DNA of 64,000 bases from Nevskiaceae bacterium. GTDB taxonomy: Bacteria; Pseudomonadota; Gammaproteobacteria; Nevskiales; Nevskiaceae. The stretch covers positions 1 through 64,000 of the forward strand of contig SCVA01000023.1 of assembly GCA_004297005.1 (NCBI GenBank), written 5' to 3'. A model generated the notes under the pieces. That model made no database searches, was not told where the DNA came from, and worked only from the letters and a program-made list of their open reading frames with translations. Below, piece by piece: positions 1-64,000 of this stretch. Both the position numbers and the translations under genes were made by a program. Position 1 is the stretch's first letter. Every line of letters begins with the position of its first letter.

Positions 1-56
1 ATCTGCTCCACAGCACCACGCTTGAACTCAACGCTGTACTTCCTTCGCTTCGACAT
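1..56 (-). CDS. IS3-family transposase OrfA, N-terminal fragment cut by window edge
   Basis: Only the first 18 codons are in the window; they read MSKRRKYSVEFKRGAVEQ, a typical beginning of OrfA proteins of IS3/IS911-type insertion sequences, whose N-terminal helix-turn-helix binds the element's ends. An AAGGAG ribosome binding site lies 7 nt upstream of the ATG at 56. The rest of the gene lies beyond position 1, so intactness of the element cannot be judged. The family call rests on this short but characteristic N-terminus. Confidence 0.6.
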   Translation of the reverse strand, partial: MSKRRKYSVEFKRGAVEQ

Positions 57-232
57 AAACACTCCTTGTGGCCATCTTCGGCCTTCTTTGAAGTGTCCGC
101 GCTAACGGGGTAGAACCCCCCTGCTGTTCCTGCTGGGCCTGCTCACTGGGCTCGCGCCGCCAGGGCTGAGGAACAAGCGCATGAGCCTGTCGTTTCATCA
201 TCCGGCACTCTCGTCGCTTCGCGGGTTCCGGC
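57..232. other. Probable IS end and intergenic sequence
   Basis: Between the orfA start and the flavoprotein gene there is no convincing gene. The stretch at about 88-120 (containing gtgtccgcgctaacgggg) looks like the terminal inverted repeat region of an IS3-type element read inward on the minus strand, but without the other end the exact boundary and target duplication cannot be fixed. The rest (about 121-232) holds nothing recognised. Confidence 0.35.
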
Positions 233-1864
233 TCAGGTCGGGGTCGCCGCCGGCTCGGTCGGCTTCCAGGTTTTGAGCAGCTTGAACACCTGCCCCGCCT
301 TCGTCCCCAGCATCGCCGCCGTGGTCAGCACGCCGCCCATCAGCGCGCCGCCGACGCCGGCGGTGACCACGTCCTGGCCGGTGAGGTAGAGGCCCTTCAC
401 CGGCGTCACCGGGTGCAGCCACTTCTGCTCGAAGCGGTGCAGGTCGTGATCGAGCCCGTAAATCTCGCCCTTGCCGTACATGCCGAAGTACTCGGTCGAT
501 AGCGGCGTCGACAGCTCCCAGTAGTCCATCGCGCCGCGCAACTGCGGCATCTGCTGGTACAGGCCTTCGAGCATGCGGTCGCCGAACTGTTTCTTCAGGG
601 CCTCGTACTCGGCGCCGCGATGGTTCCAGGTTTCCTTGGCCCACTTCTCGAACCACTCGTAGCGGCCCAGGGTGATGACCTCCACCGTGCTCTTGCCGGG
701 GTAGTGCTGCTCCCACTCCGGGTCCTTCGCGGACGGGAAGGAGACATAGAGCATCGGCAGAGTGTTGATCGGATCGTCGAGAAAGCGCTGGGTGTTGCCT
801 TCGTGATCGGCGTTTGGATAGATCCAGAGATTGGTCTTGGGCAGGCCCAGCTCCCGCGCGGTGCCCTTGAAGCCGGCGTAGAGGCAAAGATGCCCCGAGG
901 AAGCATGCACCTCGCGCAGCTTGGCGGCGTAGCCGTGACGCTGGCGCTCGGCTGCCGGCAGCAGGCTGCCGAAGGTCAGCTCGGCGCCGGCGCTGCTGAC
1001 CACCGCCGGCGCGCGGACCTCGCTGCCGTCTTCCATCCGCACGCCGACCGCGCGGCCGTTCTCGATCAACAGCTCCTTGACCCTGGCGTAGGTGAACACC
1101 TCACCGCCACCGCTGCGGATCACCGGGACGATGGTGTCGGCGATCTTCCAGGAGCCGCCCACCGGGTAGTTGCCACCGGCGAAGTAATGCTTGGTGACGG
1201 CGGCGTGCATGATGAAGGCGGCATCCGCCGGCGGCAGGCCGTAGTCGCCCCACTGGCCGGTGAGCACGGCGATCAGTTGCTGGTTGCTGGTGAGCTTCTC
1301 CAGCACCGCGCGGGTACTCATGAAGCATTCCTTCGGCAGCCGGAAGCGCTTCAGCGCCTCGTAGACGCGGGCGATGCGCGGCGGCATGGCCTGGCCGGCG
1401 AAGTAGGCCTGCATGCTGCCGCTGACTTTCTGCACCAGACGGAAATATTCGTCGATGGCCGCGCCTTCTTCGGGGAAGTGGCGTTTCAGCTCGGCGGCGA
1501 GATTGTCCTTGCCGGCGATGAAGTCGTAGTGCCGATCGCCGATGATGATGCGGTCGTAGCAGGCGTCCATCGGCGCCCATTCGAGCTTGCCATCGCTGAT
1601 GACGTCGAAGATGCGGCGCAGTGGCGCGTAGGGCTTGTGTACCTCGCCGATGTAGTGCACGCCGACGTCCCACTCATAGCCCTCGCGCTCGTAGGAATGC
1701 GTGAAGCCGCCAGCGGTGTAGTGCTGCTCCAGCACGCAGACCTTGCGACCCAGGCGCGTCAGCAAGGCCGCGCAACTGAGGCCGCCGATGCCGGAGCCGA
1801 TGACGATCACGTCGTAGTCCTGCGCGGCGCGGCCGGGCCGGTAGCGCTTGCCGATTCTTTTCAT
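233..1864 (-). CDS. FAD-dependent phytoene desaturase/retinol saturase-like oxidoreductase
   Basis: A 543-residue flavoprotein of the CrtI/amine-oxidase superfamily. A dinucleotide-binding GxGxxG motif (GSGIGG, residues 23-28) follows a short basic N-terminus, and the next segment (VLEQHYTAGG, then the DVGVHYIGE motif near residues 66-74) is the signature of the all-trans-retinol 13,14-reductase (retinol saturase) branch. A C-terminal FAD motif (LYLTGQDVVTAGVGGALMGG) is present. The family reduces or desaturates polyene or other hydrophobic substrates; the bacterial substrate cannot be read from sequence. The ATG at 1864 begins a plausible N-terminus. It is followed on the same strand by the IS fragment, so the gene is probably last in its unit. 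Confidence 0.8.
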   Translation of the reverse strand: MKRIGKRYRPGRAAQDYDVIVIGSGIGGLSCAALLTRLGRKVCVLEQHYTAGGFTHSYEREGYEWDVGVHYIGEVHKPYAPLRRIFDVISDGKLEWAPMDACYDRIIIGDRHYDFIAGKDNLAAELKRHFPEEGAAIDEYFRLVQKVSGSMQAYFAGQAMPPRIARVYEALKRFRLPKECFMSTRAVLEKLTSNQQLIAVLTGQWGDYGLPPADAAFIMHAAVTKHYFAGGNYPVGGSWKIADTIVPVIRSGGGEVFTYARVKELLIENGRAVGVRMEDGSEVRAPAVVSSAGAELTFGSLLPAAERQRHGYAAKLREVHASSGHLCLYAGFKGTARELGLPKTNLWIYPNADHEGNTQRFLDDPINTLPMLYVSFPSAKDPEWEQHYPGKSTVEVITLGRYEWFEKWAKETWNHRGAEYEALKKQFGDRMLEGLYQQMPQLRGAMDYWELSTPLSTEYFGMYGKGEIYGLDHDLHRFEQKWLHPVTPVKGLYLTGQDVVTAGVGGALMGGVLTTAAMLGTKAGQVFKLLKTWKPTEPAATPT

Positions 1865-1925
1865 GGGCTCCCCCAGATGGTTCGCGGCACCTTAGCGCAG
1901 CCCGCCGAGGCCTCCAAGACGCAGG

Positions 1926-2732
1926 CTAGGCGGCGTGGAAGAGGTGTCGGAACAGGCGCTCGTACCAGCGCTGCGGTAACAGCGCACGTAGCCAGAGGCC
2001 CAGGCGCTCGATGGGGGCGATGGCCAGGTGACGAAACACCGGCCGGGGATGTTCCACCAGCTTCAGCATCTGGCTGGCAAAGCGGGCGGGCGCCAGCCCC
2101 TTGCGCTCGTCTTCTTCCATCCAGCGCACCGAGGCCTCGCAGCGCGCGTGGTAGCTGGAGGCTTCACTCCAGCCCGCGACCCGCCGCCGCTGGGCGGTGA
2201 AGCCGGTGGCGAAGTTGCCGGGTTCGATGCAGACGACGCCGATCCCGTACGGAGCGACTTCGAAGCGCAGCGCCTCGGCCCAGGATTCCAGCGCCGCCTT
2301 GCTCGCGCAGTAGTAGGCCTGGAACGGCACCGGCAACTGAGTGACCAGCGAGCCGACCTGCACGATCCGGCCGCCTCCCTGCTGGCGCAACTGCGGCAGC
2401 AGGGCTCGGGTGACGCGGACGGCGCCGAAGAAATTGGTCTCGAACTGCGCCCGCGCCTCTTCCGGCGTGGTGTCTTCGATGGCGCCGGCAATGCCGAAAC
2501 CGGCGCAATTGATCAGCACGTCGATGCGCGGCTCGGCAGCCAGCAGCCAGTTGATGGCAGTCTGCACGCTGTCGTCACGGTCGACGTCCAGCGCCAGTGG
2601 CTTGCAGCCGGGCAGGTCGCGCGGCGGCTGCCGGCTCGCGGCGTAGACCCGGTGGCCGGCTTCGGCGAGCGCCTGGGCGCAGGCCCGGCCCAGGCCGGAG
2701 GAGGCGCCGACCACCAGGATCGTCTGGCTCAT
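1926..2732 (-). CDS. Short-chain dehydrogenase/reductase (SDR)
   Basis: A 268-residue classical SDR. The cofactor motif GASSGLG is at residues 9-15, NCAG at 75-78, catalytic Ser in GSL near 128 and YCASK (Tyr141, Lys145) at the active site. It should oxidise or reduce an alcohol/ketone with NAD(P)(H) in the cytoplasm. Extra C-terminal residues rich in hydrophobic and aromatic positions suggest a lipophilic substrate or membrane contact, as in many retinol/steroid-type SDRs. It ends 61 bp before the retinol-saturase-like gene on the same strand, so the two may act on related hydrophobic substrates; that link is inference. Confidence 0.85.
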   Translation of the reverse strand: MSQTILVVGASSGLGRACAQALAEAGHRVYAASRQPPRDLPGCKPLALDVDRDDSVQTAINWLLAAEPRIDVLINCAGFGIAGAIEDTTPEEARAQFETNFFGAVRVTRALLPQLRQQGGGRIVQVGSLVTQLPVPFQAYYCASKAALESWAEALRFEVAPYGIGVVCIEPGNFATGFTAQRRRVAGWSEASSYHARCEASVRWMEEDERKGLAPARFASQMLKLVEHPRPVFRHLAIAPIERLGLWLRALLPQRWYERLFRHLFHAA

Positions 2733-2763
2733 CGGGCAGTCGCCCGCGGCTTGCGGGGCCGGC

Positions 2764-3360
2764 TCAGTGCTTGCCTTCGGGCTTGGGATGGCTGACGCCG
2801 CCGCCCATGATGCGGTCGGTCCAGGCGATGCCGATGGCGGAGGCGATGAAGGCCATGTGGATGATGGTCTGCCACATCACGCCGGTCTCGGTGGTGGTGG
2901 TGCATTTCACCCCGGCCGCCGCCGCGGAGCACAAGGGCAGCGCGCCCAGGCTGCCGGCCTCGATGAAGGTCTTGAGCAGATGGATGGAGGAGATGCCGAT
3001 GATCGCCATCGCCAGCTTCACCTTCAGCACCGAGGCGTTCACATGACTGAGCCATTCCGGCTGGTCAGGGTGGTTTTCCAGCCGCAGGCGCGACACGAAG
3101 GTCTCGTAGCCACCGACGATCACCATCATCAGCAGGTTAGAGATCATCACTACGTCGATCAGCGCCAGCACGATCAGCATCACCTGCTGCTCGTTGAGCT
3201 CGAAGGCGCCGTGGATGAGGTGCCAGAGCTCCTTGCAGAACAGCACCACATAGACGCCCTGGGCGACGATGAGGCCCAGATAGAGCGGCAACTGCAGCCA
3301 GCGGGAAGAGAAGATCAGGCTCGGCAGCGGGCCGAGTCCGGAGGATTCGTTGGAGGACAT
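2764..3360 (-). CDS. UPF0114/YqhA family inner-membrane protein
   Basis: A 198-residue protein with about four hydrophobic segments (near residues 22-45, 60-85, 112-130 and 155-180) and the conserved features of the UPF0114 (TIGR00645, YqhA) family, for example the [12 protein letters not shown] start and the [19 protein letters not shown] stretch. The function of the family is not established; it is a polytopic inner-membrane protein. It lies 31 bp upstream of the SDR on the same strand. The ATG at 3360 is chosen because the N-terminus aligns with family starts. Confidence 0.85.
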
Positions 3361-3435
3361 GGGTTAGGGAGAAGTGTCAGAGAAAAGCCGGCGCAGTCTA
3401 GCAACTGCCGACGAGCCCCAGACTGCGGAGAGCGC

Positions 3436-4467
3436 TCACCAAACGGTCGGCTTGGGATTGCGCTCGTCGAAACCGCGCTGGTGCCAATAGGGGTAGATCG
3501 GCGTGCGCTGGCTGGCGGCGTCCAGCCGCCTCACCTGCTCGGCGCTCAAGGTCCAACCCAGGGCGCCGAGGTTCTGCCGCAACTGCTCCTCGTTGCGGGC
3601 GCCGACGACGATGTTGGCGACGCTGGGGCGTTGCAGCAGCCAGTTGAGCGCCACCTGCGGCACGGTCTTGCCGGTTTCGGCGGCGATGGCGTCGAGCGCG
3701 TCGACCACCTGATAGAGGTATTCGTCCTCGACAATCGGCCCGCCCTCGGCACCGCCCTGCTGGATGCGCCCCGCCGCCGGCGACTGGCCGCGGCGGATCT
3801 TGCCGGTGAGCCGCCCCCAGCCCAGCGGGCTCCAGACCATGGTGCCCAGGCCCTGCTCCAGGGCCAGCGGCATCAGCTCCCATTCGTAGTCGCGGCCGAT
3901 CAGCGAGTAATAGCCCTGGTAGGCGACGTAGCGGCCCAGGCCGTAGCGCTCGGAGGTGGCCAGCGCCTTCATCACATGCCAGCCGGAGAAATTGGAGCAG
4001 CCCAGGTAGCGGATCTTGCCGGCGGTGATCAGGTCGTCGAGCGCGCGCAGGGTTTCCTCCACCGGCGTCAGCGCGTCGTAGCCGTGCATGAAGTACAGAT
4101 CGATGTGATCAGTACCCAGGCGCTTGAGGCTGGCCTCGCAGGCGCGGATCAGATGGTGGCGCGAAGAACCCTTGTCGTTGGGGCCGGCCCCCATGCTGAA
4201 AGTGGCCTTGGTCGAGATCAGCACCTGATCGCGCCGGCCTTGCAGCGCCTGACCCAGGATCTGCTCGGAGGCACCGCCAGAGTAGACGTCGGCGGTGTCA
4301 AAGAAGTTGAGCCCCGCCTCCAGGCAGACATCGACCAGCCGCCGCGCTTCGGCGACATCGGTGGCGCCCCATTTGCTGAACATGCTGCCGACACCGCCGA
4401 AGGTGCCGGTGCCGAGGCTGAGGACCGGCACTTTCAGGCCGGAGCGGCCGAGCTGTCTGTGTTCCAT
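3436..4467 (-). CDS. Aldo/keto reductase
   Basis: A 343-residue NADPH-dependent aldo/keto reductase with a (beta/alpha)8 fold. The catalytic tetrad is visible as Asp57 (FFDTAD), Tyr62, Lys87 (ISTKATF) and His128 (YFMHGYD). The family reduces aldehydes and ketones; this member resembles the AKR group of general bacterial oxidoreductases with a WSPLGWGRLTGK segment. It is divergent from the pseudouridine synthase gene, the two starts being about 110 bp apart. Substrate unknown. Confidence 0.9.
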   Translation of the reverse strand: MEHRQLGRSGLKVPVLSLGTGTFGGVGSMFSKWGATDVAEARRLVDVCLEAGLNFFDTADVYSGGASEQILGQALQGRRDQVLISTKATFSMGAGPNDKGSSRHHLIRACEASLKRLGTDHIDLYFMHGYDALTPVEETLRALDDLITAGKIRYLGCSNFSGWHVMKALATSERYGLGRYVAYQGYYSLIGRDYEWELMPLALEQGLGTMVWSPLGWGRLTGKIRRGQSPAAGRIQQGGAEGGPIVEDEYLYQVVDALDAIAAETGKTVPQVALNWLLQRPSVANIVVGARNEEQLRQNLGALGWTLSAEQVRRLDAASQRTPIYPYWHQRGFDERNPKPTVW

Positions 4468-4576
4468 GGGATCGTCCTTGAATGGGAGTGGGAGAGATAG
4501 CAGCTATGGGGACCGGAGGCCAGAAACCCAAGGACAGACGCCGCAGGCCTGCGGCGGTTTCACCCCGCGACCGCCG

Positions 4577-5572
4577 ATGGAACCGGCTAGGCTGGGCGCC
4601 CCGTCGTCGTCAGCCCGAATCCTCGCTTTGAACGCTCCCCTGCCCGTGCGCGATGGCGTCGGCCCCAGCAGCATCGCGCTGCCGCCCGGCTCCTGGCCGC
4701 GACTAGCCGACTTCCTGCGCGAGCGTTTCCCTGAGATCGACAACGAGGTCTGGAGCGCGCGCGCCGCGCGTGGCGAGCTGCGGCGGCAGAACGGCGAAGC
4801 CCTGCACCCGGACCAGCCCTACCGGGCCGGCGGCACGCTCTATTACTACCGGGAACTGGAATACGAGCCGGAAATTCCGTTCCAGGCCGAGCTGATCCAC
4901 CGCGACGAGCACCTTCTGGTGGTGGACAAGCCGCACTTCCTGCCGGTGATCCCGGCCGGCCGTTTCCTGCAGCAGACGCTGCTGGTGCGCCTCAAGCGCG
5001 AGCTCGGGCTGGATGAGCTGGTGCCGCTGCATCGCCTGGACCGCGGCACCGCCGGGCTGGTGCTGTTTTCGGTCAACCCGGAAACCCGCGGCCGCTACCA
5101 GCAACTGTTCCCGACCCGGGCCGTGGAAAAGGTCTACGAGGCGCTGGCGCCCAGCCTGCCGGCACTGGAGCTGCCGCTGCGCTACCGCAGCCGCCTGACC
5201 GAAGGCGAACCCTTCTTCCGCATGCGCGAAGTCGAAGGTGAGGCCAACAGCGAGACGCTGATCGAATCACAAACCGCTCTGGAACAGGGCCTGAGCCGCT
5301 ATCGCCTGCAGCCCCTCACCGGCCGCAAGCACCAATTGCGCGTCCACCTCGCGGCCCTGGGTGCGGCTATCGTCAACGACAGCTTCTATCCCGAACTGCG
5401 GCCGGCGCTGGAAGACGACTACCGCCACCCGCTGCAACTGCTGGCGCGCGCGGTGCGCTTCGCGGACCCCCTGAACGGGGTGGAGCGCCGGTTTGAAAGC
5501 CGGCGCCAACTCGACCCGCGCCCCGCAAATACCGACAGAGAGCCGCGGCTGAGCCCCGGACGGGGCGAGTAA
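4577..5572 (+). CDS. RluA-family pseudouridine synthase
   Basis: The protein isomerises uridine to pseudouridine in RNA. The catalytic motif HRLDRGTAG carries the active-site Asp, and the later GRKHQLRVHLAALG segment is the second family motif. The N-terminal part (PLPVRDGVGPS, then a short S4-like segment) is typical of the RluA/TruC-like subgroup with an extended N-terminus. The reading frame is open far upstream (from 4295) opposite the aldo/keto reductase; I chose ATG 4577 (331 residues). A TTG at 4628, just before NAPLPVRDGVG, is an alternative that matches the conserved beginning of homologues. Target RNA cannot be assigned. Confidence 0.8.
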   Translation: MEPARLGAPSSSARILALNAPLPVRDGVGPSSIALPPGSWPRLADFLRERFPEIDNEVWSARAARGELRRQNGEALHPDQPYRAGGTLYYYRELEYEPEIPFQAELIHRDEHLLVVDKPHFLPVIPAGRFLQQTLLVRLKRELGLDELVPLHRLDRGTAGLVLFSVNPETRGRYQQLFPTRAVEKVYEALAPSLPALELPLRYRSRLTEGEPFFRMREVEGEANSETLIESQTALEQGLSRYRLQPLTGRKHQLRVHLAALGAAIVNDSFYPELRPALEDDYRHPLQLLARAVRFADPLNGVERRFESRRQLDPRPANTDREPRLSPGRGE

Positions 5573-5700
5573 ATAGAAGGCCTTCTCATAACCTAAATGG
5601 ACGAGGACTGGCCCGATCCGGCAGGCCACCATGCCGTACCCAACAAGGCCCGGCAGGCCGTGGGCCATACCCAGATCAGGCAACAGGAGATACCGACGTC

Positions 5701-6735
5701 ATGGGCGCCATCAATCTGAAGATGCTTCTCGAATCACAGAGCCTGGAGCGCGCCCCGTTCCCGGTCCCGGTCGGCTGGTATTTCATCGACTACTCGGAAA
5801 ACCTCAAGCCCGGCGAACTGCGCAACATCTTCGTGTTCGGGCAGGAATGGGTCCTGTTCCGCTCCGAAAGTGGCAAGCCCGGGGTCACCGACCCCTACTG
5901 CCCCCACCTCGGCGCGCACATGGGCCACGGCGGCAAGGTCTGTGGCGAGCATCTGCGCTGCCCCTTCCATCACTGGGAATACGACACCGAAGGCAACTGC
6001 AAGGTCATCCCCTACGCCAAGGTGATGCCGCCGATCACCAAGAAGGGTCCGATCCTGCGCGCGCTGCCGACGATCGAGAAGTACGGAATGATCTGGAGCT
6101 GGTACCACCCGGCCTGCGAGGCTCCGAGCTTCGAGCTGCCCTACGTGCCGGAGATCGAGGACGCCACCGGGTACACCGGCCACCGCCGCGGTAGCTGGAG
6201 CGCCAACACCTGCATCCAGGAAATCGCCGAGAACGGCGTCGACGTGGCGCATCTGAAGTTCCTGCACAACGCGCCGATCATCCCGCCGGTCGAAGCCACC
6301 TACAACGGCCCGACGATGCGCATCAACATCGGCCAGGGCTACATCGTTGGCGACAGCTACGGCCCCGGCCTCAACGTCATGCGCTTCACCCAGAAGGACC
6401 CGACGACCGGCAAGGCCATCACCGCGACCATGCTCTCGTACACGGTGCCGGTCTCGCACGACAAGAGCCAGATGAACATGTCGTTCCGCCACATCGACTT
6501 CCCGGCCGGCAGCCCGGAGCTGGCGTTCACCAAGAAGCAGATCGACCACATGATCGGCGCCGCCGAGGGTGAGGAAAGCGCCGGCTTCGAGAGCGTCGAC
6601 TTCATCGTCTGGAACAACAAGCGCTACCGCCCCAATCCGCTGCTCTGCGACGGCGATGGCCCGATCTTCCCGTTCCGCAAGTGGTTCAAGCAGTTCTACG
6701 TCGAGAAGCCGAATCTCGACGACGCTTCCGCCTGA
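5701..6735 (+). CDS. Rieske non-heme iron oxygenase (KshA/DAF-36-like)
   Basis: A 344-residue oxygenase. The Rieske [2Fe-2S] ligands are Cys67, His69, Cys87 and His90 (CPH...CPFHHW). The mononuclear iron site is seen as Asn178, Asp181, His184 and His189 (ENGVDVAHLKFLH). The linker with GNCKVIPYAK and a following IWSWYHP motif resembles the steroid-type branch (KshA 3-ketosteroid 9-alpha-hydroxylase, DAF-36/Neverland cholesterol 7-desaturase) rather than aromatic-ring dioxygenases; no beta subunit is nearby. An adrenodoxin-type ferredoxin gene follows 74 bp downstream and is the likely electron donor. Substrate, perhaps a sterol or other polycyclic lipid, is inferred only from family resemblance. 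Confidence 0.85.
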   Translation: MGAINLKMLLESQSLERAPFPVPVGWYFIDYSENLKPGELRNIFVFGQEWVLFRSESGKPGVTDPYCPHLGAHMGHGGKVCGEHLRCPFHHWEYDTEGNCKVIPYAKVMPPITKKGPILRALPTIEKYGMIWSWYHPACEAPSFELPYVPEIEDATGYTGHRRGSWSANTCIQEIAENGVDVAHLKFLHNAPIIPPVEATYNGPTMRINIGQGYIVGDSYGPGLNVMRFTQKDPTTGKAITATMLSYTVPVSHDKSQMNMSFRHIDFPAGSPELAFTKKQIDHMIGAAEGEESAGFESVDFIVWNNKRYRPNPLLCDGDGPIFPFRKWFKQFYVEKPNLDDASA

Positions 6736-6809
6736 GCCGGAAAAGCTGGTACAAGCGCCTCCGTGCCGGCCGTCGGCACGGAGGCTTCACTTTGAATGGA
6801 GTTGGAAAA

Positions 6810-7133
6810 ATGGCAGTGGTGAAGCTGATCGGCCGCGATGGCAGCGAAAGCAAGCTGGAAGCCCTGAGCGGTTGTCCGCTGATGGAGGCGCTGCGCGATG
6901 CCAATACCGGCGTCGAAGGCACCTGCGGCGGCGCCTGCTCCTGCGGCACCTGCCATGTCTACATCGGTGCCGACTGGCTGGACAAGCTGCCGCCCAAGTC
7001 CGAGGACGAGCAACTGATGCTGGAAGCGATTGGCGACCTGGTGCCGCTCAAGCCCGGCTCGCGCCTGTCCTGCCAGATTCCGATGAGCGAGGCTCTGGAA
7101 GGGCTGGTGGTCGAGATCGCTCCGGCGCTCTGA
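6810..7133 (+). CDS. Adrenodoxin-type [2Fe-2S] ferredoxin
   Basis: A 107-residue ferredoxin. The cluster ligands fit C-x5-C-x2-C...C: Cys39, Cys45, Cys48 and Cys88, followed by the conserved His after Cys48; an extra Cys43 is present. The segment DEQLMLEAIGDLVP corresponds to the acidic interaction helix of adrenodoxin/putidaredoxin. It transfers single electrons from a ferredoxin reductase to an oxygenase. Start ATG 6810 has a GGAGTTGG ribosome site just upstream; the frame is open further upstream but within the tail of the Rieske gene. Adjacent, same-strand position suggests it serves that oxygenase. A matching reductase candidate is the flavoprotein at 61949-63217, far away in the window. 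Confidence 0.9.
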   Translation: MAVVKLIGRDGSESKLEALSGCPLMEALRDANTGVEGTCGGACSCGTCHVYIGADWLDKLPPKSEDEQLMLEAIGDLVPLKPGSRLSCQIPMSEALEGLVVEIAPAL

Positions 7134-7136
7134 AGC

Positions 7137-8798
7137 TCAGGGCGCCGTCGCCGCCGTCCCCACCCAGCGCGGATCGGCCGCCGCCTCCAGCCGCCCGCGC
7201 GACGGGTCGGAAACAATCACCTGCAGATTGCCGTAGGGCTCGTCGAGCGCCTTCAGCGCATGCCCCTTTGCCGCCAGGCCGGCCTGTTCGTCGGCGCTCA
7301 GCGCCTGCGGCTCGAAGAACACCGTGTCCGGCAGCCATTGATGGTGGAAGCGCCGGGTCGCGACGATCTCGCTGGCGCTGGCACCCTCGGTGAAGCGCAG
7401 GATGCCCAGCAGCACCATGCTGGGGATGCGCGAGCCGCCCGGCGTGCCAATCAGCAGCGCGCCACGCGGGCCATCGACGAAGGTCGGCGCCATGCTCGAG
7501 AGCGGCCGCTTGCCGGGCGCGATGGCGTTGGCGGCGCTGCCGGCCAGGCCGTAGGCATTGGCGGCGTCGGGCGCGGCGGAGAAATCGTCCATCTCGTCGT
7601 TGAGCACGATGCCGGTGCCGGGCGCCATCGCGGCGGCGCCAAAGAACAGGTTCAGCGACTGCGTGCCGGCGACGCGATTGCCGGCACCGTCGAGCACGGA
7701 GAAATGCGTGGTCTGACCGCCCTCGCTGCCGCCATCCCCGGCGGGCAGCTCGCGGCTGGGCGTGGCCTTTTCGCCGATGCCAGCCGCCAGGCGCCGCAGG
7801 TAGGAGGTGGATAGCAGTTGCGCCAGCGGCACCCGTACGTAGTCGGGATCGCCGAAGTGTTGGTTGCGGTCGCGGTAGGCGCGGCGCAGGGACTCGATCA
7901 CCAGATGCTTGGACTCGACGCCGTCGAGGCGGTTGAAGCCACGCGCTTCCAGCATGCCCAGGCTCTCGAGGATGGCGGCGCCACCGGCCGAAGGCGGCGG
8001 CGCGGTGACCACGCGGTAGTCGCGGAACCGGCCGACCAGGGGCGCGCGTTCGCTCACCTGCATCTGTTCGAGATCGGCCGCCGCCCAGATGCCGCCACCG
8101 GCGCGCACGCCGGCCAGCAGCTTGCGCGCCGTCTCGCCGCGACGGAATTCGTCCAGCCCGTTGCGGCCGAAGCGTTCCAGGCTGTCGGCGAGGTCGGTCT
8201 GCACCAGGGTCTCGCCAGCCGCCAGCGGCCGGCCCTGCGGCGCGAACACCGCGCGCATCGTGGCGTCCATGCGCGGAAAGTTGTTGGCGATCTCCTTCGC
8301 CAGCCGCCAGTCCACCACCACGCCCGTGCGGGCGGCGCCCACCGCCGGCGCCAGCAACTGCGCCAGTGGCCGCGTGCCGTAGCGCTCGGCGGTGTGCGCC
8401 AGCAACGCCGGCTGGTGCAGTACCGCGGCGGCGAGCATGCCGGTGAGCGACTTTCTGGCGATGGCCTTGCCCTGGTCGTCGCGATACATGCCGGCGCTGG
8501 CCGCCAGTGGTGCGCGCTCGCGGCCGTCGAGAAAGATCTCGCGGTCCTTGCCGCGCAGCAGGAAGAATCCACCGCCGCCGATGCCCGAGCCGAAAGGCTC
8601 CGCCACCGCCAGCATCGCAGAGGTGGCGACCGCGGCATCGAAGGCATTGCCGCCCTCGGCCAGCACCGTCATGCAGGTCTGGGTGGCCAGGGGATGCGCG
8701 CTGGCGCAAGCGCCGCCGGGCGCCGGTGCGGCCGCGACCGTGATCGGCGCCAGCAGCAGCGCCAGCAGCCAGCCACCGAGCGCGCGGTGCCAGCTCAT
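7137..8798 (-). CDS. ggt: Gamma-glutamyltransferase
   Basis: A 553-residue Ntn-hydrolase proenzyme. A Sec signal peptide is visible (MSWHRALGGWLLALLLAPI, cleavage near VAAA). The self-cleavage/nucleophile site is Thr363 in GGQTTHFSVLD, giving a large N-terminal and a small C-terminal subunit. The DGRERAP motif (Arg93) and the serine-rich substrate loop are in place. The enzyme cleaves or transfers the gamma-glutamyl group of glutathione in the periplasm. Start ATG 8798 overlaps the stop of the upstream ferredoxin by ATGA. It is convergent with the adrenodoxin-type ferredoxin, the stops being 3 bp apart. Confidence 0.92.
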   Translation of the reverse strand: MSWHRALGGWLLALLLAPITVAAAPAPGGACASAHPLATQTCMTVLAEGGNAFDAAVATSAMLAVAEPFGSGIGGGGFFLLRGKDREIFLDGRERAPLAASAGMYRDDQGKAIARKSLTGMLAAAVLHQPALLAHTAERYGTRPLAQLLAPAVGAARTGVVVDWRLAKEIANNFPRMDATMRAVFAPQGRPLAAGETLVQTDLADSLERFGRNGLDEFRRGETARKLLAGVRAGGGIWAAADLEQMQVSERAPLVGRFRDYRVVTAPPPSAGGAAILESLGMLEARGFNRLDGVESKHLVIESLRRAYRDRNQHFGDPDYVRVPLAQLLSTSYLRRLAAGIGEKATPSRELPAGDGGSEGGQTTHFSVLDGAGNRVAGTQSLNLFFGAAAMAPGTGIVLNDEMDDFSAAPDAANAYGLAGSAANAIAPGKRPLSSMAPTFVDGPRGALLIGTPGGSRIPSMVLLGILRFTEGASASEIVATRRFHHQWLPDTVFFEPQALSADEQAGLAAKGHALKALDEPYGNLQVIVSDPSRGRLEAAADPRWVGTAATAP

Positions 8799-9061
8799 AC
8801 CGGCTGCAACTCGCCGGAGGTCAGGCGCCGGAACTTGGCCAGCAGCTGTTCCTGGCTCTCGGCATGCGCCGGATCCTGCGGGATGCAGTTGTCGATGGGG
8901 CAGAGCTTGCGGCATTGGGGCTCCTCGAAATGACCGACGCATTCGGTGCAGCGCTCGGGGTCGATCTCGTAAATCTCCACGCCCTGGTAGATCGCCTGGT
9001 TCGGGCACACCGGCTCGCAGACGTCGCAATTGATGCAGGTATCGACGATCTTGAGGGCCAT
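8795..9061 (-). CDS. YfhL-type 4Fe-4S dicluster ferredoxin
   Basis: An 88-residue ferredoxin with two cysteine groups: CINCDVCEPVCP near residues 9-20 and CTECVGHFEEPQCRKLCP near 38-55, the latter with the longer insertion typical of the YfhL/Alvin ferredoxin family, plus a C-terminal extension. It carries two [4Fe-4S] clusters for low-potential electron transfer in the cytoplasm. In many gammaproteobacteria it lies directly downstream of coaD, as here (77 bp). Its stop overlaps the ggt start by 4 nt, an odd pairing because the two proteins work in different compartments. Confidence 0.92.
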   Translation of the reverse strand: MALKIVDTCINCDVCEPVCPNQAIYQGVEIYEIDPERCTECVGHFEEPQCRKLCPIDNCIPQDPAHAESQEQLLAKFRRLTSGELQPV

Positions 9062-9138
9062 CAGGCCGCTCCGCGCAGTTGGTACTTCATGCCCAGCAGT
9101 TTACGCGAGCGCTCCGGCCGCCGGCCGGAAGCGCCCTT

Positions 9139-9657
9139 TTAGCGCCGACGGCGGCGTGGCCCGGCTTCCAACGTCGGCCGGCCGAAGCGCTCCAGCAGCG
9201 GTGCGATCACCGGCGGCGGCACCAGCTTTTCCACCGGCGCGCCGAGGCCGGCCAGCTCGCGTACCAGGCTGGACGAGAGGTGCGCGTACTGCGGGCTGGG
9301 GGTGAGCATCACGGTGTCGAGCTTGGGGTAGAGATCGCGGTTCATCACCGCCATCTGCTTCTCGTAGTCGACATCGACGCCGTTGCGCACGCCGCGCACC
9401 AGCACGGTGACGCCGTGCTCGCGGGCGAAGTCCACCACCAGGCCGCTGAAGCCGATCACCTCGACGTTCTTGAGATCGGCGGCGGCGGCGCGGATCAGGG
9501 CGCAGCGCTCCTCCAGCGTGAAGCGCGGGTTCTTGGCGATGTTGGAGCCGACCGCGACGATCAGCTTGGGGAACATCCGCGCGGCGCGGTGGATGATGTC
9601 GTTGTGGCCCAGCGTCACCGGATCGAAGGTGCCGGAGTACGCCGCGATGATGGTCAT
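9139..9657 (-). CDS. coaD: Phosphopantetheine adenylyltransferase
   Basis: A 172-residue nucleotidyltransferase that adenylates 4'-phosphopantetheine in coenzyme A synthesis. The motif SGTFDPVTLGH (Thr10, His18) is the CoaD version of the HxGH signature, and the C-terminal LSSSLVREL motif is the ISSS-VRE signature. The ATG at 9657 is supported by alignment with family starts; the frame is open further upstream inside rsmD. It overlaps the rsmD stop by ATGA, indicating translational coupling. The arginine-rich last residues (PRRRRR) are unusual but short. Confidence 0.95.
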   Translation of the reverse strand: MTIIAAYSGTFDPVTLGHNDIIHRAARMFPKLIVAVGSNIAKNPRFTLEERCALIRAAAADLKNVEVIGFSGLVVDFAREHGVTVLVRGVRNGVDVDYEKQMAVMNRDLYPKLDTVMLTPSPQYAHLSSSLVRELAGLGAPVEKLVPPPVIAPLLERFGRPTLEAGPRRRRR

Positions 9658-10220
9658 GGCAGGAGAGCGGTGTAGGCGATAAGTCCGTAGCTTACCCGAC
9701 CGGCCTCCTTCGACCTGAGCCACTCGAAACCGGGCGGCAGCACCAGCGGTGCGCCGCTCCATTCCACGTAGATGCGGTGCGCCGGCTTCAGGTGCGGCAC
9801 CAGCAGCGGCAGGGTCTGCGCAATCAGATCGCTGGCGAACGGCGGGTCGAGGAATACCACATCGTAGCGCCCGGCCGCCGGCAGCCAGCGCAGGGCCTCG
9901 GCCTGCACCAGCTCGCCGCGCTCGCCGGCGCCGAGCTTGGCCAGCGCGGCGCGGATGCCGGCGATCTGCGGCGCGCCGCTGTCGACGAAGCAGCAGCGCG
10001 CGGCACCGCGCGACAGCGCCTCCAGGCCCAGGGCACCGGTGCCGGCGAAAAGATCCAGGCATTCGGCGCCGGTGATCAATGGGCTGAGCCAGTCGAACAG
10101 GGTTTGCCGCACGCGGTCGGGCGTGGCGCGCAGGCCGATGGCGGGGTTGGCGTCGAACTCGATGCGGCGGCTGCGCCAGTCGCCGCCGATGATGCGCAGC
10201 TCGCCGAGAACGCGCTTCAT
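9654..10220 (-). CDS. rsmD: 16S rRNA (guanine-966 N2)-methyltransferase
   Basis: A 188-residue SAM-dependent methyltransferase acting on G966 of 16S rRNA. The N-terminal RIIGGDWRSRRI and RATPDRVRQTLFDWL segments are diagnostic for RsmD; the SAM-binding motif is LDLFAGTGALGLEALSRG, and the catalytic motif is DPPF. Length matches the family. Start ATG 10220 overlaps the stop of the upstream GFA gene by 4 nt; downstream it overlaps coaD, the usual neighbour. Confidence 0.95.
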   Translation of the reverse strand: MKRVLGELRIIGGDWRSRRIEFDANPAIGLRATPDRVRQTLFDWLSPLITGAECLDLFAGTGALGLEALSRGAARCCFVDSGAPQIAGIRAALAKLGAGERGELVQAEALRWLPAAGRYDVVFLDPPFASDLIAQTLPLLVPHLKPAHRIYVEWSGAPLVLPPGFEWLRSKEAGRVSYGLIAYTALLP

Positions 10221-10615
10221 GCCCGGCTCAGATGCGCGATCGCCGCCGTGCTCTGCTCGCGGCGGGTATCGTCGAACAGCTCGATGTCGATGCCGCTGAC
10301 GGTGCCGGCGTCGAGGCAACGGACGTTGACACTGTAGCCGTCCGGGTGCGAACGCGGCACATAAAAACTCTTCACGCCGCAGCGCTGGCAGAACAGATGC
10401 CTGGCGACACCGGTGTTGAAGCGGTACTCGCTCAGCATCTCGGCGCCTTGCAGCAGGCGGAAGCGCGCGACCGGGACGATCAGATGCTGGAACGCCGTCA
10501 TCCGGCACATCGAGCAATTGCAGTCGAACACGCGCAGCCGCGCGGGTGCCTCGACCTCGAAACGCACGGCGCCACAATGGCAGCCGCCGCGATGGCTGAT
10601 CAGGGATTCGCTCAT
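10217..10615 (-). CDS. GFA/CENP-V domain zinc protein
   Basis: A 132-residue protein of the glutathione-dependent formaldehyde-activating (GFA) enzyme-like family. Zinc ligands are visible as Cys12 and Cys14 (GGCHCG), Cys32, Cys34 and Cys37 (DCNCSMC) and Cys76 and Cys79 (CQRCG). The fold binds zinc and in a few members a glutathione adduct; most members have no proven activity, so a specific reaction should not be assumed. It overlaps both neighbours (DUF4126 gene and rsmD) by 4 nt. Confidence 0.85.
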   Translation of the reverse strand: MSESLISHRGGCHCGAVRFEVEAPARLRVFDCNCSMCRMTAFQHLIVPVARFRLLQGAEMLSEYRFNTGVARHLFCQRCGVKSFYVPRSHPDGYSVNVRCLDAGTVSGIDIELFDDTRREQSTAAIAHLSRA

Positions 10616-11229
10616 GGCGCAGAGGATACTTGAGGCGGCTGCCGCTTAAGCTTCGCCAGCAGGCCGCGCAAGGCGCGCCAGAGCCGCGGCAGCAGCCACA
10701 GCGCCAGCAGGATCAGCAGGCCCAGCAGCGCCAGGAACAGCCAGGGATTGAGAAAGGCCAGCGCCAGGCCGCCGCCGACCAGGGCGTCCTCGCCCAGCGA
10801 CAGGCTCCAGTTGCTGAGCGGCTCGGGCGACTGGTTGGCGAGCGCGCGGGTGCCGGCCTTGGTCAGATGGCTGCCGGCCGCCAGGCTGCCGCCGACGATG
10901 GCGGCCACCAGCTCGCTGGCGCCGCCGGCATCGCCAAACACGCCCGCCGCCAGCAAGGCGCCGGCGGGGATGCGGATGAAGGTGTGTACGGCATCCCAGA
11001 GACTGTCGAACCAGGGAATCTTGTCGGCGGCGAACTCGACCATCAGCATCAGCCCCGAGGCCAGCAGCACCCAGGGGTGCGCCAAAACCTCAAGCCCGGA
11101 AGGCAACGGCGCCCAGTCGAAGTAGCCGACCAGGCCGACCGCGAACAGCACCGCGTACAGACGCAGGCCGCTGGCCCAGCCCAGCGCGGCGGCGAGCGAG
11201 ACCAGCTGCAGCGTGCTCATCGCCGCCAT
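10612..11229 (-). CDS. DUF4126 membrane protein
   Basis: A 205-residue hydrophobic protein with about five membrane segments. The N-terminal LVSLAAALGWASGLRLYAVLF and the IPWFDSLWDAVHTFIRIPAGALLAA stretch are characteristic of DUF4126. A basic tail (WRALRGLLAKLKRQ) probably lies in the cytoplasm. Function unknown. Its stop overlaps the GFA gene by ATGA and its start is 7 bp after tldD, so it belongs to the same transcription unit. An ATG three codons in (MSTLQLV) is an alternative start. Confidence 0.8.
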   Translation of the reverse strand: MAAMSTLQLVSLAAALGWASGLRLYAVLFAVGLVGYFDWAPLPSGLEVLAHPWVLLASGLMLMVEFAADKIPWFDSLWDAVHTFIRIPAGALLAAGVFGDAGGASELVAAIVGGSLAAGSHLTKAGTRALANQSPEPLSNWSLSLGEDALVGGGLALAFLNPWLFLALLGLLILLALWLLPRLWRALRGLLAKLKRQPPQVSSAP

Positions 11230-11236
11230 CCCGCCG

Positions 11237-12679
11237 CTAGGACTGCACGCCGCCCACGGTCATGCCGTCGAGCTTGAGCGTAGGCTGGCCGACGCCCACC
11301 GGCACGCTCTGGCCGTCCTTGCCGCAGACGCCGACGCCGCGATCGAGCGCCAGATCGTGGCCGACCATGCTGACCTTGTTGAGCGAATCCGGGCCGTTGC
11401 CGATCAGGGTCGCGCCCTTCACCGGGCGGGTGAGCTTGCCGTCCTCGATCAGATAGGCCTCGCTGGCGCTGAAGGTGAAGTTGCCGCTGGTGATGTCGAC
11501 CTGGCCGCCGCCGAAGTTGACCGCGTAGAGGCCCTTCTTCACCGAGCGGATGATCTCCTCAGGATCGTGCGGGCCGCCGCGCATGTAGGTGTTGGTCATG
11601 CGCGGCATCGGCAGGTGCGCGAAGGATTCGCGGCGACCGTTGCCGGTGGGTGCGACGCCCATCAGACGCGCGTTCATGCGGTCCTGGATGTAGCCGGTGA
11701 GCACGCCGTTCTCGATCAGCGTGGTGCAATGGGTCTGCTCGCCCTCGTCGTCCACCGACAGCGAGCCGCGGCGGTTGGGCAGCGTGCCGTCATCGACCAC
11801 CGTCACCAGCGGGCTGACGATCTGCTGGCCCATGCGGCCGGCGAACAGCGAGGTGCCCTTGCGGTTGAAGTCGCCTTCCAGCGTGTGGCCGACCGCCTCG
11901 TGCAGCAGCACGCCGGGCCAGCCGGGGCCAAGCACCACCGGCATGCTGCCGGCCGGGGCCGGGATGGCGTCGAGCAGCACCAGGGCCTGGCGCACCGCTT
12001 CCTGCGCGTACTGCTCAGGCTCGCCGGCGCCGAAGAACTGGGCGTAGGCGCCGCGGCCGCCGCCGCCGCTGGAAGCCTGCTCGCGACGGCCGTCGCGCTC
12101 GGCGACCACCGAGACATTGAGCCGCACCAGCGGCCGCACGTCGGCGCTCTGCAGGCCGTCGGCGCGCTGCACGAAGACCACCTCGTGCTGGGCGGCGAGC
12201 GAGATCATCACCTGGGTCACCAGCGGACTGGCGGCGCGCGCGGCGGCGTCGGCGCGGCGCATCAGCTCCAGCTTCTGTTCGGCGCTCCAGTCGTGGATCG
12301 GATCGACGGCGGCGTAGAGCGCGGTCACCGCCGGCCGGGTGATGCGCCCGACCTGGCCCTCGCCACCGCTGCGGACGATGCCGCGCGCCGCCTCGGCGGC
12401 GTCGGCGAGCGCCGGCAGGGAAAGATCGTCGGAATAGGCGAAGCCGGTCTTCTCGCCCGCCACCGTGCGCAGGCCGGCGCCGCGTTCGACGTGGTGGCTG
12501 CCGCTCTTGACGATGCCGTCTTCCAGAAACCAGCTCTCGGTGACCGCGTGCTGAAAGTAGATGTCGGCATCGTCGGCGCCGCTTGGCAACAGGCGGCCGA
12601 TCAGGCGGGACAGGCCGGCGTCGTCGACGCCGGCGGGTTCCAGCAGGGTGGCGCGGGCGAGGTCTAGGGCGTTGGTCAT
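11237..12679 (-). CDS. tldD: Metalloprotease TldD
   Basis: A 480-residue TldD subunit of the TldD/TldE heterodimeric zinc protease, which in E. coli processes microcin B17 precursor and CcdA. The zinc motif HExxxH is His260-Glu261-His265 (LLHEAVGHTLEGD). The C-terminal half with NTYMRGG and GKDGQSVPVGVGQPTLK is conserved. A tldE (pmbA) partner is not in the window, which is normal. It belongs to the maf-rng-yhdP-nit-tldD block, but a VOC gene and a repeat separate it from nit here. Confidence 0.95.
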   Translation of the reverse strand: MTNALDLARATLLEPAGVDDAGLSRLIGRLLPSGADDADIYFQHAVTESWFLEDGIVKSGSHHVERGAGLRTVAGEKTGFAYSDDLSLPALADAAEAARGIVRSGGEGQVGRITRPAVTALYAAVDPIHDWSAEQKLELMRRADAAARAASPLVTQVMISLAAQHEVVFVQRADGLQSADVRPLVRLNVSVVAERDGRREQASSGGGGRGAYAQFFGAGEPEQYAQEAVRQALVLLDAIPAPAGSMPVVLGPGWPGVLLHEAVGHTLEGDFNRKGTSLFAGRMGQQIVSPLVTVVDDGTLPNRRGSLSVDDEGEQTHCTTLIENGVLTGYIQDRMNARLMGVAPTGNGRRESFAHLPMPRMTNTYMRGGPHDPEEIIRSVKKGLYAVNFGGGQVDITSGNFTFSASEAYLIEDGKLTRPVKGATLIGNGPDSLNKVSMVGHDLALDRGVGVCGKDGQSVPVGVGQPTLKLDGMTVGGVQS

Positions 12680-12725
12680 AGTGTCTGGAAACTGGGGGCG
12701 CCGCGATTGTCCCGCAAGAGCGCCC

Positions 12726-13094
12726 TCAGCGTACGGCCTTCGGATCGAAATGCGGGTTCTGGATCAGGTGCAGGGGATTGCCGAAGGGGTCAATCACCGA
12801 GCAGACGCGGATATCACCACCGACATCCGTGACCGGCTGCCCCGGCTTGGCGCCCAGTTCCAGCAGGCGGGCACGCTCGGCCTCGATGTCGGCCACCCCC
12901 CAATAGGGCTGGGGGCCGTTCTCGCCAGGGCTGAGCCCATCTGGAATCAGGCCCAGCTCGAAGCCGCCAATGGCGAAGCCAACGTAGAACGCTTCGTCGA
13001 AATAGGGCTGGGTCTCGAACGCCTGGGCGTACCAAGCCTTGCCGGCGGCGAGATCGGGAGTGGGGACGATGGCGGTGCGTAGGCCGAGAATCAT
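12726..13094 (-). CDS. VOC (glyoxalase/bleomycin-resistance fold) protein
   Basis: A 122-residue single-domain vicinal-oxygen-chelate protein. It begins MILGLRTAIVPTPDLAAGKAWY and ends VIDPFGNPLHLIQNPHF, the paired beta-alpha-beta-beta-beta modules of the family; metal ligand candidates are in the last strand (Asn/His/Gln region). Substrate unknown. ATG 13094 was chosen; the open frame extends upstream into a palindromic repeat. The gene sits inside an otherwise conserved housekeeping block, flanked upstream by the repeat at 13115-13212, so it may be a later insertion. Confidence 0.8.
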   Translation of the reverse strand: MILGLRTAIVPTPDLAAGKAWYAQAFETQPYFDEAFYVGFAIGGFELGLIPDGLSPGENGPQPYWGVADIEAERARLLELGAKPGQPVTDVGGDIRVCSVIDPFGNPLHLIQNPHFDPKAVR

Positions 13095-13114
13095 GAGAGC
13101 ACTCCTTTGCTGGT

Positions 13115-13212
13115 CTCCTCCCTCCGCATTGCGGCGGGAGGGGGACGTTGGGGCGCGAAAGAATAACGCCCCCACCCTACGCCCTCCCCCGCTACGCAGG
13201 GGAGGGGACTAC
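13115..13212. repeat. C-rich palindromic intergenic repeat pair
   Basis: Two palindromes occupy the gap between nit and the VOC gene. The first (about 13119-13143) pairs tccctccgc with gcgggaggg; the second (about 13183-13207) pairs ctcccc with ggggag around gctacgca. They resemble the palindromes at 30206, 45838 and 57343 of this window, pointing to a genome-wide REP-like family. On an RNA they would form strong hairpins and may attenuate or stabilise transcript ends. Confidence 0.7.
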
Positions 13213-13217
13213 AAGCT

Positions 13218-14024
13218 TTACATCCGCCGGTGCGAGAGCGCCGGAAAGCGCGCACGCACCGCTTGCAGATGTTCGCGATCGAGTTCCGCCAGCGCGTAGC
13301 CCGGCGCGTCGGCGAGCACCTCGGCCAGGGTCTCGCCCCAGGGATCGAGAATCAGCGAGTGCCCATAGGTGCCGCGCCCGCCGGGATGCGTGCCGCACTG
13401 ACCCGGCGCCAGCACATAGCCGAGGTTCTCCACCGCCCGCGCCTTCAGCAGCGTGTGCCAGTGCACCGCGCCGGTCTTGGCGGTGAACGCGGCCGGCACG
13501 CAGAACAGGGTGCAGCCCCCGGCGACCAGGGCGCGGTAGAGCTCGGGGAAGCGGACGTCGTAGCAGATCGACAGACCGAGCCGGCCCAGCGGTGTTTCCA
13601 CCGCCACCGGCGCGACGGCACCGGGCGCGATGCTGTTGGATTCGCGATACACCTCACCGTTGCCGACATCGACGTCGAACAAGTGAATCTTGTCGTAGCG
13701 CGCCGCGCGCACCCCGTCGGCGCCGTAGACGCAGCAGGCGGCGTAGACACGGCCATCGGGTGCCGCGATCGGCAGGCTGCCGGCGACGATCCAGAGCTTC
13801 AGCCGCGCGGCGGTGGCGGCCAGCCAGTCCTGGATCGGCCCGGTGCCGTCGGCCTCGGCGAGGGAGAGCTTGTCGCGCTCCTTCGCGCCCATGAAGGCGA
13901 AGTTCTCCGGCAGCGCCGCGAGCACCGCGCCCTCGCCCGCCGCCTGTTCCAGCAGGCCTTGCGCCTGTGCCAGGTTGGCGCCCAGCTCGGCGCCGGAATT
14001 CATCTGCACCACCGCGGCTTTCAT
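13218..14024 (-). CDS. Nitrilase-family amidase (Nit1/deaminated glutathione amidase-like)
   Basis: A 268-residue carbon-nitrogen hydrolase. The catalytic triad is Glu40 (LPENF), Lys112 (YDKIHLFDV) and Cys154 (SICYDVRFPEL). The DVRFPELYR and KARAVENLGYVLAPGQCG segments place it in the Nit1/NitFhit branch, whose members hydrolyse deaminated glutathione as metabolite repair. The start codon shares one base with the yhdP stop (TGATG), so translation is probably coupled. The same gene occupies this position, between yhdP and tldD, in pseudomonads. Confidence 0.88.
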   Translation of the reverse strand: MKAAVVQMNSGAELGANLAQAQGLLEQAAGEGAVLAALPENFAFMGAKERDKLSLAEADGTGPIQDWLAATAARLKLWIVAGSLPIAAPDGRVYAACCVYGADGVRAARYDKIHLFDVDVGNGEVYRESNSIAPGAVAPVAVETPLGRLGLSICYDVRFPELYRALVAGGCTLFCVPAAFTAKTGAVHWHTLLKARAVENLGYVLAPGQCGTHPGGRGTYGHSLILDPWGETLAEVLADAPGYALAELDREHLQAVRARFPALSHRRM

Positions 14025-17000
14025 CAGGGGGCTCCTGGCTTGCCGGCGGCGGCCGGCGGCGTCTCGGGCTTGCGCGGCTCGCTGTTGATCTCGGAGCCGT
14101 CGAGCTTGCGGATTTCCGGATTATCCCAACTGCCGGTGAGGCGGTAGTCGATCTGCGTCGCCTCGCCCAGCGGCTTGTCCAGCACCTGGTTGGCGATCAG
14201 CGCCAGCAGCGGCATCGCCGGCCCGGCGGCCAGGGAGGCGCCGCCCAACAGCAGAGCGCCGAGCGTCACGCCGGACACGTCCGGGTAGATGGTGACCTGC
14301 TGATCGTAGTCGTGCGCACTGAGTCCGATGCGGCCACGCACCTCCACCCGTAGCGAGGGGCTGCGCACCACCAGGTTCTGGGTGCGGGCATTGCCGCCGG
14401 CCAACTCGAACTGGCCGTCGATGCGGTCGTAGTTGAGGCCCTTGGAAAGCACGTCGCGGAAGTTCAGCGTCAGCCGCTTGGGCAGCGCATAGAAGTTGAG
14501 CAGGCCCAGCACCCGCGAGGTGCCGCCCGGCTCCACCGTGCGCAGCGCACCATCGCGTGCTTCCAGGCCGACCTGGCCCTGCGCCTGCGACCACTCCAGG
14601 CCACGCGGGCCCGGCGCCCAGACCAGTTGGCTGCGGAAGCGCGCCGAGCGCCCCGAGAGGGTCGGCGCGAAGCCCAGGCCGCGCAGCGCGGCGGCGACAT
14701 CGCTGCTGCCCAGCTCGAAACTGGCGCGCGCGCTGGAAGCGTTCTGCTGGCGCTTCCACTCGCCCTCGCCACTGAGGCTGGCGACGCCACCCTCCAGCCG
14801 GATCTGCTTGAGTCGCTGGCCGCCCGCCAGGCGCTCGCTCTGCAATTGCAGACGGCCGAAATCCTCGCCGCCGATGTTCAGGCGATCCACCGCGAAATCC
14901 AGCGTCGGCACCCGGTTGGGGTCGATCACCGAACTCGGAGCGTCGGCGGGTGTCGGCGGAGTCTCCTCCAGCTTCGCGGCGGCCGGCATCGGCACCAGGT
15001 TCAGGCGCTGGAAGCGACCGTTGAGACGCCCCAGGTCGCCGTTGCCGTTGCGCAGCCAGTCCAGGCTGCCGGCGCCGCTGGCGCCGTCGAGCAGCACCCG
15101 CCAGTTGCCGTTGGCGGCGCGGCTGGCCTTGAGCTGCGCCTCCGGCAGCTCGTAGCCGGCGGCCTGCAAATGGGCGACGCTGATCTCGGCGCCGTGGAAG
15201 GGCAGCTCCTCGCCGGAGCCCGCACCGAGCAGGCCGATCCAGGCGGCGAGATCGAGGCGATCGGCGCGGCCGGAGATGACCATGCCGTCCTGCTCGGGCG
15301 CGCTGACCTCGCCGCCACCCAGGCGCACGCCGATGCCGCGTGCCACCAGTTCGCCACGCTCGCGCGCGAAGCGCAGGGCCAGCGCCATGCGCGCCGGCAG
15401 GTCCAGCTTCAGCGCCAGTGGCACGCGCTCGTCGCCGCTGACCTCGACGACCAGCGGCAGTACCTGCTCGGGTAGCTTGGCCAGCGGCACCGGCAGTCGC
15501 GAGCCGGCGCCGCGCAGGTCGGTGGTGATGCGGATGCGGCCGGCGCGTGGCCCGCTGAGCGGCAGCCGCAGCTCGGCCTCGGTGAGTCCGTCCAGACGCT
15601 CGCGCACCCAGCGCGGCACGAAGCGCGCGGCGACCCCATGCTCGGTATCGAAGTCCACTGGCATCCGCGCCTGCAGCTCGTCGTTGCCTTCGGCATTGGC
15701 ACTGATCTGGGCCTGCACCGGCGCGCCGTAATAGCTGGCGACAATCTGTTCGGCGGCGACGCCCTTAGTGCTGAACCGCAGCCCGCCCTGGATGTCGCGC
15801 ACCGGTTCTTCCAGGCCGGTGATGTGCAGCACATTGCCAGGGAGCCGCACCTGCCCGGCCACCGCCAGCTTCTGGCCCAGATTCGAATGCAGCGGAATAT
15901 CCAGTTGCACGTCGGCCTCGGCGAGGCCCTCGGCCTCGGTGTGCCCGACCAGCCCGGCCAGCCGCGTCGCCAACGGCGAACCGCGCAGGAAGCTGAAGTA
16001 GGTCCCGGCCTCGCCGCGAGTACGGCCCTCGATGCGCAAGCTGCCGGTGGAGAAATCCTCGATGCCACCACTGGCCCCGAGCACCTCGATGCCCGAGATC
16101 AGCCCGCGCTCGGCCTCGAAACTCAGGCCGTTGCCGGCGAACTTCAGTTGCGCCCGTACCCGGTCGGCACCCGGCCAATCCGGCTGGTAATCGAGACGGG
16201 CATCGGCCACTGCCAAATCCAGCGACCAGCTTCCGGTCGGTCGGCTGTGGAACGGGAAATCGGCAAGTGGACCGTCGATGCGCAGCAGGCCCTCGGGAAC
16301 GCGCGCGCGCACCACCGCGCGCTGCAACCAGTCACGCAGATGCGTCCCCCAGCGCAGCGGCATGAGCGGCTTGAGGCGTGCGGCGTCGGCCGCCTTCAGA
16401 CGCGCTTCCAGTTTCAACAGCGGCGACTCGCCGGGTGGCAGACGCAGATCCAGTTCGGCTTCGCCCTGGCTCCCCAGCAGGCCCCAGGCCAGGTCCGGCG
16501 CCTGCAACCGCCAGCCTTCGCTCTCGTGGTTCCAGCTCAGGTTGGCGCTCAGCCGCTCGAAAGCCAGGGGCATGCCAAACGCCTTGGGCAGCCGCAGCCG
16601 CGCCTGCTCGCCGCGCAGCTCGAAGCGACCGCCGGTCTCATCGGCGCTCAGCCGCCCGGCCAGGCCGCTGAAGCCATTGTCCTCGTCGCCGCCATAGCCG
16701 AGGCCGACCAGCGACGCGGCCAGCGCATAGCGGGGCGCGGCTTCGTTCTGGGGTTCGTAGCGGCCGCTCAGCTCGCGGGCGTCGCCGCGCAGGCTGGCGA
16801 GCCGCGCGGCGGCCTCCGGCGCCAGCTTCGGCAGGCGCGACAGCCAGGGCGCCAGATCATCCAGGCGCAGGAAATCGGCGCTGCCATCGAGACGCCACTG
16901 GCCGGCTTCGTGCCGCCAACCCAGACGACCCGTGGCCTTGAGTGGCCAGGCGCCACGGGCGCCATTCAGGCTCAGACCGCTCCATTCCAGGCTGCCGCCG

Positions 17001-17923
17001 CCGGCCTGGGGCTGGTACGCCAGGCGTATCGAAAAGTCCTTCCACGACAGCGGCTGCGCGCCGTTCAACAGTACCCGCCCGGCCTTGAGGTCGATGCTGC
17101 TGGCTGCGGGCGCCGCCTCGGCCCAGTCGCCGGCGGCGCTTAGTTCGGCGCCCTCCAGTCCCAGCGGCAGGGTCACGGGCAGCCGCGCCAGCAGCGAGGC
17201 ACCGGGGCGCAGGCCGCCGGCCTCGATGGTCCAGCGGCCGCGCCAGTGCTCGGGCTGGTCGAAGGCACCGGTGAACCCGGCGCGTAGCTTGAGACGCTGG
17301 GCGATCAGCTCGCCAGCCTCGGCCTCCAGCCGCAGCTCGAAGCCTTCGCTGGCGCCGCTGTCGATCCGCAGGTCGGCCTGCGACAACTGCAAAGGCAGTG
17401 GCCGACCTGGCAGCCGCGCGTCGTGGACCAGCGCCTGCACGCGCAGCGCGCGCAGACGGTCGAAGCGGCGCAGTTCGCGCAGCAGCTTGCGCAGGTCGGG
17501 CGGCTCGGCACCGGGCGCGATGCCGCGCAGGCGCAGGCGGTCGTCGGCGCCCAGGTCCAGCTCCAGCCGTACTCCGGAGAGTTCAATGCGCGCCGGCACC
17601 AGCCGGCCGTGCAACAAATCGACGGCGGCGAAGCCCAGGCGCAGGCGTTCCACCACCAGCGCCGTGCTCCGGCCGTCGTCGCCGACCAGCTCGACGCCGC
17701 TCAACTGCAACTGCGGCCACAGCCAGCGCCAGGCCAGCTCCATGCCGCCGATGCGCACCGGCCGGCCGACGGCGGTAGAAACCCGGGCGGCGAGATCGTC
17801 GCGATAGCCGGGCGCGGCCAGCACCGCCAACTGGAACAGGCCGGACAGCGTCGCCGCCAGCACCACCAGGGCCGACAACCAGGTGATGCCGCGGGTCCAC
17901 CAGCGGCGCTTGCGGCGCTCCAC
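14024..17923 (-). CDS. yhdP: YhdP-family AsmA-like envelope protein
   Basis: A 1299-residue protein of the TIGR02099/YhdP family. A basic N-terminus and one membrane anchor (about residues 12-34, ITWLSALVVLAATLSGLFQL) precede a long periplasmic region of repeating beta-strand-rich AsmA-like units ending in an AsmA_2/DUF3971-type C-terminus (GRIGLSAHDYDQQVTIYPDVSG). E. coli YhdP, with TamB and YdbH, moves phospholipids between inner and outer membrane. Length matches the family. It lies 23 bp after rng and runs into nit by one base, the order seen in related genomes. The C-terminal tail is Pro/Lys rich (KLDGSEINSEPRKPETPP). Confidence 0.92.
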   Translation of the reverse strand: MERRKRRWWTRGITWLSALVVLAATLSGLFQLAVLAAPGYRDDLAARVSTAVGRPVRIGGMELAWRWLWPQLQLSGVELVGDDGRSTALVVERLRLGFAAVDLLHGRLVPARIELSGVRLELDLGADDRLRLRGIAPGAEPPDLRKLLRELRRFDRLRALRVQALVHDARLPGRPLPLQLSQADLRIDSGASEGFELRLEAEAGELIAQRLKLRAGFTGAFDQPEHWRGRWTIEAGGLRPGASLLARLPVTLPLGLEGAELSAAGDWAEAAPAASSIDLKAGRVLLNGAQPLSWKDFSIRLAYQPQAGGGSLEWSGLSLNGARGAWPLKATGRLGWRHEAGQWRLDGSADFLRLDDLAPWLSRLPKLAPEAAARLASLRGDARELSGRYEPQNEAAPRYALAASLVGLGYGGDEDNGFSGLAGRLSADETGGRFELRGEQARLRLPKAFGMPLAFERLSANLSWNHESEGWRLQAPDLAWGLLGSQGEAELDLRLPPGESPLLKLEARLKAADAARLKPLMPLRWGTHLRDWLQRAVVRARVPEGLLRIDGPLADFPFHSRPTGSWSLDLAVADARLDYQPDWPGADRVRAQLKFAGNGLSFEAERGLISGIEVLGASGGIEDFSTGSLRIEGRTRGEAGTYFSFLRGSPLATRLAGLVGHTEAEGLAEADVQLDIPLHSNLGQKLAVAGQVRLPGNVLHITGLEEPVRDIQGGLRFSTKGVAAEQIVASYYGAPVQAQISANAEGNDELQARMPVDFDTEHGVAARFVPRWVRERLDGLTEAELRLPLSGPRAGRIRITTDLRGAGSRLPVPLAKLPEQVLPLVVEVSGDERVPLALKLDLPARMALALRFARERGELVARGIGVRLGGGEVSAPEQDGMVISGRADRLDLAAWIGLLGAGSGEELPFHGAEISVAHLQAAGYELPEAQLKASRAANGNWRVLLDGASGAGSLDWLRNGNGDLGRLNGRFQRLNLVPMPAAAKLEETPPTPADAPSSVIDPNRVPTLDFAVDRLNIGGEDFGRLQLQSERLAGGQRLKQIRLEGGVASLSGEGEWKRQQNASSARASFELGSSDVAAALRGLGFAPTLSGRSARFRSQLVWAPGPRGLEWSQAQGQVGLEARDGALRTVEPGGTSRVLGLLNFYALPKRLTLNFRDVLSKGLNYDRIDGQFELAGGNARTQNLVVRSPSLRVEVRGRIGLSAHDYDQQVTIYPDVSGVTLGALLLGGASLAAGPAMPLLALIANQVLDKPLGEATQIDYRLTGSWDNPEIRKLDGSEINSEPRKPETPPAAAGKPGAP

Positions 17924-17946
17924 CTAGCGGCCTGGAGCGGCGCCCG

Positions 17947-19407
17947 TCATACCGGCACCACGTCGAAGTTTTCCTGCGGGTAATAGGCCTCGGACTGCAG
18001 CCGGATCGGGCGCTTGAACTGCGCCTCCAGTTCGGCCAGGCCGCCGGATTGCTCCTGCAGCTTCTCGATCACCGGCGGGCTGGCCAGCACCAGGAAGCTC
18101 TTGGCGTCGTACTGGCGGGCGGCGCGCTTCACCTCGCGGGCGATGTCGTGGCAGACGGTTTCCACGGTCTTGATGTGGCCACGACCGCCGCAGCTGGGGC
18201 AGGTCTCGGTGAGGATGTGGCCCAGCGATTCGCGGGTGCGCTTGCGGGTCATCTCGATCAGGCCCAGCGGCGAGAACGGATGCACATGGGTGCGCGCCTT
18301 GTCACGCAAGAGCTCGCGCTCCAGCGCCCGCAGCACCTGCGCGCGGTGGTCGGCATTGGGCATGTCGATGAAGTCGAGGATGATGATGCCGCCGAGGTTG
18401 CGCAGCCGCAGTTGCCGGGCGATGGCCTGGGTCGCCTCCAGATTGGTCTTGAGCACCGTCTCTTCGAGATTGCGGTGGCCGGTGAAGGCGCCGGTGTTGA
18501 CGTCGATGGTGGTCATCGCCTCGGTCTGGTCGATCACCAGATGGCCGCCGGACTTCAGCTCCACCTTGCGCTCCAGGGCGCGCTGGATCTCGTCCTCGAC
18601 GCCATAGAGGTCGAAGATCGGCGCCTGGCCGTCGTAGCACTCGATGCGGGTCTCGGCCTCGGGCACGAACACCTTGGCGAACTCCTGCACGCGCTGGCAT
18701 TCCGCCGGGCTGTCGATGCGGATGCGCTCGACCTCGGCATCCATCAGATCGCGCAGGATGCGCATCGACAGTGGCAGGTCGCCGTGCACCAGGGTGCCGG
18801 GCTTGCTCTCGGCGGCCAGCCGCTCGATGTCGGCCCACAGCCGCACCAGGAAGCGCATGTCGTGCGAGATCGCCTCCTCGCTGGCGCTCTCGGCGGCGGT
18901 GCGGGCGATCACTCCCCAGTAAGGTGCGAGCTGCGGCGCCAGGCGCTCCATGACTTCTTTCAGGCGCTCGCGCTCGGCCTCATCCTCGATCTTGGCGGAG
19001 ACACCGACGTGCTTCTCGAACGGCAGCATCACCAGATAGCGGCCGGGCAGCGAGATCAGGGTGGTGAGCCGCGCGCCCTTGCTGCCCAAGGGGTCTTTGA
19101 CGATCTGCACCAGCACATGCTGGCCTTCGTGCAGCAGGCTTTCCACCGGCGGCGGCGGTGCGTCCGGCGGCGAGCCCTCCGGCCGCAGCATGTCGTTGAC
19201 GTGCAGAAAAGCGGTGCGCTCCAGGCCGATGTCGATGAAGGCGGCCTGCATGCCCGGCAGCACCCGCTTCACCGCGCCCTTGTAGACATTGCCGACCAGG
19301 CCATAGCGGTGCGCGCGCTGGATGTGGATTTCCTGCGCCGAGCCGCCCTCCACCAGGGCGACGCGGGTCTCCTGGGGCCCGATGTTGACGAGTATTTCGG
19401 TGGTCAT
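17947..19407 (-). CDS. rng: Ribonuclease G
   Basis: A 486-residue endoribonuclease of the RNase E/G family that matures the 5' end of 16S rRNA. An S1 RNA-binding domain covers about residues 38-120, with a proline-rich loop (PDAPPPPVES) within it. Catalytic metal-binding aspartates are Asp302 (IDVNTGAF) and Asp345 (ILDFIDMP); the zinc-link cysteines are Cys403 and Cys406 (CPSCGGRG). It lacks the long C-terminal degradosome scaffold of RNase E. It follows maf by 71 bp, as in the conserved maf-rng-yhdP block. Confidence 0.95.
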   Translation of the reverse strand: MTTEILVNIGPQETRVALVEGGSAQEIHIQRAHRYGLVGNVYKGAVKRVLPGMQAAFIDIGLERTAFLHVNDMLRPEGSPPDAPPPPVESLLHEGQHVLVQIVKDPLGSKGARLTTLISLPGRYLVMLPFEKHVGVSAKIEDEAERERLKEVMERLAPQLAPYWGVIARTAAESASEEAISHDMRFLVRLWADIERLAAESKPGTLVHGDLPLSMRILRDLMDAEVERIRIDSPAECQRVQEFAKVFVPEAETRIECYDGQAPIFDLYGVEDEIQRALERKVELKSGGHLVIDQTEAMTTIDVNTGAFTGHRNLEETVLKTNLEATQAIARQLRLRNLGGIIILDFIDMPNADHRAQVLRALERELLRDKARTHVHPFSPLGLIEMTRKRTRESLGHILTETCPSCGGRGHIKTVETVCHDIAREVKRAARQYDAKSFLVLASPPVIEKLQEQSGGLAELEAQFKRPIRLQSEAYYPQENFDVVPV

Positions 19408-19478
19408 GAGGACCGATGGTAGATAGTCAGGGCTGAATAGTCGCCGAGAACCGGCACGCCGGTCACCGCCGGTACGGC

Positions 19479-20066
19479 TCAGACCGCAGCGACCGGCCCT
19501 GGATGGATGCCGAATTGCGCCAACAGTTCAGCGGTTTCCGCCAGCGGCAGGCCGACCACGCCGCTGTAACTGCCGCGCAGGGCGCGCACATAGCGCCCGC
19601 CTAAACCCTGGATGGCGTAGGCACCGGCCTTGTCCGCCGGCTCACCGCTGGCCCAGTAGGCCAGCGCCTGCGCGCGGTCCAGGCTCACGAACTCCACTTC
19701 GGTACGGGTCGCGACCACCTCTTCGCGGGCGCCGTCGACCAGCGCCACGGCGCTGATGACCTGATGGCTGCGGCCGGACAGCGCCAGCAGCATCGCGCAG
19801 GCGTCCTCGGCGTCGCGCGGCTTGCCGAGAATGCGGCCGTCGAGGCTGACATCGGTATCGGCACCCAGCGCCGGCCTGCCGCTGCGGGCGTGGGCGGCGC
19901 GCGCCTTGTCCAGCGCCAGCCGGCGCGCATAGGCGAGCGGCGCCTCGCCGGGCGCGGGGACTTCCGGCAGGTCGACCGGCAGGCAGTCGAAGGCATAACC
20001 CTGCTCGCGCAGCAGTTGCACGCGGCGCGGCGAGCGGGAGGCCAGGACGAACTGGGTGGCGGTCAT
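19479..20066 (-). CDS. maf: Maf-family nucleoside triphosphate pyrophosphatase
   Basis: A 195-residue Maf protein, which hydrolyses nucleoside triphosphates (dTTP/UTP or modified nucleotides) to monophosphates. The phosphate-binding start LASRSPRRVQLL, the central GADTDVSLDGRILGKP and the later DKAGAYAIQGLGGRYV motif are all present. Its place directly upstream of rng makes it the counterpart of E. coli YhdE. Position two of the ADT(I/V)V motif reads ADTDVS, a small deviation at a site near the catalytic Asp. Confidence 0.92.
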   Translation of the reverse strand: MTATQFVLASRSPRRVQLLREQGYAFDCLPVDLPEVPAPGEAPLAYARRLALDKARAAHARSGRPALGADTDVSLDGRILGKPRDAEDACAMLLALSGRSHQVISAVALVDGAREEVVATRTEVEFVSLDRAQALAYWASGEPADKAGAYAIQGLGGRYVRALRGSYSGVVGLPLAETAELLAQFGIHPGPVAAV

Positions 20067-20123
20067 GACGGCGATTGCTGGGCAAGGCTAGCCGGCCGAG
20101 GCGCCCGGCTGCACGACGGCCGC

Positions 20124-20780
20124 TCAGTCCCCCGGCTTGATCTTGCCGCTGCGCAGCAGCTTGAAGCGTTCGATGTCGACACTGAACTGCGCCTCGGTCT
20201 GGTTACGCTCCTCGCCCAGCCGCTGCACCAGTTGCAGGTTGTCGACCAGCGAGGCCTCGAAGGCTTCGATCTGCTTGGCCAGTTCCGGAGGCGGCGGCTT
20301 GTCGCCGGCGCGCGCGCGCAGGTCTTCGAGCACCTTCTCGTTGTCGGCAACCGCCTTTCGGGCCAGCACGGCGCGGCCGTCAATGGTGGAGATGCGCTCC
20401 TCACGCGCCGCCTGCAACTCGGCGACGCTGGTGTAGGACAGCAGCAGCGTATTGTCGAGCACTGCGCGACGGGCGGATTCCTCACGGGCGGCCTGGGCGG
20501 CGCGCTGCTGCTCCAGTTCCTCGGCGGTGGGTTCGCGCGGCACCGCGCCAGTCACCAAGCCCTGGCGATTCAGCGTCTCACGGCCTTGCTTGGCATCCTG
20601 GGGCGGCAGCTTGTCGCCGAAATGTACCTGCCCCTTTTCGTCGACCCAGCGGTAGAGCTTCTTGCTTTCCCCGGCGCCGGCCTGAGGTGCCAAGGCCAGA
20701 CCCAGCAGCAAGACGGGCAGCAGCAGCCGGCGCCGCGCGCCCCGCGAATACCCGTTGTCTGTGTCACCGCGCCCGGCCAT
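20124..20780 (-). CDS. DUF4124 domain periplasmic protein
   Basis: A 218-residue exported protein. A basic N-terminus and hydrophobic stretch (RRRLLLPVLLLGLALAPQAGA) form a signal peptide. Residues about 38-65 (KKLYRWVDEKGQVHFGDKLPP) are a DUF4124 motif, a small beta-rich module common in proteobacterial periplasmic proteins. The rest is mostly helical and charged, consistent with a coiled coil (about residues 80-205). Function unknown. It lies between pyrE (29 bp) and maf (57 bp) on the same strand. Confidence 0.8.
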   Translation of the reverse strand: MAGRGDTDNGYSRGARRRLLLPVLLLGLALAPQAGAGESKKLYRWVDEKGQVHFGDKLPPQDAKQGRETLNRQGLVTGAVPREPTAEELEQQRAAQAAREESARRAVLDNTLLLSYTSVAELQAAREERISTIDGRAVLARKAVADNEKVLEDLRARAGDKPPPPELAKQIEAFEASLVDNLQLVQRLGEERNQTEAQFSVDIERFKLLRSGKIKPGD

Positions 20781-20809
20781 GCTGCCTTCCGCTAGCTGAG
20801 TCTTGACGC

Positions 20810-21457
20810 TCAGTTTACGCCGTAGCGGGCCTGGTAGGCCTCGATGGCCTCCACCACGCCCTCCGGACCGGCCGCGCCCTGGGCACGCAGGTAGGCGAGC
20901 ACCTCGCGCACCGTCACCAGCGGAATCACCTTGACGCCGGTGTCGGCCTCCATCTCCGCCACCGCCGAGAGGCTGCCCTTGCCCTTTTCCATGCGGTCCA
21001 GGGCGATCACCGCTGCCACCGGATTGGCGCCGGCGGCGCGGATCATCGCCACCGCCTCGCGCAGGGCGGTGCCGGCGGTCAGTACGTCGTCGACGATCAC
21101 CACCCGCCCCTGGACCGGCGCGCCGACCAGGGTGCCGCCCTCGCCGTGATCCTTGGCCTCCTTGCGGTTGTAGGCGTAGGGCACGTCGCGGCCGTCTTCG
21201 CTGAGCGCATAGGCCACCGCGGTGGCCAGCGGAATGCCCTTGTAGGCCGGGCCGAACAGCATGTCGAACTCCAGCCCCGCCAGTTGCAGGGCCTGCGCAT
21301 AGGCGCGCGCCAGCCGCGCCATCGCCACGCCCGAGCTGATCTTGCCGAGGTTGAAGAAGTAGGGGCTGCTGCGCCCGGACTTGAGGGTGAACTGGCCGAA
21401 TTTCAGCACCTCGTGCTCAAGGGCGAGTTCGAGGAAGGCGGTCTGGTGGGGGAGCAT
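20810..21457 (-). CDS. pyrE: Orotate phosphoribosyltransferase
   Basis: A 215-residue enzyme of pyrimidine synthesis converting orotate and PRPP to orotidine 5'-monophosphate. The PRPP-binding motif VVIVDDVLTAGTA is at about residues 119-131; the flexible catalytic loop (KEAKDHGEGG, about 99-108) and the N-terminal FTLKSGRSSPYFFN motif are conserved. Length is typical of the gammaproteobacterial enzyme. It heads the minus-strand run and is divergent from the exonuclease III gene with about 59 bp between starts. Confidence 0.96.
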   Translation of the reverse strand: MLPHQTAFLELALEHEVLKFGQFTLKSGRSSPYFFNLGKISSGVAMARLARAYAQALQLAGLEFDMLFGPAYKGIPLATAVAYALSEDGRDVPYAYNRKEAKDHGEGGTLVGAPVQGRVVIVDDVLTAGTALREAVAMIRAAGANPVAAVIALDRMEKGKGSLSAVAEMEADTGVKVIPLVTVREVLAYLRAQGAAGPEGVVEAIEAYQARYGVN

Positions 21458-21516
21458 GGCTTTCGTGCGAGACTTCTGTGGGTCGCCATTCTCCCAAAAA
21501 ATGCCCCCCGAACCCC

Positions 21517-22290
21517 ATGCGCATCGTCTCCCTCAACTGCAACGGCCTGCGCTCCGCCGCCAAGAAGGGCTTTTTCGACTGGCTGGCCAAGAGCGGCGCC
21601 GACCATGTCTGCCTGCAGGAAACCAAGGCGCAGCCGGAAGACCTCGCCGATGCCCTGTTCCACCCGGCCGGCTGGCATCTGCACTTTCATAGCGCACAGA
21701 AGAAGGGCTATGCCGGCGTGGCGATCTACAGCCGCCGGCAGCCAGACCGCTGGGTGGACAACCTCGGCGCGCCGGAATTCGACGACGAGGGCCGCTATCT
21801 GGAGGCGCAGTTCGGCAAGCTTTCGGTAATTTCCCTGTACCTGCCCTCGGGCTCGGCCGGGCCGGAACGGCAGGCCAGCAAGGACCGTTTCCTGGAGTTC
21901 TTCCCCGAGCACCTGGCCAAGCTGCGCGCCAGCGGCCGCGAGGTAGTGATCTGCGGCGACTGGAACATCGCCCACACCAAGCTCGACCTCAAGAACTGGC
22001 GCAGCAATCAGAAGAACTCCGGCTTTCTGCCCCACGAGCGAGCCTGGAAGGACAAGCTCTACGGCGAATGGGGCTGGGTCGACGCCTACCGCAGCCTGCA
22101 CCCCAGCGAGGAGGGCGAGGCCTACACCTGGTGGAGCAATCGCGGCAACGCCTGGGCCAACAATGTCGGTTGGCGCATCGACTACCAGGTGATCTCGCCT
22201 TCGCTGAAGGCGCGGTTGCTCTCCGCGAGCGTCTACAAGGCCGAGCGGTTCTCCGACCACGCGCCCTTGATCGTGGACTACGCGGACTGA
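21517..22290 (+). CDS. xth: Exodeoxyribonuclease III (AP endonuclease)
   Basis: A 257-residue enzyme of the exonuclease III/APE family that cleaves at abasic sites and trims 3' ends in base-excision repair. Conserved features: LNCNGLRSAAKKG with the metal-binding Asn, LQETKA with the catalytic Glu, GDWNIAHTKLD, and the C-terminal ERFSDHAPLIVDY with the catalytic Asp-His. ATG 21517 begins MRIVSLNCNG, the family start; the frame is open 39 bp further upstream. The pyrE/xth pairing recurs in other gammaproteobacteria. The gene name is a family-level assignment. Confidence 0.94.
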   Translation: MRIVSLNCNGLRSAAKKGFFDWLAKSGADHVCLQETKAQPEDLADALFHPAGWHLHFHSAQKKGYAGVAIYSRRQPDRWVDNLGAPEFDDEGRYLEAQFGKLSVISLYLPSGSAGPERQASKDRFLEFFPEHLAKLRASGREVVICGDWNIAHTKLDLKNWRSNQKNSGFLPHERAWKDKLYGEWGWVDAYRSLHPSEEGEAYTWWSNRGNAWANNVGWRIDYQVISPSLKARLLSASVYKAERFSDHAPLIVDYAD

Positions 22291-22436
22291 GGTCCGGGGC
22301 AAGGCGGCGCCTCGCGCTGTTCGCAGCCCACTCTCGTGGGGTCGAGGTGGAAGGAGCTCTGGCCCGGCTTCGCTTAGCTGGGCGGCGTTCCCTCGCAAGC
22401 GCCCCCTCCGCCAGAAGCCACGCCGCCGCCACCCAC

Positions 22437-22470
22437 AAAGAAAAGAGCCCGGGGATCGCTCCCCGGGCTC
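22437..22470 (-). terminator. Rho-independent terminator of the RND efflux operon
   Basis: A perfect 11-bp inverted repeat (22445-22455 against 22460-22470, loop of 4 nt) built of gagcccgggga and its complement is followed on the minus strand by a run beginning TTTTCTTT. It lies about 20 bp after the stop of the pump gene, in the right orientation. On the plus strand the hairpin could also slow readthrough from xth, but there the T-run is missing. Confidence 0.85.
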
Positions 22471-22491
22471 CAGATACCGCGACGGTGGCGC

Positions 22492-25400
22492 TCAGTGCGT
22501 CGCCATCGGCGCCGGCGCATCCTCATCCACCGCCGGTCGGGCGTGGTGATCGGCCGCCAGCAGCATGTACATCGCCGGCACCACGAACAGCGTGAACACC
22601 GTGCCGATGAAGATGCCGGAGGCGATCACCAGACCCATCTGGTTGCGACCGACGGCGCCTGCGCCCTCGGCGAGCACCAGCGGCATCACTCCGAGCACCA
22701 TCGCCGCAGTGGTCATCAGGATCGGCCGCAGACGCACGCCGGCGGCGGCCATCACCGCTTCCAGCTTGGTCTTGCCGGCCTTCTGCTCGTCGTTGGCGAA
22801 CTGCACGATGAGGATGCCGTGCTTGGCGATCAGTCCCACCAGCGTCACCAGACCCACCTGGGTGTAGATGTTGATGGTGGAGTTCATCACGCCGAGGAAG
22901 ATGCAGACCAGCGCGCCGAAGATCGCCATCGGCACCGAGGTCAGCACGATCAGCGGATCGCGGAAGCTCTCGAACTGCGCGGCGAGCGTCAGGAAGATGA
23001 TGATCAGCGCCAAGCCCATGGTCAGCGCGAAGGCCGAGGTCTCCTGCACGAACTGGCGCGACTCGCCGCCGTAGTCGACGGTGTAGCCGGCCGGCATCTT
23101 CTGGTCGGCGAGCTGTTTCAGGTAGTCGAGCGCGTCACCGAGGGTGCCGGAGGGAACGCCACTGAAGGTCGCCGAATTCAACTGCTGGAAGCGGCTGACA
23201 CGGGTCGGAATCGCCTCGGTCTTCAGCGTCACCACCGTCGAGGCCGGCACCACCTCGCCGCTGGCGGTGCGGATGTAGTAGTTGCTGAGCTGGTCGGAAG
23301 TCAGCCGGCTCACCTGCTGCGCCTGCGGGATCACCTTGTAGGAGCGGCCGGCGATGCTGAAGTAGTTGACGTAACCGCCGCCCAGCATCGCACCCAGCGA
23401 GGAGCCGATGTCGCGCATGGAAAGCCCCAGCGACGCCGCCTTGTCGCGGTCCACGTGCACCGAGACCTGCGGCTTGTTGAGCTTCAAGTCGGTGTCGATG
23501 TAGTAGAACTTGCCGCTCTTCTGCGCCTCCGCGAGCATGTCGCTGGCCACCTCGTCCAGATTCACGAAGGAGTCGGTGGTGCCGATCACGAACACCACGG
23601 AGGTGTTGGCGCCGCCGCTGCTGGTCGGCAGCGGTGGCGGCTGCGAGGCGTAGATGGTGGCGCCGGCGATGCTGTTGAACTTTTCCTGCAGGTCTTTCTG
23701 GAGGTCGAAGCTGCTGCGCGTGCGCTGATCCCAGGGCTTGAGGATCATGCCGGTGAGCGTGGTGTTGGCGGTGCTGACGCCATCCAGCGTGAACGCCTGC
23801 TCGACTTCCGGCGTCGCCTTCACGTACTCGTACATCTTGCGGGAGTAGGCACCCATCTGCTCCACGGTGGCGTTCGGCATGGCGTAGCCGAAGCCGATCA
23901 CGAAGCCCTGGTCTTCCTGCGGCGCGAGCTCCTTCTTGAAGCCAATGAAGGAGGGCAGCGCCAGCATGCCGCCGATGAGTAGGATGATCACGAAGCCGAA
24001 GCCGACCACCCACTTCCAGCTTTCCAGCGCACGGCCGAGCAGGCCTTCGTACTTGGCGCGCGTCCACTCGAAATTGCGGTCAATCATCTGCATGAAGCGG
24101 TTGCCTTCATGCTCGCCCGGCTTCAGGAAATAGGCCGCCATCATCGGCGACAGCGTCAGCGCGACAATCGCGGAAACCACCACGGCACCGACCAGGGTGA
24201 ATGCGAACTCCGAGAACAGCGTGCCGGTGAGACCACCCTGGAACCCGATCGGCACATAGACGGCGATCAGCACCACGGTCATGGCGATGATCGGCCCGGC
24301 GAGCTCATGCGCGCCCTGCAAGGCGGCCTTGAGCGGCGTCATGCCGTCCTTCATGTGACGGTCGACGTTTTCGACCACGATGATGGCGTCGTCGACCACC
24401 AGACCGATGGCCAGCACTAGCGCCAGCAGGGTCAGCAGGTTGATCGAATAGCCCAGAACCAGCATGAAGATGAAGCCGCCAACCAGCGATAGCGGAATCG
24501 CCACCGCCGGGATCAGCACCGAGCGCGGCGAGCCGAGGAACAGGAAGATCACCGCCGAGACAATCAGCAGCGCCTCGATCAGGGTGGTCTGCACCTCGCT
24601 GATGGCGCTGCGGATGTAGTCGGTGGCGTCGTAGTCGATTTCGCCGGAGAGGCCCTTGGGCAACTGCGCGACGATGCCGGGGAAGGCCTCGCGCACGTCG
24701 CCGATCACGGTCAGCACGTTGGCGTCGGGCGCGACGCGGACGCCGATGAACAGCGCGCGGCGACCGTCAGAACGGGCGTTGAAATCGTATTGCTCGGCGC
24801 CGAGGGTGACGTTGGCGACGTCTTCAAGGCGGACGATACCGCCCTCGCTGGACTTCACCACCAGCTTGCGGAACTCCTCCAGGGAGTGCAGATCGGTGCG
24901 TGCGGTGAGGTCCACGGTCACCATCTCGCCTTTGGTCGAGCCGATCGCGGAGATGTAGTTGTTGTTGCCCAGCGCGCCGTAGACGTCGGCGGCGGTCAGG
25001 CCATAGGCGGCGAGCCGCTGCGGGTCCATCCACACGCGTAGCGCGAACTGGCGGGCGCCGAAAATCTCGGCGTTCTGCACGCCGGAGATTCCCTGCAGCT
25101 TGGGCTGCACCACGCGCAGCAGGTAGTCGGTGATCTGGTTGGCCGCCAGCGTATCGCTGGTGAAGCCCAGATACATCGAGGCCGTGCTCTCGCCGGTGGA
25201 GATCTTCAGCGAGGGCTGCTGCGCGCCCTCTGGCAACTGGTTGAGCACCGAGTTCACCTGGGCGCTGATTTCCGACAGCGCCTTGGTGGCGTCGTAGTTC
25301 AGCCGCAGGTTGACGGTGATGACGCTGGCGCCGTTGACCGAGGTGGAGAAGATGTAGTCGATGCCCTGGGCCTGGGCGATGGCGGCTTCCAGCGGCGCGG

Positions 25401-25590
25401 TGATGAAGCCGGCGATCACATCGGGATCAGCGCCGAAGTAGGTGGTGGTGACGGTGACCGCCGCGATCTGCGATTCCGGGTACTCGCGCACCGGCAACTG
25501 GGCCACGGCACGCAGGCCCAGCACCAGGATCATCGCGCTGACCACCAGCGACAGAACCGGCTTCTTGATGAAGATATCGGTGAAATTCAT
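22492..25590 (-). CDS. RND multidrug efflux pump, HAE1 family (AcrB/MexB-like permease)
   Basis: A 1032-residue inner-membrane proton/drug antiporter. The first membrane helix (PVLSLVVSAMILVLGLRAV) carries the usual FIKKP start; two large periplasmic loops alternate with twelve predicted helices. The proton-relay Asp pair is seen in TM4 (GLVVDDAIIVVENV). It expels lipophilic compounds through an outer-membrane channel with an adaptor; both partners are encoded directly upstream (27 bp to the adaptor gene). The sequence resembles the OqxB/MexK/MexW-like hydrophobe pumps more than AcrB itself, but the exact subgroup is not certain. Confidence 0.93.
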   Translation of the reverse strand: MNFTDIFIKKPVLSLVVSAMILVLGLRAVAQLPVREYPESQIAAVTVTTTYFGADPDVIAGFITAPLEAAIAQAQGIDYIFSTSVNGASVITVNLRLNYDATKALSEISAQVNSVLNQLPEGAQQPSLKISTGESTASMYLGFTSDTLAANQITDYLLRVVQPKLQGISGVQNAEIFGARQFALRVWMDPQRLAAYGLTAADVYGALGNNNYISAIGSTKGEMVTVDLTARTDLHSLEEFRKLVVKSSEGGIVRLEDVANVTLGAEQYDFNARSDGRRALFIGVRVAPDANVLTVIGDVREAFPGIVAQLPKGLSGEIDYDATDYIRSAISEVQTTLIEALLIVSAVIFLFLGSPRSVLIPAVAIPLSLVGGFIFMLVLGYSINLLTLLALVLAIGLVVDDAIIVVENVDRHMKDGMTPLKAALQGAHELAGPIIAMTVVLIAVYVPIGFQGGLTGTLFSEFAFTLVGAVVVSAIVALTLSPMMAAYFLKPGEHEGNRFMQMIDRNFEWTRAKYEGLLGRALESWKWVVGFGFVIILLIGGMLALPSFIGFKKELAPQEDQGFVIGFGYAMPNATVEQMGAYSRKMYEYVKATPEVEQAFTLDGVSTANTTLTGMILKPWDQRTRSSFDLQKDLQEKFNSIAGATIYASQPPPLPTSSGGANTSVVFVIGTTDSFVNLDEVASDMLAEAQKSGKFYYIDTDLKLNKPQVSVHVDRDKAASLGLSMRDIGSSLGAMLGGGYVNYFSIAGRSYKVIPQAQQVSRLTSDQLSNYYIRTASGEVVPASTVVTLKTEAIPTRVSRFQQLNSATFSGVPSGTLGDALDYLKQLADQKMPAGYTVDYGGESRQFVQETSAFALTMGLALIIIFLTLAAQFESFRDPLIVLTSVPMAIFGALVCIFLGVMNSTINIYTQVGLVTLVGLIAKHGILIVQFANDEQKAGKTKLEAVMAAAGVRLRPILMTTAAMVLGVMPLVLAEGAGAVGRNQMGLVIASGIFIGTVFTLFVVPAMYMLLAADHHARPAVDEDAPAPMATH

Positions 25591-25617
25591 GAGCTTTCCA
25601 GGGCGCTGCGAGCGCGC

Positions 25618-26910
25618 TTACTCGTCGACCGGACGTGGGTCCGGATTGCTGGACGGCTGCAACTCGTTGTTGATGACGACGGCGGTGTCGTTCTTGAGCT
25701 TGATCTGGCCACTGGTCACCACCTCGTCGCCTTCATCCAGACCGCTGATCACCGCCACCTGGTCGCCGCGGCTGGGGCCGGTCTTGATGAACACCTGGCG
25801 CGCGACCAGCACCGGCTCGCCGCCAGTGGCAGGCGCGGCGGCCGGCTTGGCTTCCTCAGACGGCTTGGCGGCGGCTTCGGCGGCGGCCTTCAGCTCGGCG
25901 TCGGCCTTCTTCAGCGCTTCGGATTGCAGGAGGTCTTCCGGCTTGTTGTCGGCCACGGTGCTTTCTTCGCCGCGCTTGACGATGATGAACACGGTCTCGC
26001 CGTAGGGGTTGAAGGCCACCGCGTTGGCGGGCAGCGTCAGGTAGCGCTGGGTGGCGCCAGTCGCGACGACCACGTTGGTGAACATGCCGGGCAGCAGCTT
26101 GCGGTCGGGGTTCTTGAGCGTGGCCTGCACCTTCACGTTGCGGGTGCTGGCATCGACCACCGGGTTGATGGCGGTCACGGTGCCAGTGAACTGGACTCCC
26201 GGGAAGCTGTCGGTGGTGGCGGTGACGGTAAGGCCGTTGCGGAGCTGCGCCAGCGCCGACTGCGGCACCGTGAAATCGACATGGACGGGGTCGAGCTGTT
26301 GCAGCGTCACCAGCTTGTCGCCCGGATTCAGGTACTGCCCGGGATTGACGGTGGTGATGCCCAGGCGACCGGGGAACGGCGCCTTGATCGCCTTCTTGCG
26401 GATCAGTGCGTTCTGCTCGGCGACTGCCGCTTCCGCCGCCTTCAGCTTGGCGGCCTCGGAATCGGCCTGCGCCTGGCTGATCGCCTGCGCCGCCAACTGC
26501 TTGCGGGCGCGCAGCTCGACACTGCGCGCCAGTTCGGCATCGGCCTGCAAGGCGCGCAGGCGGGCGTAGTCGGAGTCCATCACCATCTGCACCAGCAGCT
26601 CGCCTTCCCTGACGTCTTCGCCGGAACGCACCTGCACGGCCTCGACCAGGCCGGAGACCTCGGCGGCGAGATCGACGCCGCGCGCGGCGCGCAGCGAACC
26701 CACCGCCTTCAGCGTCGGCTGCCAGTCCTCGTAGGCGACCTTGACGGTGGACACCGTCGACTTCGGCTCGCCCATCGCCGCGAAGCCGTCGATCATCTGC
26801 TTGACGCTGTAGGCCTTGTAGCCACCGATGCCCAGCACCAGTACCACCACGATAGCCACCAGGATCACCCAGACGGGGAGGCCCTTGCTGTTCTTTTTCA
26901 CGTTGTACAT
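25618..26910 (-). CDS. RND efflux periplasmic adaptor (membrane-fusion protein)
   Basis: A 430-residue adaptor. It has one N-terminal membrane anchor (about residues 11-32, LPVWVILVAIVVVLVLGIGGY), a biotinyl-lipoyl-like domain split around a short helical hairpin (GLVEAVQVRSGEDVREGELL and KAPFPGRLGITTVNPGQYLN) and a beta-barrel domain. An Ala/Glu/Lys-rich insertion (about residues 325-365, KKADAELKAAAEAAAKPSEE) within the C-terminal membrane-proximal domain is unusual and low in complexity. ATG 26910 is chosen; a TTG 36 bp upstream is in frame but overlaps the gap after the outer-membrane factor. Confidence 0.92.
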   Translation of the reverse strand: MYNVKKNSKGLPVWVILVAIVVVLVLGIGGYKAYSVKQMIDGFAAMGEPKSTVSTVKVAYEDWQPTLKAVGSLRAARGVDLAAEVSGLVEAVQVRSGEDVREGELLVQMVMDSDYARLRALQADAELARSVELRARKQLAAQAISQAQADSEAAKLKAAEAAVAEQNALIRKKAIKAPFPGRLGITTVNPGQYLNPGDKLVTLQQLDPVHVDFTVPQSALAQLRNGLTVTATTDSFPGVQFTGTVTAINPVVDASTRNVKVQATLKNPDRKLLPGMFTNVVVATGATQRYLTLPANAVAFNPYGETVFIIVKRGEESTVADNKPEDLLQSEALKKADAELKAAAEAAAKPSEEAKPAAAPATGGEPVLVARQVFIKTGPSRGDQVAVISGLDEGDEVVTSGQIKLKNDTAVVINNELQPSSNPDPRPVDE

Positions 26911-26952
26911 GGCGTGTCGCCTTGGTTCAGAAATGGAGTAGGTCAATCAAAA

Positions 26953-28446
26953 TCAGGGAGCGCCGGCCACGGTCTGGGCCGTGGCTTCTTCGTGGGAGGT
27001 CCAGCCACCGCCCAGCGCCTGGAACAGCGCGGCGGTGTCCTGGTAACGCGCCGCCAGCGCCTGCACGTAGGCGGCCTGCGCCTGGGCGTGCTGCTGCTGG
27101 GCGCTGAGCAATTGCAGATAGCTGCCGGCGCCGAGTTCGTACTGCAACTGGGCAAGCTTCAGCCCTTCCGCGGCGGCGTTGGCGGACTCGTGCTGCGCCT
27201 GCAGACGCTCGGCGTCGGTTTCGATCTGGCGCAGCGAGTCGGCGACGTTGCGGAAGGCGTTCAGCACCGTCAGCTTGTAGTCGGCCTCGGCCTGTTGATA
27301 GGCCGCCTGCGAGGCGCCGTAGAGCGCCTTCAGCGCCCCGAAGTCGAAGAGCGGCGCGCTCAGATTGCCGCCCAGGCTCCAGACATCGCCCTTGAACAAA
27401 TTCTCGGCCTTGCTGGCCTGACTGCCGTAGCTCGCCGATAGCGCCAGCTTCGGCAGCCGGTTGGCGGCGGCGATGCCGACATTGGCCGAGGCGTTGCGCA
27501 GCGCCGCGTCGGCGGCGAGCACGTCCGGGCGGCGCTGTACCAGCGTCGAGGGCAGCGATACCGGCAGCTCCTCCGGCAGCTTCAGTTCGGACAGCTCGAA
27601 GTTGCTGGGGGCGTACTCCCCCGGCAGCTTGCCCAGATAGACCGCCAACTGGTTGCGGGTCTGCGACAACTGCTGGCGCAGCGGCGACAGCGCCGCCCGC
27701 TGGCTGGCGAGCTGTGCCTTGGCGCTGAGCAGTTCGCTCTTGCCGATGGCGCCCAGGTCGAACTGGCTTTCGCTGACCTTCAGCGACTTCTCCTGATCGG
27801 CGACGACGGCTTCCTGCGCGGCGACCTGGGCGCGCAACTGCGCTTCCTGGATGGCGGTGGTGACGACATTGGCGACCAGCGTCTGGTAGGCCGCCTCGGC
27901 TTGGTAGCGCGCCAACTCGGACTGCGCGAGCGCCGCCTCGATGCCGCGCCGGGTGCCGCCGAACAGATCAATGCCATAGGAGACATCCACCGAGGCATTG
28001 AACAGGTTGTAGATGGTGCTGCCGCCGCCCGGATTGCCGAAGCTGCCGGTATCCACCTTCTGCCGGGTGCCGCCGGCGCCGATGCTGACACTGGGGTACA
28101 GATCGGCCCCGCGCGCCTTCGCCAAGGCCTGGGCCTGGGTCAGCGCCGCCTTGGCCGAGGCCGCGCTCGGGCTGTTGGCCAGAGCCTCGGTAACCAGGCC
28201 ATTGAGCTTGTCGGAGCCGAACAGGGTCCACCAACGGTCGGGCAGATCCTTGCCGGCCAGGAAGCGCTGCGCCTCGCCGCCGATCACTGGGGTCGAAACC
28301 GTCTGCTCGGGCAGCGCGTCAACGCCATAGCGGCCGCTGGCGGGCGCATCGGGCGTCTTGTAGTCCGGCCCTAGCACGCAACCGGACAGGCTCATCGCCA
28401 GCAGCAGCAAGCTCGCGGACGGGAAATGCGGGGAGACCGGGCGCAT
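26953..28446 (-). CDS. RND efflux outer-membrane factor (OprM/NodT family lipoprotein)
   Basis: A 497-residue outer-membrane channel subunit. The lipobox LSGC ends the signal peptide (SASLLLLAMSLSGC), so the mature protein is lipid-anchored. Two repeated OEP domains (about residues 80-265 and 290-480) form the trimeric barrel/tunnel. It is the first gene of the operon, ahead of adaptor and pump; more often the channel gene is last. The frame is open upstream into the promoter region; ATG 28446 gives the signal peptide. Confidence 0.92.
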   Translation of the reverse strand: MRPVSPHFPSASLLLLAMSLSGCVLGPDYKTPDAPASGRYGVDALPEQTVSTPVIGGEAQRFLAGKDLPDRWWTLFGSDKLNGLVTEALANSPSAASAKAALTQAQALAKARGADLYPSVSIGAGGTRQKVDTGSFGNPGGGSTIYNLFNASVDVSYGIDLFGGTRRGIEAALAQSELARYQAEAAYQTLVANVVTTAIQEAQLRAQVAAQEAVVADQEKSLKVSESQFDLGAIGKSELLSAKAQLASQRAALSPLRQQLSQTRNQLAVYLGKLPGEYAPSNFELSELKLPEELPVSLPSTLVQRRPDVLAADAALRNASANVGIAAANRLPKLALSASYGSQASKAENLFKGDVWSLGGNLSAPLFDFGALKALYGASQAAYQQAEADYKLTVLNAFRNVADSLRQIETDAERLQAQHESANAAAEGLKLAQLQYELGAGSYLQLLSAQQQHAQAQAAYVQALAARYQDTAALFQALGGGWTSHEEATAQTVAGAP

Positions 28447-28500
28447 CGGATTTCTCGGCAACGGGTCGGCCAGCAACGACCGAATTTGGGGAATGGCGGC

Positions 28501-28530
28501 ATTATTGACCGATCCGTGAACCTGATTCAA
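28501..28530 (-). promoter_or_regulatory. Predicted sigma-70 promoter of the efflux operon
   Basis: On the minus strand a TTGAAT hexamer (28525-28530) and an AATAAT hexamer (28501-28506) are separated by 18 bp, giving a start about 50 bp before the outer-membrane-factor ATG. This AT-rich patch stands out in the 127-bp divergent region. The TetR gene reads the other way from the same region, so an operator for that regulator is expected to overlap this promoter, but no clear dyad was identified. Confidence 0.45.
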
Positions 28531-28573
28531 GATAGAAACCGGATTCTTTTCCAACCCACGGGACCGAAGGCAC

Positions 28574-29329
28574 TTGGGCACCAAGGAACGCAAGCAGAGG
28601 CAGTTCGAGGAGCGCGAGCACCGCTTCCTGGCCGCCGCGCGTGAACTGATCCGCGAGGACGGGCTGCTGAAGCTGCAGATGAGCCGCATCGCCGAGCGCG
28701 CCGAGTACGCCGTCGGCACCCTCTACCTACACTTCGCTTCCAAGGAAGACCTGCTGCTGGCGCTGACCATCGAGCAGGTGCGCGAACACGTCGAGCTGTT
28801 CCTGCGGGTGGCGCGCTGGGAGGCCTCCTCGCGCGAGCGGATGTTCGCCTTCGGCGTCGCCGACATGCTGTTCGTACGCCGCAACCCCGAGCATTTCCGC
28901 ATCGGCCAATACGTGTTCACCGAAGTGGTCTGGAACGCCGCCTCCGCAGAGCGTCGCGCCGAGCTGCTGGAAGCCAATGACCCGATCGGCGCCCTGGTGG
29001 TAGGGCTGATCAACGAAGCTGTGGATGCCGGCGATCTCATGTTGCGCGGCCTGACCGCCGAGCAGGTCTCGGTGGGCGTCTGGGCGCTGACCATCGGCAC
29101 CCACAATCTGGTGCACGCGGAAGGCGTGATGGACGACTTCAACGTCCGCGATCCCTACCGGCTGTTCTGCCGGCACCTGCAGACCCTGCTCAACGGCTAC
29201 GGCTGGAACCCGCTGGTGGACATCGCCGACGATGGCGCGCTGGACACGCTGATCCTGCGGGTCAGCCGCGAGCTGTTTCCCGACCTCTGCGGCGACTGCA
29301 CGGCCCAGGCGGCCAAGGCGGCCGCCTAG
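28574..29329 (+). CDS. TetR-family transcriptional regulator (likely repressor of the RND operon)
   Basis: A 251-residue regulator. The N-terminal DNA-binding domain (about residues 10-65) contains the helix-turn-helix with the family signature YAVGTLYLHFASKEDLLLAL. The C-terminal ligand domain is longer than the usual ~130 residues and resembles no subgroup I can name. The only usable start in the frame is TTG 28574, preceded by GAAGG; upstream lies a stop and no ATG or GTG. Divergent arrangement with the efflux operon implies local repression relieved by pump substrates. Confidence 0.87.
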   Translation: MGTKERKQRQFEEREHRFLAAARELIREDGLLKLQMSRIAERAEYAVGTLYLHFASKEDLLLALTIEQVREHVELFLRVARWEASSRERMFAFGVADMLFVRRNPEHFRIGQYVFTEVVWNAASAERRAELLEANDPIGALVVGLINEAVDAGDLMLRGLTAEQVSVGVWALTIGTHNLVHAEGVMDDFNVRDPYRLFCRHLQTLLNGYGWNPLVDIADDGALDTLILRVSRELFPDLCGDCTAQAAKAAA

Positions 29330-29332
29330 GGG

Positions 29333-30187
29333 CTAGTGCCGGTAGTAGTCCGGCCGGCCGGCGGTCCACAGCTCGCCCCAGAGCTTGCCGCCACCATCGA
29401 CGGTGAGCACCTCGCCGGTAATGAAGCTGCCGGACGAGGCGCTGAGATAGATCACCGATTCCGCGATCTCCATCGGCGTGCCCGGCCGCTTGAGCGGGTT
29501 CGCCAGCGGAAATTCCTTCTGCGCCTCGGGGGGATACACGTCGAGGCCTTCGGTGGCGGTCAGCCCCGGCGCCACGCAGTTCACCCGCACGCCCAAGGGC
29601 GCCCATTCCACCGCCACCGTACGGCTAGCGCCGATGATGCCGGCGCGCGCCGCGACGGTGTGCGCCACGCCCGGCATGCCGCGCTCGATCACCACCACGA
29701 TGTTGACGATCGAGCCCGGCCCGCCGTGGTCGCGCCAGTGCTGGGCGGCGCGCTGCATCATCAGCCAGGTGCCGTTGAGGTTGTTGTTGATGACCGCGTT
29801 CCAGCCCTTGGGCGCGTAGTCGATGGCGTTCTGCGGAAACTGGCCGCCGGCGTTGTTCACCGTGTAGTCGATGCGGCCGTAGTGCGCCTGTGCCTGCTTG
29901 AACAAGGCATCGACCTGCTCCGGCTCACGGACATTGGTCGGCACGCACAGCACTTCGCCGCCCTTGCCGCGCACGAACTCGGCGATGGCGTCGAGCTTTT
30001 CCGGCGTGCGGCCGCAGATCACCAGCTTGGCACCCAGGCGCGCGAACAGCAGCGCGCAGGCGCGGCCGATGCCGCTACCGGCACCGGAGACCAGCGCGAC
30101 CTTGCCCTTGAACAGATCGGGACGGTAGACGGTTTCGGCGGCCCAGAGATTTTCGGGGTTGTTGAGTGCGGCGATTTCGGGGGACAT
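29333..30187 (-). CDS. PECR-like short-chain dehydrogenase (trans-2-enoyl-CoA reductase type)
   Basis: A 284-residue SDR. The NADP-binding motif is SGAGSGIG (residues 34-41), and NNAGGQF at 111-117 followed by KGWNAVINNNLNGTW matches the peroxisomal trans-2-enoyl-CoA reductase/2,4-dienoyl-CoA reductase branch. The usual Tyr-x3-Lys is absent: the aligned stretch is HTVAARAG (176-183). In PECR-type enzymes this region is likewise altered (HSGAARAG in the human protein as I recall it). A fatty-acyl-CoA reductase role is likely, and the next upstream gene on the same strand is an acyl-CoA dehydrogenase. Convergent with the TetR gene, stops 3 bp apart. Confidence 0.8.
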   Translation of the reverse strand: MSPEIAALNNPENLWAAETVYRPDLFKGKVALVSGAGSGIGRACALLFARLGAKLVICGRTPEKLDAIAEFVRGKGGEVLCVPTNVREPEQVDALFKQAQAHYGRIDYTVNNAGGQFPQNAIDYAPKGWNAVINNNLNGTWLMMQRAAQHWRDHGGPGSIVNIVVVIERGMPGVAHTVAARAGIIGASRTVAVEWAPLGVRVNCVAPGLTATEGLDVYPPEAQKEFPLANPLKRPGTPMEIAESVIYLSASSGSFITGEVLTVDGGGKLWGELWTAGRPDYYRH

Positions 30188-30205
30188 GGAATGCGGCCTC
30201 TGGCT

Positions 30206-30323
30206 CCCCTCTCCCCTGGTGGGAGAGGGGTTGGGGGAGAGGGTGCCTCAATCTTGTGCTCAGCCAGCACGCGGCTGAGCCGCGTGCCCCTCTCCCTAAC
30301 CCTCTCCCACCAGGGGAGAGGGG
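30206..30323. repeat. Inverted pair of C-rich palindromic repeats
   Basis: Two nearly identical copies of a ~38-bp element face each other: 30206-30244 and, inverted, 30287-30323. Each is itself palindromic (cccctctcccc / ggggagagggg around tggt). The spacer carries an inner perfect 8-bp stem (gctcagcc at 30259-30266 with ggctgagc at 30274-30281). Together they could fold into one long hairpin with a side stem in the RNA between the acyl-CoA dehydrogenase and SDR messages. Confidence 0.85.
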
Positions 30324-30331
30324 ACTCACTC

Positions 30332-31531
30332 TCAAGCGCTCAGCAATTCCTTGCTGATGATCATCTTGCGCACCTCACTGGTGCCGGCGCCGATCTCCAG
30401 CAGCTTGATCGAGCGGTACAGGCGATTGATCTCGCTCTCCCAGATGTAGCCGGTGCCGCCGTGCACCTGCACGGCATCGTTGAGCACCTGGTTCATGGTC
30501 TCGGCGACGTAGAGCACGCCGGCGGCGGTGAGCTTGTGGATCTCGCCACGGCCGCCGTCTTCCTCACCGATCACGTTCGCCGCGCGCAGCACCTGGTAGG
30601 TGAACAGGCGCATCGACTCGACGCGGGTATACATGTCGGCGAGCTTGGCCTGCACCATCTGGAAGTCGCTGATCGCACGCCCGAACTGCTTGCGCTGCTT
30701 GGAGTAGTCCAGCGCCAGCGCGAAGGCGCGCTCGGCGATACCCAGGCAGATCGGCGAGATCATCGCCCGCTCGAGGTCGAGGCCCGACATCACCACCTTC
30801 ACGCCACGGTTCTCGCCGCCGACCAGATTGGCCGCCGGCACCTTGCATTCGTCGAACACCAGCTCGGCGGTCTGGCTGCCACGGAAGCCCATCTTCACCA
30901 GCTTCTGCGCCACCTTGAAGCCGGGGAAATCCTTCTCGACGATGAAGGCGGAGACGCCCTGGTTGCCACGGTCCTTGTCGGTCTTGGCATAGACCAGCAG
31001 CACGTCGGCGACCGGGCCGTTGGTGATGTAGATCTTGCGGCCGTTGAGGATGTAGTTGTCACCCTCGCGGCGCGCGGTGGTGCGCATCGAGCCGATGGCG
31101 TCGGAGCCGGCGCCGGGCTCGGTGAGGCCCAGCGCGCCGATGGCGGTGCCCTTGACCAGGCCCGGCACGTACTTGGCCTTCTGCTCCTCGTTGGCGTTGC
31201 GCAGGATGTTGTGCAGGCACAAGTTCTCGTGCGCCACCCAGGAGAGCGCCAGCGCATGGTTCCAGCGGCCGAAGGCCTGCAGGATCAGGCCCGAGGTGAA
31301 CACGTCCAGACCCGAGCCGCCGTACTGCTCGGGCGCGGTGATGCCGAAGTAGCCGGTGGCGCCGATCTTGGGAAAGATGTCCTTCGGCCACCATTCCTCG
31401 TCGTCCATCTTCTGCGCCAGCGGGTACATCTCGTTCTGGGCGAAGTGGTCGGCCTGGTTCAAGACCTCCATCTCGTCGGTGGAGAGGCCGGTGAAGGCTT
31501 GGAGGACGCTGGGACGCTCGCTGCTAGACAT
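30332..31531 (-). CDS. Acyl-CoA dehydrogenase (isovaleryl-CoA dehydrogenase-like)
   Basis: A 399-residue FAD enzyme of fatty/branched acyl-CoA oxidation. The flavin/substrate motif LTEPGAGSD is near residues 136-144; the C-terminal CoA/FAD signature QVHGGTGYIWESEINRLYRS is present. The probable catalytic base is Glu254 in MSGLDLERAM, the position used by isovaleryl-CoA dehydrogenases rather than the later Glu of medium-chain enzymes. It likely feeds electrons to ETF. Downstream lies the PECR-like reductase; the inverted repeat fills the gap. Confidence 0.9.
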   Translation of the reverse strand: MSSSERPSVLQAFTGLSTDEMEVLNQADHFAQNEMYPLAQKMDDEEWWPKDIFPKIGATGYFGITAPEQYGGSGLDVFTSGLILQAFGRWNHALALSWVAHENLCLHNILRNANEEQKAKYVPGLVKGTAIGALGLTEPGAGSDAIGSMRTTARREGDNYILNGRKIYITNGPVADVLLVYAKTDKDRGNQGVSAFIVEKDFPGFKVAQKLVKMGFRGSQTAELVFDECKVPAANLVGGENRGVKVVMSGLDLERAMISPICLGIAERAFALALDYSKQRKQFGRAISDFQMVQAKLADMYTRVESMRLFTYQVLRAANVIGEEDGGRGEIHKLTAAGVLYVAETMNQVLNDAVQVHGGTGYIWESEINRLYRSIKLLEIGAGTSEVRKMIISKELLSA

Positions 31532-31634
31532 GGGACGGTGCTCTTGGTGAGTCTGACTTACCGAAGAGCTTAGACAGCGCCCGCCCGCTGGGCTTCGTCC
31601 GATTTGGTGAGGGCCGCCGAGCAGCCCCGGCGAC

Positions 31635-32471
31635 TCAGTGCCGGCGCACCCAGTCCAGCACCAGCGCCGGCGACTCCGCCAGGATCGCGTGCCGCACCCC
31701 GGGGGCCAGGAACAAGCCCACTTCCACGCCCATCGCCTTCAGTCGGTCGTGGTAGATCTGCATGGTGGCCGGCGGCACGATGGTGTCGTCAGCACCATGC
31801 AGGAACAGCGTCGGCGGATGATTGGCCGGCAGCTGCGCCGGCAGCGTGCAGGTGCTGCCATTGCAGGTGGCGTAGGAGCCGGACTGGACGATCAGCGCCC
31901 GGAAACGCCCCGGAAAGCTCACCGCCATCCGCGAGGTGTTGTAACCGCCACTGGACATCCCCGTGGCGTAGAGCCGCCGCATGTTGACCGGCCCGAACCG
32001 ACCGGCGCCCATGGCGTCGAACAGGTTGGTCAGAACCCGGTAGTCCTCGGTGTCGGTGTACGGCTGTGTGGTATCGACGCCGTAGGCATTGGTGTCCCAG
32101 TACTGCAGCACCCGCGACTGATTCACCGTCGGCGCGATCACCGCGTAGCCGGCGTCCAGCAGCTTGGCGAAGGTCTGCGACTCGTACTGAAAGCCGGCCA
32201 GCATGGTGCTGTTGCCGTTCCAGTAGTTGGGGAACACGCCGGTCTGGTACCAGACCACCACCGGCCAGCCACCGACGGGCGGATTGCCGTCGGGCAACTG
32301 GTATTCCACCGTGCGCGTGCCCAAGCCGCCGGTCGGCAACTGCAGCGTGCGGTACTGGCAGCGCAGCATGTCGATGCCGAGAACGCTGGACGCCTTGCAG
32401 GACGAACTCGCCTGCGCCACCGGCGCGGCCAGCAGGGCCAGGAGGATCAGCAGTACGGAAGGTGCGCGCAT
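31635..32471 (-). CDS. Secreted alpha/beta-hydrolase (PHB-depolymerase-like esterase)
   Basis: A 278-residue exported esterase/lipase-fold protein. A signal peptide (MRAPSVLLILLALLAAPVAQA) leads to a mature domain with nucleophile Ser173 in GMSSGG, a downstream Asp in LHGADDTIVPP and His in GVRHAIL. Several cysteines could form disulfides (Cys25, Cys38, and the pair in CNGSTC). The family includes polyhydroxybutyrate depolymerases and feruloyl esterases; substrate not assigned. ATG 32471 is chosen because it gives the signal peptide; the frame extends upstream into the OYE gene. Confidence 0.8.
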   Translation of the reverse strand: MRAPSVLLILLALLAAPVAQASSSCKASSVLGIDMLRCQYRTLQLPTGGLGTRTVEYQLPDGNPPVGGWPVVVWYQTGVFPNYWNGNSTMLAGFQYESQTFAKLLDAGYAVIAPTVNQSRVLQYWDTNAYGVDTTQPYTDTEDYRVLTNLFDAMGAGRFGPVNMRRLYATGMSSGGYNTSRMAVSFPGRFRALIVQSGSYATCNGSTCTLPAQLPANHPPTLFLHGADDTIVPPATMQIYHDRLKAMGVEVGLFLAPGVRHAILAESPALVLDWVRRH

Positions 32472-32562
32472 CGGGGTTCTCGGCGATACAGGCCGGCGCG
32501 CAGGAGCGCCGGCTGCGCATATTTTCACCGCACCTGAACCAGATTGCACGTTTCTCCGCTGC

Positions 32563-33627
32563 CTACCAGGCCCGCTGGTACTGCGGCGGCACCGCCAGCG
32601 CCTGGCCCAGGACCTTGGCGGCGTGATACGGCCAGTAGGGATCGCGCAGCAGCGCGCGCGCCAGCAGCACCAGATCGGCCTCGCCGGCGGCAACGATCTG
32701 CTGGGCCTGCGCCGGCTCGGTGATCAGGCCGACGGCGGCGGTGGCGATGCCCGCCTCCTTCCGGATACGCGCCGCGAACGGCACCTGGAAGCCCGGTGCC
32801 ACCGGAATCGCCGCCCGCGCCAGCAGGCCGCCGGTGGAGACATCGATCAGGTCCACGCCCAGCTCCTTGAGCTGGAGCGCCAGCGCGATGCTCTGCTCGA
32901 TCTCCCAGCCGCCGGTTTCCGCCCAGTCGGTGGCGGAGATCCGCACCAGCAGCGGCAGGTGTTCCGGCCAGACCGCGCGCACCGCGCTGACGATCTCGCG
33001 CAGCAGCCGGGTGCGGTTGTCGAAGCTGCCGCCGTAGTGGTCCTCGCGCGCATTGCTCAGCGGCGAGAGGAACTGGTGCAGCAGGTAGCCGTGCGCGCCA
33101 TGAATTTCCACCAGCTCGAAGCCCGCCGCCAGCGCCCGTCGCGCGGCCTGCACGAAGCTTTCCTTGATCGCCTCGATGCCGGCGATATCCAGCGCCTGCG
33201 GCGTCTGCGAGGCTTCGTTGAAGGCGATGGCGCTGGGCGCCAGCAGCGGTGACCAGCCCTCGGCCTCGGGCCCCACCGGCTTGCCGCCCAGCCAGGGCCG
33301 CGCGGTGCTGGCCTTACGGCCGGCGTGCGCGAGCTGCACGCCTGGAACCGCGCCCTGGGCGCGGATGAAGGCGGTGACCGGCGCCCATGCAGCAATGTGT
33401 TCGTCGCGGTAGAGGCCGGCATCCGCCGGCGAGATGCGGCCCTCGGGGCTCACCGCGCTGGCCTCGGCGATCACCAGCCCGGCGCCGCCCACGGCGCGGC
33501 TGCCCAGGTGCACCAGATGCCAGTCGTTGGCCAGACCATCGACACAGGAATACATACACATCGGCGACACCGCGACACGGTTGCGCAGCGTCAGGCCACG
33601 CAGTTTGAAAGGGTCGAACAGGCTCAA
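32563..33627 (-). CDS. Old-yellow-enzyme family ene-reductase (NamA/YqjM-like)
   Basis: A 354-residue FMN-dependent NADPH ene-reductase. SPMCMYSC places the flavin-modulating Cys24 and Tyr26 as in YqjM; QLAHAGRKAS and EIHGAHGYLLHQFLSP supply the substrate-binding His residues and the TIM-barrel core. It reduces activated C=C bonds of enals, enones, nitro-compounds or nitrate esters. The start codon ATG 33627 overlaps the stop of the upstream AcpH-like gene by 4 nt. Confidence 0.92.
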   Translation of the reverse strand: MSLFDPFKLRGLTLRNRVAVSPMCMYSCVDGLANDWHLVHLGSRAVGGAGLVIAEASAVSPEGRISPADAGLYRDEHIAAWAPVTAFIRAQGAVPGVQLAHAGRKASTARPWLGGKPVGPEAEGWSPLLAPSAIAFNEASQTPQALDIAGIEAIKESFVQAARRALAAGFELVEIHGAHGYLLHQFLSPLSNAREDHYGGSFDNRTRLLREIVSAVRAVWPEHLPLLVRISATDWAETGGWEIEQSIALALQLKELGVDLIDVSTGGLLARAAIPVAPGFQVPFAARIRKEAGIATAAVGLITEPAQAQQIVAAGEADLVLLARALLRDPYWPYHAAKVLGQALAVPPQYQRAW

Positions 33628-34247
33628 ACGACGGTCTCCAAAGAAAGGGGGTTGGACTCGCCCAGGCCAAGCGCGAGTAGTTGCAGTGCCGACTGCCGTA
33701 GGTCACCGAGCAGCTCCGGAAGATGCGGCCGCAGCGCCTGGGCGGCGGCCGGCCAGTGCGCCGCCGCCGCCAGCAGCGGCTCCGGCTTGCGCAGGCGCGC
33801 GGCGGTGCGGCGGATCGCCAGATCGATGCCGGCGGGCTCGCCGTAGGACAGCAGCAGCGCAGCGAAGCCGGCGGCACCGCTGCTGCGACCGCCGGCCAGC
33901 AGAAACCACTCGCTGGCGTCCTCGATGGACTCGCCAGCGCGCCGACAAAACTCGGCCAGCGGCTCGGCCGAATAGCGCGGCCAGTCCTGCACCAGCACAT
34001 AGTCGGCGACCAGATCGAGCAGGATGCCGGCGTAGCGGCGACCGCCGTCCGGCCAGTCCGCGCGCAGGGCCAGGCTGCGCGGATGCTGGTCGGTGAGCGC
34101 GTCGATGCGACGGTGCAGGCGCACGCCCTCGGCGATTTCCGGCGGATAGGCGGAGAGATCGGGGCCGTGCACGACGTCGCCCAGCACCGAGCCGGCCAGC
34201 GAGGTGCCGGTCTGGTCGGCGAGCCAAAGGTGGGCGAGAAAGTTCAA
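33624..34247 (-). CDS. Acyl-carrier-protein phosphodiesterase-like (DUF479/AcpH) protein
   Basis: A 207-residue protein with the AcpH start MNFLAHLWLAD and the motif GSVLGDVVHG, followed by EGVRLHRRIDALTDQHP. The family (HD-like fold) removes the 4'-phosphopantetheine arm of acyl carrier protein. The metal/active-site residues His6, Asp28 (GD) and the HRRID motif are present. It overlaps the OYE gene by ATGA and follows the extended crotonase by 3 bp, forming a three-gene unit. Confidence 0.85.
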   Translation of the reverse strand: MNFLAHLWLADQTGTSLAGSVLGDVVHGPDLSAYPPEIAEGVRLHRRIDALTDQHPRSLALRADWPDGGRRYAGILLDLVADYVLVQDWPRYSAEPLAEFCRRAGESIEDASEWFLLAGGRSSGAAGFAALLLSYGEPAGIDLAIRRTAARLRKPEPLLAAAAHWPAAAQALRPHLPELLGDLRQSALQLLALGLGESNPLSLETVV

Positions 34248-34250
34248 CGC

Positions 34251-35264
34251 TCAGGCCTCGATGGCATCGACCAGGCCCCAGGCCAGCGCGGTGGCGGCGT
34301 CGATGCGTCGGCCGGACAGCGCCCAGCCGGCCAGCCGCTGGCGGCCGATTCGGCGGGCGATGCTGACCGTGCCGCCGGCGCCCGGGATGAGACCAAACTT
34401 CAGTTCCGGCAACTGGAACCAGGCGTCCGGCGTCGCCACCAGCCGCCCGGCGAAGGCCGGGAACTCAATGCCGGAGCCGACGCAGGCACCGTGCAAGCGC
34501 ACCGTCGCGCGCGCCGCGCACGCGGCGAGCAGCCGCCCCGGCAGGGCTAGGCTGCGCACCAGATGCGCGGTCACCGGGTCCGGCGCGCTGCCGAATTCGC
34601 TGAGATCGCCGCCGGTGGAAAAGCACTTGCCCTCGCCGCTGAGCAGCACCGCCTCCAGACTGTCATCGGCCAGCACCAGTTGCAGCGCCTCGATCAAGGC
34701 GTCGCGCATCTCCACGCTCATGCCGTTGCGCAGGCTGGGGCGATTGAGGCGCAGGCGCAGCGTCCCGCCCTCGCGCTCGATCCGCACCGCCGGCCCCTGG
34801 TCGCGGTGCGCCAAGGGCTGCGCCGCGCGATTGGCCTGCAACCAGGCCTGGAACTCCGGCCCGGTCTGCAAGGTGGAATAAGCGAGAGACTCGGCGAACA
34901 GAGCCGACTCCAGTGGCAAGCCCTCGCTGCTGCGCAGCAACTGCACCAGCACACAGGCCGCCAGCGGCGCCCGGCGGATGCCCTCGATCAGCGGCGCGGC
35001 CTCGGACCAGGTCGCCACCCGCGCGTCACAGGCCGACGCCAGCGAATCGGCACCCACGCCAATGGCGATGCTGGGCGCCGGCAGCGCGCGCAACCAGGCC
35101 CGCAGGGCCAGCGAAGCCTCGGCCGTGCTGTCGCCGCCCAGTTCCAGCAGCAGGAAGGGCGATTCACCCAGGGCGGAAAACCCGGCGTGCGCGGCCGGGT
35201 CCTGCGCCAGCGCCGCTAGCTCATCGGCGTTGATCGTGGGTGGCGTGCTGGCGGCGGAGGACAT
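34251..35264 (-). CDS. Enoyl-CoA hydratase/isomerase family protein with N-terminal extension
   Basis: A 337-residue protein; the C-terminal half (about 158-337) is a crotonase domain with CFSTGGDLSEFG as oxyanion-hole region, the first catalytic-Glu position in GSGIEFPAFAG and PELKFGLIPGAGGT carrying the second. The N-terminal ~155 residues have no crotonase motifs but show similar hydrophobic strand/helix rhythm (LLLELGG, APSIAIGVG, AACVLVQLLRSSEG), suggesting a degenerate duplicate or a dimerisation domain. Substrate unknown. First gene of a unit with the AcpH-like and OYE genes. Confidence 0.8.
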   Translation of the reverse strand: MSSAASTPPTINADELAALAQDPAAHAGFSALGESPFLLLELGGDSTAEASLALRAWLRALPAPSIAIGVGADSLASACDARVATWSEAAPLIEGIRRAPLAACVLVQLLRSSEGLPLESALFAESLAYSTLQTGPEFQAWLQANRAAQPLAHRDQGPAVRIEREGGTLRLRLNRPSLRNGMSVEMRDALIEALQLVLADDSLEAVLLSGEGKCFSTGGDLSEFGSAPDPVTAHLVRSLALPGRLLAACAARATVRLHGACVGSGIEFPAFAGRLVATPDAWFQLPELKFGLIPGAGGTVSIARRIGRQRLAGWALSGRRIDAATALAWGLVDAIEA

Positions 35265-35337
35265 GCCGCGAGCTTAATGCAGCCGCTCCCGGCTGCGCCG
35301 CCGTCGCGTGCCAGCCGTCGGCAACGCCGCGCCGGCT

Positions 35338-37428
35338 TCAGGCAGCGAGGCCGCCCCGGTCGTCGGTGGTCATCGACTCGCCATCGCCAGGCTGCGCACC
35401 CAGCCGCTCCTGCCAGTCAGCGAGGAAGGCCTCCAGCGGCTGCGGCCGCGCAAAGTGGTAACCCTGCCCCAGCGCGCAACCTTCGCGGCGCAGAAACGCC
35501 AACTGCTCGGCCGTCTCCACACCTTCGGCGAGCACCAGCAAGCCCAGGCGCGCGCCGACGGCGATGATCGCGGCCGCCACTTCGCAATCGCTGATGGAGC
35601 CGGGGATGTCGTCCACGAAGCCGCGATCGATCTTGAGCTTGCGCAAGGGCAGACGTCGGAGATAGCTGAGGGAGGACGCGCCAGCGCCGAAATCGTCCAG
35701 GGCGAAGCTGACGCCAGAGCCGGCAATGGCGTGCATGCGCTCCGCCACCAGCTCGATGCGCTCGGTCATCACGCTCTCGGTGACTTCCAGCTCCAGATGA
35801 CGTGCGGCGAAACCGGTTTCGGCCAGCGTGCTGGCGACGGTCGCCACGATCTCGACTTCGCTGAGCTGACGCGGCGCCAGATTGATGGCGAGCCGGAAAT
35901 CCTCGGCCACGCCCAGGGCCAGCAGACGCTTGCCATCCTCGCAAGCCTGGCGCAGCACCCACTTGCCGATCGGCACGATCAGACCGGTTTCCTCGGCCAG
36001 GGGGATGAAATCCTTGGGGCTGACGATACCGCGCTGAGGATGACGCCAGCGCAGCAGGGCCTCGACGCCGCACAGCCGGCTAGTGACCAGATCGATCTGC
36101 GGCTCGTAGACCAGATAGAACTCGCGCCGCTCCAGCGCCCGCCGCAGGTCCGACTCCAGGCGTAGCCGTTGCTCCGCGACCGCTTGCAGGTCCGGCGTGA
36201 ACGGCCGCCAGGTGTTGCGGCCCTGGTTCTTGGCCGCGTACAGCGCCAGATCGGCGTGACGAAGCAACTGCGGAAGTTCGCCGGCCTGCTCGGGGTACAG
36301 CGCGAAACCGGCGGAGACGGTCACGAACACCTCGTGGCCGTCGATGTGAAACGGTGGCCGGGTCCGCTCGACCAGGCGCTCGGACAACTGCCGGCAGCGC
36401 CACTGCAAACCCTCGCCGACCAGCAGAGTGGCGAACTCGTCGCCACCCAGCCGGAAGATCGTCACGTCCTCTTCCATCATCTCCCGCAAGCGCGCGGCGA
36501 ACTTCACCAAGAGCTCGTCGCCGGCCTGGTGCCCTAGGGTGTCGTTGACCAGTTTGAAGTTGTCGAGATCGAGCAGCACCAGACCGCAGTGTGGCGCGCG
36601 GGCGCCGCTCTGCATCGCGACTTCCTTCATCCGTTCGGTGAGCGCGTGGCGATTGCCAAGCTGGGTCAGCACATCATGGTGCACGAGGTGATCGAGCGCC
36701 GCCTGGGTGCGGACCCGCACCTGCAGCTCATGGGTGAGCGCCCGCTGGCGCATCTCGATTTCGCCCAGCATGGCGTCAAAGCTGCGCGCGATCTCGCCGA
36801 TCTCGTTACTGGAGTCGATCCCGCTGCGCCGCGAATAATCGCCCTCACGCGCCACCTGCCGCATCAGCGCGGTCAGCTCCTGCACCGGCCGGGTGATGAA
36901 GCGCGATACACGGGAGAACAGCAGCAGCGCCAGTGACACCGCGACGATCAGCACGCCCAGCGCTCCCAGCGAGTACACCAGCAGGCGCTGGTTCAGGCGG
37001 TGCAGATGCGCATCGATCACCAGATGGCCGTAGTCGCGCCCCTGATAGCGCACCGGCTCGCTGAGCTGCAGCACCTCGGCGCCCGATCGCACCATCGGAC
37101 GCTCCCGATACTCCGCCACCAGCTTGCCGTCGGCGCCCAGCAGACGCGCCGCCAGCACGTCCTCGGAGGCACTTAAAGCCTGCAGGATCTCGCGCGCGGC
37201 TTCGACGTCGTCGAACACCAGGGCGGCGCTGCTGTTGGCGGCGATCATCCGCGCCTGCACCTGGAGATCGGCGAGCAGCGCCTGGCGACTGGCGCGGTAC
37301 TCGCTATAGACGGTGACCGCGCCCGACAGCAGCGCGGTCACTGTCACCACCAGTGCCGCGCCCAGACTGAGCTGGTGGCGGATCGGCGTCCGCGCCAGAC
37401 GGCGCAACAGACCGGCGACCGGGCTCAT
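35338..37428 (-). CDS. Membrane GGDEF/EAL cyclic-di-GMP protein with CHASE8-like sensor and HAMP (YfiN-like)
   Basis: A 696-residue inner-membrane protein. TM1 (about 18-40) and TM2 (about 150-172) bracket a ~108-residue periplasmic domain like that of YfiN (NSSAALVFDDVEAAREILQAL). HAMP covers about 172-225. GGDEF is intact at residues 328-332, without an RxxD I-site upstream. The EAL domain (about 435-690) keeps EALLR, the Asn in INLAPRQ, EVTES, the DDFGAG loop, KIDRGFV and AEGVE, so phosphodiesterase activity is likely as well. It makes or breaks c-di-GMP. Its ATG overlaps the yfiR-like stop by ATGA; YfiR proteins repress YfiN cyclases in Pseudomonas. The added EAL domain differs from YfiN. 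Confidence 0.9.
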   Translation of the reverse strand: MSPVAGLLRRLARTPIRHQLSLGAALVVTVTALLSGAVTVYSEYRASRQALLADLQVQARMIAANSSAALVFDDVEAAREILQALSASEDVLAARLLGADGKLVAEYRERPMVRSGAEVLQLSEPVRYQGRDYGHLVIDAHLHRLNQRLLVYSLGALGVLIVAVSLALLLFSRVSRFITRPVQELTALMRQVAREGDYSRRSGIDSSNEIGEIARSFDAMLGEIEMRQRALTHELQVRVRTQAALDHLVHHDVLTQLGNRHALTERMKEVAMQSGARAPHCGLVLLDLDNFKLVNDTLGHQAGDELLVKFAARLREMMEEDVTIFRLGGDEFATLLVGEGLQWRCRQLSERLVERTRPPFHIDGHEVFVTVSAGFALYPEQAGELPQLLRHADLALYAAKNQGRNTWRPFTPDLQAVAEQRLRLESDLRRALERREFYLVYEPQIDLVTSRLCGVEALLRWRHPQRGIVSPKDFIPLAEETGLIVPIGKWVLRQACEDGKRLLALGVAEDFRLAINLAPRQLSEVEIVATVASTLAETGFAARHLELEVTESVMTERIELVAERMHAIAGSGVSFALDDFGAGASSLSYLRRLPLRKLKIDRGFVDDIPGSISDCEVAAAIIAVGARLGLLVLAEGVETAEQLAFLRREGCALGQGYHFARPQPLEAFLADWQERLGAQPGDGESMTTDDRGGLAA

Positions 37429-37946
37429 GGGCTAGGCACCGGCCGCGCCAGCCGCAGCACCTGGGCGCTGAACGCCAGCCCCCGGCGCTCGGCGCGACCA
37501 CGGTCGAGAGCGAACACCGGGCGACCGTCCTCCACCGCCAGCGACAGCACCGCGCCGGAGGCACAGAGCCCGAGTCCGCAATCGGCGACCGTCATCAGGC
37601 CCTCGGCGTGCGCCAACTCCGGCGACTCGGACAGCCGTTCACGTTCGGTGCCGGCGAAGTAGGCCGCGTCGCATTCGGCCAGGGCGCTCGGGCTGTTGAC
37701 GTTGCGCACCACCAGGCGGCGCTCGCCGACGCTGCGCCCCTCCAGATCCGGCAGCGCCGCAGCCACTTCGTCGCGCCCGATGACACAGAGCACCAGCTCG
37801 GCGCCCGGCTCCCGCGGGCTCTGCCAGTGGGTAAACAGCATCACCTTGTAGATCACCGCCGCCTTCACCTGGTCGTCCAGCACCGGCGCCGCCCGCAGCA
37901 AAGGCAGCAAGCCCATCATTCCGATCAGTAGCAGTAGCCTGGACAT
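37425..37946 (-). CDS. YfiR-family (DUF4154) periplasmic protein
   Basis: A 173-residue exported protein. Signal peptide MSRLLLLIGMMGLLPLLRAA is followed by the YfiR core (VKAAVIYKVMLFTHWQSP). Four cysteines, Cys54, Cys92, Cys123 and Cys128, match the number and spacing style of P. aeruginosa YfiR, where two disulfides control stability and repression of YfiN. It begins one base after the TonB receptor stop and overlaps the GGDEF/EAL gene by 4 nt, so all three are co-translated. ATG 37946 chosen because it starts the signal peptide; the frame is open 45 bp upstream. Confidence 0.88.
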   Translation of the reverse strand: MSRLLLLIGMMGLLPLLRAAPVLDDQVKAAVIYKVMLFTHWQSPREPGAELVLCVIGRDEVAAALPDLEGRSVGERRLVVRNVNSPSALAECDAAYFAGTERERLSESPELAHAEGLMTVADCGLGLCASGAVLSLAVEDGRPVFALDRGRAERRGLAFSAQVLRLARPVPSP

Positions 37947-37947
37947 G

Positions 37948-39927
37948 CTAGAACTCGGCCTCAAGCCGCAGCCGGAACTGCCGGCCGCCACCCGGTACCG
38001 CGTCGATGCCGACAGCGGCCAGGTCTGGCGAGCTGGGATCGGTGTAGCGATCGTCGAACAGGTTGTCGACCGAAGCCGACAGCGACAGACCTGGCCGCAG
38101 GCTCACGCCGGAGATCGTCAGATTGAGCAGCCAGTAACCGGCGCTGGTGCCCAGGGCGGTGCGGCGCTCGCCGGTGCCGAGCAGCTCCAGGCCGAGGCGC
38201 GAGCCGGCGACCAGGGGCAGGCTGTTGTGCAGCTTGGCCAGCCAGCGCGGCGCGTCCTCGAAATCCCCCGTCTCGTCGTGGGCACGTTGCAGGCTCAGGC
38301 TGGCGCGGCTGCGCGCGCCGCCGAACCAGTGCTTGTCCAGCATCAGGTCCAGGCCTTGTGCTTCTGCCCGCTCGCGATTGGTGAATTGCGGTGAAGCCGG
38401 ATCGCTGCTTTGCACGATGAAGTCGTGCACTCGCAGGTACTGCGCGGCGGCCTGCACCCGCAAGCTGTCGCTGACCCGGTTCTCCCAGATCAGATCCCAG
38501 TTGCTGGCGACTTCCGGCACCAGATCGGGATTGGCCTCGTAGCCTTCGACCTCGTAATAGCGCTCGAAGCTGCTCGGCACCCGGTAGGCGCGGCCGTAGA
38601 TCAGCTTCACCGTCTGCCGTGACCAGGGCTTGAGGATCAACGCCGCTCTTGGCGTGGTCACCGCGTCGAAATCGCTGTAGCTGTCGTGGCGCAGGCCTAG
38701 GTCCAGGCTCAGCCGCTGGCTGAACCGCCAGTCGTCCTGCACGTAGACACCGACACGCAGGCCGCGCTGCCGCGTGTCCTGGTACAGCAGATAGGGATCG
38801 ACGTCGTAGTTCGTCTGCTGCTGCCGCTGGTCGCGCTGCAAGTCGACGCCGATCAACAGCCGGTGACCGCTGATGCCGCCATAGACGGCGTTCAGCTCGC
38901 CGCCCCACCAGCGCCCCTCGGCGCGGTCGCGGTTGAGCACACCCTCGTAGACCAGATCGCCGCGAAAACCGTAGTAGCCGCCGAACATCTGCGCTCGCAG
39001 CAGCCAGTCGCGCCCGAGACCACCCTCGTAGTTGAGCCCGAGAAAACCCTGGCGATCGCGATAGCGATTGCCCGGATCACCGGGGTCGGCACCATAGATG
39101 GGCAGCGGCGACTGTTTGAGGCGTTCGCCGTGCATCGCCTGCAGCATCCAGGGCCCCGAGGCCAGACGGGCCGAGTATTGCTGGAACAGCTCGCCGTCGA
39201 TGTCCCGGAAATTACCCTGCCCATCGGGCGATGCGGCCAGCCCCGGCAACAGCAGGTCCTCGCCCTTGCTCTGGCCATAGGCGGCGGAGAGTTGCAGGCG
39301 GGTCTCGGCCGCCAGCGGGCGGTCGTATTGCAGATAGCCGCGCCGCAGCCCGGCGCTGCCGACCTCGGTCAGCAGCCGAAGGCCCGCCTGCGCGGCCGGC
39401 GCGCGGGTCACCACATTGATGGTGCCGAACAGCGCGTTGCTGCCGAATACCGAGGAGCCCGGCCCGCGCACAAACTCGACGCGATCAATCAGCTCGATCG
39501 GCACCGGCAGCTCGCGGCCGATAGCGGCGGCCTCATAGACATTGTCGTTCTGGCGCCGGCCGTCGATCAGCAGCAGTACCGGCGCGTTGTAGTCTCCAGC
39601 CCGGCGGATGCCGCGCACGCCGAGGTATTCGTAGACGTGATCGGAACTCAGGTGCAGACCAGGAATGGAGCGCAGCACGTCGGCCAGCGTGCGGTAGCCG
39701 TACTGGCGGATGTCCTCGCCGGTGATGACGGTGATCGCCGAGGGCGCCTCGGCCAGCGGCTGCGGGAAACGCGAGGCGGCATACACCTCCAGCCCCAGCA
39801 GTTGCTCCAGCTCCAGGTCCGCCAGTTGTCCGGTGCTGACGCCGGAGGCCCGGGCCGGGATCGACGAAATCAGCAGCAGGATCAGGAGGCCCGCGCGCCG
39901 GACCCGTCCCAGGTATTCATTCGCCAT
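37948..39927 (-). CDS. TonB-dependent outer-membrane receptor
   Basis: A 659-residue outer-membrane receptor. Signal peptide (about residues 10-28, RRAGLLILLLISSIPARA), a plug domain (about 50-165: PSAITVITGEDIRQYGYRTLADVLRSIPG and FVRGPGSSVFGSNALFGTINVVTR) and a beta-barrel ending in Phe (RLRLEAEF). No long N-terminal signalling domain for an anti-sigma factor is present. The plug resembles vitamin B12/colicin-type receptors. It is the first gene of an operon with the YfiR-like and GGDEF/EAL proteins. Ligand unknown; no cobalamin riboswitch was found upstream. ATG 39927 chosen for the signal peptide. Confidence 0.9.
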   Translation of the reverse strand: MANEYLGRVRRAGLLILLLISSIPARASGVSTGQLADLELEQLLGLEVYAASRFPQPLAEAPSAITVITGEDIRQYGYRTLADVLRSIPGLHLSSDHVYEYLGVRGIRRAGDYNAPVLLLIDGRRQNDNVYEAAAIGRELPVPIELIDRVEFVRGPGSSVFGSNALFGTINVVTRAPAAQAGLRLLTEVGSAGLRRGYLQYDRPLAAETRLQLSAAYGQSKGEDLLLPGLAASPDGQGNFRDIDGELFQQYSARLASGPWMLQAMHGERLKQSPLPIYGADPGDPGNRYRDRQGFLGLNYEGGLGRDWLLRAQMFGGYYGFRGDLVYEGVLNRDRAEGRWWGGELNAVYGGISGHRLLIGVDLQRDQRQQQTNYDVDPYLLYQDTRQRGLRVGVYVQDDWRFSQRLSLDLGLRHDSYSDFDAVTTPRAALILKPWSRQTVKLIYGRAYRVPSSFERYYEVEGYEANPDLVPEVASNWDLIWENRVSDSLRVQAAAQYLRVHDFIVQSSDPASPQFTNRERAEAQGLDLMLDKHWFGGARSRASLSLQRAHDETGDFEDAPRWLAKLHNSLPLVAGSRLGLELLGTGERRTALGTSAGYWLLNLTISGVSLRPGLSLSASVDNLFDDRYTDPSSPDLAAVGIDAVPGGGRQFRLRLEAEF

Positions 39928-40143
39928 GCGTGTCGGCCACCCTGGTTCTCCTGCCATTGATGGTGGGGCTTGCAGGCCGAGAGCAACGCAGCCGGAGGTG
40001 GTCGGTGTACGCACCGCCACGCCAATCCCGCCGCGGCGTCCTGCCGGCCTGCCTCCTGAGTCATGGTATCGGCCCATGCGGGCGAACACGAATGCCCGCC
40101 GGTCCCCGCGCAATCCGCCGCTGGTCCGGCCAGCCGCTGGTGA
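39928..40143. other. Leader region of the TonB-YfiR-GGDEF/EAL operon
   Basis: A 216-bp gap upstream of the receptor and downstream of the SnoaL-like gene, both minus. The frame of the receptor stays open through it but no homologous sequence is recognised. It was searched for cobalamin (B12 box) and c-di-GMP riboswitch motifs without success. No clear -10/-35 pair was found. Confidence 0.4.
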
Positions 40144-40692
40144 TCACCGCGCGCCGCGCTGGAACAGCGAGAAGAACGCGTAGGAAGGGTCGGCCGGCCC
40201 CGGCTTGCCCAGGTAAGCGCCGGCGAGGAAGGGGTGGTCCAGCCGTACCGCCGAGGGATCGGCCGGATAGGCCCAGTCGGCGACGATGGCGCGGTGGCTG
40301 AATTTCCAGACGCCGTCGCGCTTTTCATACTTGTCGAAGTAGCGGCCGCCAATCAGCACGTCGTAGAGACGGTCTTCGGCCTGCACCTGGTGAAAGGCGA
40401 GGATGTAGATCTCGCCCTCGGCCCTGTCACCATCGAGCTTGAGGTTCACGGTGGTGACGTTGTGGTGCAGGATCGCCATCGCCTTCTGGATCTCCGGCAG
40501 CTTGGCGATGAAATCCATCGCCGGCCCCTTGGCGAAATGGCCGTGATCGTCGATGGCGTCCGGGTGGTACAGCGCCCGCATCTTGGCGTGGTCGTGGCGG
40601 TCGGCGGCATTGGCATAGGCCATCACCAGCTCGGTGATCGCCTGTTTGTCGAGCAACTCGTCGAGCTGCTGCTCGCGGCTTTTAATGGTCAT
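40144..40692 (-). CDS. SnoaL-like/NTF2-fold protein
   Basis: A 182-residue protein of the SnoaL_4 type (LinA/scytalone-dehydratase-like cone fold). The start SREQQLDELLDKQAITELVMAYANAADRHDHAKMRALYHPDA is characteristic, with the conserved Asp-His of the active pocket (RHD, HPDA). Members act as dehydratases, isomerases or small hydrolases on steroids, terpenoids or halogenated compounds. ATG 40692 has a GGAG 7 bp upstream and is preferred to an in-frame GTG at 40710. It follows an SDR gene by 46 bp on the same strand, a frequent pairing in degradative clusters. Confidence 0.82.
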   Translation of the reverse strand: MTIKSREQQLDELLDKQAITELVMAYANAADRHDHAKMRALYHPDAIDDHGHFAKGPAMDFIAKLPEIQKAMAILHHNVTTVNLKLDGDRAEGEIYILAFHQVQAEDRLYDVLIGGRYFDKYEKRDGVWKFSHRAIVADWAYPADPSAVRLDHPFLAGAYLGKPGPADPSYAFFSLFQRGAR

Positions 40693-40738
40693 GGTCGGCT
40701 CCGTAAGCACTCACAAGCGGCGGGACAGGAGCGGCCAC

Positions 40739-41443
40739 TCAACTCAGCCCCACCACCGGCAGCGCCGCGCCATGGATGGCACGCGCCGCGTCCGAACAGA
40801 GGAAGCGGATCACCGCCGCCAGGTCCCCAGGCGCCACCCATTTGCCGGGGTCGGCCTTGGGCATCGCCGCGCGGTTGGGTGGGGTGTCGATGATGCTCGG
40901 CAGCACGGCGTTGACGTTGATGCCCTGCTCGCGCAGTTCCGCCGCCATCGCCTCGGTGATGCGGATTACCGTGCTCTTGGCGGCGCTGTAGGCGCCCATC
41001 AGCGCCTGGCCCTTGAGCCCGCCGCCGGCGGCGACATTGACGATGCGCCCCCCGCCCTGCGCCTGCATCAGCGGCACCACCGCGCGCACGGTGTTGAGCA
41101 GGGTGCCGACGTTGAGATCCTGCATCTTCTGCCAGGCCGGCGCCGGTGTGGCGTGCACCGGCGTGCCCATGTCGAAGCCGCCGGCGATATTGCAGAGCGC
41201 GTCGATGCCGCCGAAGCGCTGCTGCGCCTGGGCGACCGCCGCCTGCACCGCCGCCTCGTCGAGCAGGTCCACCGCCAGGCACAGCCGCTGCGGCGACTCG
41301 CCCGGATAACGCGCCGCCAGCGCCTGGGTGCTGACGTCCACCAGCACCAGCCGCGCACCTTCGGCGGCGAAGGCCGCGGCCACCGCCTGGCCCAGGCTGC
41401 CGGCGGCGCCGGTGATCATTACCGTGGATGGGGACGCGCTCAT
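40739..41443 (-). CDS. Short-chain dehydrogenase/reductase (SDR)
   Basis: A 234-residue classical SDR. Cofactor motif GAAGSLG near residues 12-18, NIAGG near 85, active-site Tyr-x3-Lys in AYSAAKST. It ends INVNAVLPSIIDTPPNRAAMP with the typical substrate loop. NAD(H) is likely because of VDVST after the second strand (Asp at its end). It precedes the SnoaL-like gene by 46 bp. Substrate unknown. Confidence 0.87.
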   Translation of the reverse strand: MSASPSTVMITGAAGSLGQAVAAAFAAEGARLVLVDVSTQALAARYPGESPQRLCLAVDLLDEAAVQAAVAQAQQRFGGIDALCNIAGGFDMGTPVHATPAPAWQKMQDLNVGTLLNTVRAVVPLMQAQGGGRIVNVAAGGGLKGQALMGAYSAAKSTVIRITEAMAAELREQGINVNAVLPSIIDTPPNRAAMPKADPGKWVAPGDLAAVIRFLCSDAARAIHGAALPVVGLS

Positions 41444-41549
41444 GGGCTTGTTGCTCCGCTGGCCAAAGACGCGCCGACGCTAGCACGTCACCGGGCCTGC
41501 CCCGCCCCTCCAAATGCAGGAGAAGCGAGGCCGAGCAAACCCCGGCGGG

Positions 41550-42833
41550 CTAGACCGCCGCCAGCGCCTGGTCGAGGTCGGCGATCAGATCGTCGATGTG
41601 CTCGATGCCGATCGACAGCCGGATGGTGTCCTCGGTGACGCCGGCCTTCACCAGCTCCTCGGGCGAGAGCTGGCGGTGGGTGGTGGAGGCCGGGTGCGCC
41701 GCCAGCGACTTGGCGTCGCCGATGTTGACCAGCCGGGTGAATAGCTGCAGCGCGTCCTGGAAGCGGGCGCCGCCCTCGCGGCCACCCTGCACTCCGAAGG
41801 TGAGCAGGCCCGAGGGCCGGCCGCCGAAGTAACGCTGGGCGAGTGCGTGGCTGGGGTGATCCTCCAGGCCGGCGTAGTTGACCCACTGCACGCGCGGATG
41901 GCTCTTTAGGTGCCGGGCGACGCGCAGGGCGTTTTCGGTGATCCGCTCCATGCGCAGCGCCAGCGTCTCGATGCCGGTCAAAATCTGGAAGGCGTTGAAC
42001 GGCGACAGCGCCGCGCCGGTATTGCGCAGCGGCACCACCCGCGCCCGGCCGATGTAGGCCGCCGGGCCCAGCGCCTGGGTGTAGACCACGCCGTGGTAGC
42101 TGGGGTCGGGTTCGTTGAGCTGCGGGAAGCGCGCCGCGTGCTCGGCCCAGGGGAACTTGCCGGAATCGACAATCGCGCCGCCCAGGCTGGTGCCATGGCC
42201 GCCGAGGTATTTGGTGAGCGAGTGGACGACGATGTCGGCGCCGTGCTCGAACGGCCGCAGCAGATAGGGCGTGGCGACGGTGTTGTCGACGATCAGCGGC
42301 ACGCCCGCGGCGTGCGCGATCTGGGCCAGCGCGGCGATGTCGGTGATGTTGCCCAGCGGATTGCCGATCGACTCGACGAACAGCGCCTTGGTGCGCGCGT
42401 CGATCAGGCCGGCGAAGCTTTCAGGCGCGCGTGGATCGGCGAAGCGCACCTCGATGCCGAACTGCGGCAGGGTGTGCGCGAACAGATTGTAGGTGCCGCC
42501 GTAGAGCGTGCTGGCCGAGACGATGTTGTCGCCGGCGCGGGCGATGGTCTGGATCGCATAGGTCACCGCCGCCTGCCCCGAGGCCAGCGCCAGCGCCGCG
42601 ATGCCGCCTTCGAGCGCGGCCAGGCGCTGCTCCAGCACGTCGTTGGTCGGGTTCATGATGCGGCTGTAGATGTTGCCGGCCACCTTCAGGTCGAAAAGAT
42701 CGGCGCCGTGCTGGGTGTCGTCGAAGGAGAACGCCACGGTCTGGTAGATCGGCACCGCCACCGCGTGCGTGGTCGGGTCCGGCTTGTAGCCGGCGTGGAC
42801 GGCGAGGGTTTCAAACTTGTGCGGGTTCGACAT
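41550..42833 (-). CDS. metY: O-acetylhomoserine sulfhydrylase/cysteine synthase
   Basis: A 427-residue PLP enzyme of the Cys/Met-metabolism family. The PLP-binding Lys is Lys208 ([11 protein letters not shown]); [35 protein letters not shown] and [10 protein letters not shown] are hallmarks of O-acetyl-L-homoserine sulfhydrylase. It makes homocysteine from O-acetylhomoserine and sulfide, the direct sulfhydrylation route to methionine. ATG 42833 is preferred to an in-frame GTG three codons upstream. The gene is alone on its strand, divergent from the AtuA operon. Confidence 0.93.
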
Positions 42834-43115
42834 GGTCTTCACAAGGCCTGCAGTAGTGGAAAAAACCAGCTCCGGCGAGAACGCGAGCCGCCGCCCCGAA
42901 GCTCGGGGAGCGCCGCACTCTAAGCGCGCAACAACCTGAATGCCTATGCAGGCCGCTAGACCGATTTGGTCTTTGCAAAGTCCCGCGCGGAACCGGCGGC
43001 ACAGGGCTCCTCCAGCGCGTCCCGACCCGCGCTACCGGCGGCTCCCATAAATGGGTGAGGCCGACTCACCAGACTTGCCTCAGGCTTGCGCCCTAGCCTC
43101 AAGGAGAGCCTGGGA
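42834..43115. promoter_or_regulatory. Divergent intergenic region with possible metY leader terminator
   Basis: A 282-bp gap between metY (minus) and the enoyl-CoA hydratase (plus). On the metY side, a GC-rich dyad (about 42869-42893) followed on the minus strand by six T residues (42860-42865) looks like an intrinsic terminator ~25 bp before the start codon; a second small hairpin (42894-42908) lies upstream of it. No SAM riboswitch consensus was seen. The ribosome site of the hydratase (AAGGAG, 43101-43106) is at the other end. Confidence 0.4.
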
Positions 43116-43898
<783 letters not shown>

Positions 43899-43899
43899 G

Positions 43900-45708
43900 A
43901 TGAGTGCCTCACGCCTCAAGCCTCACACCTCACGCGAAGTCGTCCGCATCGGCTGCGGCGCCGGCTTCTGGGGCGACAGCGCCGAAGGGCCCAAGCAGCT
44001 GGTCGAGTCCGGCGAGATCGACTACTTGGTGCTCGACTACCTGGCCGAGATCACCATGAGCCTGCTGGCGCGCGCGCGGATCAAGGACGCGAACGCCGGC
44101 TACGCCACCGACTTCCCGGCCGTGGTCGCGGCACTGGCGCCCAAGCTGAAAGAACGCGGCATCAAGGTGGTGACCAATGCCGGCGGCGTCAATCCGCAGG
44201 CCTGCAAGGCAGCCATCGACGAGAAGCTCAAGGCCCTCGGCATCGAGCTGAAGGTCTCCATCGTCACCGGCGACGACCTGCTGCCGCGCGCGGCCGAGTT
44301 CGCTGAGACCAGGGAGATGTTCAGCGGCGAGGCGATGCCGGCCAAGCTGTGGAGCATGAATGCCTACCTCGGCGCCTTTCCCGTCGCCCAGGCGCTGGAT
44401 GGCGGCGCAGACATCGTGCTCACCGGCCGCTGCGTCGACAGCGCCGTGGCGCTCGGCCCCTTGATCCACGAGTTCGGCTGGCAGGCCGGCGACTACGATC
44501 TGCTGAGCGCCGGCAGCCTCGTCGGCCATGTCGTCGAGTGCGGCGCGCAGGCCACCGGCGGCATCAGCACCGACTGGGAAAAAGTCAGCGGCGACTGGGA
44601 TCGCATGGGCTTTCCCATCGCCATCTGCAAGGCCGACGGCAGCTTCATCGCCACCAAGCCGGCCAACACCGGCGGTCGCGTGGCGCCCGAGACGGTCGCC
44701 GAGCAGATCGTCTACGAGATCGGCGACCCCACCGCCTACCTGCTGCCCGACGTGACCTGCGACTGGAGCGGCGTGCAGTTGAGGCTGGTCGGCGACAACC
44801 GCGTCGAGGTGACCGGCGCCAAGGGCGGCGCACCGACCGACCAGTACAAGGTGTCGGCGACCTATCAGGACGGCTTCCGCAGCAGCGGCACCATGATGAT
44901 CGGCGGCATCGACGCGGTACGGAAGGCCGAGGCGGTGGCTGCCGCCATCCTCAAGCGCACCCGCGCGCTGTTCGCGCAGCGCGGCCTGGCCGACTACCTG
45001 CGCACCGACGTCGAGGTGCTGGGCAGCGAGGCCAACTGGGGCGCCCAGAGCCGCGCCCGCAGCAGCCGCGAGGTCATCCTCAAGCTCTCGGTGCACCACG
45101 CCGACAAGAACGCGCTCGAAATCTTCGGCCGCGAGTTCATTCCGCCCGCCACCGCGATGGCGCAGGGCATCACCGGCTTCTCCGGCGGCCGGCCCTCGCC
45201 GACGCCGCTGGTGCGGCTGTTCTCCTGCCTGGTGCCGAAGTCGGCGGTGGGCATCGAGGTCGATGGCGCGCCCTTCGTAGCACCGGCGGCGGGCGAAGCA
45301 CCGCTCTCGGCCGCCTCGCCGGTGCCCGCCAACGAGACCCACGCAGTCGGCAGCGATGGCGTCACCGTGCCCCTGATCGCCCTCGCCTACGGCCGCAGCG
45401 GCGACAAGGGCGATGCCGCCAACATCGGCGTGCTCGCTCGCAAGCCGGAGTTCCTGCCGCTGCTGCGCGCCCAGCTCACGCCGGAAGCGGTCGCCAGCTA
45501 CTTCGCGCACTACACGCCGAGCAAGGTCGAGCGCTTCGAGATTCCGGGCTTGGGCGGCTTCAACTTTCTGCTCCACAACGCGCTCGGTGGCGGCGGCATG
45601 GCCAGCCTGCGCTACGACCCGCAGGGCAAGATGATGGCGCAGATCCTCATGGACTTTCCGGTGCAGGTTCCGGCCGCCTGGATCGAGCAGGGCCTGGTCC
45701 ACGCATGA
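43900..45708 (+). CDS. AtuA-like protein (DUF1446)
   Basis: A 602-residue protein of the acyclic terpene utilisation AtuA family. The DUF1446 domain starts VRIGCGAGFWGDSAEGPKQLVESG and covers about residues 15-460; a C-terminal ~100-residue domain (AYGRSGDKGDAANIGVLAR, about 490-600) is the second AtuA-type module. In P. aeruginosa AtuA is needed for citronellol/geraniol growth but its reaction is unknown. The first ~12 residues are encoded by a heptamer repeat (43907-43934) and look non-native. It begins one base after the hydratase stop. Confidence 0.9.
   Translation: MSASRLKPHTSREVVRIGCGAGFWGDSAEGPKQLVESGEIDYLVLDYLAEITMSLLARARIKDANAGYATDFPAVVAALAPKLKERGIKVVTNAGGVNPQACKAAIDEKLKALGIELKVSIVTGDDLLPRAAEFAETREMFSGEAMPAKLWSMNAYLGAFPVAQALDGGADIVLTGRCVDSAVALGPLIHEFGWQAGDYDLLSAGSLVGHVVECGAQATGGISTDWEKVSGDWDRMGFPIAICKADGSFIATKPANTGGRVAPETVAEQIVYEIGDPTAYLLPDVTCDWSGVQLRLVGDNRVEVTGAKGGAPTDQYKVSATYQDGFRSSGTMMIGGIDAVRKAEAVAAAILKRTRALFAQRGLADYLRTDVEVLGSEANWGAQSRARSSREVILKLSVHHADKNALEIFGREFIPPATAMAQGITGFSGGRPSPTPLVRLFSCLVPKSAVGIEVDGAPFVAPAAGEAPLSAASPVPANETHAVGSDGVTVPLIALAYGRSGDKGDAANIGVLARKPEFLPLLRAQLTPEAVASYFAHYTPSKVERFEIPGLGGFNFLLHNALGGGGMASLRYDPQGKMMAQILMDFPVQVPAAWIEQGLVHA
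43907..43934 (+). repeat. Heptamer tandem repeat at the 5' end of the AtuA-like gene
   Basis: Four consecutive 7-bp units of the form cctcacN/cctcaag run through codons 3-12 of the gene. They encode part of the N-terminal tail ASRLKPHTS before the conserved domain. Such a repeat could change length by slippage; 28 bp is one base beyond a multiple of three, so loss or gain of one unit would shift the frame. Confidence 0.7.
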
Positions 45709-45722
45709 GCAAACCGCCGCTC

Positions 45723-45809
45723 GTAGGGTGGGCAAAGGCGCGCAGCGCCGTGCCCACGCGCTGGCTGCGCAACGGTGGGCACGGCGCTGCGCGCCTTTGC
45801 CCACCCTAC
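45723..45809. repeat. Perfect 35-bp inverted repeat
   Basis: Arms at 45723-45757 and 45775-45809 are exact reverse complements (35 of 35) around a 17-bp loop. Each arm reads gtagggtgggcaaaggcg on its outer part. It lies between the AtuA-like gene and the TetR gene, in the middle of an operon, and would form a very stable hairpin. The gtagggtgggca motif is one I recognise as a common intergenic repeat in other proteobacteria. Confidence 0.92.
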
Positions 45810-45828
45810 CTCTGCGTCAACCGCCCCC

Positions 45829-45862
45829 ACCCCAACCCTCCCCCGCCAGCGGGGGAGGGAGT
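45829..45862. repeat. C-rich palindromic repeat overlapping TetR translation start
   Basis: A palindrome (ccctccccc / gggggaggg around gccagc) immediately follows the 35-bp inverted repeat and belongs to the same family as 13183 and 30206. Its purine-rich right arm (gggggagggag, about 45851-45861) ends about 10 bp before the TetR ATG and is the only ribosome-binding-like sequence there. Confidence 0.7.
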
Positions 45863-45870
45863 CCAGGCGT

Positions 45871-46551
45871 ATGAGTAGCACCAAGCCGCCGCGCGTCCAC
45901 GCCCCGCGCCTGGCGCGCGAGCAGCGCGTGGACGAGATCCTGCTGGCGGCGCGCGAGCTGTTCTGCGAGAAGGGCTACGAGACCACCGCGGTCGCCGAGA
46001 TCGCGCTCAAGCTGGGCGTGGTCGAGGGCACCATTTACAAGTACTTCGCCACCAAGCGCGAGCTGCTGCTGAAGGTGCTGGAGTACTGGTACGAGGAGAT
46101 GTTTGGCGACTACGCCCGCGACCTCGCCGGGCAGTCCAGCCACCGCGCGCGCCTGCACCTCTTGATCTGGCGCCACCTGCGCTCGGTGCGCGACTTTCCG
46201 CGCCTGTGCCGGCTGATGTTCCGCGAGGTGCAGTCCGAGCACGACTATCGCGGCACGCTGCTGCACGACCTCAACCGCCGCTATACCCAGCTGCTGGTCG
46301 ACGTGATCGAGGCCGGCGTCGCCGGCGGCGAGTTCCGCGCCGACCTGCCGGCGCCGCTGCTGCGCTCGCTGGTCTACGGCGGCATCGAGCACCACAGCTG
46401 GAACTATGTCTGCGGCCGCGGCGCGCTGGACATCGACAGTCTGGCCGAGCAGCTCACCTCCCTGGTCTGCGAGGGCATCGCAGTACACCAATCATCCCAG
46501 CCCTCCACCCCGGTCAGGGGCGAGGGCAGAAAACGCGGAGCTAGTGCATGA
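45871..46551 (+). CDS. TetR-family regulator inside the AtuA/carboxylase operon (AtuR/LiuR-like position)
   Basis: A 226-residue regulator. The helix-turn-helix is at about residues 35-65 with the signature VVEGTIYKYFATKRELLLKVL. The C-terminal domain carries a cluster of aromatic and His residues (GGIEHHSWNYVCGRG). The last ~20 residues (SSQPSTPVRGEGRKRG) are encoded by a palindromic repeat and read as non-native. ATG 45871 chosen; the frame is open further upstream through repeats. Its stop overlaps the carboxylase start by ATGA, so it is co-translated with it, probably as an autoregulated repressor. Confidence 0.85.
   Translation: MSSTKPPRVHAPRLAREQRVDEILLAARELFCEKGYETTAVAEIALKLGVVEGTIYKYFATKRELLLKVLEYWYEEMFGDYARDLAGQSSHRARLHLLIWRHLRSVRDFPRLCRLMFREVQSEHDYRGTLLHDLNRRYTQLLVDVIEAGVAGGEFRADLPAPLLRSLVYGGIEHHSWNYVCGRGALDIDSLAEQLTSLVCEGIAVHQSSQPSTPVRGEGRKRGASA
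46503..46528. repeat. Palindromic repeat within the 3' end of the TetR gene
   Basis: The sequence ccctccaccccggtcaggg continuing to gcgaggg forms a palindrome (cccct/c...ggggcgaggg type) like the intergenic repeats of the window, but here inside an open reading frame, adding about 9 codons to the TetR C-terminus. Confidence 0.55.
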
Positions 46552-48050
46552 GCGCAGTACCCGATACCTCCCAATGGCCTTTCAAGGCGGTGCTGGTCGC
46601 CAACCGTGGCGAGATCGCCGTGCGCGTGCTGCGCACCGTGCAGAAACTCGGCCTGAAGGGCATCGTCGTCTACCACGCTGCCGATCGCGGCACGCTGGCG
46701 GTAAAGATGGCCGACCAGGCCATCGAGATCACCGGCCCGACGCCGGTGGCCAGCTACCTCGACGGCGCGCAGATCATCGCGGCGGCATTAGCCAGCGGCG
46801 CCGGGGCGATCCATCCCGGCTACGGCTTTCTCTCCGAGAACAAGGGCTTCTGTCAGGCGGTGGAAGCGGCCGGCATCCGCTTCATCGGCCCGACGCCGGA
46901 GCAGATTGACCTGATGGGCGACAAGGTGCGCGCGCGCAACTTCGTCGAAAAGGCCGGCTTTCCGGTCGCGCCCTCGGCGATCGAGGACGATGATCCGGCC
47001 ACCTTCGTCGAGCGCTCGCGCAAGGTCGGCGCGCCGTTGCTGATCAAGCCTTCCGCCGGCGGTGGCGGCAAGGGCATGCGCATCGTCCGCGATCTTTCTC
47101 TGCTGGAGCAGGAGATCGTGCGTGGCCGCAGCGAGGGAGCGCGCTACTTCGGCGACGGCCGCCTGTACTGCGAGCGCTACATCGAGAACCCGCGCCACAT
47201 CGAGGTGCAGGTACTGGGCGATGGCCATGGCAATGTCGTGCACGTATTCGAGCGCGAGTGCTCAGTGCAGCGGCGCTTCCAGAAGATCGTCGAGGAAACC
47301 CCCTCGCCGGCGCTCACCCCCGAGCTGCGCGAGAAGATCTGTGAGACCGCCGCCGGCATCGCCCGCTCCATCGGCTATCGCAACGCCGGCACGGTGGAGT
47401 TCATTTTCGGTCAGCAGGGCGAGTTCTACTTTTTGGAGATGAACACCCGCCTGCAGGTGGAGCATCCGGTCACCGAGCAGATCACCGGCATCGACCTGGT
47501 GTTGCAGCAGCTGCGGGTCGCCGCCGGCGAGCAGCTCGGCTTCGAGCAGACCGACGTGAAGGCCCAGGGCCATGCCATCGAGTTCCGCATCTACGCCGAG
47601 GACGCCGCGCGCGGCTACACGCCGACCACCGGCCCGGTGCTGGTGCTGCACCCGCCGCAGGGCGAGGGCGTGCGCTGGGACAGCGGCATTCTCCAGGGCG
47701 GCGAGGTCACCTCCGCCTTCGACCCGATGATCGCCAAGCTGATCGTCACCGGCCACGACCGCGCCGATGCCATCGCCAAGGGCGATGCGGCGCTGCGCGA
47801 CACCGTGCTTCTCGGCTGCAAGACCAACACCGCCTTCCTGCGCCGGCTGATCGCGCACCCGGCCTTTGTCGCCGGCGATGTGCACACCGGCTTTCTCGAC
47901 GCCAATCCGCAGATCGCCGCCGAGCCGGAGCTCGCCGCCGAGACCCTGCAGGCCCTGCTCGCCGCCGCCGCGCTGAGCACCAGGCCGATGCGCGACGTCG
48001 CCGACGCGGTACCCGACATGCACGCCGCCATGGGCGGCTGGCGCAATTAA
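46548..48050 (+). CDS. Acyl-CoA carboxylase biotin carboxylase subunit (split alpha subunit)
   Basis: A 500-residue biotin carboxylase. Biotin_carb_N (about 10-125), an ATP-grasp domain (about 125-335, KPSAGGGGKGMRIV; EMNTRLQVEHPVTE) and Biotin_carb_C (about 345-455) are all present. It carboxylates biotin on a carrier using ATP and bicarbonate. Alpha subunits of methylcrotonyl-, geranyl- and propionyl-CoA carboxylases are usually ~660 residues with a C-terminal biotin domain; here the protein stops before it and the remainder is on the next gene. Closest in context to AtuF/LiuD. Confidence 0.92.
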   Translation: MSAVPDTSQWPFKAVLVANRGEIAVRVLRTVQKLGLKGIVVYHAADRGTLAVKMADQAIEITGPTPVASYLDGAQIIAAALASGAGAIHPGYGFLSENKGFCQAVEAAGIRFIGPTPEQIDLMGDKVRARNFVEKAGFPVAPSAIEDDDPATFVERSRKVGAPLLIKPSAGGGGKGMRIVRDLSLLEQEIVRGRSEGARYFGDGRLYCERYIENPRHIEVQVLGDGHGNVVHVFERECSVQRRFQKIVEETPSPALTPELREKICETAAGIARSIGYRNAGTVEFIFGQQGEFYFLEMNTRLQVEHPVTEQITGIDLVLQQLRVAAGEQLGFEQTDVKAQGHAIEFRIYAEDAARGYTPTTGPVLVLHPPQGEGVRWDSGILQGGEVTSAFDPMIAKLIVTGHDRADAIAKGDAALRDTVLLGCKTNTAFLRRLIAHPAFVAGDVHTGFLDANPQIAAEPELAAETLQALLAAAALSTRPMRDVADAVPDMHAAMGGWRN

Positions 48051-48060
48051 GGAACCCACC

Positions 48061-48558
48061 ATGCAACATGCCTTCAAGCTCGGCGAGGCCGAGCACAACA
48101 ACGCGCTGTCACGCTCGGCAAACGCCTACCGCCTGCACTTCGGCGAACAGGTGATCGATGTCGATCTCAAGACCGGCGCCGATGGCCGTGCCTGGCTGAC
48201 CGTCGGCGAGCGCCACCACGAGGTGGTGATCGCCACCCGTGGTGACGACGTGTTCGTGCACTTCGATGGCGAGGCCTATCAGCTCCGCTACCGCCACCCG
48301 CTGGACCGGCTCGCCGCCGCTGCCGGCGGCAGCGCCGAGGATCACATCCGCGCCCCCATGCCGGGCAGCATCGTCAGCGTGTCGGTGAAGCCCGGCGATG
48401 CCGTGACCAAGGGCCAGACCCTGCTGGTGATGGAGAGCATGAAGATGGAAACCACCATCACCGCGCCACGCGATGGCGTGGTCGCCGTCGTCACCTACGA
48501 AAAAGCGCAGACCTTCGACCGCGACGCGCTGCTGCTGAGCCTGGAGCCGAACCAGTGA
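48061..48558 (+). CDS. Biotin carboxyl carrier protein with BT-like linker domain
   Basis: A 165-residue protein. Residues about 90-165 form a biotinyl domain with Lys128 in MESMKMET as the biotinylated residue. The N-terminal ~85 residues (YRLHFGEQVIDVDLK, WLTVGERHHEVVI) look like the barrel-type BT domain that joins the carboxylase and biotin domains within normal alpha subunits. An AAGGA site 7 bp before the ATG shows it is a separate gene, 10 bp after the carboxylase stop. Together the two equal one normal alpha chain. Confidence 0.92.
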   Translation: MQHAFKLGEAEHNNALSRSANAYRLHFGEQVIDVDLKTGADGRAWLTVGERHHEVVIATRGDDVFVHFDGEAYQLRYRHPLDRLAAAAGGSAEDHIRAPMPGSIVSVSVKPGDAVTKGQTLLVMESMKMETTITAPRDGVVAVVTYEKAQTFDRDALLLSLEPNQ

Positions 48559-50162
48559 AAAGAATCGAGAGCAAGCTCAATACCGCGTCCGCCGACTTCC
48601 AGGCCAATGCCGAGCACAACCGCCGGCTGGCCGAAGCCTTCAAGGAGAAGCAGGACAAGGTTCGCCACGCGCGCCCGCAGCGCGACATCGACCGCCTGCG
48701 CCAGCAGAAAAAGCTCTTGGTGCGCGAGCGCCTGGAGCTGCTGCTCGATCCCGGCACGCCGTTCATGGAGCTGTCCTCGCTGGCCGCCAACGAGGCCTAC
48801 GACGGCGAGGTGCCGGGCGCGGCCTGCGTGACCGGCATCGGCATCGTCTCCGGCCGCGAGGTGGTGATCAACGCCGGCGACGCCAGCGTGAAGGGCGGCG
48901 CCTGGTATCCGCTGACGGTGAAGAAGACCGTGCGCGCGCTCGACATCGCCATCGAGAACCGCCTGCCGGTGGTGCACTTGTGCGATTCCGCCGGCGGCTT
49001 CCTGCCCTTGCAGGCGGACCTGTTCGCCGACAAGTACATGGCCGGTCGCATCTTCCGCAACCAGTGCATGCTCTCGAAGATGGGCGTGCAGCAGGTCTCG
49101 GTGGTACTCGGCCACTGCACGGCCGGCGGCGCCTACGTGCCGGGCTTGTCGGACTACAACGTGATCGTGCGCGGCACCGGCGCGATCTTCCTCGCCGGCC
49201 CGCCGCTGGTGAAGGCCGCGACCGGCGAGGACGTCAGCGTCGATGAACTCGGCGGCTGCGACATGCACACCAGTGTTTCCGGCACCGCCGACTACCCGGC
49301 CGGCAGCGAAGAGGAAGCGATTGCCATCGCCCGCGACATCGTCGCCCAGTTCAAGCGCCCGCAGAAGTCGCTCATCGAATGGCAGGCACCGGAAGCGCCC
49401 TACTACGACGGCCGCGAGCTGTACGGCATCCTGCCGCGCGACATCAAGGCGCAATTCGACATGAAGGAAGTGATCGCGCGCCTGGTCGACGGCTCGCGCT
49501 TTCATGAATACCAGCCCAACTACGGCAAGACCCTGATCTGCGGCTACGCGCACCTCTGGGGCTACAAGATCGGCATCCTCGCCAACAACGGCGTGCTCTT
49601 TAACGACTCGGCGCTCAAGGGCGCGCACTTCATCGAGCTGTGCAACCAGGGCCGCGTGCCGATCCTGTTTTTGCAGAACATCACCGGCTTCATGGTCGGC
49701 AAGGAATACGAGCGCCGCGGCATCACCAAGGATGGCGCCAAGATGATCATGGCGGTGAGCAACTGCGAGGTGCCGAAGTTCACCGTGATGTGCCACGGCA
49801 GTTTCGGAGCCGGCAACTACGGCATGTCCGGCCGCGCCTTCGACAGCCGCTTCCTGTTCAGTTGGCCGCAGTCGCAGACTTCGGTGATGGGTGCCGAGCA
49901 GGCCGCGAATACGCTCGCCGACGTGAAGATCCGCCAGCTCGCCAAGCAGGGCAAGCAGCTCAGCCAGGCCGACATCGACGCCATCCGCGACCCGGTGCTC
50001 GGCGAGTTCAAGCGCAAGCAGAGCGCCTGGTACACCACCTCCGAAATCTGGGACGACGGCATGCTCGACCCGGTCGACACCCGCAACGCGCTGGGCATCT
50101 CGATCTCGGCGGCGCTCAACACGCCAATCGGCGATCCGCGTTACGGCGTGTTCCGGATGTAG
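48555..50162 (+). CDS. Acyl-CoA carboxylase carboxyltransferase (beta) subunit (AtuC/LiuB-like)
   Basis: A 535-residue carboxyltransferase with both crotonase-like halves: CDSAGGFLPLQADLF / GHCTAGGAYVPGLSDY in the N-terminal half and LQNITGFMVGKEYE / GNYGMSGRAFDSRFLFSWP in the C-terminal half. It moves carboxyl from biotin to acyl-CoA. The sequence style (methylcrotonyl-/geranyl-CoA carboxylase) fits a leucine or acyclic-terpene substrate. Start is GTG 48555, overlapping the carrier stop by GTGA. Confidence 0.92.
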   Translation: MKRIESKLNTASADFQANAEHNRRLAEAFKEKQDKVRHARPQRDIDRLRQQKKLLVRERLELLLDPGTPFMELSSLAANEAYDGEVPGAACVTGIGIVSGREVVINAGDASVKGGAWYPLTVKKTVRALDIAIENRLPVVHLCDSAGGFLPLQADLFADKYMAGRIFRNQCMLSKMGVQQVSVVLGHCTAGGAYVPGLSDYNVIVRGTGAIFLAGPPLVKAATGEDVSVDELGGCDMHTSVSGTADYPAGSEEEAIAIARDIVAQFKRPQKSLIEWQAPEAPYYDGRELYGILPRDIKAQFDMKEVIARLVDGSRFHEYQPNYGKTLICGYAHLWGYKIGILANNGVLFNDSALKGAHFIELCNQGRVPILFLQNITGFMVGKEYERRGITKDGAKMIMAVSNCEVPKFTVMCHGSFGAGNYGMSGRAFDSRFLFSWPQSQTSVMGAEQAANTLADVKIRQLAKQGKQLSQADIDAIRDPVLGEFKRKQSAWYTTSEIWDDGMLDPVDTRNALGISISAALNTPIGDPRYGVFRM

Positions 50163-50205
50163 GGCGCGGACGCCCGGCCCGAAAACATCTGAACGCGGGG
50201 AGACC

Positions 50206-50382
50206 ATGCGCGCCTTCATCCCCTGGCTGCTGTTTGCCCCGCTGCTGACGACCACGCTGGCGCTACCGCTCTGGCAGCTCACGCGCTGGCCCTGGGCCGG
50301 CTGGCTGGCGGGCATCGCCGGCCTTGTGTCGGCGGTGGTGATCGCGGTGGCCTTCGTCGCGAATTGGAGACGAGGCCGATGA
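50206..50382 (+). CDS. Small hydrophobic membrane protein (58 residues)
   Basis: An open frame of 58 codons, with GGGGAG just upstream of ATG 50206, 43 bp after the carboxyltransferase stop. Two hydrophobic segments (about residues 5-23, IPWLLFAPLLTTTLALPLW, and 31-51, AGWLAGIAGLVSAVVIAVAFV) end in a basic tail NWRRGR, giving a two-helix inner-membrane hairpin. No family recognised. It may be the last gene of the AtuA/carboxylase operon. Confidence 0.6.
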   Translation: MRAFIPWLLFAPLLTTTLALPLWQLTRWPWAGWLAGIAGLVSAVVIAVAFVANWRRGR

Positions 50383-50514
50383 TGAAGCTGCCGTTGCGCT
50401 GGCCCTGCACCGGCCTGCCCTGATCGAGCGGACCCCCGGTACTTGTCATCGCGCTCGGCTATCTTCGGGCGCTGGAGCCGCGCCACTGGGGCGGGCCCGT
50501 GTTCAGGAGTCCCG

Positions 50515-51348
50515 ATGAAACTCGAAGCAGGCATGACCGCGCTGGTGACCGGCGCCTCGCGCGGCATGGGCACCCACATCGTCCACTCGCTGGCGCAGCG
50601 CGGCTTGAACCTGGTACTGGCGGCGCGCTCGGCCGAGGGCCTGGATGCCGTTGCCGCCGGCCTGGGTAGCGGGTACGGCGGTCGGGTGCTTGCGGTGCCT
50701 ACCGACATGGCCGACGAAGGCGCCCTCAAGGCGCTGGCGGAGACCGCGCTGCGCGAGTTCGGCGGGGTGGACGTGCTGGTCAACAACGCCGGCATCGAAT
50801 CCGCCCGCAGCTATGAGCAGACCGAACCCGCCGAGCTGCGCCAGATGATCGAGGTGAACCTGCTGGCGCCGATGCTGCTGACCCGCCTGCTGCTGCCGGG
50901 CATGCTGGCGCGCGGTCGCGGCCACATCGTCAACATCGCCTCGATGGCCGGCCTGATCGGCACCGCCTACGAGGAGCCCTACAACGCCTCCAAGTTCGGG
51001 CTGGTCGGCTTCACCCGCGGCCTGCGGCTGACCGCGCAGGACAGCGGCTGGCCGGTGAGCGCCTCGGTGATCTGCCCGGGCTTCATGTCCGGGGTCGGCA
51101 TGTTCGCGGACATGGAAAAGCAGCACGCCGTCAGCGCGCCCAAGCTGGTCGGCACCGTGCCGGCGGAGCGGCTCGGGCCGGCGGTGATCGAGGCCATCGA
51201 GAAGGACTTGCCGGACAGCATCCTGATGAAGGGCACGCCCCGGCTCAATGTCGCGATGAGCGTGCTGGCGCCGCGCTTCTTCGAGAAGCTCGTGCGCTGG
51301 CTGAATCTGGCCGGTGCCTTCCGCACCGCCGCCAAGGGCACGCGCTGA
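50515..51348 (+). CDS. Short-chain dehydrogenase/reductase (SDR)
   Basis: A 277-residue SDR. TGASRGMG at residues 13-20, NNAG near 87-90, IASMAG then YNASK for the active-site Tyr and Lys. The C-terminal ~60 residues (APKLVGTVPAERLGPAVIEAI) resemble membrane-associated SDRs of lipid metabolism. ATG 50515 follows CAGGAG by 5 bp. Convergent with nothing; 5 bp before the DUF1697 gene. AtuB and AtuG of Pseudomonas are SDRs, but assignment to that role is not possible here. Confidence 0.85.
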   Translation: MKLEAGMTALVTGASRGMGTHIVHSLAQRGLNLVLAARSAEGLDAVAAGLGSGYGGRVLAVPTDMADEGALKALAETALREFGGVDVLVNNAGIESARSYEQTEPAELRQMIEVNLLAPMLLTRLLLPGMLARGRGHIVNIASMAGLIGTAYEEPYNASKFGLVGFTRGLRLTAQDSGWPVSASVICPGFMSGVGMFADMEKQHAVSAPKLVGTVPAERLGPAVIEAIEKDLPDSILMKGTPRLNVAMSVLAPRFFEKLVRWLNLAGAFRTAAKGTR

Positions 51349-51352
51349 GGCG

Positions 51353-51865
51353 ATGACGAGCTACGTCGCCCTGCTGCGTGCCGTCAACGTCGGCGGCACC
51401 GGCAAGCTGCCGATGACCGAGCTGAAGGCGATGGCCGAAGCGCTGGGCTTTGCCCGGGTTCGCACCTACATCGCCAGCGGCAACCTGCTGTTCGAGAGCA
51501 GCCAGACTGAAGCGGCGATCAAGGCGGCGCTGGAGGCGCGGCTGGAGCAGTACGCCGGCAAGCCGGTGGGCGTCCTGCTGCGCACCGCGGCGGAGATGGC
51601 CGAGGTGGCGCGCCGCAATCCCTACCCCGAAGCGCCGGGCAATCGCGTGGTGGCGATCTTTCTCGATGCCGCTCCGAGCCCCGAGGCCCTGCATACGCTC
51701 AAGCACCAGAAGGACGAGCGATTGGCGCTCGGCACCCGCGAAATCTACGTGCACTACGGCGAGGGCATGGCCGACTCCAAGCTGGTGATCCCGGCGGCGA
51801 AGACCGGCACCGGGCGCAACCTCAACACCGTCCTCAAGCTGGCGGCGCTGGCCAGCGAGAACTGA
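51353..51865 (+). CDS. DUF1697 protein
   Basis: A 170-residue protein with the DUF1697 start MTSYVALLRAVNVGGTGKLPMTELKAMAEALGF and the ASGNLLFES motif. The family is widespread, cytoplasmic and of unknown function. ATG 51353 begins 5 bp after the SDR stop; the frame is open upstream within it. Confidence 0.87.
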   Translation: MTSYVALLRAVNVGGTGKLPMTELKAMAEALGFARVRTYIASGNLLFESSQTEAAIKAALEARLEQYAGKPVGVLLRTAAEMAEVARRNPYPEAPGNRVVAIFLDAAPSPEALHTLKHQKDERLALGTREIYVHYGEGMADSKLVIPAAKTGTGRNLNTVLKLAALASEN

Positions 51866-51950
51866 TGCCCAGATCAGTCTGCGGGCGCTACACCAGCCGC
51901 AATGCTCAGGGCCTACACTGCGGTCCTCCCGACCTTCTCCCAGCGCTCCA

Positions 51951-54305
51951 ATGTCCGCCGCCGCACTGCCCGACCGCCTTGGCCCTTTCCAGATTCTCGG
52001 CCTGATCGGGGAGGGCGGCATGGGCCGCGTCTACCGCGCCCAGCAGGAAACGCCGCGCCGTCTGGTCGCGCTCAAGCTGCCGCAGACCGGCGCGGCGCGG
52101 CAGGTGTTCCAGCGCTTTCAGCGCGAGATCGCGCTGCTGGCCAACCTCGAACACCCGAACATCGCCCGCCTCTACGGCGCCGGCGTGCTCGAAGAGGAGC
52201 AGACGCCCTACCTGGCAATGGAGCTGGTCGACGGCCTGCCGCTGACCCAGGCGTGCCGCGACTGGCCACTGCACCGCAAGCTGGAGCTGCTCGCCAAGCT
52301 CGCCCGCGCCGTGCACTACGCGCACACGCGTGGCGTCGTGCACCGCGACTTGAAGCCCGCCAACGTGCTGGTCACCGCCGAGGGCGAGCCGAAGATTCTC
52401 GACTTCGGCGTCGCCCGCGCCCGCGACGAGGACGGCAGCGGCACCCAGCTCACGCTGGCCGGCGAGATCGTCGGCACCCTCGCCTACATGGCCTGGGAGC
52501 AGCTCGCCGGCGGCGCCGCCGTCGCCGACCCGCGCGTCGATGTCTACGCGCTCGGCGCCATCGCCTACGAGTTGCTGAGCGGACAGCGCCCCCACCCCGA
52601 GCTGCCGACGCACTCGCTGGCGGCGGCGGTCGAAGCCCTGCGCACGCAGAGCCCGATGCCGCTCGCCCAGCGCCTGCCGGCGGCGCGCGGCGATCTCAAT
52701 ACCGTGGTGATGAAAGCGCTGGAGCGCGAGCCCGGCGCCCGCTACGACTCGGCGCTGGCGCTGGCGAACGATCTGGAGCGCTATCTCGGCGATCTGCCCA
52801 TCGAAGCGCGCCCGCCCACCGCCGGCTACCTGTTGCGCAAGTTCGTACGCCGGCACCGGGCGCTGACCGCTTCGGCCCTGGTGGTGAGCCTGGCACTGGT
52901 GGCGGCAGTGGTGGTTTCCGCCCGCTTCGCGCTCAGCGAAAAAAAGGCGCGCGTCCACGCCGAAGAGCAGACTGCCGCCTTCGAGGCCACCAACCGCTTC
53001 CTCGAAGAGCTGCTGACTGCCGCCGATCCCGAGAAGGCGCAGGGCCAGTCGATGTCGGTGCGCGAGATCATCGACCGCGCCCGCATCGCCCTGGACCAGC
53101 AGCAGAGCCTGCCGCCCTCGGCGCGCGTGCTGGCGACGGTGGCGCTGGCGCAGACCTATAGCCAGTTGGGCGATTCCAAGCTCGGCATCAGCCTGCTCGA
53201 CGAGGCCGAGCGGCGCATCGCCGGCCAGCCAGTCAACGCCTTCGCCGCCGCCAAGCAGCGGCTGGTGCGCGGCGAGATTCAGACCCAGTTGCCGGACATG
53301 GCCGGCGCCTACGAAACGCTCAAGCCCCTGCTCACGCCGGAGCCGCCGACCGACAAGGCGCTGGCGCGCATCTGGGTCGACGCGTACGCGACTGCGGCCA
53401 ACGCGCAGTTCTCGATGGGCCATCTCGAAGAGGCGGGCCGCTACATGGCGGGGCTCGGCGACATCTCCGCCCGCCTGCTCGGCGCTGACGACATCAGCAC
53501 CTTCGCGGCGCGCGCCAACGAAATCACCCTGCTCTACCAGAACGGCAAGCTGCCGGAGGCGCGCCAGGCGCTGGAGGAGATACTGCCGCGCATGGATGCC
53601 AGCATCGGCCGGCTGCACGCCTACACCACCACCCTGCGGCAGATCCTGGCGCTGGTGCTGCGCGACCAGAACGAGATCGACGCGGCGATTGCCCTGATGC
53701 GCCAGGTGGCCGCCGACCGCGGCAAGGCGATGGGGCCCAATCACGACTTCACCCTCGCCTCGGAACGCCTGCTGATCCAGATGATGCGGATCAAGGACCC
53801 GGCCTCGCCCGAGATCTATGCGCTGACCCGCGAGATCACCGCACGACTGGAGAAGCTTTCCGGCCTCGATCATCGCGCCACCCAGCAGGCTTTCGACGAC
53901 CAGGCCCGCGCGGCGATGGCACTCGGCCGCTACGACGAGGCCGAAGACCTCTACCAGCGGGTGCTGGCGGCGCAGGCGCGGCTGAAGATGGGCGACGACT
54001 TCGAGACCCTGGCGCACCACCAGGGCTATGCCGAGCTGATGCTCAAGCGCGGCCAGGCCGCCCAGGCCGAGCCCTATCTGCGCGACCTGCACGCGCGCTC
54101 GGTGAAGGTGCTGGGCGAGGATCACCCGCGCAGTTTCGTGATCCTGGGCGTCCTCGGTGAGGCCGAGGCGGCGTTGGGCCGCAACGGCGACGCGCGCCGC
54201 GACCTGAGCCGCGCGCTGGAGCTGGCGGTGGCCAAGCTCGGCGACCAGCATCCGCGCAGCCAGGCGATCCGCAAGAGTCTGGAGGCGCTGCCGGCCTCCA
54301 ACTAA
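51951..54305 (+). CDS. Membrane-anchored Ser/Thr protein kinase with TPR-like C-terminus
   Basis: A 784-residue protein. The kinase domain (about 12-290) has the glycine loop GEGGMGRVY, Lys42, the catalytic HRDLKPAN (Asp133) and DFG (Asp151-Gly153). The APE position reads AWE (Trp182 for Pro). A membrane helix (about 305-328, ALTASALVVSLALVAAVVVSARF) is followed by a helical repeat region (about 345-784) like the tetratricopeptide sensors of bacterial kinases. It probably phosphorylates proteins in response to an extracytoplasmic or protein signal. No phosphatase gene is adjacent. Confidence 0.9.
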   Translation: MSAAALPDRLGPFQILGLIGEGGMGRVYRAQQETPRRLVALKLPQTGAARQVFQRFQREIALLANLEHPNIARLYGAGVLEEEQTPYLAMELVDGLPLTQACRDWPLHRKLELLAKLARAVHYAHTRGVVHRDLKPANVLVTAEGEPKILDFGVARARDEDGSGTQLTLAGEIVGTLAYMAWEQLAGGAAVADPRVDVYALGAIAYELLSGQRPHPELPTHSLAAAVEALRTQSPMPLAQRLPAARGDLNTVVMKALEREPGARYDSALALANDLERYLGDLPIEARPPTAGYLLRKFVRRHRALTASALVVSLALVAAVVVSARFALSEKKARVHAEEQTAAFEATNRFLEELLTAADPEKAQGQSMSVREIIDRARIALDQQQSLPPSARVLATVALAQTYSQLGDSKLGISLLDEAERRIAGQPVNAFAAAKQRLVRGEIQTQLPDMAGAYETLKPLLTPEPPTDKALARIWVDAYATAANAQFSMGHLEEAGRYMAGLGDISARLLGADDISTFAARANEITLLYQNGKLPEARQALEEILPRMDASIGRLHAYTTTLRQILALVLRDQNEIDAAIALMRQVAADRGKAMGPNHDFTLASERLLIQMMRIKDPASPEIYALTREITARLEKLSGLDHRATQQAFDDQARAAMALGRYDEAEDLYQRVLAAQARLKMGDDFETLAHHQGYAELMLKRGQAAQAEPYLRDLHARSVKVLGEDHPRSFVILGVLGEAEAALGRNGDARRDLSRALELAVAKLGDQHPRSQAIRKSLEALPASN

Positions 54306-54370
54306 AGGCTAGCCCAACACTCGCCTGAACGGATGACGCCCCGGCGGCGTGGCGACTTAGACTGCCGGGC

Positions 54371-55396
54371 ATGCGCAATCCCGACTCCGCCGCCGTCCCC
54401 GCCCTTTCCAGCGCGCCCGACGTCCCCCTGCAGCTTGGCCCCGGCCCGGTGCCACTCAAGCCGGTGCAGGTGCGCCTGCGCAGCCGGCTGATCGTCTGGC
54501 TGCTGCGCAAGCTGCTGCGCCCTCTGGTGGGCTGGGCGGCCAACGGCTCCTACGCCCGCATCGCCAAGGTGCAGTTGCTGCTGGCATCCCAGGTTTGCAA
54601 GGACAGCAGCGGCCAGCCGCTGGACTACCGCGTGCTCGGCCAGGTGCCGGGGCACGTGGTCGGCGACATCCAGGACCGCGACCGGCCGGTGATCCTCTAC
54701 CTGCACGGCGGTGGCTTCCTGGCGCCGGCGGTGCCTACCACCCATGTCTGGCTGCTGGCACGGATGTGCGCGGAGCTGGGCGCCTCCGGCTTCATGGCCG
54801 ACTACCGGCTGGCGCCGTTCAACAAGTTCCCCGCCGCGCTCGACGACTGCGAGCGCGCCTACCAGGCCTTGCTGGAGCTGGGCCACGACCCGCGGCGCAT
54901 CGTGGTCATGGGCGAGTCGGCCGGCGGCAATCTCACCCTCGGCACCCTGCAACGCATCCGCAAGCGCGGCTGGCCGATGCCGGCCTGCGCCATCCCGATT
55001 TCACCGGTCACCGAGATGGGCCGCGTGCATGCGCCGCCCTCGCGGGCGCTGAAGATGAGGCGTGACCCCATCCTGCCGATTGCCGCCCTGCAGCGGGTGG
55101 ACGAGCTCTACGCCGGCGACTGGGACGCCTCGGACCCCGAGCTGTCGCCGCTGTACATGGATTGCAGCGGCCTGCCGCCGCTGTACTTCCTGGCCTCCGA
55201 CAACGAGGTGCTGCTGGACGACACCGTGCTGCTGGCGCGCCGCGCGCAAGCCGCCGGCGCGCAGGTGAAGCTGGATGTCTGGCCGGTGTTCCCGCACGCC
55301 TTCCCGCTGTTCGGGCAGTTGTTCCCGGAGGTGCGCGCGGCGCGGGCGGACATGCTGATCTTCATGCGCCAGCACCTGAGGGCGACCAAGGATTGA
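54371..55396 (+). CDS. Alpha/beta-hydrolase of the hormone-sensitive-lipase family
   Basis: A 341-residue esterase. The oxyanion-hole motif HGGG starts at His112; the nucleophile is Ser183 in GESAGG; the Asp and His come late (near SDNEVLLDD and PVFPHAFPLFG). No signal peptide. The family hydrolyses short- and medium-chain esters. It lies between the kinase and the acyl-CoA synthetase on the same strand, 46 bp before the latter, which fits release and activation of a carboxylic acid. Confidence 0.88.
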   Translation: MRNPDSAAVPALSSAPDVPLQLGPGPVPLKPVQVRLRSRLIVWLLRKLLRPLVGWAANGSYARIAKVQLLLASQVCKDSSGQPLDYRVLGQVPGHVVGDIQDRDRPVILYLHGGGFLAPAVPTTHVWLLARMCAELGASGFMADYRLAPFNKFPAALDDCERAYQALLELGHDPRRIVVMGESAGGNLTLGTLQRIRKRGWPMPACAIPISPVTEMGRVHAPPSRALKMRRDPILPIAALQRVDELYAGDWDASDPELSPLYMDCSGLPPLYFLASDNEVLLDDTVLLARRAQAAGAQVKLDVWPVFPHAFPLFGQLFPEVRAARADMLIFMRQHLRATKD

Positions 55397-55442
55397 CGCC
55401 CACCGGCCGCACGGGGAGGGCGAGATAGAACAAGGAGGAGAG

Positions 55443-57338
55443 ATGAGCAACTACCAGAACACCTACCGGCGCGCGCTGGATCAGCCCGAAGCCTACTGGG
55501 CCGAGCAGGCCGCCCAACTGCACTGGGACCGCCCCTGGGAGCGCGTGCTCGACGACAGCCGCCCACCGTTCTACCGCTGGTTTCCGGGTGGGCGGCTCAA
55601 CACCTGCTACAACGCGCTCGACCGCCATGTCGATGGCGGCCGCGCCGAGCAGGCGGCGCTGATCTACGACAGTCCGCTGGCCGGCGTGGTGAAGAGCTTC
55701 AGCTACCGCGAGCTGCGCGACGCGGTGGCGCTGTTCGCCGGCGCGCTGCGCCAGCAGGGTGTGCAAACCGGCGACCGCGTGGTGATCTACATGCCGATGG
55801 TGCCGGAGGCGGCCATCGCCATGCTCGCCTGCGCGCGCATCGGTGCCGTGCACTCGGTGGTGTTCGGCGGCTTCGCCGCGCCGGAGCTGGCCAAGCGCAT
55901 CGACGACGCCAAGCCGACCCTGATCGTGTCGGCTTCCTGCGGTCTCGAACCGGGTCGGGTGATCGCTTACAAGCCGCTGCTCGACCATGCCATCGAGCTC
56001 TCCACGCACAAGCCGGCGCGCTGCATCCTGCTGCAACGGCCACAGTGCGCGGCAACGCTGATCGCCGGCCGCGATGTCGATTGGCAGGCTGCGCTCGCCG
56101 GCGCCACGCCGGCCGACTGCGTGAGCGTGGCCGCCACCGATCCGCTCTACGTGCTCTACACCTCCGGCACCACCGGCAAGCCCAAGGGCGTGGTGCGCGA
56201 CCATGGCGGCCACGCGGTGTCGCTGGTGCATTCGATGAACGCCGTCTACGACACCCAGCCCGGCGACGTGTTCTGGGCCGCGTCCGACGTCGGCTGGGTG
56301 GTCGGCCATGCCTACATCGTCTACGGCCCGCTGCTGCAGGGCTGCACCACGGTGATGTACGAGGGCAAGCCGGTGGGCACGCCGGATGCCGGCGCCTTCT
56401 GGCGGGTGATCGCCCAGCACCGGGTCAAGACCTTCTTCACCGCCCCCACCGCCTTCCGCGCGATCAAGAAGGAAGATCCCAAGGGCGAGCTGTTGCAGCA
56501 GTACGACCTCTCGCACTTCAAGGCGCTGTACCTGGCCGGCGAGCGCAGCGACCCCGACACCATCCGCTGGGCACAGCAGATGCTGAAGGTGCCGGTGGTC
56601 GACAACTGGTGGCAGACCGAGCTGGGCTGGCCGGCCATCGCCAACTGCCGCGGCATCGAAGAAAAGCCGGTGAAGCCGGGCTCGGCGACCGTCGCCGTGC
56701 CGGGCTATGACATCCGCGTGCTCGACGCCGAGGGCGGCGAGCTGGAAGCCGGCGAGATCGGCAACCTCGCTATCAAGCTGCCGCTGCCGCCCGGCACCCT
56801 GCCCACCCTCTGGAACAACGAGGACGGCTACCGCGATACCTATCTGAGCCGCTACCCCGGCTACTACCTGGCCGGCGACGCCGGCTATGTCGACGAGGAC
56901 GGCTACTGGTGGGTGATGTCGCGCATCGACGACATCATCAACGTCGCCGGCCACCGGCTCTCCACCGGCGCGATGGAAGAGGTCTTGTCCGGGCATCCGG
57001 ACGTCGCCGAGTGCGCGGTGATCGGTGTCGCCGACGCACTCAAGGGCCAGTTGCCGGTGGGCCTGGTGGTGCTCAAGGCCGGCGTCCAGCGCGACGCCGA
57101 CACGGTCTGCAAGGAGCTGGTCGAGCGGGTGCGCCGGGAGATCGGCGCGGTGGCTGCGCTCAAGCAGGTGACAGTGGTGGCCCGACTGCCCAAGACCCGC
57201 TCCGGCAAGGTGCTGCGCGCCACCATGCGCGCCATCGCCGACGGCGCCAACTACGTCGCGCCGGCCACCATCGACGACCCGAAGACGCTGGAAGAAATCG
57301 CCACGGCGCTGCAAGGCCTGGGCTACGCCAAGGGCTGA
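55443..57338 (+). CDS. Propionyl-CoA synthetase-like acyl-CoA synthetase (PrpE type)
   Basis: A 631-residue AMP-forming synthetase. It starts YRRALDQPEAYWAEQAAQLHW, the acetyl/propionyl-CoA synthetase N-terminal domain; the ATP motif YTSGTTGKPKGV and adenylate motif follow, and the C-terminal catalytic Lys is in KTRSGKVLRATM. It activates propionate or another short acid. The hydrolase gene upstream may supply substrate. AGGAGAG precedes ATG 55443. Confidence 0.9.
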   Translation: MSNYQNTYRRALDQPEAYWAEQAAQLHWDRPWERVLDDSRPPFYRWFPGGRLNTCYNALDRHVDGGRAEQAALIYDSPLAGVVKSFSYRELRDAVALFAGALRQQGVQTGDRVVIYMPMVPEAAIAMLACARIGAVHSVVFGGFAAPELAKRIDDAKPTLIVSASCGLEPGRVIAYKPLLDHAIELSTHKPARCILLQRPQCAATLIAGRDVDWQAALAGATPADCVSVAATDPLYVLYTSGTTGKPKGVVRDHGGHAVSLVHSMNAVYDTQPGDVFWAASDVGWVVGHAYIVYGPLLQGCTTVMYEGKPVGTPDAGAFWRVIAQHRVKTFFTAPTAFRAIKKEDPKGELLQQYDLSHFKALYLAGERSDPDTIRWAQQMLKVPVVDNWWQTELGWPAIANCRGIEEKPVKPGSATVAVPGYDIRVLDAEGGELEAGEIGNLAIKLPLPPGTLPTLWNNEDGYRDTYLSRYPGYYLAGDAGYVDEDGYWWVMSRIDDIINVAGHRLSTGAMEEVLSGHPDVAECAVIGVADALKGQLPVGLVVLKAGVQRDADTVCKELVERVRREIGAVAALKQVTVVARLPKTRSGKVLRATMRAIADGANYVAPATIDDPKTLEEIATALQGLGYAKG

Positions 57339-57342
57339 AGCG

Positions 57343-57442
57343 ACCCCTCCGTCGCCTTCGGCGCCACCTCCCCTACACGTAGGGGAGGCGAATCAGTTCC
57401 TCCCCTGCGTGCAGGGGAGGTAGCGCGAAGCGACGGAGGTGT
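57343..57442. repeat. C-rich inverted repeat, two palindromes
   Basis: Two palindromic units (cctcccctacacgtaggggagg, about 57367-57388, and its near-copy at 57399-57420) lie in an imperfect inverted repeat with outer arms cctccgtcgc-like (57347) and gcgacggagg (57430-57439). The pair would fold into a large hairpin. It stands between prpE-like and SDR genes of the same strand and resembles the other palindromes in the window. Confidence 0.85.
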
Positions 57443-57485
57443 TGCCGTCAAAGCTTCGAAGAGTCCGCAATCAGGAGCAATCCCC

Positions 57486-58415
57486 ATGAGCACCAAACCC
57501 TGGACCCGCGCCGACCTGCCCTCGCTGTCCGGCAAGCAAGCCATCGTCACCGGTGCCAATAGCGGCCTGGGCCTGGAGACCGCGGTCGGCCTGGCGGCGG
57601 CCGGCGCCAGCCTGGTGCTGGCCTGTCGCAGCCCGGAGCGTTCCGCCGCCGCGCTGGCCGAGCTGCGGCGTCGGGTCCCTGGTGCCAGCGCCGAGCTGAT
57701 GAGCCTGGATCTGTCCGACCTCGCCTCGGTACGCGCCTTCGCCGAGCAGTACGGCGCGCGGCGGCTGGACATCCTGGTCAACAACGCCGGGGTCATGGCA
57801 CTGCCCTACGCGCAGACCAAGGATGGCTTCGAGCTGCAGATCGGCACCAACCATCTCGGCCATTTCGCGCTCACCGGCCTGCTGCTGCCGCGCCTGCTGG
57901 CGACGCCCGGCGCGCGGGTGGTGACGGTGGCCAGCGTCGCCCACCGCGCCGCCAGTGGTTTCACGGTGGACGACCTCAACTGGCAGCGGCGCCCCTACAA
58001 CAAGGCGCAGGCCTATGCCTGCAGCAAGCTCGCCAACCTGCTGTTCAGTCTGGAGCTGGACCGCCGCCTGCGCGCCGCCGGCCACGTCCTGATCGCGGTC
58101 GCCGCGCACCCCGGCTACTCCTCCACCAACATCGGCCTCAACACCGCCGACGGCGAGCGTAATGCCCTGGAGAAGCTGGCGATCCGCATCGGCAATGCGC
58201 TGTTCGCGCAGTCGGCCGCGCGCGGCGCGCTGCCCAGCCTGCGCGCCGCCGGCGACCCGGCCGTGCAAGGCGGCGAGTACTACGGCCCGCGCGGGCTGTT
58301 CCAGTTCGCCGGGGCACCGGTGAAGGTGGGCTATCACCCGCGCGCCGGCGACGAGGTGCTGGCACGCAGGCTCTGGCAGCAGTCGGAGCTGCTCACCGGG
58401 CTGCGTTACCTCTAG
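57486..58415 (+). CDS. Short-chain dehydrogenase/reductase (retinol-dehydrogenase/WWOX-like)
   Basis: A 309-residue SDR of the extended retinol-dehydrogenase-like type. TGANSGLG near residues 22-29, NNAGVM near 100, and the active-site AYACSKLANLL. GTNHLGHFALTGLLLP is diagnostic for this branch. It probably reduces or oxidises lipid-type alcohols or aldehydes. No partner can be named; it is the last gene before a 363-bp gap. Confidence 0.88.
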   Translation: MSTKPWTRADLPSLSGKQAIVTGANSGLGLETAVGLAAAGASLVLACRSPERSAAALAELRRRVPGASAELMSLDLSDLASVRAFAEQYGARRLDILVNNAGVMALPYAQTKDGFELQIGTNHLGHFALTGLLLPRLLATPGARVVTVASVAHRAASGFTVDDLNWQRRPYNKAQAYACSKLANLLFSLELDRRLRAAGHVLIAVAAHPGYSSTNIGLNTADGERNALEKLAIRIGNALFAQSAARGALPSLRAAGDPAVQGGEYYGPRGLFQFAGAPVKVGYHPRAGDEVLARRLWQQSELLTGLRYL

Positions 58416-58778
58416 GGCTGGCACTGGTTTCCTCGTGGAGCGCAGCGGGAGTTAGTAGCGACCACCCTCCCCGGACGAGGACTGCCCAGTCCCACGTCCG
58501 ATCACCACCATCGCTCCCGACCCGCCACAGCTCTCCGTAGTACGTCCACCGGGATGCCCTGCCCGGCGGCGCCACCCATGCCAGCGAACAGGCTGGCGGC
58601 TGGCCGACTCGCAACCTCGCCTGATCGACCTGGCAACTGACAGGCGAGTCCTCGTCAATTCGGGGGAGTGATCCCCGGCGCCATGCCACTACATTGCCGA
58701 CGTGCCCCAAGCGCTTTTGGGGGCCGCACGGCAGGCCGCCACGGAAAGGCGACCGCATCGACAATGCATGGAGGCGAC
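58416..58778. other. Gene-poor region upstream of the DUF1302 gene
   Basis: A 363-bp gap. A perfect 8-bp inverted repeat (58616-58623, ctcgcctg; 58641-58648, caggcgag) lies 130 bp before the DUF1302 start. Open frames on both strands cross it but lack recognised domains. The GGAGG site of the DUF1302 gene is at its end. No promoter hexamers stood out. Confidence 0.5.
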
Positions 58779-60653
58779 ATGGCGGCTGGCAACGGCGCCC
58801 GGGCGAGGTTGGCCCTGGGTCTGGCGGGTGGTGTGGCGATGGGCACGGCGCAGGCCGGCTCTTACGAGATTTTCGGCCTCGACGCCGAAACCCAGTTCCA
58901 GGCCGGCTATGCCCTGGGCGTGCGGCTTGAGGACCCCGACAACCGCATCATCGCCACCCCGCCCAGCCCGGAGATTCCCATCCCCGACGCGCTGAAGCTG
59001 CCGGAGTCCAACAACTACGACGACGGCGACCGCAACTTCAAGAAAGGCGCGCTGATCAACAACCGCGTCACCGCGCTCGGCGAGCTGCTACTGAAGAAGG
59101 ACGACTACGGCCTGCTGCTGCGCGGCGACGCCTTCTACGACGACGTCTATCGGCGCCTGGACAACGACAACGACTCGCCCGACACCATCAACAAGACCAG
59201 CGGACGGGTGAACGAATTCACCCACGCGGCGCGCTATTACGACGGCCAGCGCACCCGCTTGCTCGACGCCTACGCGTTCGGTAGCTGGTACATCGGCGAC
59301 AGCGCCGCGCTCAACCTGCGCATCGGCCAGCAGGTGGTGGCCTGGGGCGAGAGCCTGTTCTTCTCCGGTGTGGCGCTGGCACAAGGCCCGGCCGACGCCA
59401 CCAAGGCGACCGTCCCCGGCGCCGACGTGAAGAGCATCCTGCTGCCGGTCAACCAGGTGTCGCTGCAACTGGCGCTCAACGAAGACCTCACCCTGCTCGG
59501 CCAGTACAAGCTGGAGTTCAAGGAGGTCGAGCTGAACCCGGTCGGCGAGTTCTACTCGGTGAGCGACGTGGTCGGTCCTGGAGCGGAGTTCATCTACGGC
59601 ATCAAGAATCCGGTGCACAAGGATGTGCTGGCCGACACCATCCTCAACGCGCCGGACCTGCTGGGCGCGCTCTACCCGGCGCTGCAGCCGCTGTCGCCGC
59701 TGCTCAACCCCATCCTCGATCTGCCGCTGATCCCCGAGGTGGTGCGCGGCGTGGTCGGCCTGGTTGGCGCCACCGGCGTGCTCGACGGCGCGCCGAAGAA
59801 CATCAACGTGCAACGCCGCGAAGACATCCGCCCCAGCGACTACGGTCAGTGGGGCCTGGGCCTGCGCTACCGGCTGACCTCGGAGACCACCGTGGGCGCC
59901 TACCGCCTGCGCTACCACAACACCACGCCGGCGCCGGTGCAGAACTACGGCTACGCGGTGCTGCTGCCGGGCGCCGGCGGCCTGCCTGACATCACCACCC
60001 AGGTGCTCGGTGTGCAGGTGCCGGTGACCTACAACATCCGCTACTTCGACGGCATCGACCTCTCGGCGCTGAGCTTCTCCACCAGCCTGTTCGGCGCCAA
60101 TGTCGCCGGCGAGCTGATCTACCGCGAAGGCGTGGACGTGCTGGTGGATGTCGATGGCGGGCTGCTCGGGCCGGTGCCGACGCCGACCCGCGGCAAGGTC
60201 GGCCAGGCGCTGCTGTCGGCGATCTACACCATCGGCCCGCGCGCCTTCTGGGACTCCTTCACCCTGGTCAGCGAAGCGGGCTATGTGCACGTCGAGGACG
60301 TCGATCCCGCCTGCGGCCCGACCAGTTGCTCGCAGCAACTCACCTACACCCGCGACGCCTCCGGCTACTCGATCCTCGGCATCATCGACCGCAAGGCGGT
60401 GTTCGACGGCTGGGACCTACAGATTCCAGTGACCTTCGCGGGCATCATCGGCGGCCATTCCTCCCTGCTCTCGGGCCTGGGCTCGCTGATGGGCGAGGGC
60501 GACTACCGCGCCAGCCTGGGCGTCAACTTCACGCGCCTGCAGGCCTTCACGGTCGGCCTGAGCTACAGCGCCTTCCTGGGCGAGCCGCACTTCCAGGAGC
60601 GACCCTACGCCGACCGCGACAACGTCTCGCTGAGCCTGACCTACCGCTTCTAG
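58779..60653 (+). CDS. DUF1302 outer-membrane protein
   Basis: A 624-residue exported protein with a signal peptide (GARARLALGLAGGVAMGTAQAG), alternating aromatic/charged beta-strand pattern and a C-terminal strand ending in Phe (NVSLSLTYRF), typical of outer-membrane beta-barrels. The region WYIGDSAALNLRIGQQVVAWGESLFFSG matches DUF1302, which in degraders is often found with lipid, hydrocarbon or steroid catabolism genes and a DUF1329 partner (absent here). ATG 58779 has GGAGG close upstream; an ATG five codons earlier (58764) is possible. Confidence 0.85.
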   Translation: MAAGNGARARLALGLAGGVAMGTAQAGSYEIFGLDAETQFQAGYALGVRLEDPDNRIIATPPSPEIPIPDALKLPESNNYDDGDRNFKKGALINNRVTALGELLLKKDDYGLLLRGDAFYDDVYRRLDNDNDSPDTINKTSGRVNEFTHAARYYDGQRTRLLDAYAFGSWYIGDSAALNLRIGQQVVAWGESLFFSGVALAQGPADATKATVPGADVKSILLPVNQVSLQLALNEDLTLLGQYKLEFKEVELNPVGEFYSVSDVVGPGAEFIYGIKNPVHKDVLADTILNAPDLLGALYPALQPLSPLLNPILDLPLIPEVVRGVVGLVGATGVLDGAPKNINVQRREDIRPSDYGQWGLGLRYRLTSETTVGAYRLRYHNTTPAPVQNYGYAVLLPGAGGLPDITTQVLGVQVPVTYNIRYFDGIDLSALSFSTSLFGANVAGELIYREGVDVLVDVDGGLLGPVPTPTRGKVGQALLSAIYTIGPRAFWDSFTLVSEAGYVHVEDVDPACGPTSCSQQLTYTRDASGYSILGIIDRKAVFDGWDLQIPVTFAGIIGGHSSLLSGLGSLMGEGDYRASLGVNFTRLQAFTVGLSYSAFLGEPHFQERPYADRDNVSLSLTYRF

Positions 60654-60741
60654 GGCCGGTTTACAGGCCCTAGGCCAAGTGGCCGAGGCGCCCCCCGGCA
60701 TCGGCGCGATACTGCGCGCCAATGCCAGCGGGAGGAGAACC

Positions 60742-61824
60742 ATGGCCAAGAACCAACGCGGACGCCGTATCCGCTTCGCCACGCAGGTCGGCGCCCTCGG
60801 TCTGACGCTGCTGCTGAGCGCCTGCGCCGGCGGCTCGGCCGACGAGGCCAGCGCCGGCAATGGCTGGGCCGGCGAGCCCAAGCTGGAAACCCCGGCGGAG
60901 CAGCTCGACGCGGCGCTGCATTGCACGCCCTTCGAGCACCCGGACAAGCCGCCGGTGCTGCTGGTGCACGGCACCTTCACCAATGGCGCCGAGCAGTACG
61001 AGTGGACCTACATTCCGCTGCTCAGCGAGCGCGGCTACGACGTCTGCGCGGTGACCTATCCCGACCGCGGCCTGGGCGATATGCAGATCTCGGCCGAGTA
61101 CGTGGTGCACGCGCTGCGGCGCATCCATGCCGAGACCGGCCGCAAGGTGGCGATGATCGGCCACAGCCAGGGCGCCGGCATGCCGCGCTGGGCGCTGAAG
61201 TGGTGGCCTTCGGCGCGCGCGGCGGTGGCGGACTTCGTGCTGCAGGCCGGCCCCAACCACGGCACCGCGATCTCCGACCCGCTGACTCTGCTCGCCGGCC
61301 TCGGCCTGCCGCTGCCCAGCACCAGCAGCTTGCCGGTGCCGCTGCCGGCGGCGGTGCGCCAGTTCGCGCCCGATTCGCTGTTCACGACGGCGGTCAATCG
61401 CGGCGACGAAACCCCGGGCGACATCGACTACACCAGTCTCTACACCCAGTTCGACGAGCTGGTGCAGCCGGTGAGTCCAGTGCCAACCGCCGCGCTGGAC
61501 TGGCAGCAGAACAACCCCAAGGTCGCCAACCTGTTGTTGCAGGACCTCTGCCCCGGCCGCTTCGTCGATCACGTCAGTATCGGTCTCACCGACCGTCTGG
61601 CGTTCGAGCTCACGCTGGATGCGATCAGCCAGCCCGGCCCTGCCAATCCCGAACGCGCGGGCGGCGCCGCGCTCTGCGGCCTGGCGGCGATCATTCCCGA
61701 CCAGATCATCAGCCCCAACGCCGCCAGCGGCCTGGTCAACATCCTGCGCGCCGAATTGGGCGGCAGCGCGCCCTCACCGCACCTGGTCGGCGAGGAGCCG
61801 CCGCTGAAGGACTACGCGCGTTGA
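60742..61824 (+). CDS. Lipoprotein lipase/triacylglycerol-lipase-like hydrolase
   Basis: A 360-residue alpha/beta-hydrolase. The signal peptide ends LLLSAC (lipid-anchored Cys28). VLLVHGTFTNGAEQYEW is the oxyanion-loop region of extracellular lipases; the nucleophile is Ser142 in GHSQGA. It ends with several cysteines (CPGRF, CGLAA) that could be bridged. It starts 88 bp after the DUF1302 gene with GGAGGAG before the ATG, so both may be co-expressed to break down and take up lipids. Confidence 0.87.
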   Translation: MAKNQRGRRIRFATQVGALGLTLLLSACAGGSADEASAGNGWAGEPKLETPAEQLDAALHCTPFEHPDKPPVLLVHGTFTNGAEQYEWTYIPLLSERGYDVCAVTYPDRGLGDMQISAEYVVHALRRIHAETGRKVAMIGHSQGAGMPRWALKWWPSARAAVADFVLQAGPNHGTAISDPLTLLAGLGLPLPSTSSLPVPLPAAVRQFAPDSLFTTAVNRGDETPGDIDYTSLYTQFDELVQPVSPVPTAALDWQQNNPKVANLLLQDLCPGRFVDHVSIGLTDRLAFELTLDAISQPGPANPERAGGAALCGLAAIIPDQIISPNAASGLVNILRAELGGSAPSPHLVGEEPPLKDYAR

Positions 61825-61948
61825 ACCAGCGCCAGCGCCGGTACTGCAAACGGGCGAAGACATCGACGGCCGGCTTGCCGAACATCGCCGCGCCATAATT
61901 GCGCTCCCCGCGCAGCCTGCGCTCCACACCCCACGGGCCTTACGCCGC

Positions 61949-63217
61949 ATGAGCGACACCGACCAAAGCAGCACCGCCGGCAGCACGCCGGATTCCGTTT
62001 TTGTCATCGTTGGCGCCGGCCAGGCCGGCGGCGAAATCGCCGGCGAATTGCGCAAGCAGGGCTACACCGGCCGCGTGCTGCTGATCGGCGAGGAGGAGCA
62101 GATCCCCTACAAGCGGCCGCCACTGTCCAAGGGCTTTCTTTCGGGCGCGGTCACCGAGGAGTCGCTCTACGTAAGCCCGCGCGCCAAGCTGGAACAGCTC
62201 AAAATCGAATTCATGGGCTCTACCCGGGTGGCGCGTATCGACCGCGCCCGCCATGTGCTGGTGCTCGCCGATGGCCGCGAGCAGCCCTACGACAAGCTGG
62301 CGCTGACCACCGGCGGCCGCGCCCGGATGCTCAACCAGCCCGGCACCGACAAGAGCAATGTGCTGCCGCTGCGCAGCATCGCCGACGTGAAGAAGCTGCA
62401 ACCGCGCTGCTTCGCCGGCCAGCGAGCACTGGTGATTGGCGGCGGCTTCATCGGCCTGGAAACGGCGGCGGTGATGGTCAAGCTGGGCCTGCAGGTCACC
62501 GTGCTGGAAGGTCTGCCGCGCGTGCTCGCCCGCGTCACTGCGCCGGAAATCTCCAGCTTCTTCGAGCGCATGCACCGCGAGGCCGGCGTCGATCTGCGCA
62601 CCGGCGCGCAGATCGAAAGTTATGAAACCGAGGGTGACCGCGTCTGCGCGGTGAAGCTCGCCGACGGCAGCCGCATCGAGACCGACTTCATCATCGTCGG
62701 CATCGGCGTGGTGCCGAATGTCGAGCTGGCCAGCGAGGCGGGGATCACTGTCGATAACGGCATCGTCGTTGACGAGTACGCGCGCACCAACGATCCCGAC
62801 ATCGTCGCCGCCGGCGATTGCAGCAACCACCCCAGCAACTTCGCCGGCCGTCGCATCCGCCTGGAGTCGGTGCAGAACGCCATGGAGCAGGGCCGCATCG
62901 CCGCCCGCTCGATGCTGGGCAAGAACGAGGCCTACCAGAACGTGCCCTGGTTCTGGTCCGACCAGTACGACCTCAAGCTGCAGATGGTCGGCCTCTCGCA
63001 GGGCCATGACCAACTGGTGCTGCGCGGCGATCCGGCGACGCAACGCAACTTCGCGGCTTTCTATCTCAAGGCCGGCAAGCTGATCGCCGCCGATACCGTC
63101 AGCCGTCCCGGCGAATTCATGCTCGCCAAGAAGTGGGTGGCCGAAGGAGCGGTGCTGCCGCCGGAGCAGCTCGCCGACGACAGCCAGCCGCTGAAGAACC
63201 TGCAAGCGGCGGCCTGA
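61949..63217 (+). CDS. FAD-dependent ferredoxin/rubredoxin reductase-like oxidoreductase
   Basis: A 422-residue flavoprotein of the BphA4/putidaredoxin-reductase type. FAD motif GAGQAGGE near residues 22-29, an NAD(P) motif GGGFIGLE in the middle, and AAGDCSN near residue 290. The C-terminal domain WFWSDQYDLKLQMVGL is diagnostic for these reductases. It passes electrons from NADH to [2Fe-2S] ferredoxins or rubredoxins. No oxygenase or ferredoxin gene adjoins; the adrenodoxin-type ferredoxin at 6810 is a possible partner elsewhere. Confidence 0.9.
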   Translation: MSDTDQSSTAGSTPDSVFVIVGAGQAGGEIAGELRKQGYTGRVLLIGEEEQIPYKRPPLSKGFLSGAVTEESLYVSPRAKLEQLKIEFMGSTRVARIDRARHVLVLADGREQPYDKLALTTGGRARMLNQPGTDKSNVLPLRSIADVKKLQPRCFAGQRALVIGGGFIGLETAAVMVKLGLQVTVLEGLPRVLARVTAPEISSFFERMHREAGVDLRTGAQIESYETEGDRVCAVKLADGSRIETDFIIVGIGVVPNVELASEAGITVDNGIVVDEYARTNDPDIVAAGDCSNHPSNFAGRRIRLESVQNAMEQGRIAARSMLGKNEAYQNVPWFWSDQYDLKLQMVGLSQGHDQLVLRGDPATQRNFAAFYLKAGKLIAADTVSRPGEFMLAKKWVAEGAVLPPEQLADDSQPLKNLQAAA

Positions 63218-63283
63218 AGCCGGCATGGCATACCAGGCCCAGAGGCTGAGTGCCGCCGCGCGTACGACGACCGGATCAATCGG

Positions 63284-64000
63284 ATGAGCAAGAGCCGCTG
63301 GGTGCAGGTGCCGAAGGATCTCGGGCCGCTCAGTCACATCGACCATGCCGCCGAGTTCGGCGAGCAGGACACCGGGGTCAGCGAGGCCGACCGCGAGCGC
63401 ATCTGGGCGGCGATGCAGGGCCTGTACCGCAGCGGCGCGCATCCGGCGATCACCCTGGTGATGCGTCGCCAGGGCCGGATCGTGCTGAAGCGCTCCATCG
63501 GCCGGGTGTCGGGCAACGCGCCCGGCGAGATCGGGCCGGAGGTGCCGCTGCATCCGGACTCGCCGGTCTGCCTGTTCTCAGCCTCCAAGGCGATCACCGC
63601 GATCCTGGTGCACAAGCTCGCCGAGCAGGGCCGCTTGCGGCTGGACGATCGCGTCGCCGACTACATTCCGGAATTCGCCGCGCGCGGCAAGGGCGCGGTG
63701 ACCATCCGCCAGTTGCTCGCGCACCGCGCCGGCATCCCGACGCTGCCGGTGAAGCACCCCGACCCCTCGCTGCTGCAGCACTGGGACGCGCTGGTGCATC
63801 TGCTGTGCCTGGCGCCGCCCTTCGATCCGCGCTTCGAGAAGCAGGCCTATCACGCACTCACCGTCGGCTTCATCGTTGGCGAGCTGATCCGTCGGGTCAG
63901 CGGTGTGGAGCTGCGCGACTACCTGCGCGAAGTGCTGACCGGGCCGTTAAAGCTGGACAGCATGAGCTTCGGCCTCACGCCCGAGCGCCGGGCGCTGGCG
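63284..64000 (+). CDS. Serine beta-lactamase-family hydrolase, 3' end beyond window
   Basis: The first 239 codons of a class C beta-lactamase/PBP-like esterase. The SxxK motif is Ser99-x-x-Lys102 (FSASKAITAILVHKLAEQG), followed by LRLDDRVADYIPEFAARGKGAVTIRQLLAHRAGIP, characteristic of EstB-type carboxylesterases and related hydrolases. The later YxN and KTG-like motifs would be further on. No signal peptide at ATG 63284. The window ends inside the gene. Confidence 0.88.
   Translation, partial: MSKSRWVQVPKDLGPLSHIDHAAEFGEQDTGVSEADRERIWAAMQGLYRSGAHPAITLVMRRQGRIVLKRSIGRVSGNAPGEIGPEVPLHPDSPVCLFSASKAITAILVHKLAEQGRLRLDDRVADYIPEFAARGKGAVTIRQLLAHRAGIPTLPVKHPDPSLLQHWDALVHLLCLAPPFDPRFEKQAYHALTVGFIVGELIRRVSGVELRDYLREVLTGPLKLDSMSFGLTPERRALA

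Follow-up and report, generated by a model that had tools for sequence, protein, structure and literature searches.

The closest described systems are the tripartite c-di-GMP systems YfiBNR of Pseudomonas aeruginosa and HmsCDE of Yersinia, which combine a secreted protein of the YfiR fold with a CHASE8-HAMP-GGDEF membrane protein and an OmpA lipoprotein as the third, outer-membrane partner. In PAO1, YfiB holds YfiR at two sites, an N-terminal linker that is unwound and a further patch, and one YfiR surface is common to YfiB and YfiN (PMC4655355, PMC4887326). PAO1 YfiR also binds small molecules in a hydrophobic pocket and has a redox-sensitive C71–C110 pair (PMC4887326). In the NspS–MbaA system of Vibrio cholerae, a periplasmic adaptor likewise acts on a membrane GGDEF-EAL enzyme (PMC5646818). 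That adaptor is a substrate-binding protein, and the system is not known to include an outer-membrane receptor.

TonB-dependent transducers of the FecA/FpvA type resemble the receptor discussed below, as we propose that it works, in that a TonB receptor reports its ligand to the cytoplasm. This well-known route relies on STN domains together with ECF sigma factors. While the FecA/FpvA type has an STN domain together with an anti-sigma/ECF sigma pair, the operon described here has neither, and instead has a separate periplasmic protein and a c-di-GMP enzyme. To our knowledge, the signals sensed by YfiR systems are poorly known.

The operon lies in a window of 64,000 nucleotides (contig SCVA01000023.1, assembly GCA_004297005.1) from a Nevskiaceae bacterium. 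The first-pass annotation had proposed that a TonB-dependent receptor stands in the place held by the lipoprotein YfiB, which is what is found; triads of this kind occur often, and their components diverge in step. No OmpA-type YfiB occurs among the neighbors of the operon, in contrast to other loci where YfiB is present (L195, L196, L199, L202 and L204). The membrane protein departs from YfiN, which has no EAL domain, in that a full EAL domain follows the CHASE8-HAMP-GGDEF part (229.9 bits against a cut-off of 325 for the YfiN model), and the YfiR protein is without the second disulfide found in YfiBNR. The operon is like YfiBNR in outline and is not a member, because both a YfiB and an EAL-less YfiN were looked for in it and neither was found there.

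A version with a kinase output is already known to annotators, since NCBIfam holds models for a TOL_0244 receptor (NF053590), a TOL_0243 YfiR-like protein (NF053591) and a YfiR-associated histidine kinase (NF053592). These are the same kinds of protein, and their names imply the same neighborhood, but the output in the TOL_0243/TOL_0244 system is a kinase while here it is a GGDEF-EAL protein. The models are the best or near-best matches of the window proteins, but every score falls short of its curated threshold (135/645, 73/125 and 138/194 bits, respectively). A relative of the GGDEF-EAL triad (L038) passes NF053591, with 145.7 bits against 125. The receptor–YfiR arrangement is widespread and seemingly unpublished; a search covering few subscription journals found no publications on receptor–YfiR systems or on the motif string of the element described below. 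We class the operon as a novel form of YfiR-based signaling. What is new is an N-terminal element tied to YfiR-linked receptors and to the plug-less barrels that take their place.

The coupled operon and its three proteins

The observation of a receptor, a YfiR and a GGDEF-EAL protein in one coupled operon is confirmed, and the first-pass interpretation as a whole is partly supported. The genes run in that order on the minus strand with no room for promoters between them (Table 1). The gene junctions were read correctly: the receptor stop ends at 37948 and the YfiR ATG starts at 37946, leaving 1 bp, and the YfiR stop overlaps the ATG of the GGDEF-EAL gene in an ATGA at 37425–37428. Enoyl-CoA hydratase, SnoaL and SDR proteins flank the operon. 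The surroundings give no hint of a ligand, because neither an Rfam element nor a sigma-70-like promoter was found near the operon.

Table 1. Features of the operon, with positions numbered along the window
Feature	Positions	Strand	Basis
TonB-dependent receptor gene, 659 aa	37948..39927	-	Open frame, gene coupling, Pfam Plug and TonB_dep_Rec_b-barrel above cut-off
N-terminal element, residues G33-V48 (GQLADLELEQLLGLEV), proposed YfiR hook	39784..39831	-	Profile A1 match 39715-39837, E 1.3e-18; alignment A1
TonB-box-like segment, residues E47-S52 (EVYAAS)	39772..39789	-	CirA/BtuB box position, by alignment to CirA and A1
Plug domain, residues 58-169	39421..39756	-	PF07715 67.7 bits
YfiR/DUF4154 periplasmic protein, 173 aa	37425..37946	-	PF13689 99.5 bits; NF053591 73.3 bits (cut-off 125); PAO1 YfiR structures
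CHASE8-HAMP-GGDEF-EAL membrane protein, 696 aa	35338..37428	-	Pfam domains, intact active-site motifs, no RxxD I-site
CHASE8 region in the periplasm (residues 48-114), flanked by predicted membrane helices at 22-40 and 154-172	37087..37287	-	PF17152 61.3 bits; hydropathy
GGDEF domain, residues 250-405	36214..36681	-	PF00990 142 bits
EAL domain, residues 427-662	35443..36150	-	PF00563 232.2 bits

The receptor has a signal peptide, a plug domain (E-value 1.5e-18) and a barrel (PF00593, 132.3 bits, 5.8e-38), both domains scoring above cut-off, and no STN signaling domain was found on it with Pfam. In a search of the PDB by sequence, its closest solved relatives are CirA and BtuB, and the EVYAAS segment may function as its TonB box. 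Only about 20 residues separate the signal peptide from this position. AlphaFold2 run with two-sequence alignments gave a pLDDT of 28 for the receptor and 50 for YfiR, values too low for the models to be used.

The YfiR protein matches DUF4154 (PF13689) at 2.3e-28 (99.5 bits against a cut-off of 24.9) and finds the PAO1 YfiR structures by sequence at 1e-5. It scores 38.2 bits against a cut-off of 85 for the NCBIfam YfiR equivalog. The first-pass annotation had described four conserved-type cysteines; four are present, of which just the two that correspond to PAO1 C71–C110 are family-wide. The position of C152 is occupied by serine, and there is an extra cysteine 5 residues before the equivalent of C145. 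Both PAO1 disulfides (C71–C110 and C145–C152) are kept in the YfiRs of YfiB operons (8/8), whereas in other YfiRs the C145 and C152 positions hold cysteine in only 4/118 and 1/118; most of these other YfiRs do have the C71–C110 pair, which is retained in ~83% of receptor-type YfiRs. At the positions of the PAO1 interface residues E163, L166 and I169, the window protein has A, R and A.

All four domains that had been assigned to the third protein are matched in Pfam (CHASE8 1.2e-16, HAMP 2.4e-12, GGDEF 1.8e-41, EAL 7e-69). A bifunctional output is possible rather than established, because the GGDEF motif is intact, as are the active-site motifs usual for EAL domains, but no RxxD I-site precedes the GGDEF motif. 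Net hydrolysis of c-di-GMP appears as possible as synthesis, since the best NCBIfam match, covering the GGDEF-EAL part only and falling below cut-off, is the phosphodiesterase DibA.

Receptor–YfiR loci across genomes

The adjacency of receptor and YfiR is not due to chance, because both YfiR genes of the window genome adjoin a receptor, though the genome has only 18 plug receptors, and because the triad is syntenic in a sibling genome. The second YfiR of the window genome sits in a receptor–YfiR–kinase operon on contig 7. In the sibling, contig L003 carries the same triad between the same flanking genes (SnoaL and enoyl-CoA hydratase), with 76% identity between the receptors and 66% between the YfiRs. 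A single-sequence scan of genome contigs matched only this sibling, which itself has GGDEF-EAL, chemoreceptor and kinase versions of the YfiR locus. A gene-order search of other genomes also bears out the expectation that the triad would be conserved in relatives, where it is common.

YfiR is patchy, being found in 10/58 genomes of the family and in 57/369 of a broad class sample (Gammaproteobacteria). YfiR neighborhoods were fetched and their genes labeled with profiles built in this analysis. In the 76 Gammaproteobacteria loci with enough flank, a receptor is adjacent in 48, a sensor-type membrane protein in 55 and both in 34; for the 16 loci of the family, the corresponding numbers are 15, 15 and 14. 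The output beside YfiR in the class sample is a kinase (33), a GGDEF-EAL protein (13), an adenylate cyclase plus a kinase (3), a chemoreceptor (2), a GGDEF protein (2), an EAL-GGDEF-kinase (1) or an unlabeled protein (1), and receptor–YfiR two-gene units with no effector also occur. The window operon thus carries one of several alternative outputs of a module that is widespread, because YfiR loci across the class show interchanging outputs.

Receptor and YfiR co-diverge. Between paralogous pairs within single genomes, receptor distances correlate with YfiR distances (rho 0.43, 35 comparisons, permutation p 0.0004). Natural fusions of YfiR to a histidine kinase in three genomes place YfiR on the predicted periplasmic side, followed by a long linker, one membrane helix and then HisKA and HATPase. 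In two of the three fusion loci (G343 and G224) there is also a receptor carrying the N-terminal element. Gene order and these fusions support a probable link between YfiR and the sensor.

An N-terminal element on YfiR-linked receptors and barrels

Receptors next to YfiR have a common consensus at the mature N-terminus, DLxxLSLEELMxxEV, directly before the TonB-box position, running on as DLxxLSLEELMxxEVTSVSK. In the window genome, a profile of 42 columns (A1), built from YfiR-adjacent receptors, gives exactly two matches at E <1e-17, with the next best at E 0.13. These two are the YfiR-adjacent receptors, or 2/18 of the plug receptors. Within the family, the element is found in 10/10 YfiR genomes versus 1/48 others, and at 17/18 of its sites the distance to YfiR is the length of one receptor; the 18th belongs to a receptor after which the contig stops within 159 bases (G053).

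The association extends beyond the family. Matches extending over the helix part were found in 49/57 YfiR genomes versus 1/312 others in the class sample, and in 51/67 versus 3/210 among the mostly new genomes of a phylum sample. The species sampled are related to one another rather than independent, such that Fisher p-values overstate the association. Seen from the other side, 49/50 element-bearing genomes of the class sample have YfiR, as do 51/54 of the largely new phylum sample; hits in training genomes arise partly by construction, which applies neither to the absence of the element elsewhere nor to the phylum sample. In genomes without YfiR, TonB receptors match A1 only from the TonB box onward. 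The YfiR genomes without the element include ones with classic YfiR–YfiN–YfiB operons and their OmpA lipoprotein.

The element also appears on a different type of barrel. In G123, G359 and G683, which represent two families, a plug-less barrel of ~350–380 aa with a weak PF13557 match precedes YfiR instead of a receptor, and a GGDEF-EAL protein then follows. All three of these barrels carry the element at the N-terminus (PSDLADLSLQDLLRLEI, PSDLADLSMQDLMRLNI and PSEFAELSFQDLLDVDI). Among 18 barrel homologues from other genomes, 0/18 match A1, and they begin with unrelated sequences, many of them rich in His/Met. The outer-membrane partner is therefore of at least three kinds (receptor, plug-less barrel and YfiB), and YfiR differs with the partner.

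By eye, the element resembles the first helix of YfiB, but homology was dropped, with A1 ranking YfiB proteins 544 or worse of 1516; YfiB linkers likewise give no match to the element profile.

Proposed mechanism and competing explanations

The three proteins very likely form a single functional unit. We propose, at even odds, that the receptor is a ligand-gated substitute for YfiB that holds YfiR through the N-terminal element, making an envelope-spanning unit of the YfiBNR type. YfiR would bind the periplasmic CHASE8 region of the GGDEF-EAL protein and keep the enzyme in one state. The receptor would compete for YfiR through the short, helix-like element at its mature N-terminus, before the TonB box, anchoring it at the outer membrane by analogy with PAO1 YfiB. 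Ligand binding or TonB pulling could then alter exposure of the element. With YfiR thereby caught or set free, the CHASE8 enzyme would switch and shift c-di-GMP turnover in a direction that may be either synthesis or hydrolysis. By the PAO1 analogy, docking of YfiR through the element has about an equal chance of being right or wrong, and ligand gating somewhat less than that. Counted against docking were the PAO1 interface residues that are not kept, the YfiB linkers that do not match, the element receptors unlinked to YfiR and the substrate-binding neighbors.

The main alternative, which we consider possible though distinctly less probable, takes the element as an extended TonB box or as an N-terminal marker of a receptor clade. 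The receptor would then import a nutrient, and YfiR alone would sense the imported substrate or periplasmic redox and pass this on to the effector with no docking. The plug and TonB-box-like segment kept in the receptor fit this explanation, as do the small-molecule binding and redox-sensitive C71–C110 of PAO1 YfiR (PMC4887326), a pair that most receptor-type YfiRs keep. However, the element is also found on plug-less barrels, which need no TonB, and only when they precede YfiR, while the match in TonB receptors of genomes without YfiR is confined to the TonB box and beyond.

Another explanation leaves the receptor outside signaling: the genes would be cotranscribed since the c-di-GMP output regulates use of the receptor substrate, and YfiR would sense envelope stress together with a lipoprotein like YfiB, encoded at another locus. 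The PAO1 partner is indeed YfiB, and one outside the operon is conceivable, but this is unlikely given that receptor–YfiR linkage is kept whichever output is present, and also where a two-gene unit has no effector, and that receptor and YfiR co-diverge. The YfiR of classic YfiB operons also has a second disulfide, which is absent from the receptor type and so from the window YfiR. That the genes are mere neighbors with no functional link can draw on the patchiness of YfiR in the genus and family (10/58 genomes), yet it is contradicted by conservation, synteny, co-divergence, fusions and the element association, and its probability is negligible.

Extending the docking proposal, DLxxLSLEELMxxEV could be a portable periplasmic docking tag for YfiR-type adaptors on outer-membrane barrels, a suggestion on which we are evenly divided. 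It would let many TonB receptors, along with a plug-less barrel unrelated to them, report ligand to interchangeable inner-membrane outputs (kinase, c-di-GMP enzyme, chemoreceptor and cyclase). If true, this would be a general route for outer-membrane sensing besides the STN/ECF-sigma pathway, and the element would predict which of a genome's many receptors have a signaling role beyond import. Should the receptor gate YfiR, a surface nutrient or siderophore could directly set a c-di-GMP, phosphorelay or chemotaxis output.

Some element-bearing receptors are found in other settings. In G194 and G341 some lie far from any YfiR, and receptors with the element outnumber the YfiR genes. The element occurs without YfiR in G673 (8% contaminated), G271 (a weak match), G477 and G677, the last beside a substrate-binding protein and a cyclase. 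At L174 and L177, element-bearing receptors adjoin substrate-binding proteins rather than YfiR; given these neighbors, the element may serve periplasmic adaptors in general.

YfiR fused to kinases and its second disulfide

Natural fusions at three sampled loci join an N-terminal YfiR domain, through a long linker and a single membrane helix, to a histidine kinase. In these proteins the periplasmic adaptor has been turned into the kinase's own sensor. In the family-wide YfiR alignment, the second disulfide (C145–C152 in PAO1 numbering) is present in all YfiRs of YfiB-type operons (8/8) and almost missing from those outside them; it marks YfiB-type operons.

Positions of individual features
Feature	Locus	Position	Strand	Basis
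Element-bearing receptor, substrate-binding protein, and GGDEF protein or kinase	L174	9417-13461	+	neighbourhood
Same	L177	5813-9206	+	neighbourhood
YfiR–histidine kinase fusion	L118	179-2884	+	domain layout
Same	L119	3409-6129	-	domain layout
Same	L120	3542-6136	-	domain layout
Repeat-rich protein, 661 aa	L095	710-2695	-	N-terminal weak match to element profile

Element-bearing receptors and tandem units

At L174 and L177, the place of YfiR beside the element-bearing receptor is taken by a substrate-binding protein (PF04392 or PF13379), possibly a parallel system using a different adaptor. In genomes G194 and G341 (L177–L186), which have only two YfiR genes, several receptors that carry the element are located far from every YfiR; perhaps one adaptor is common to many receptors. 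Receptor–YfiR–receptor–YfiR tandems occur at L050 and L080, followed at L050 by only one kinase.

Kinase–YfiR pairs without a receptor

In family f107 (L095, L101, and L103) there are kinase–YfiR pairs in reversed order, with no adjoining TonB receptor, standing behind a gene with a cytochrome-like CxxCH-type motif at its start. The repeat-rich protein encoded near the L095 pair begins NPFLELEFEELFNIPLTSTQ, a start that matches the element profile weakly (14.7 bits), and has no evident signal peptide.
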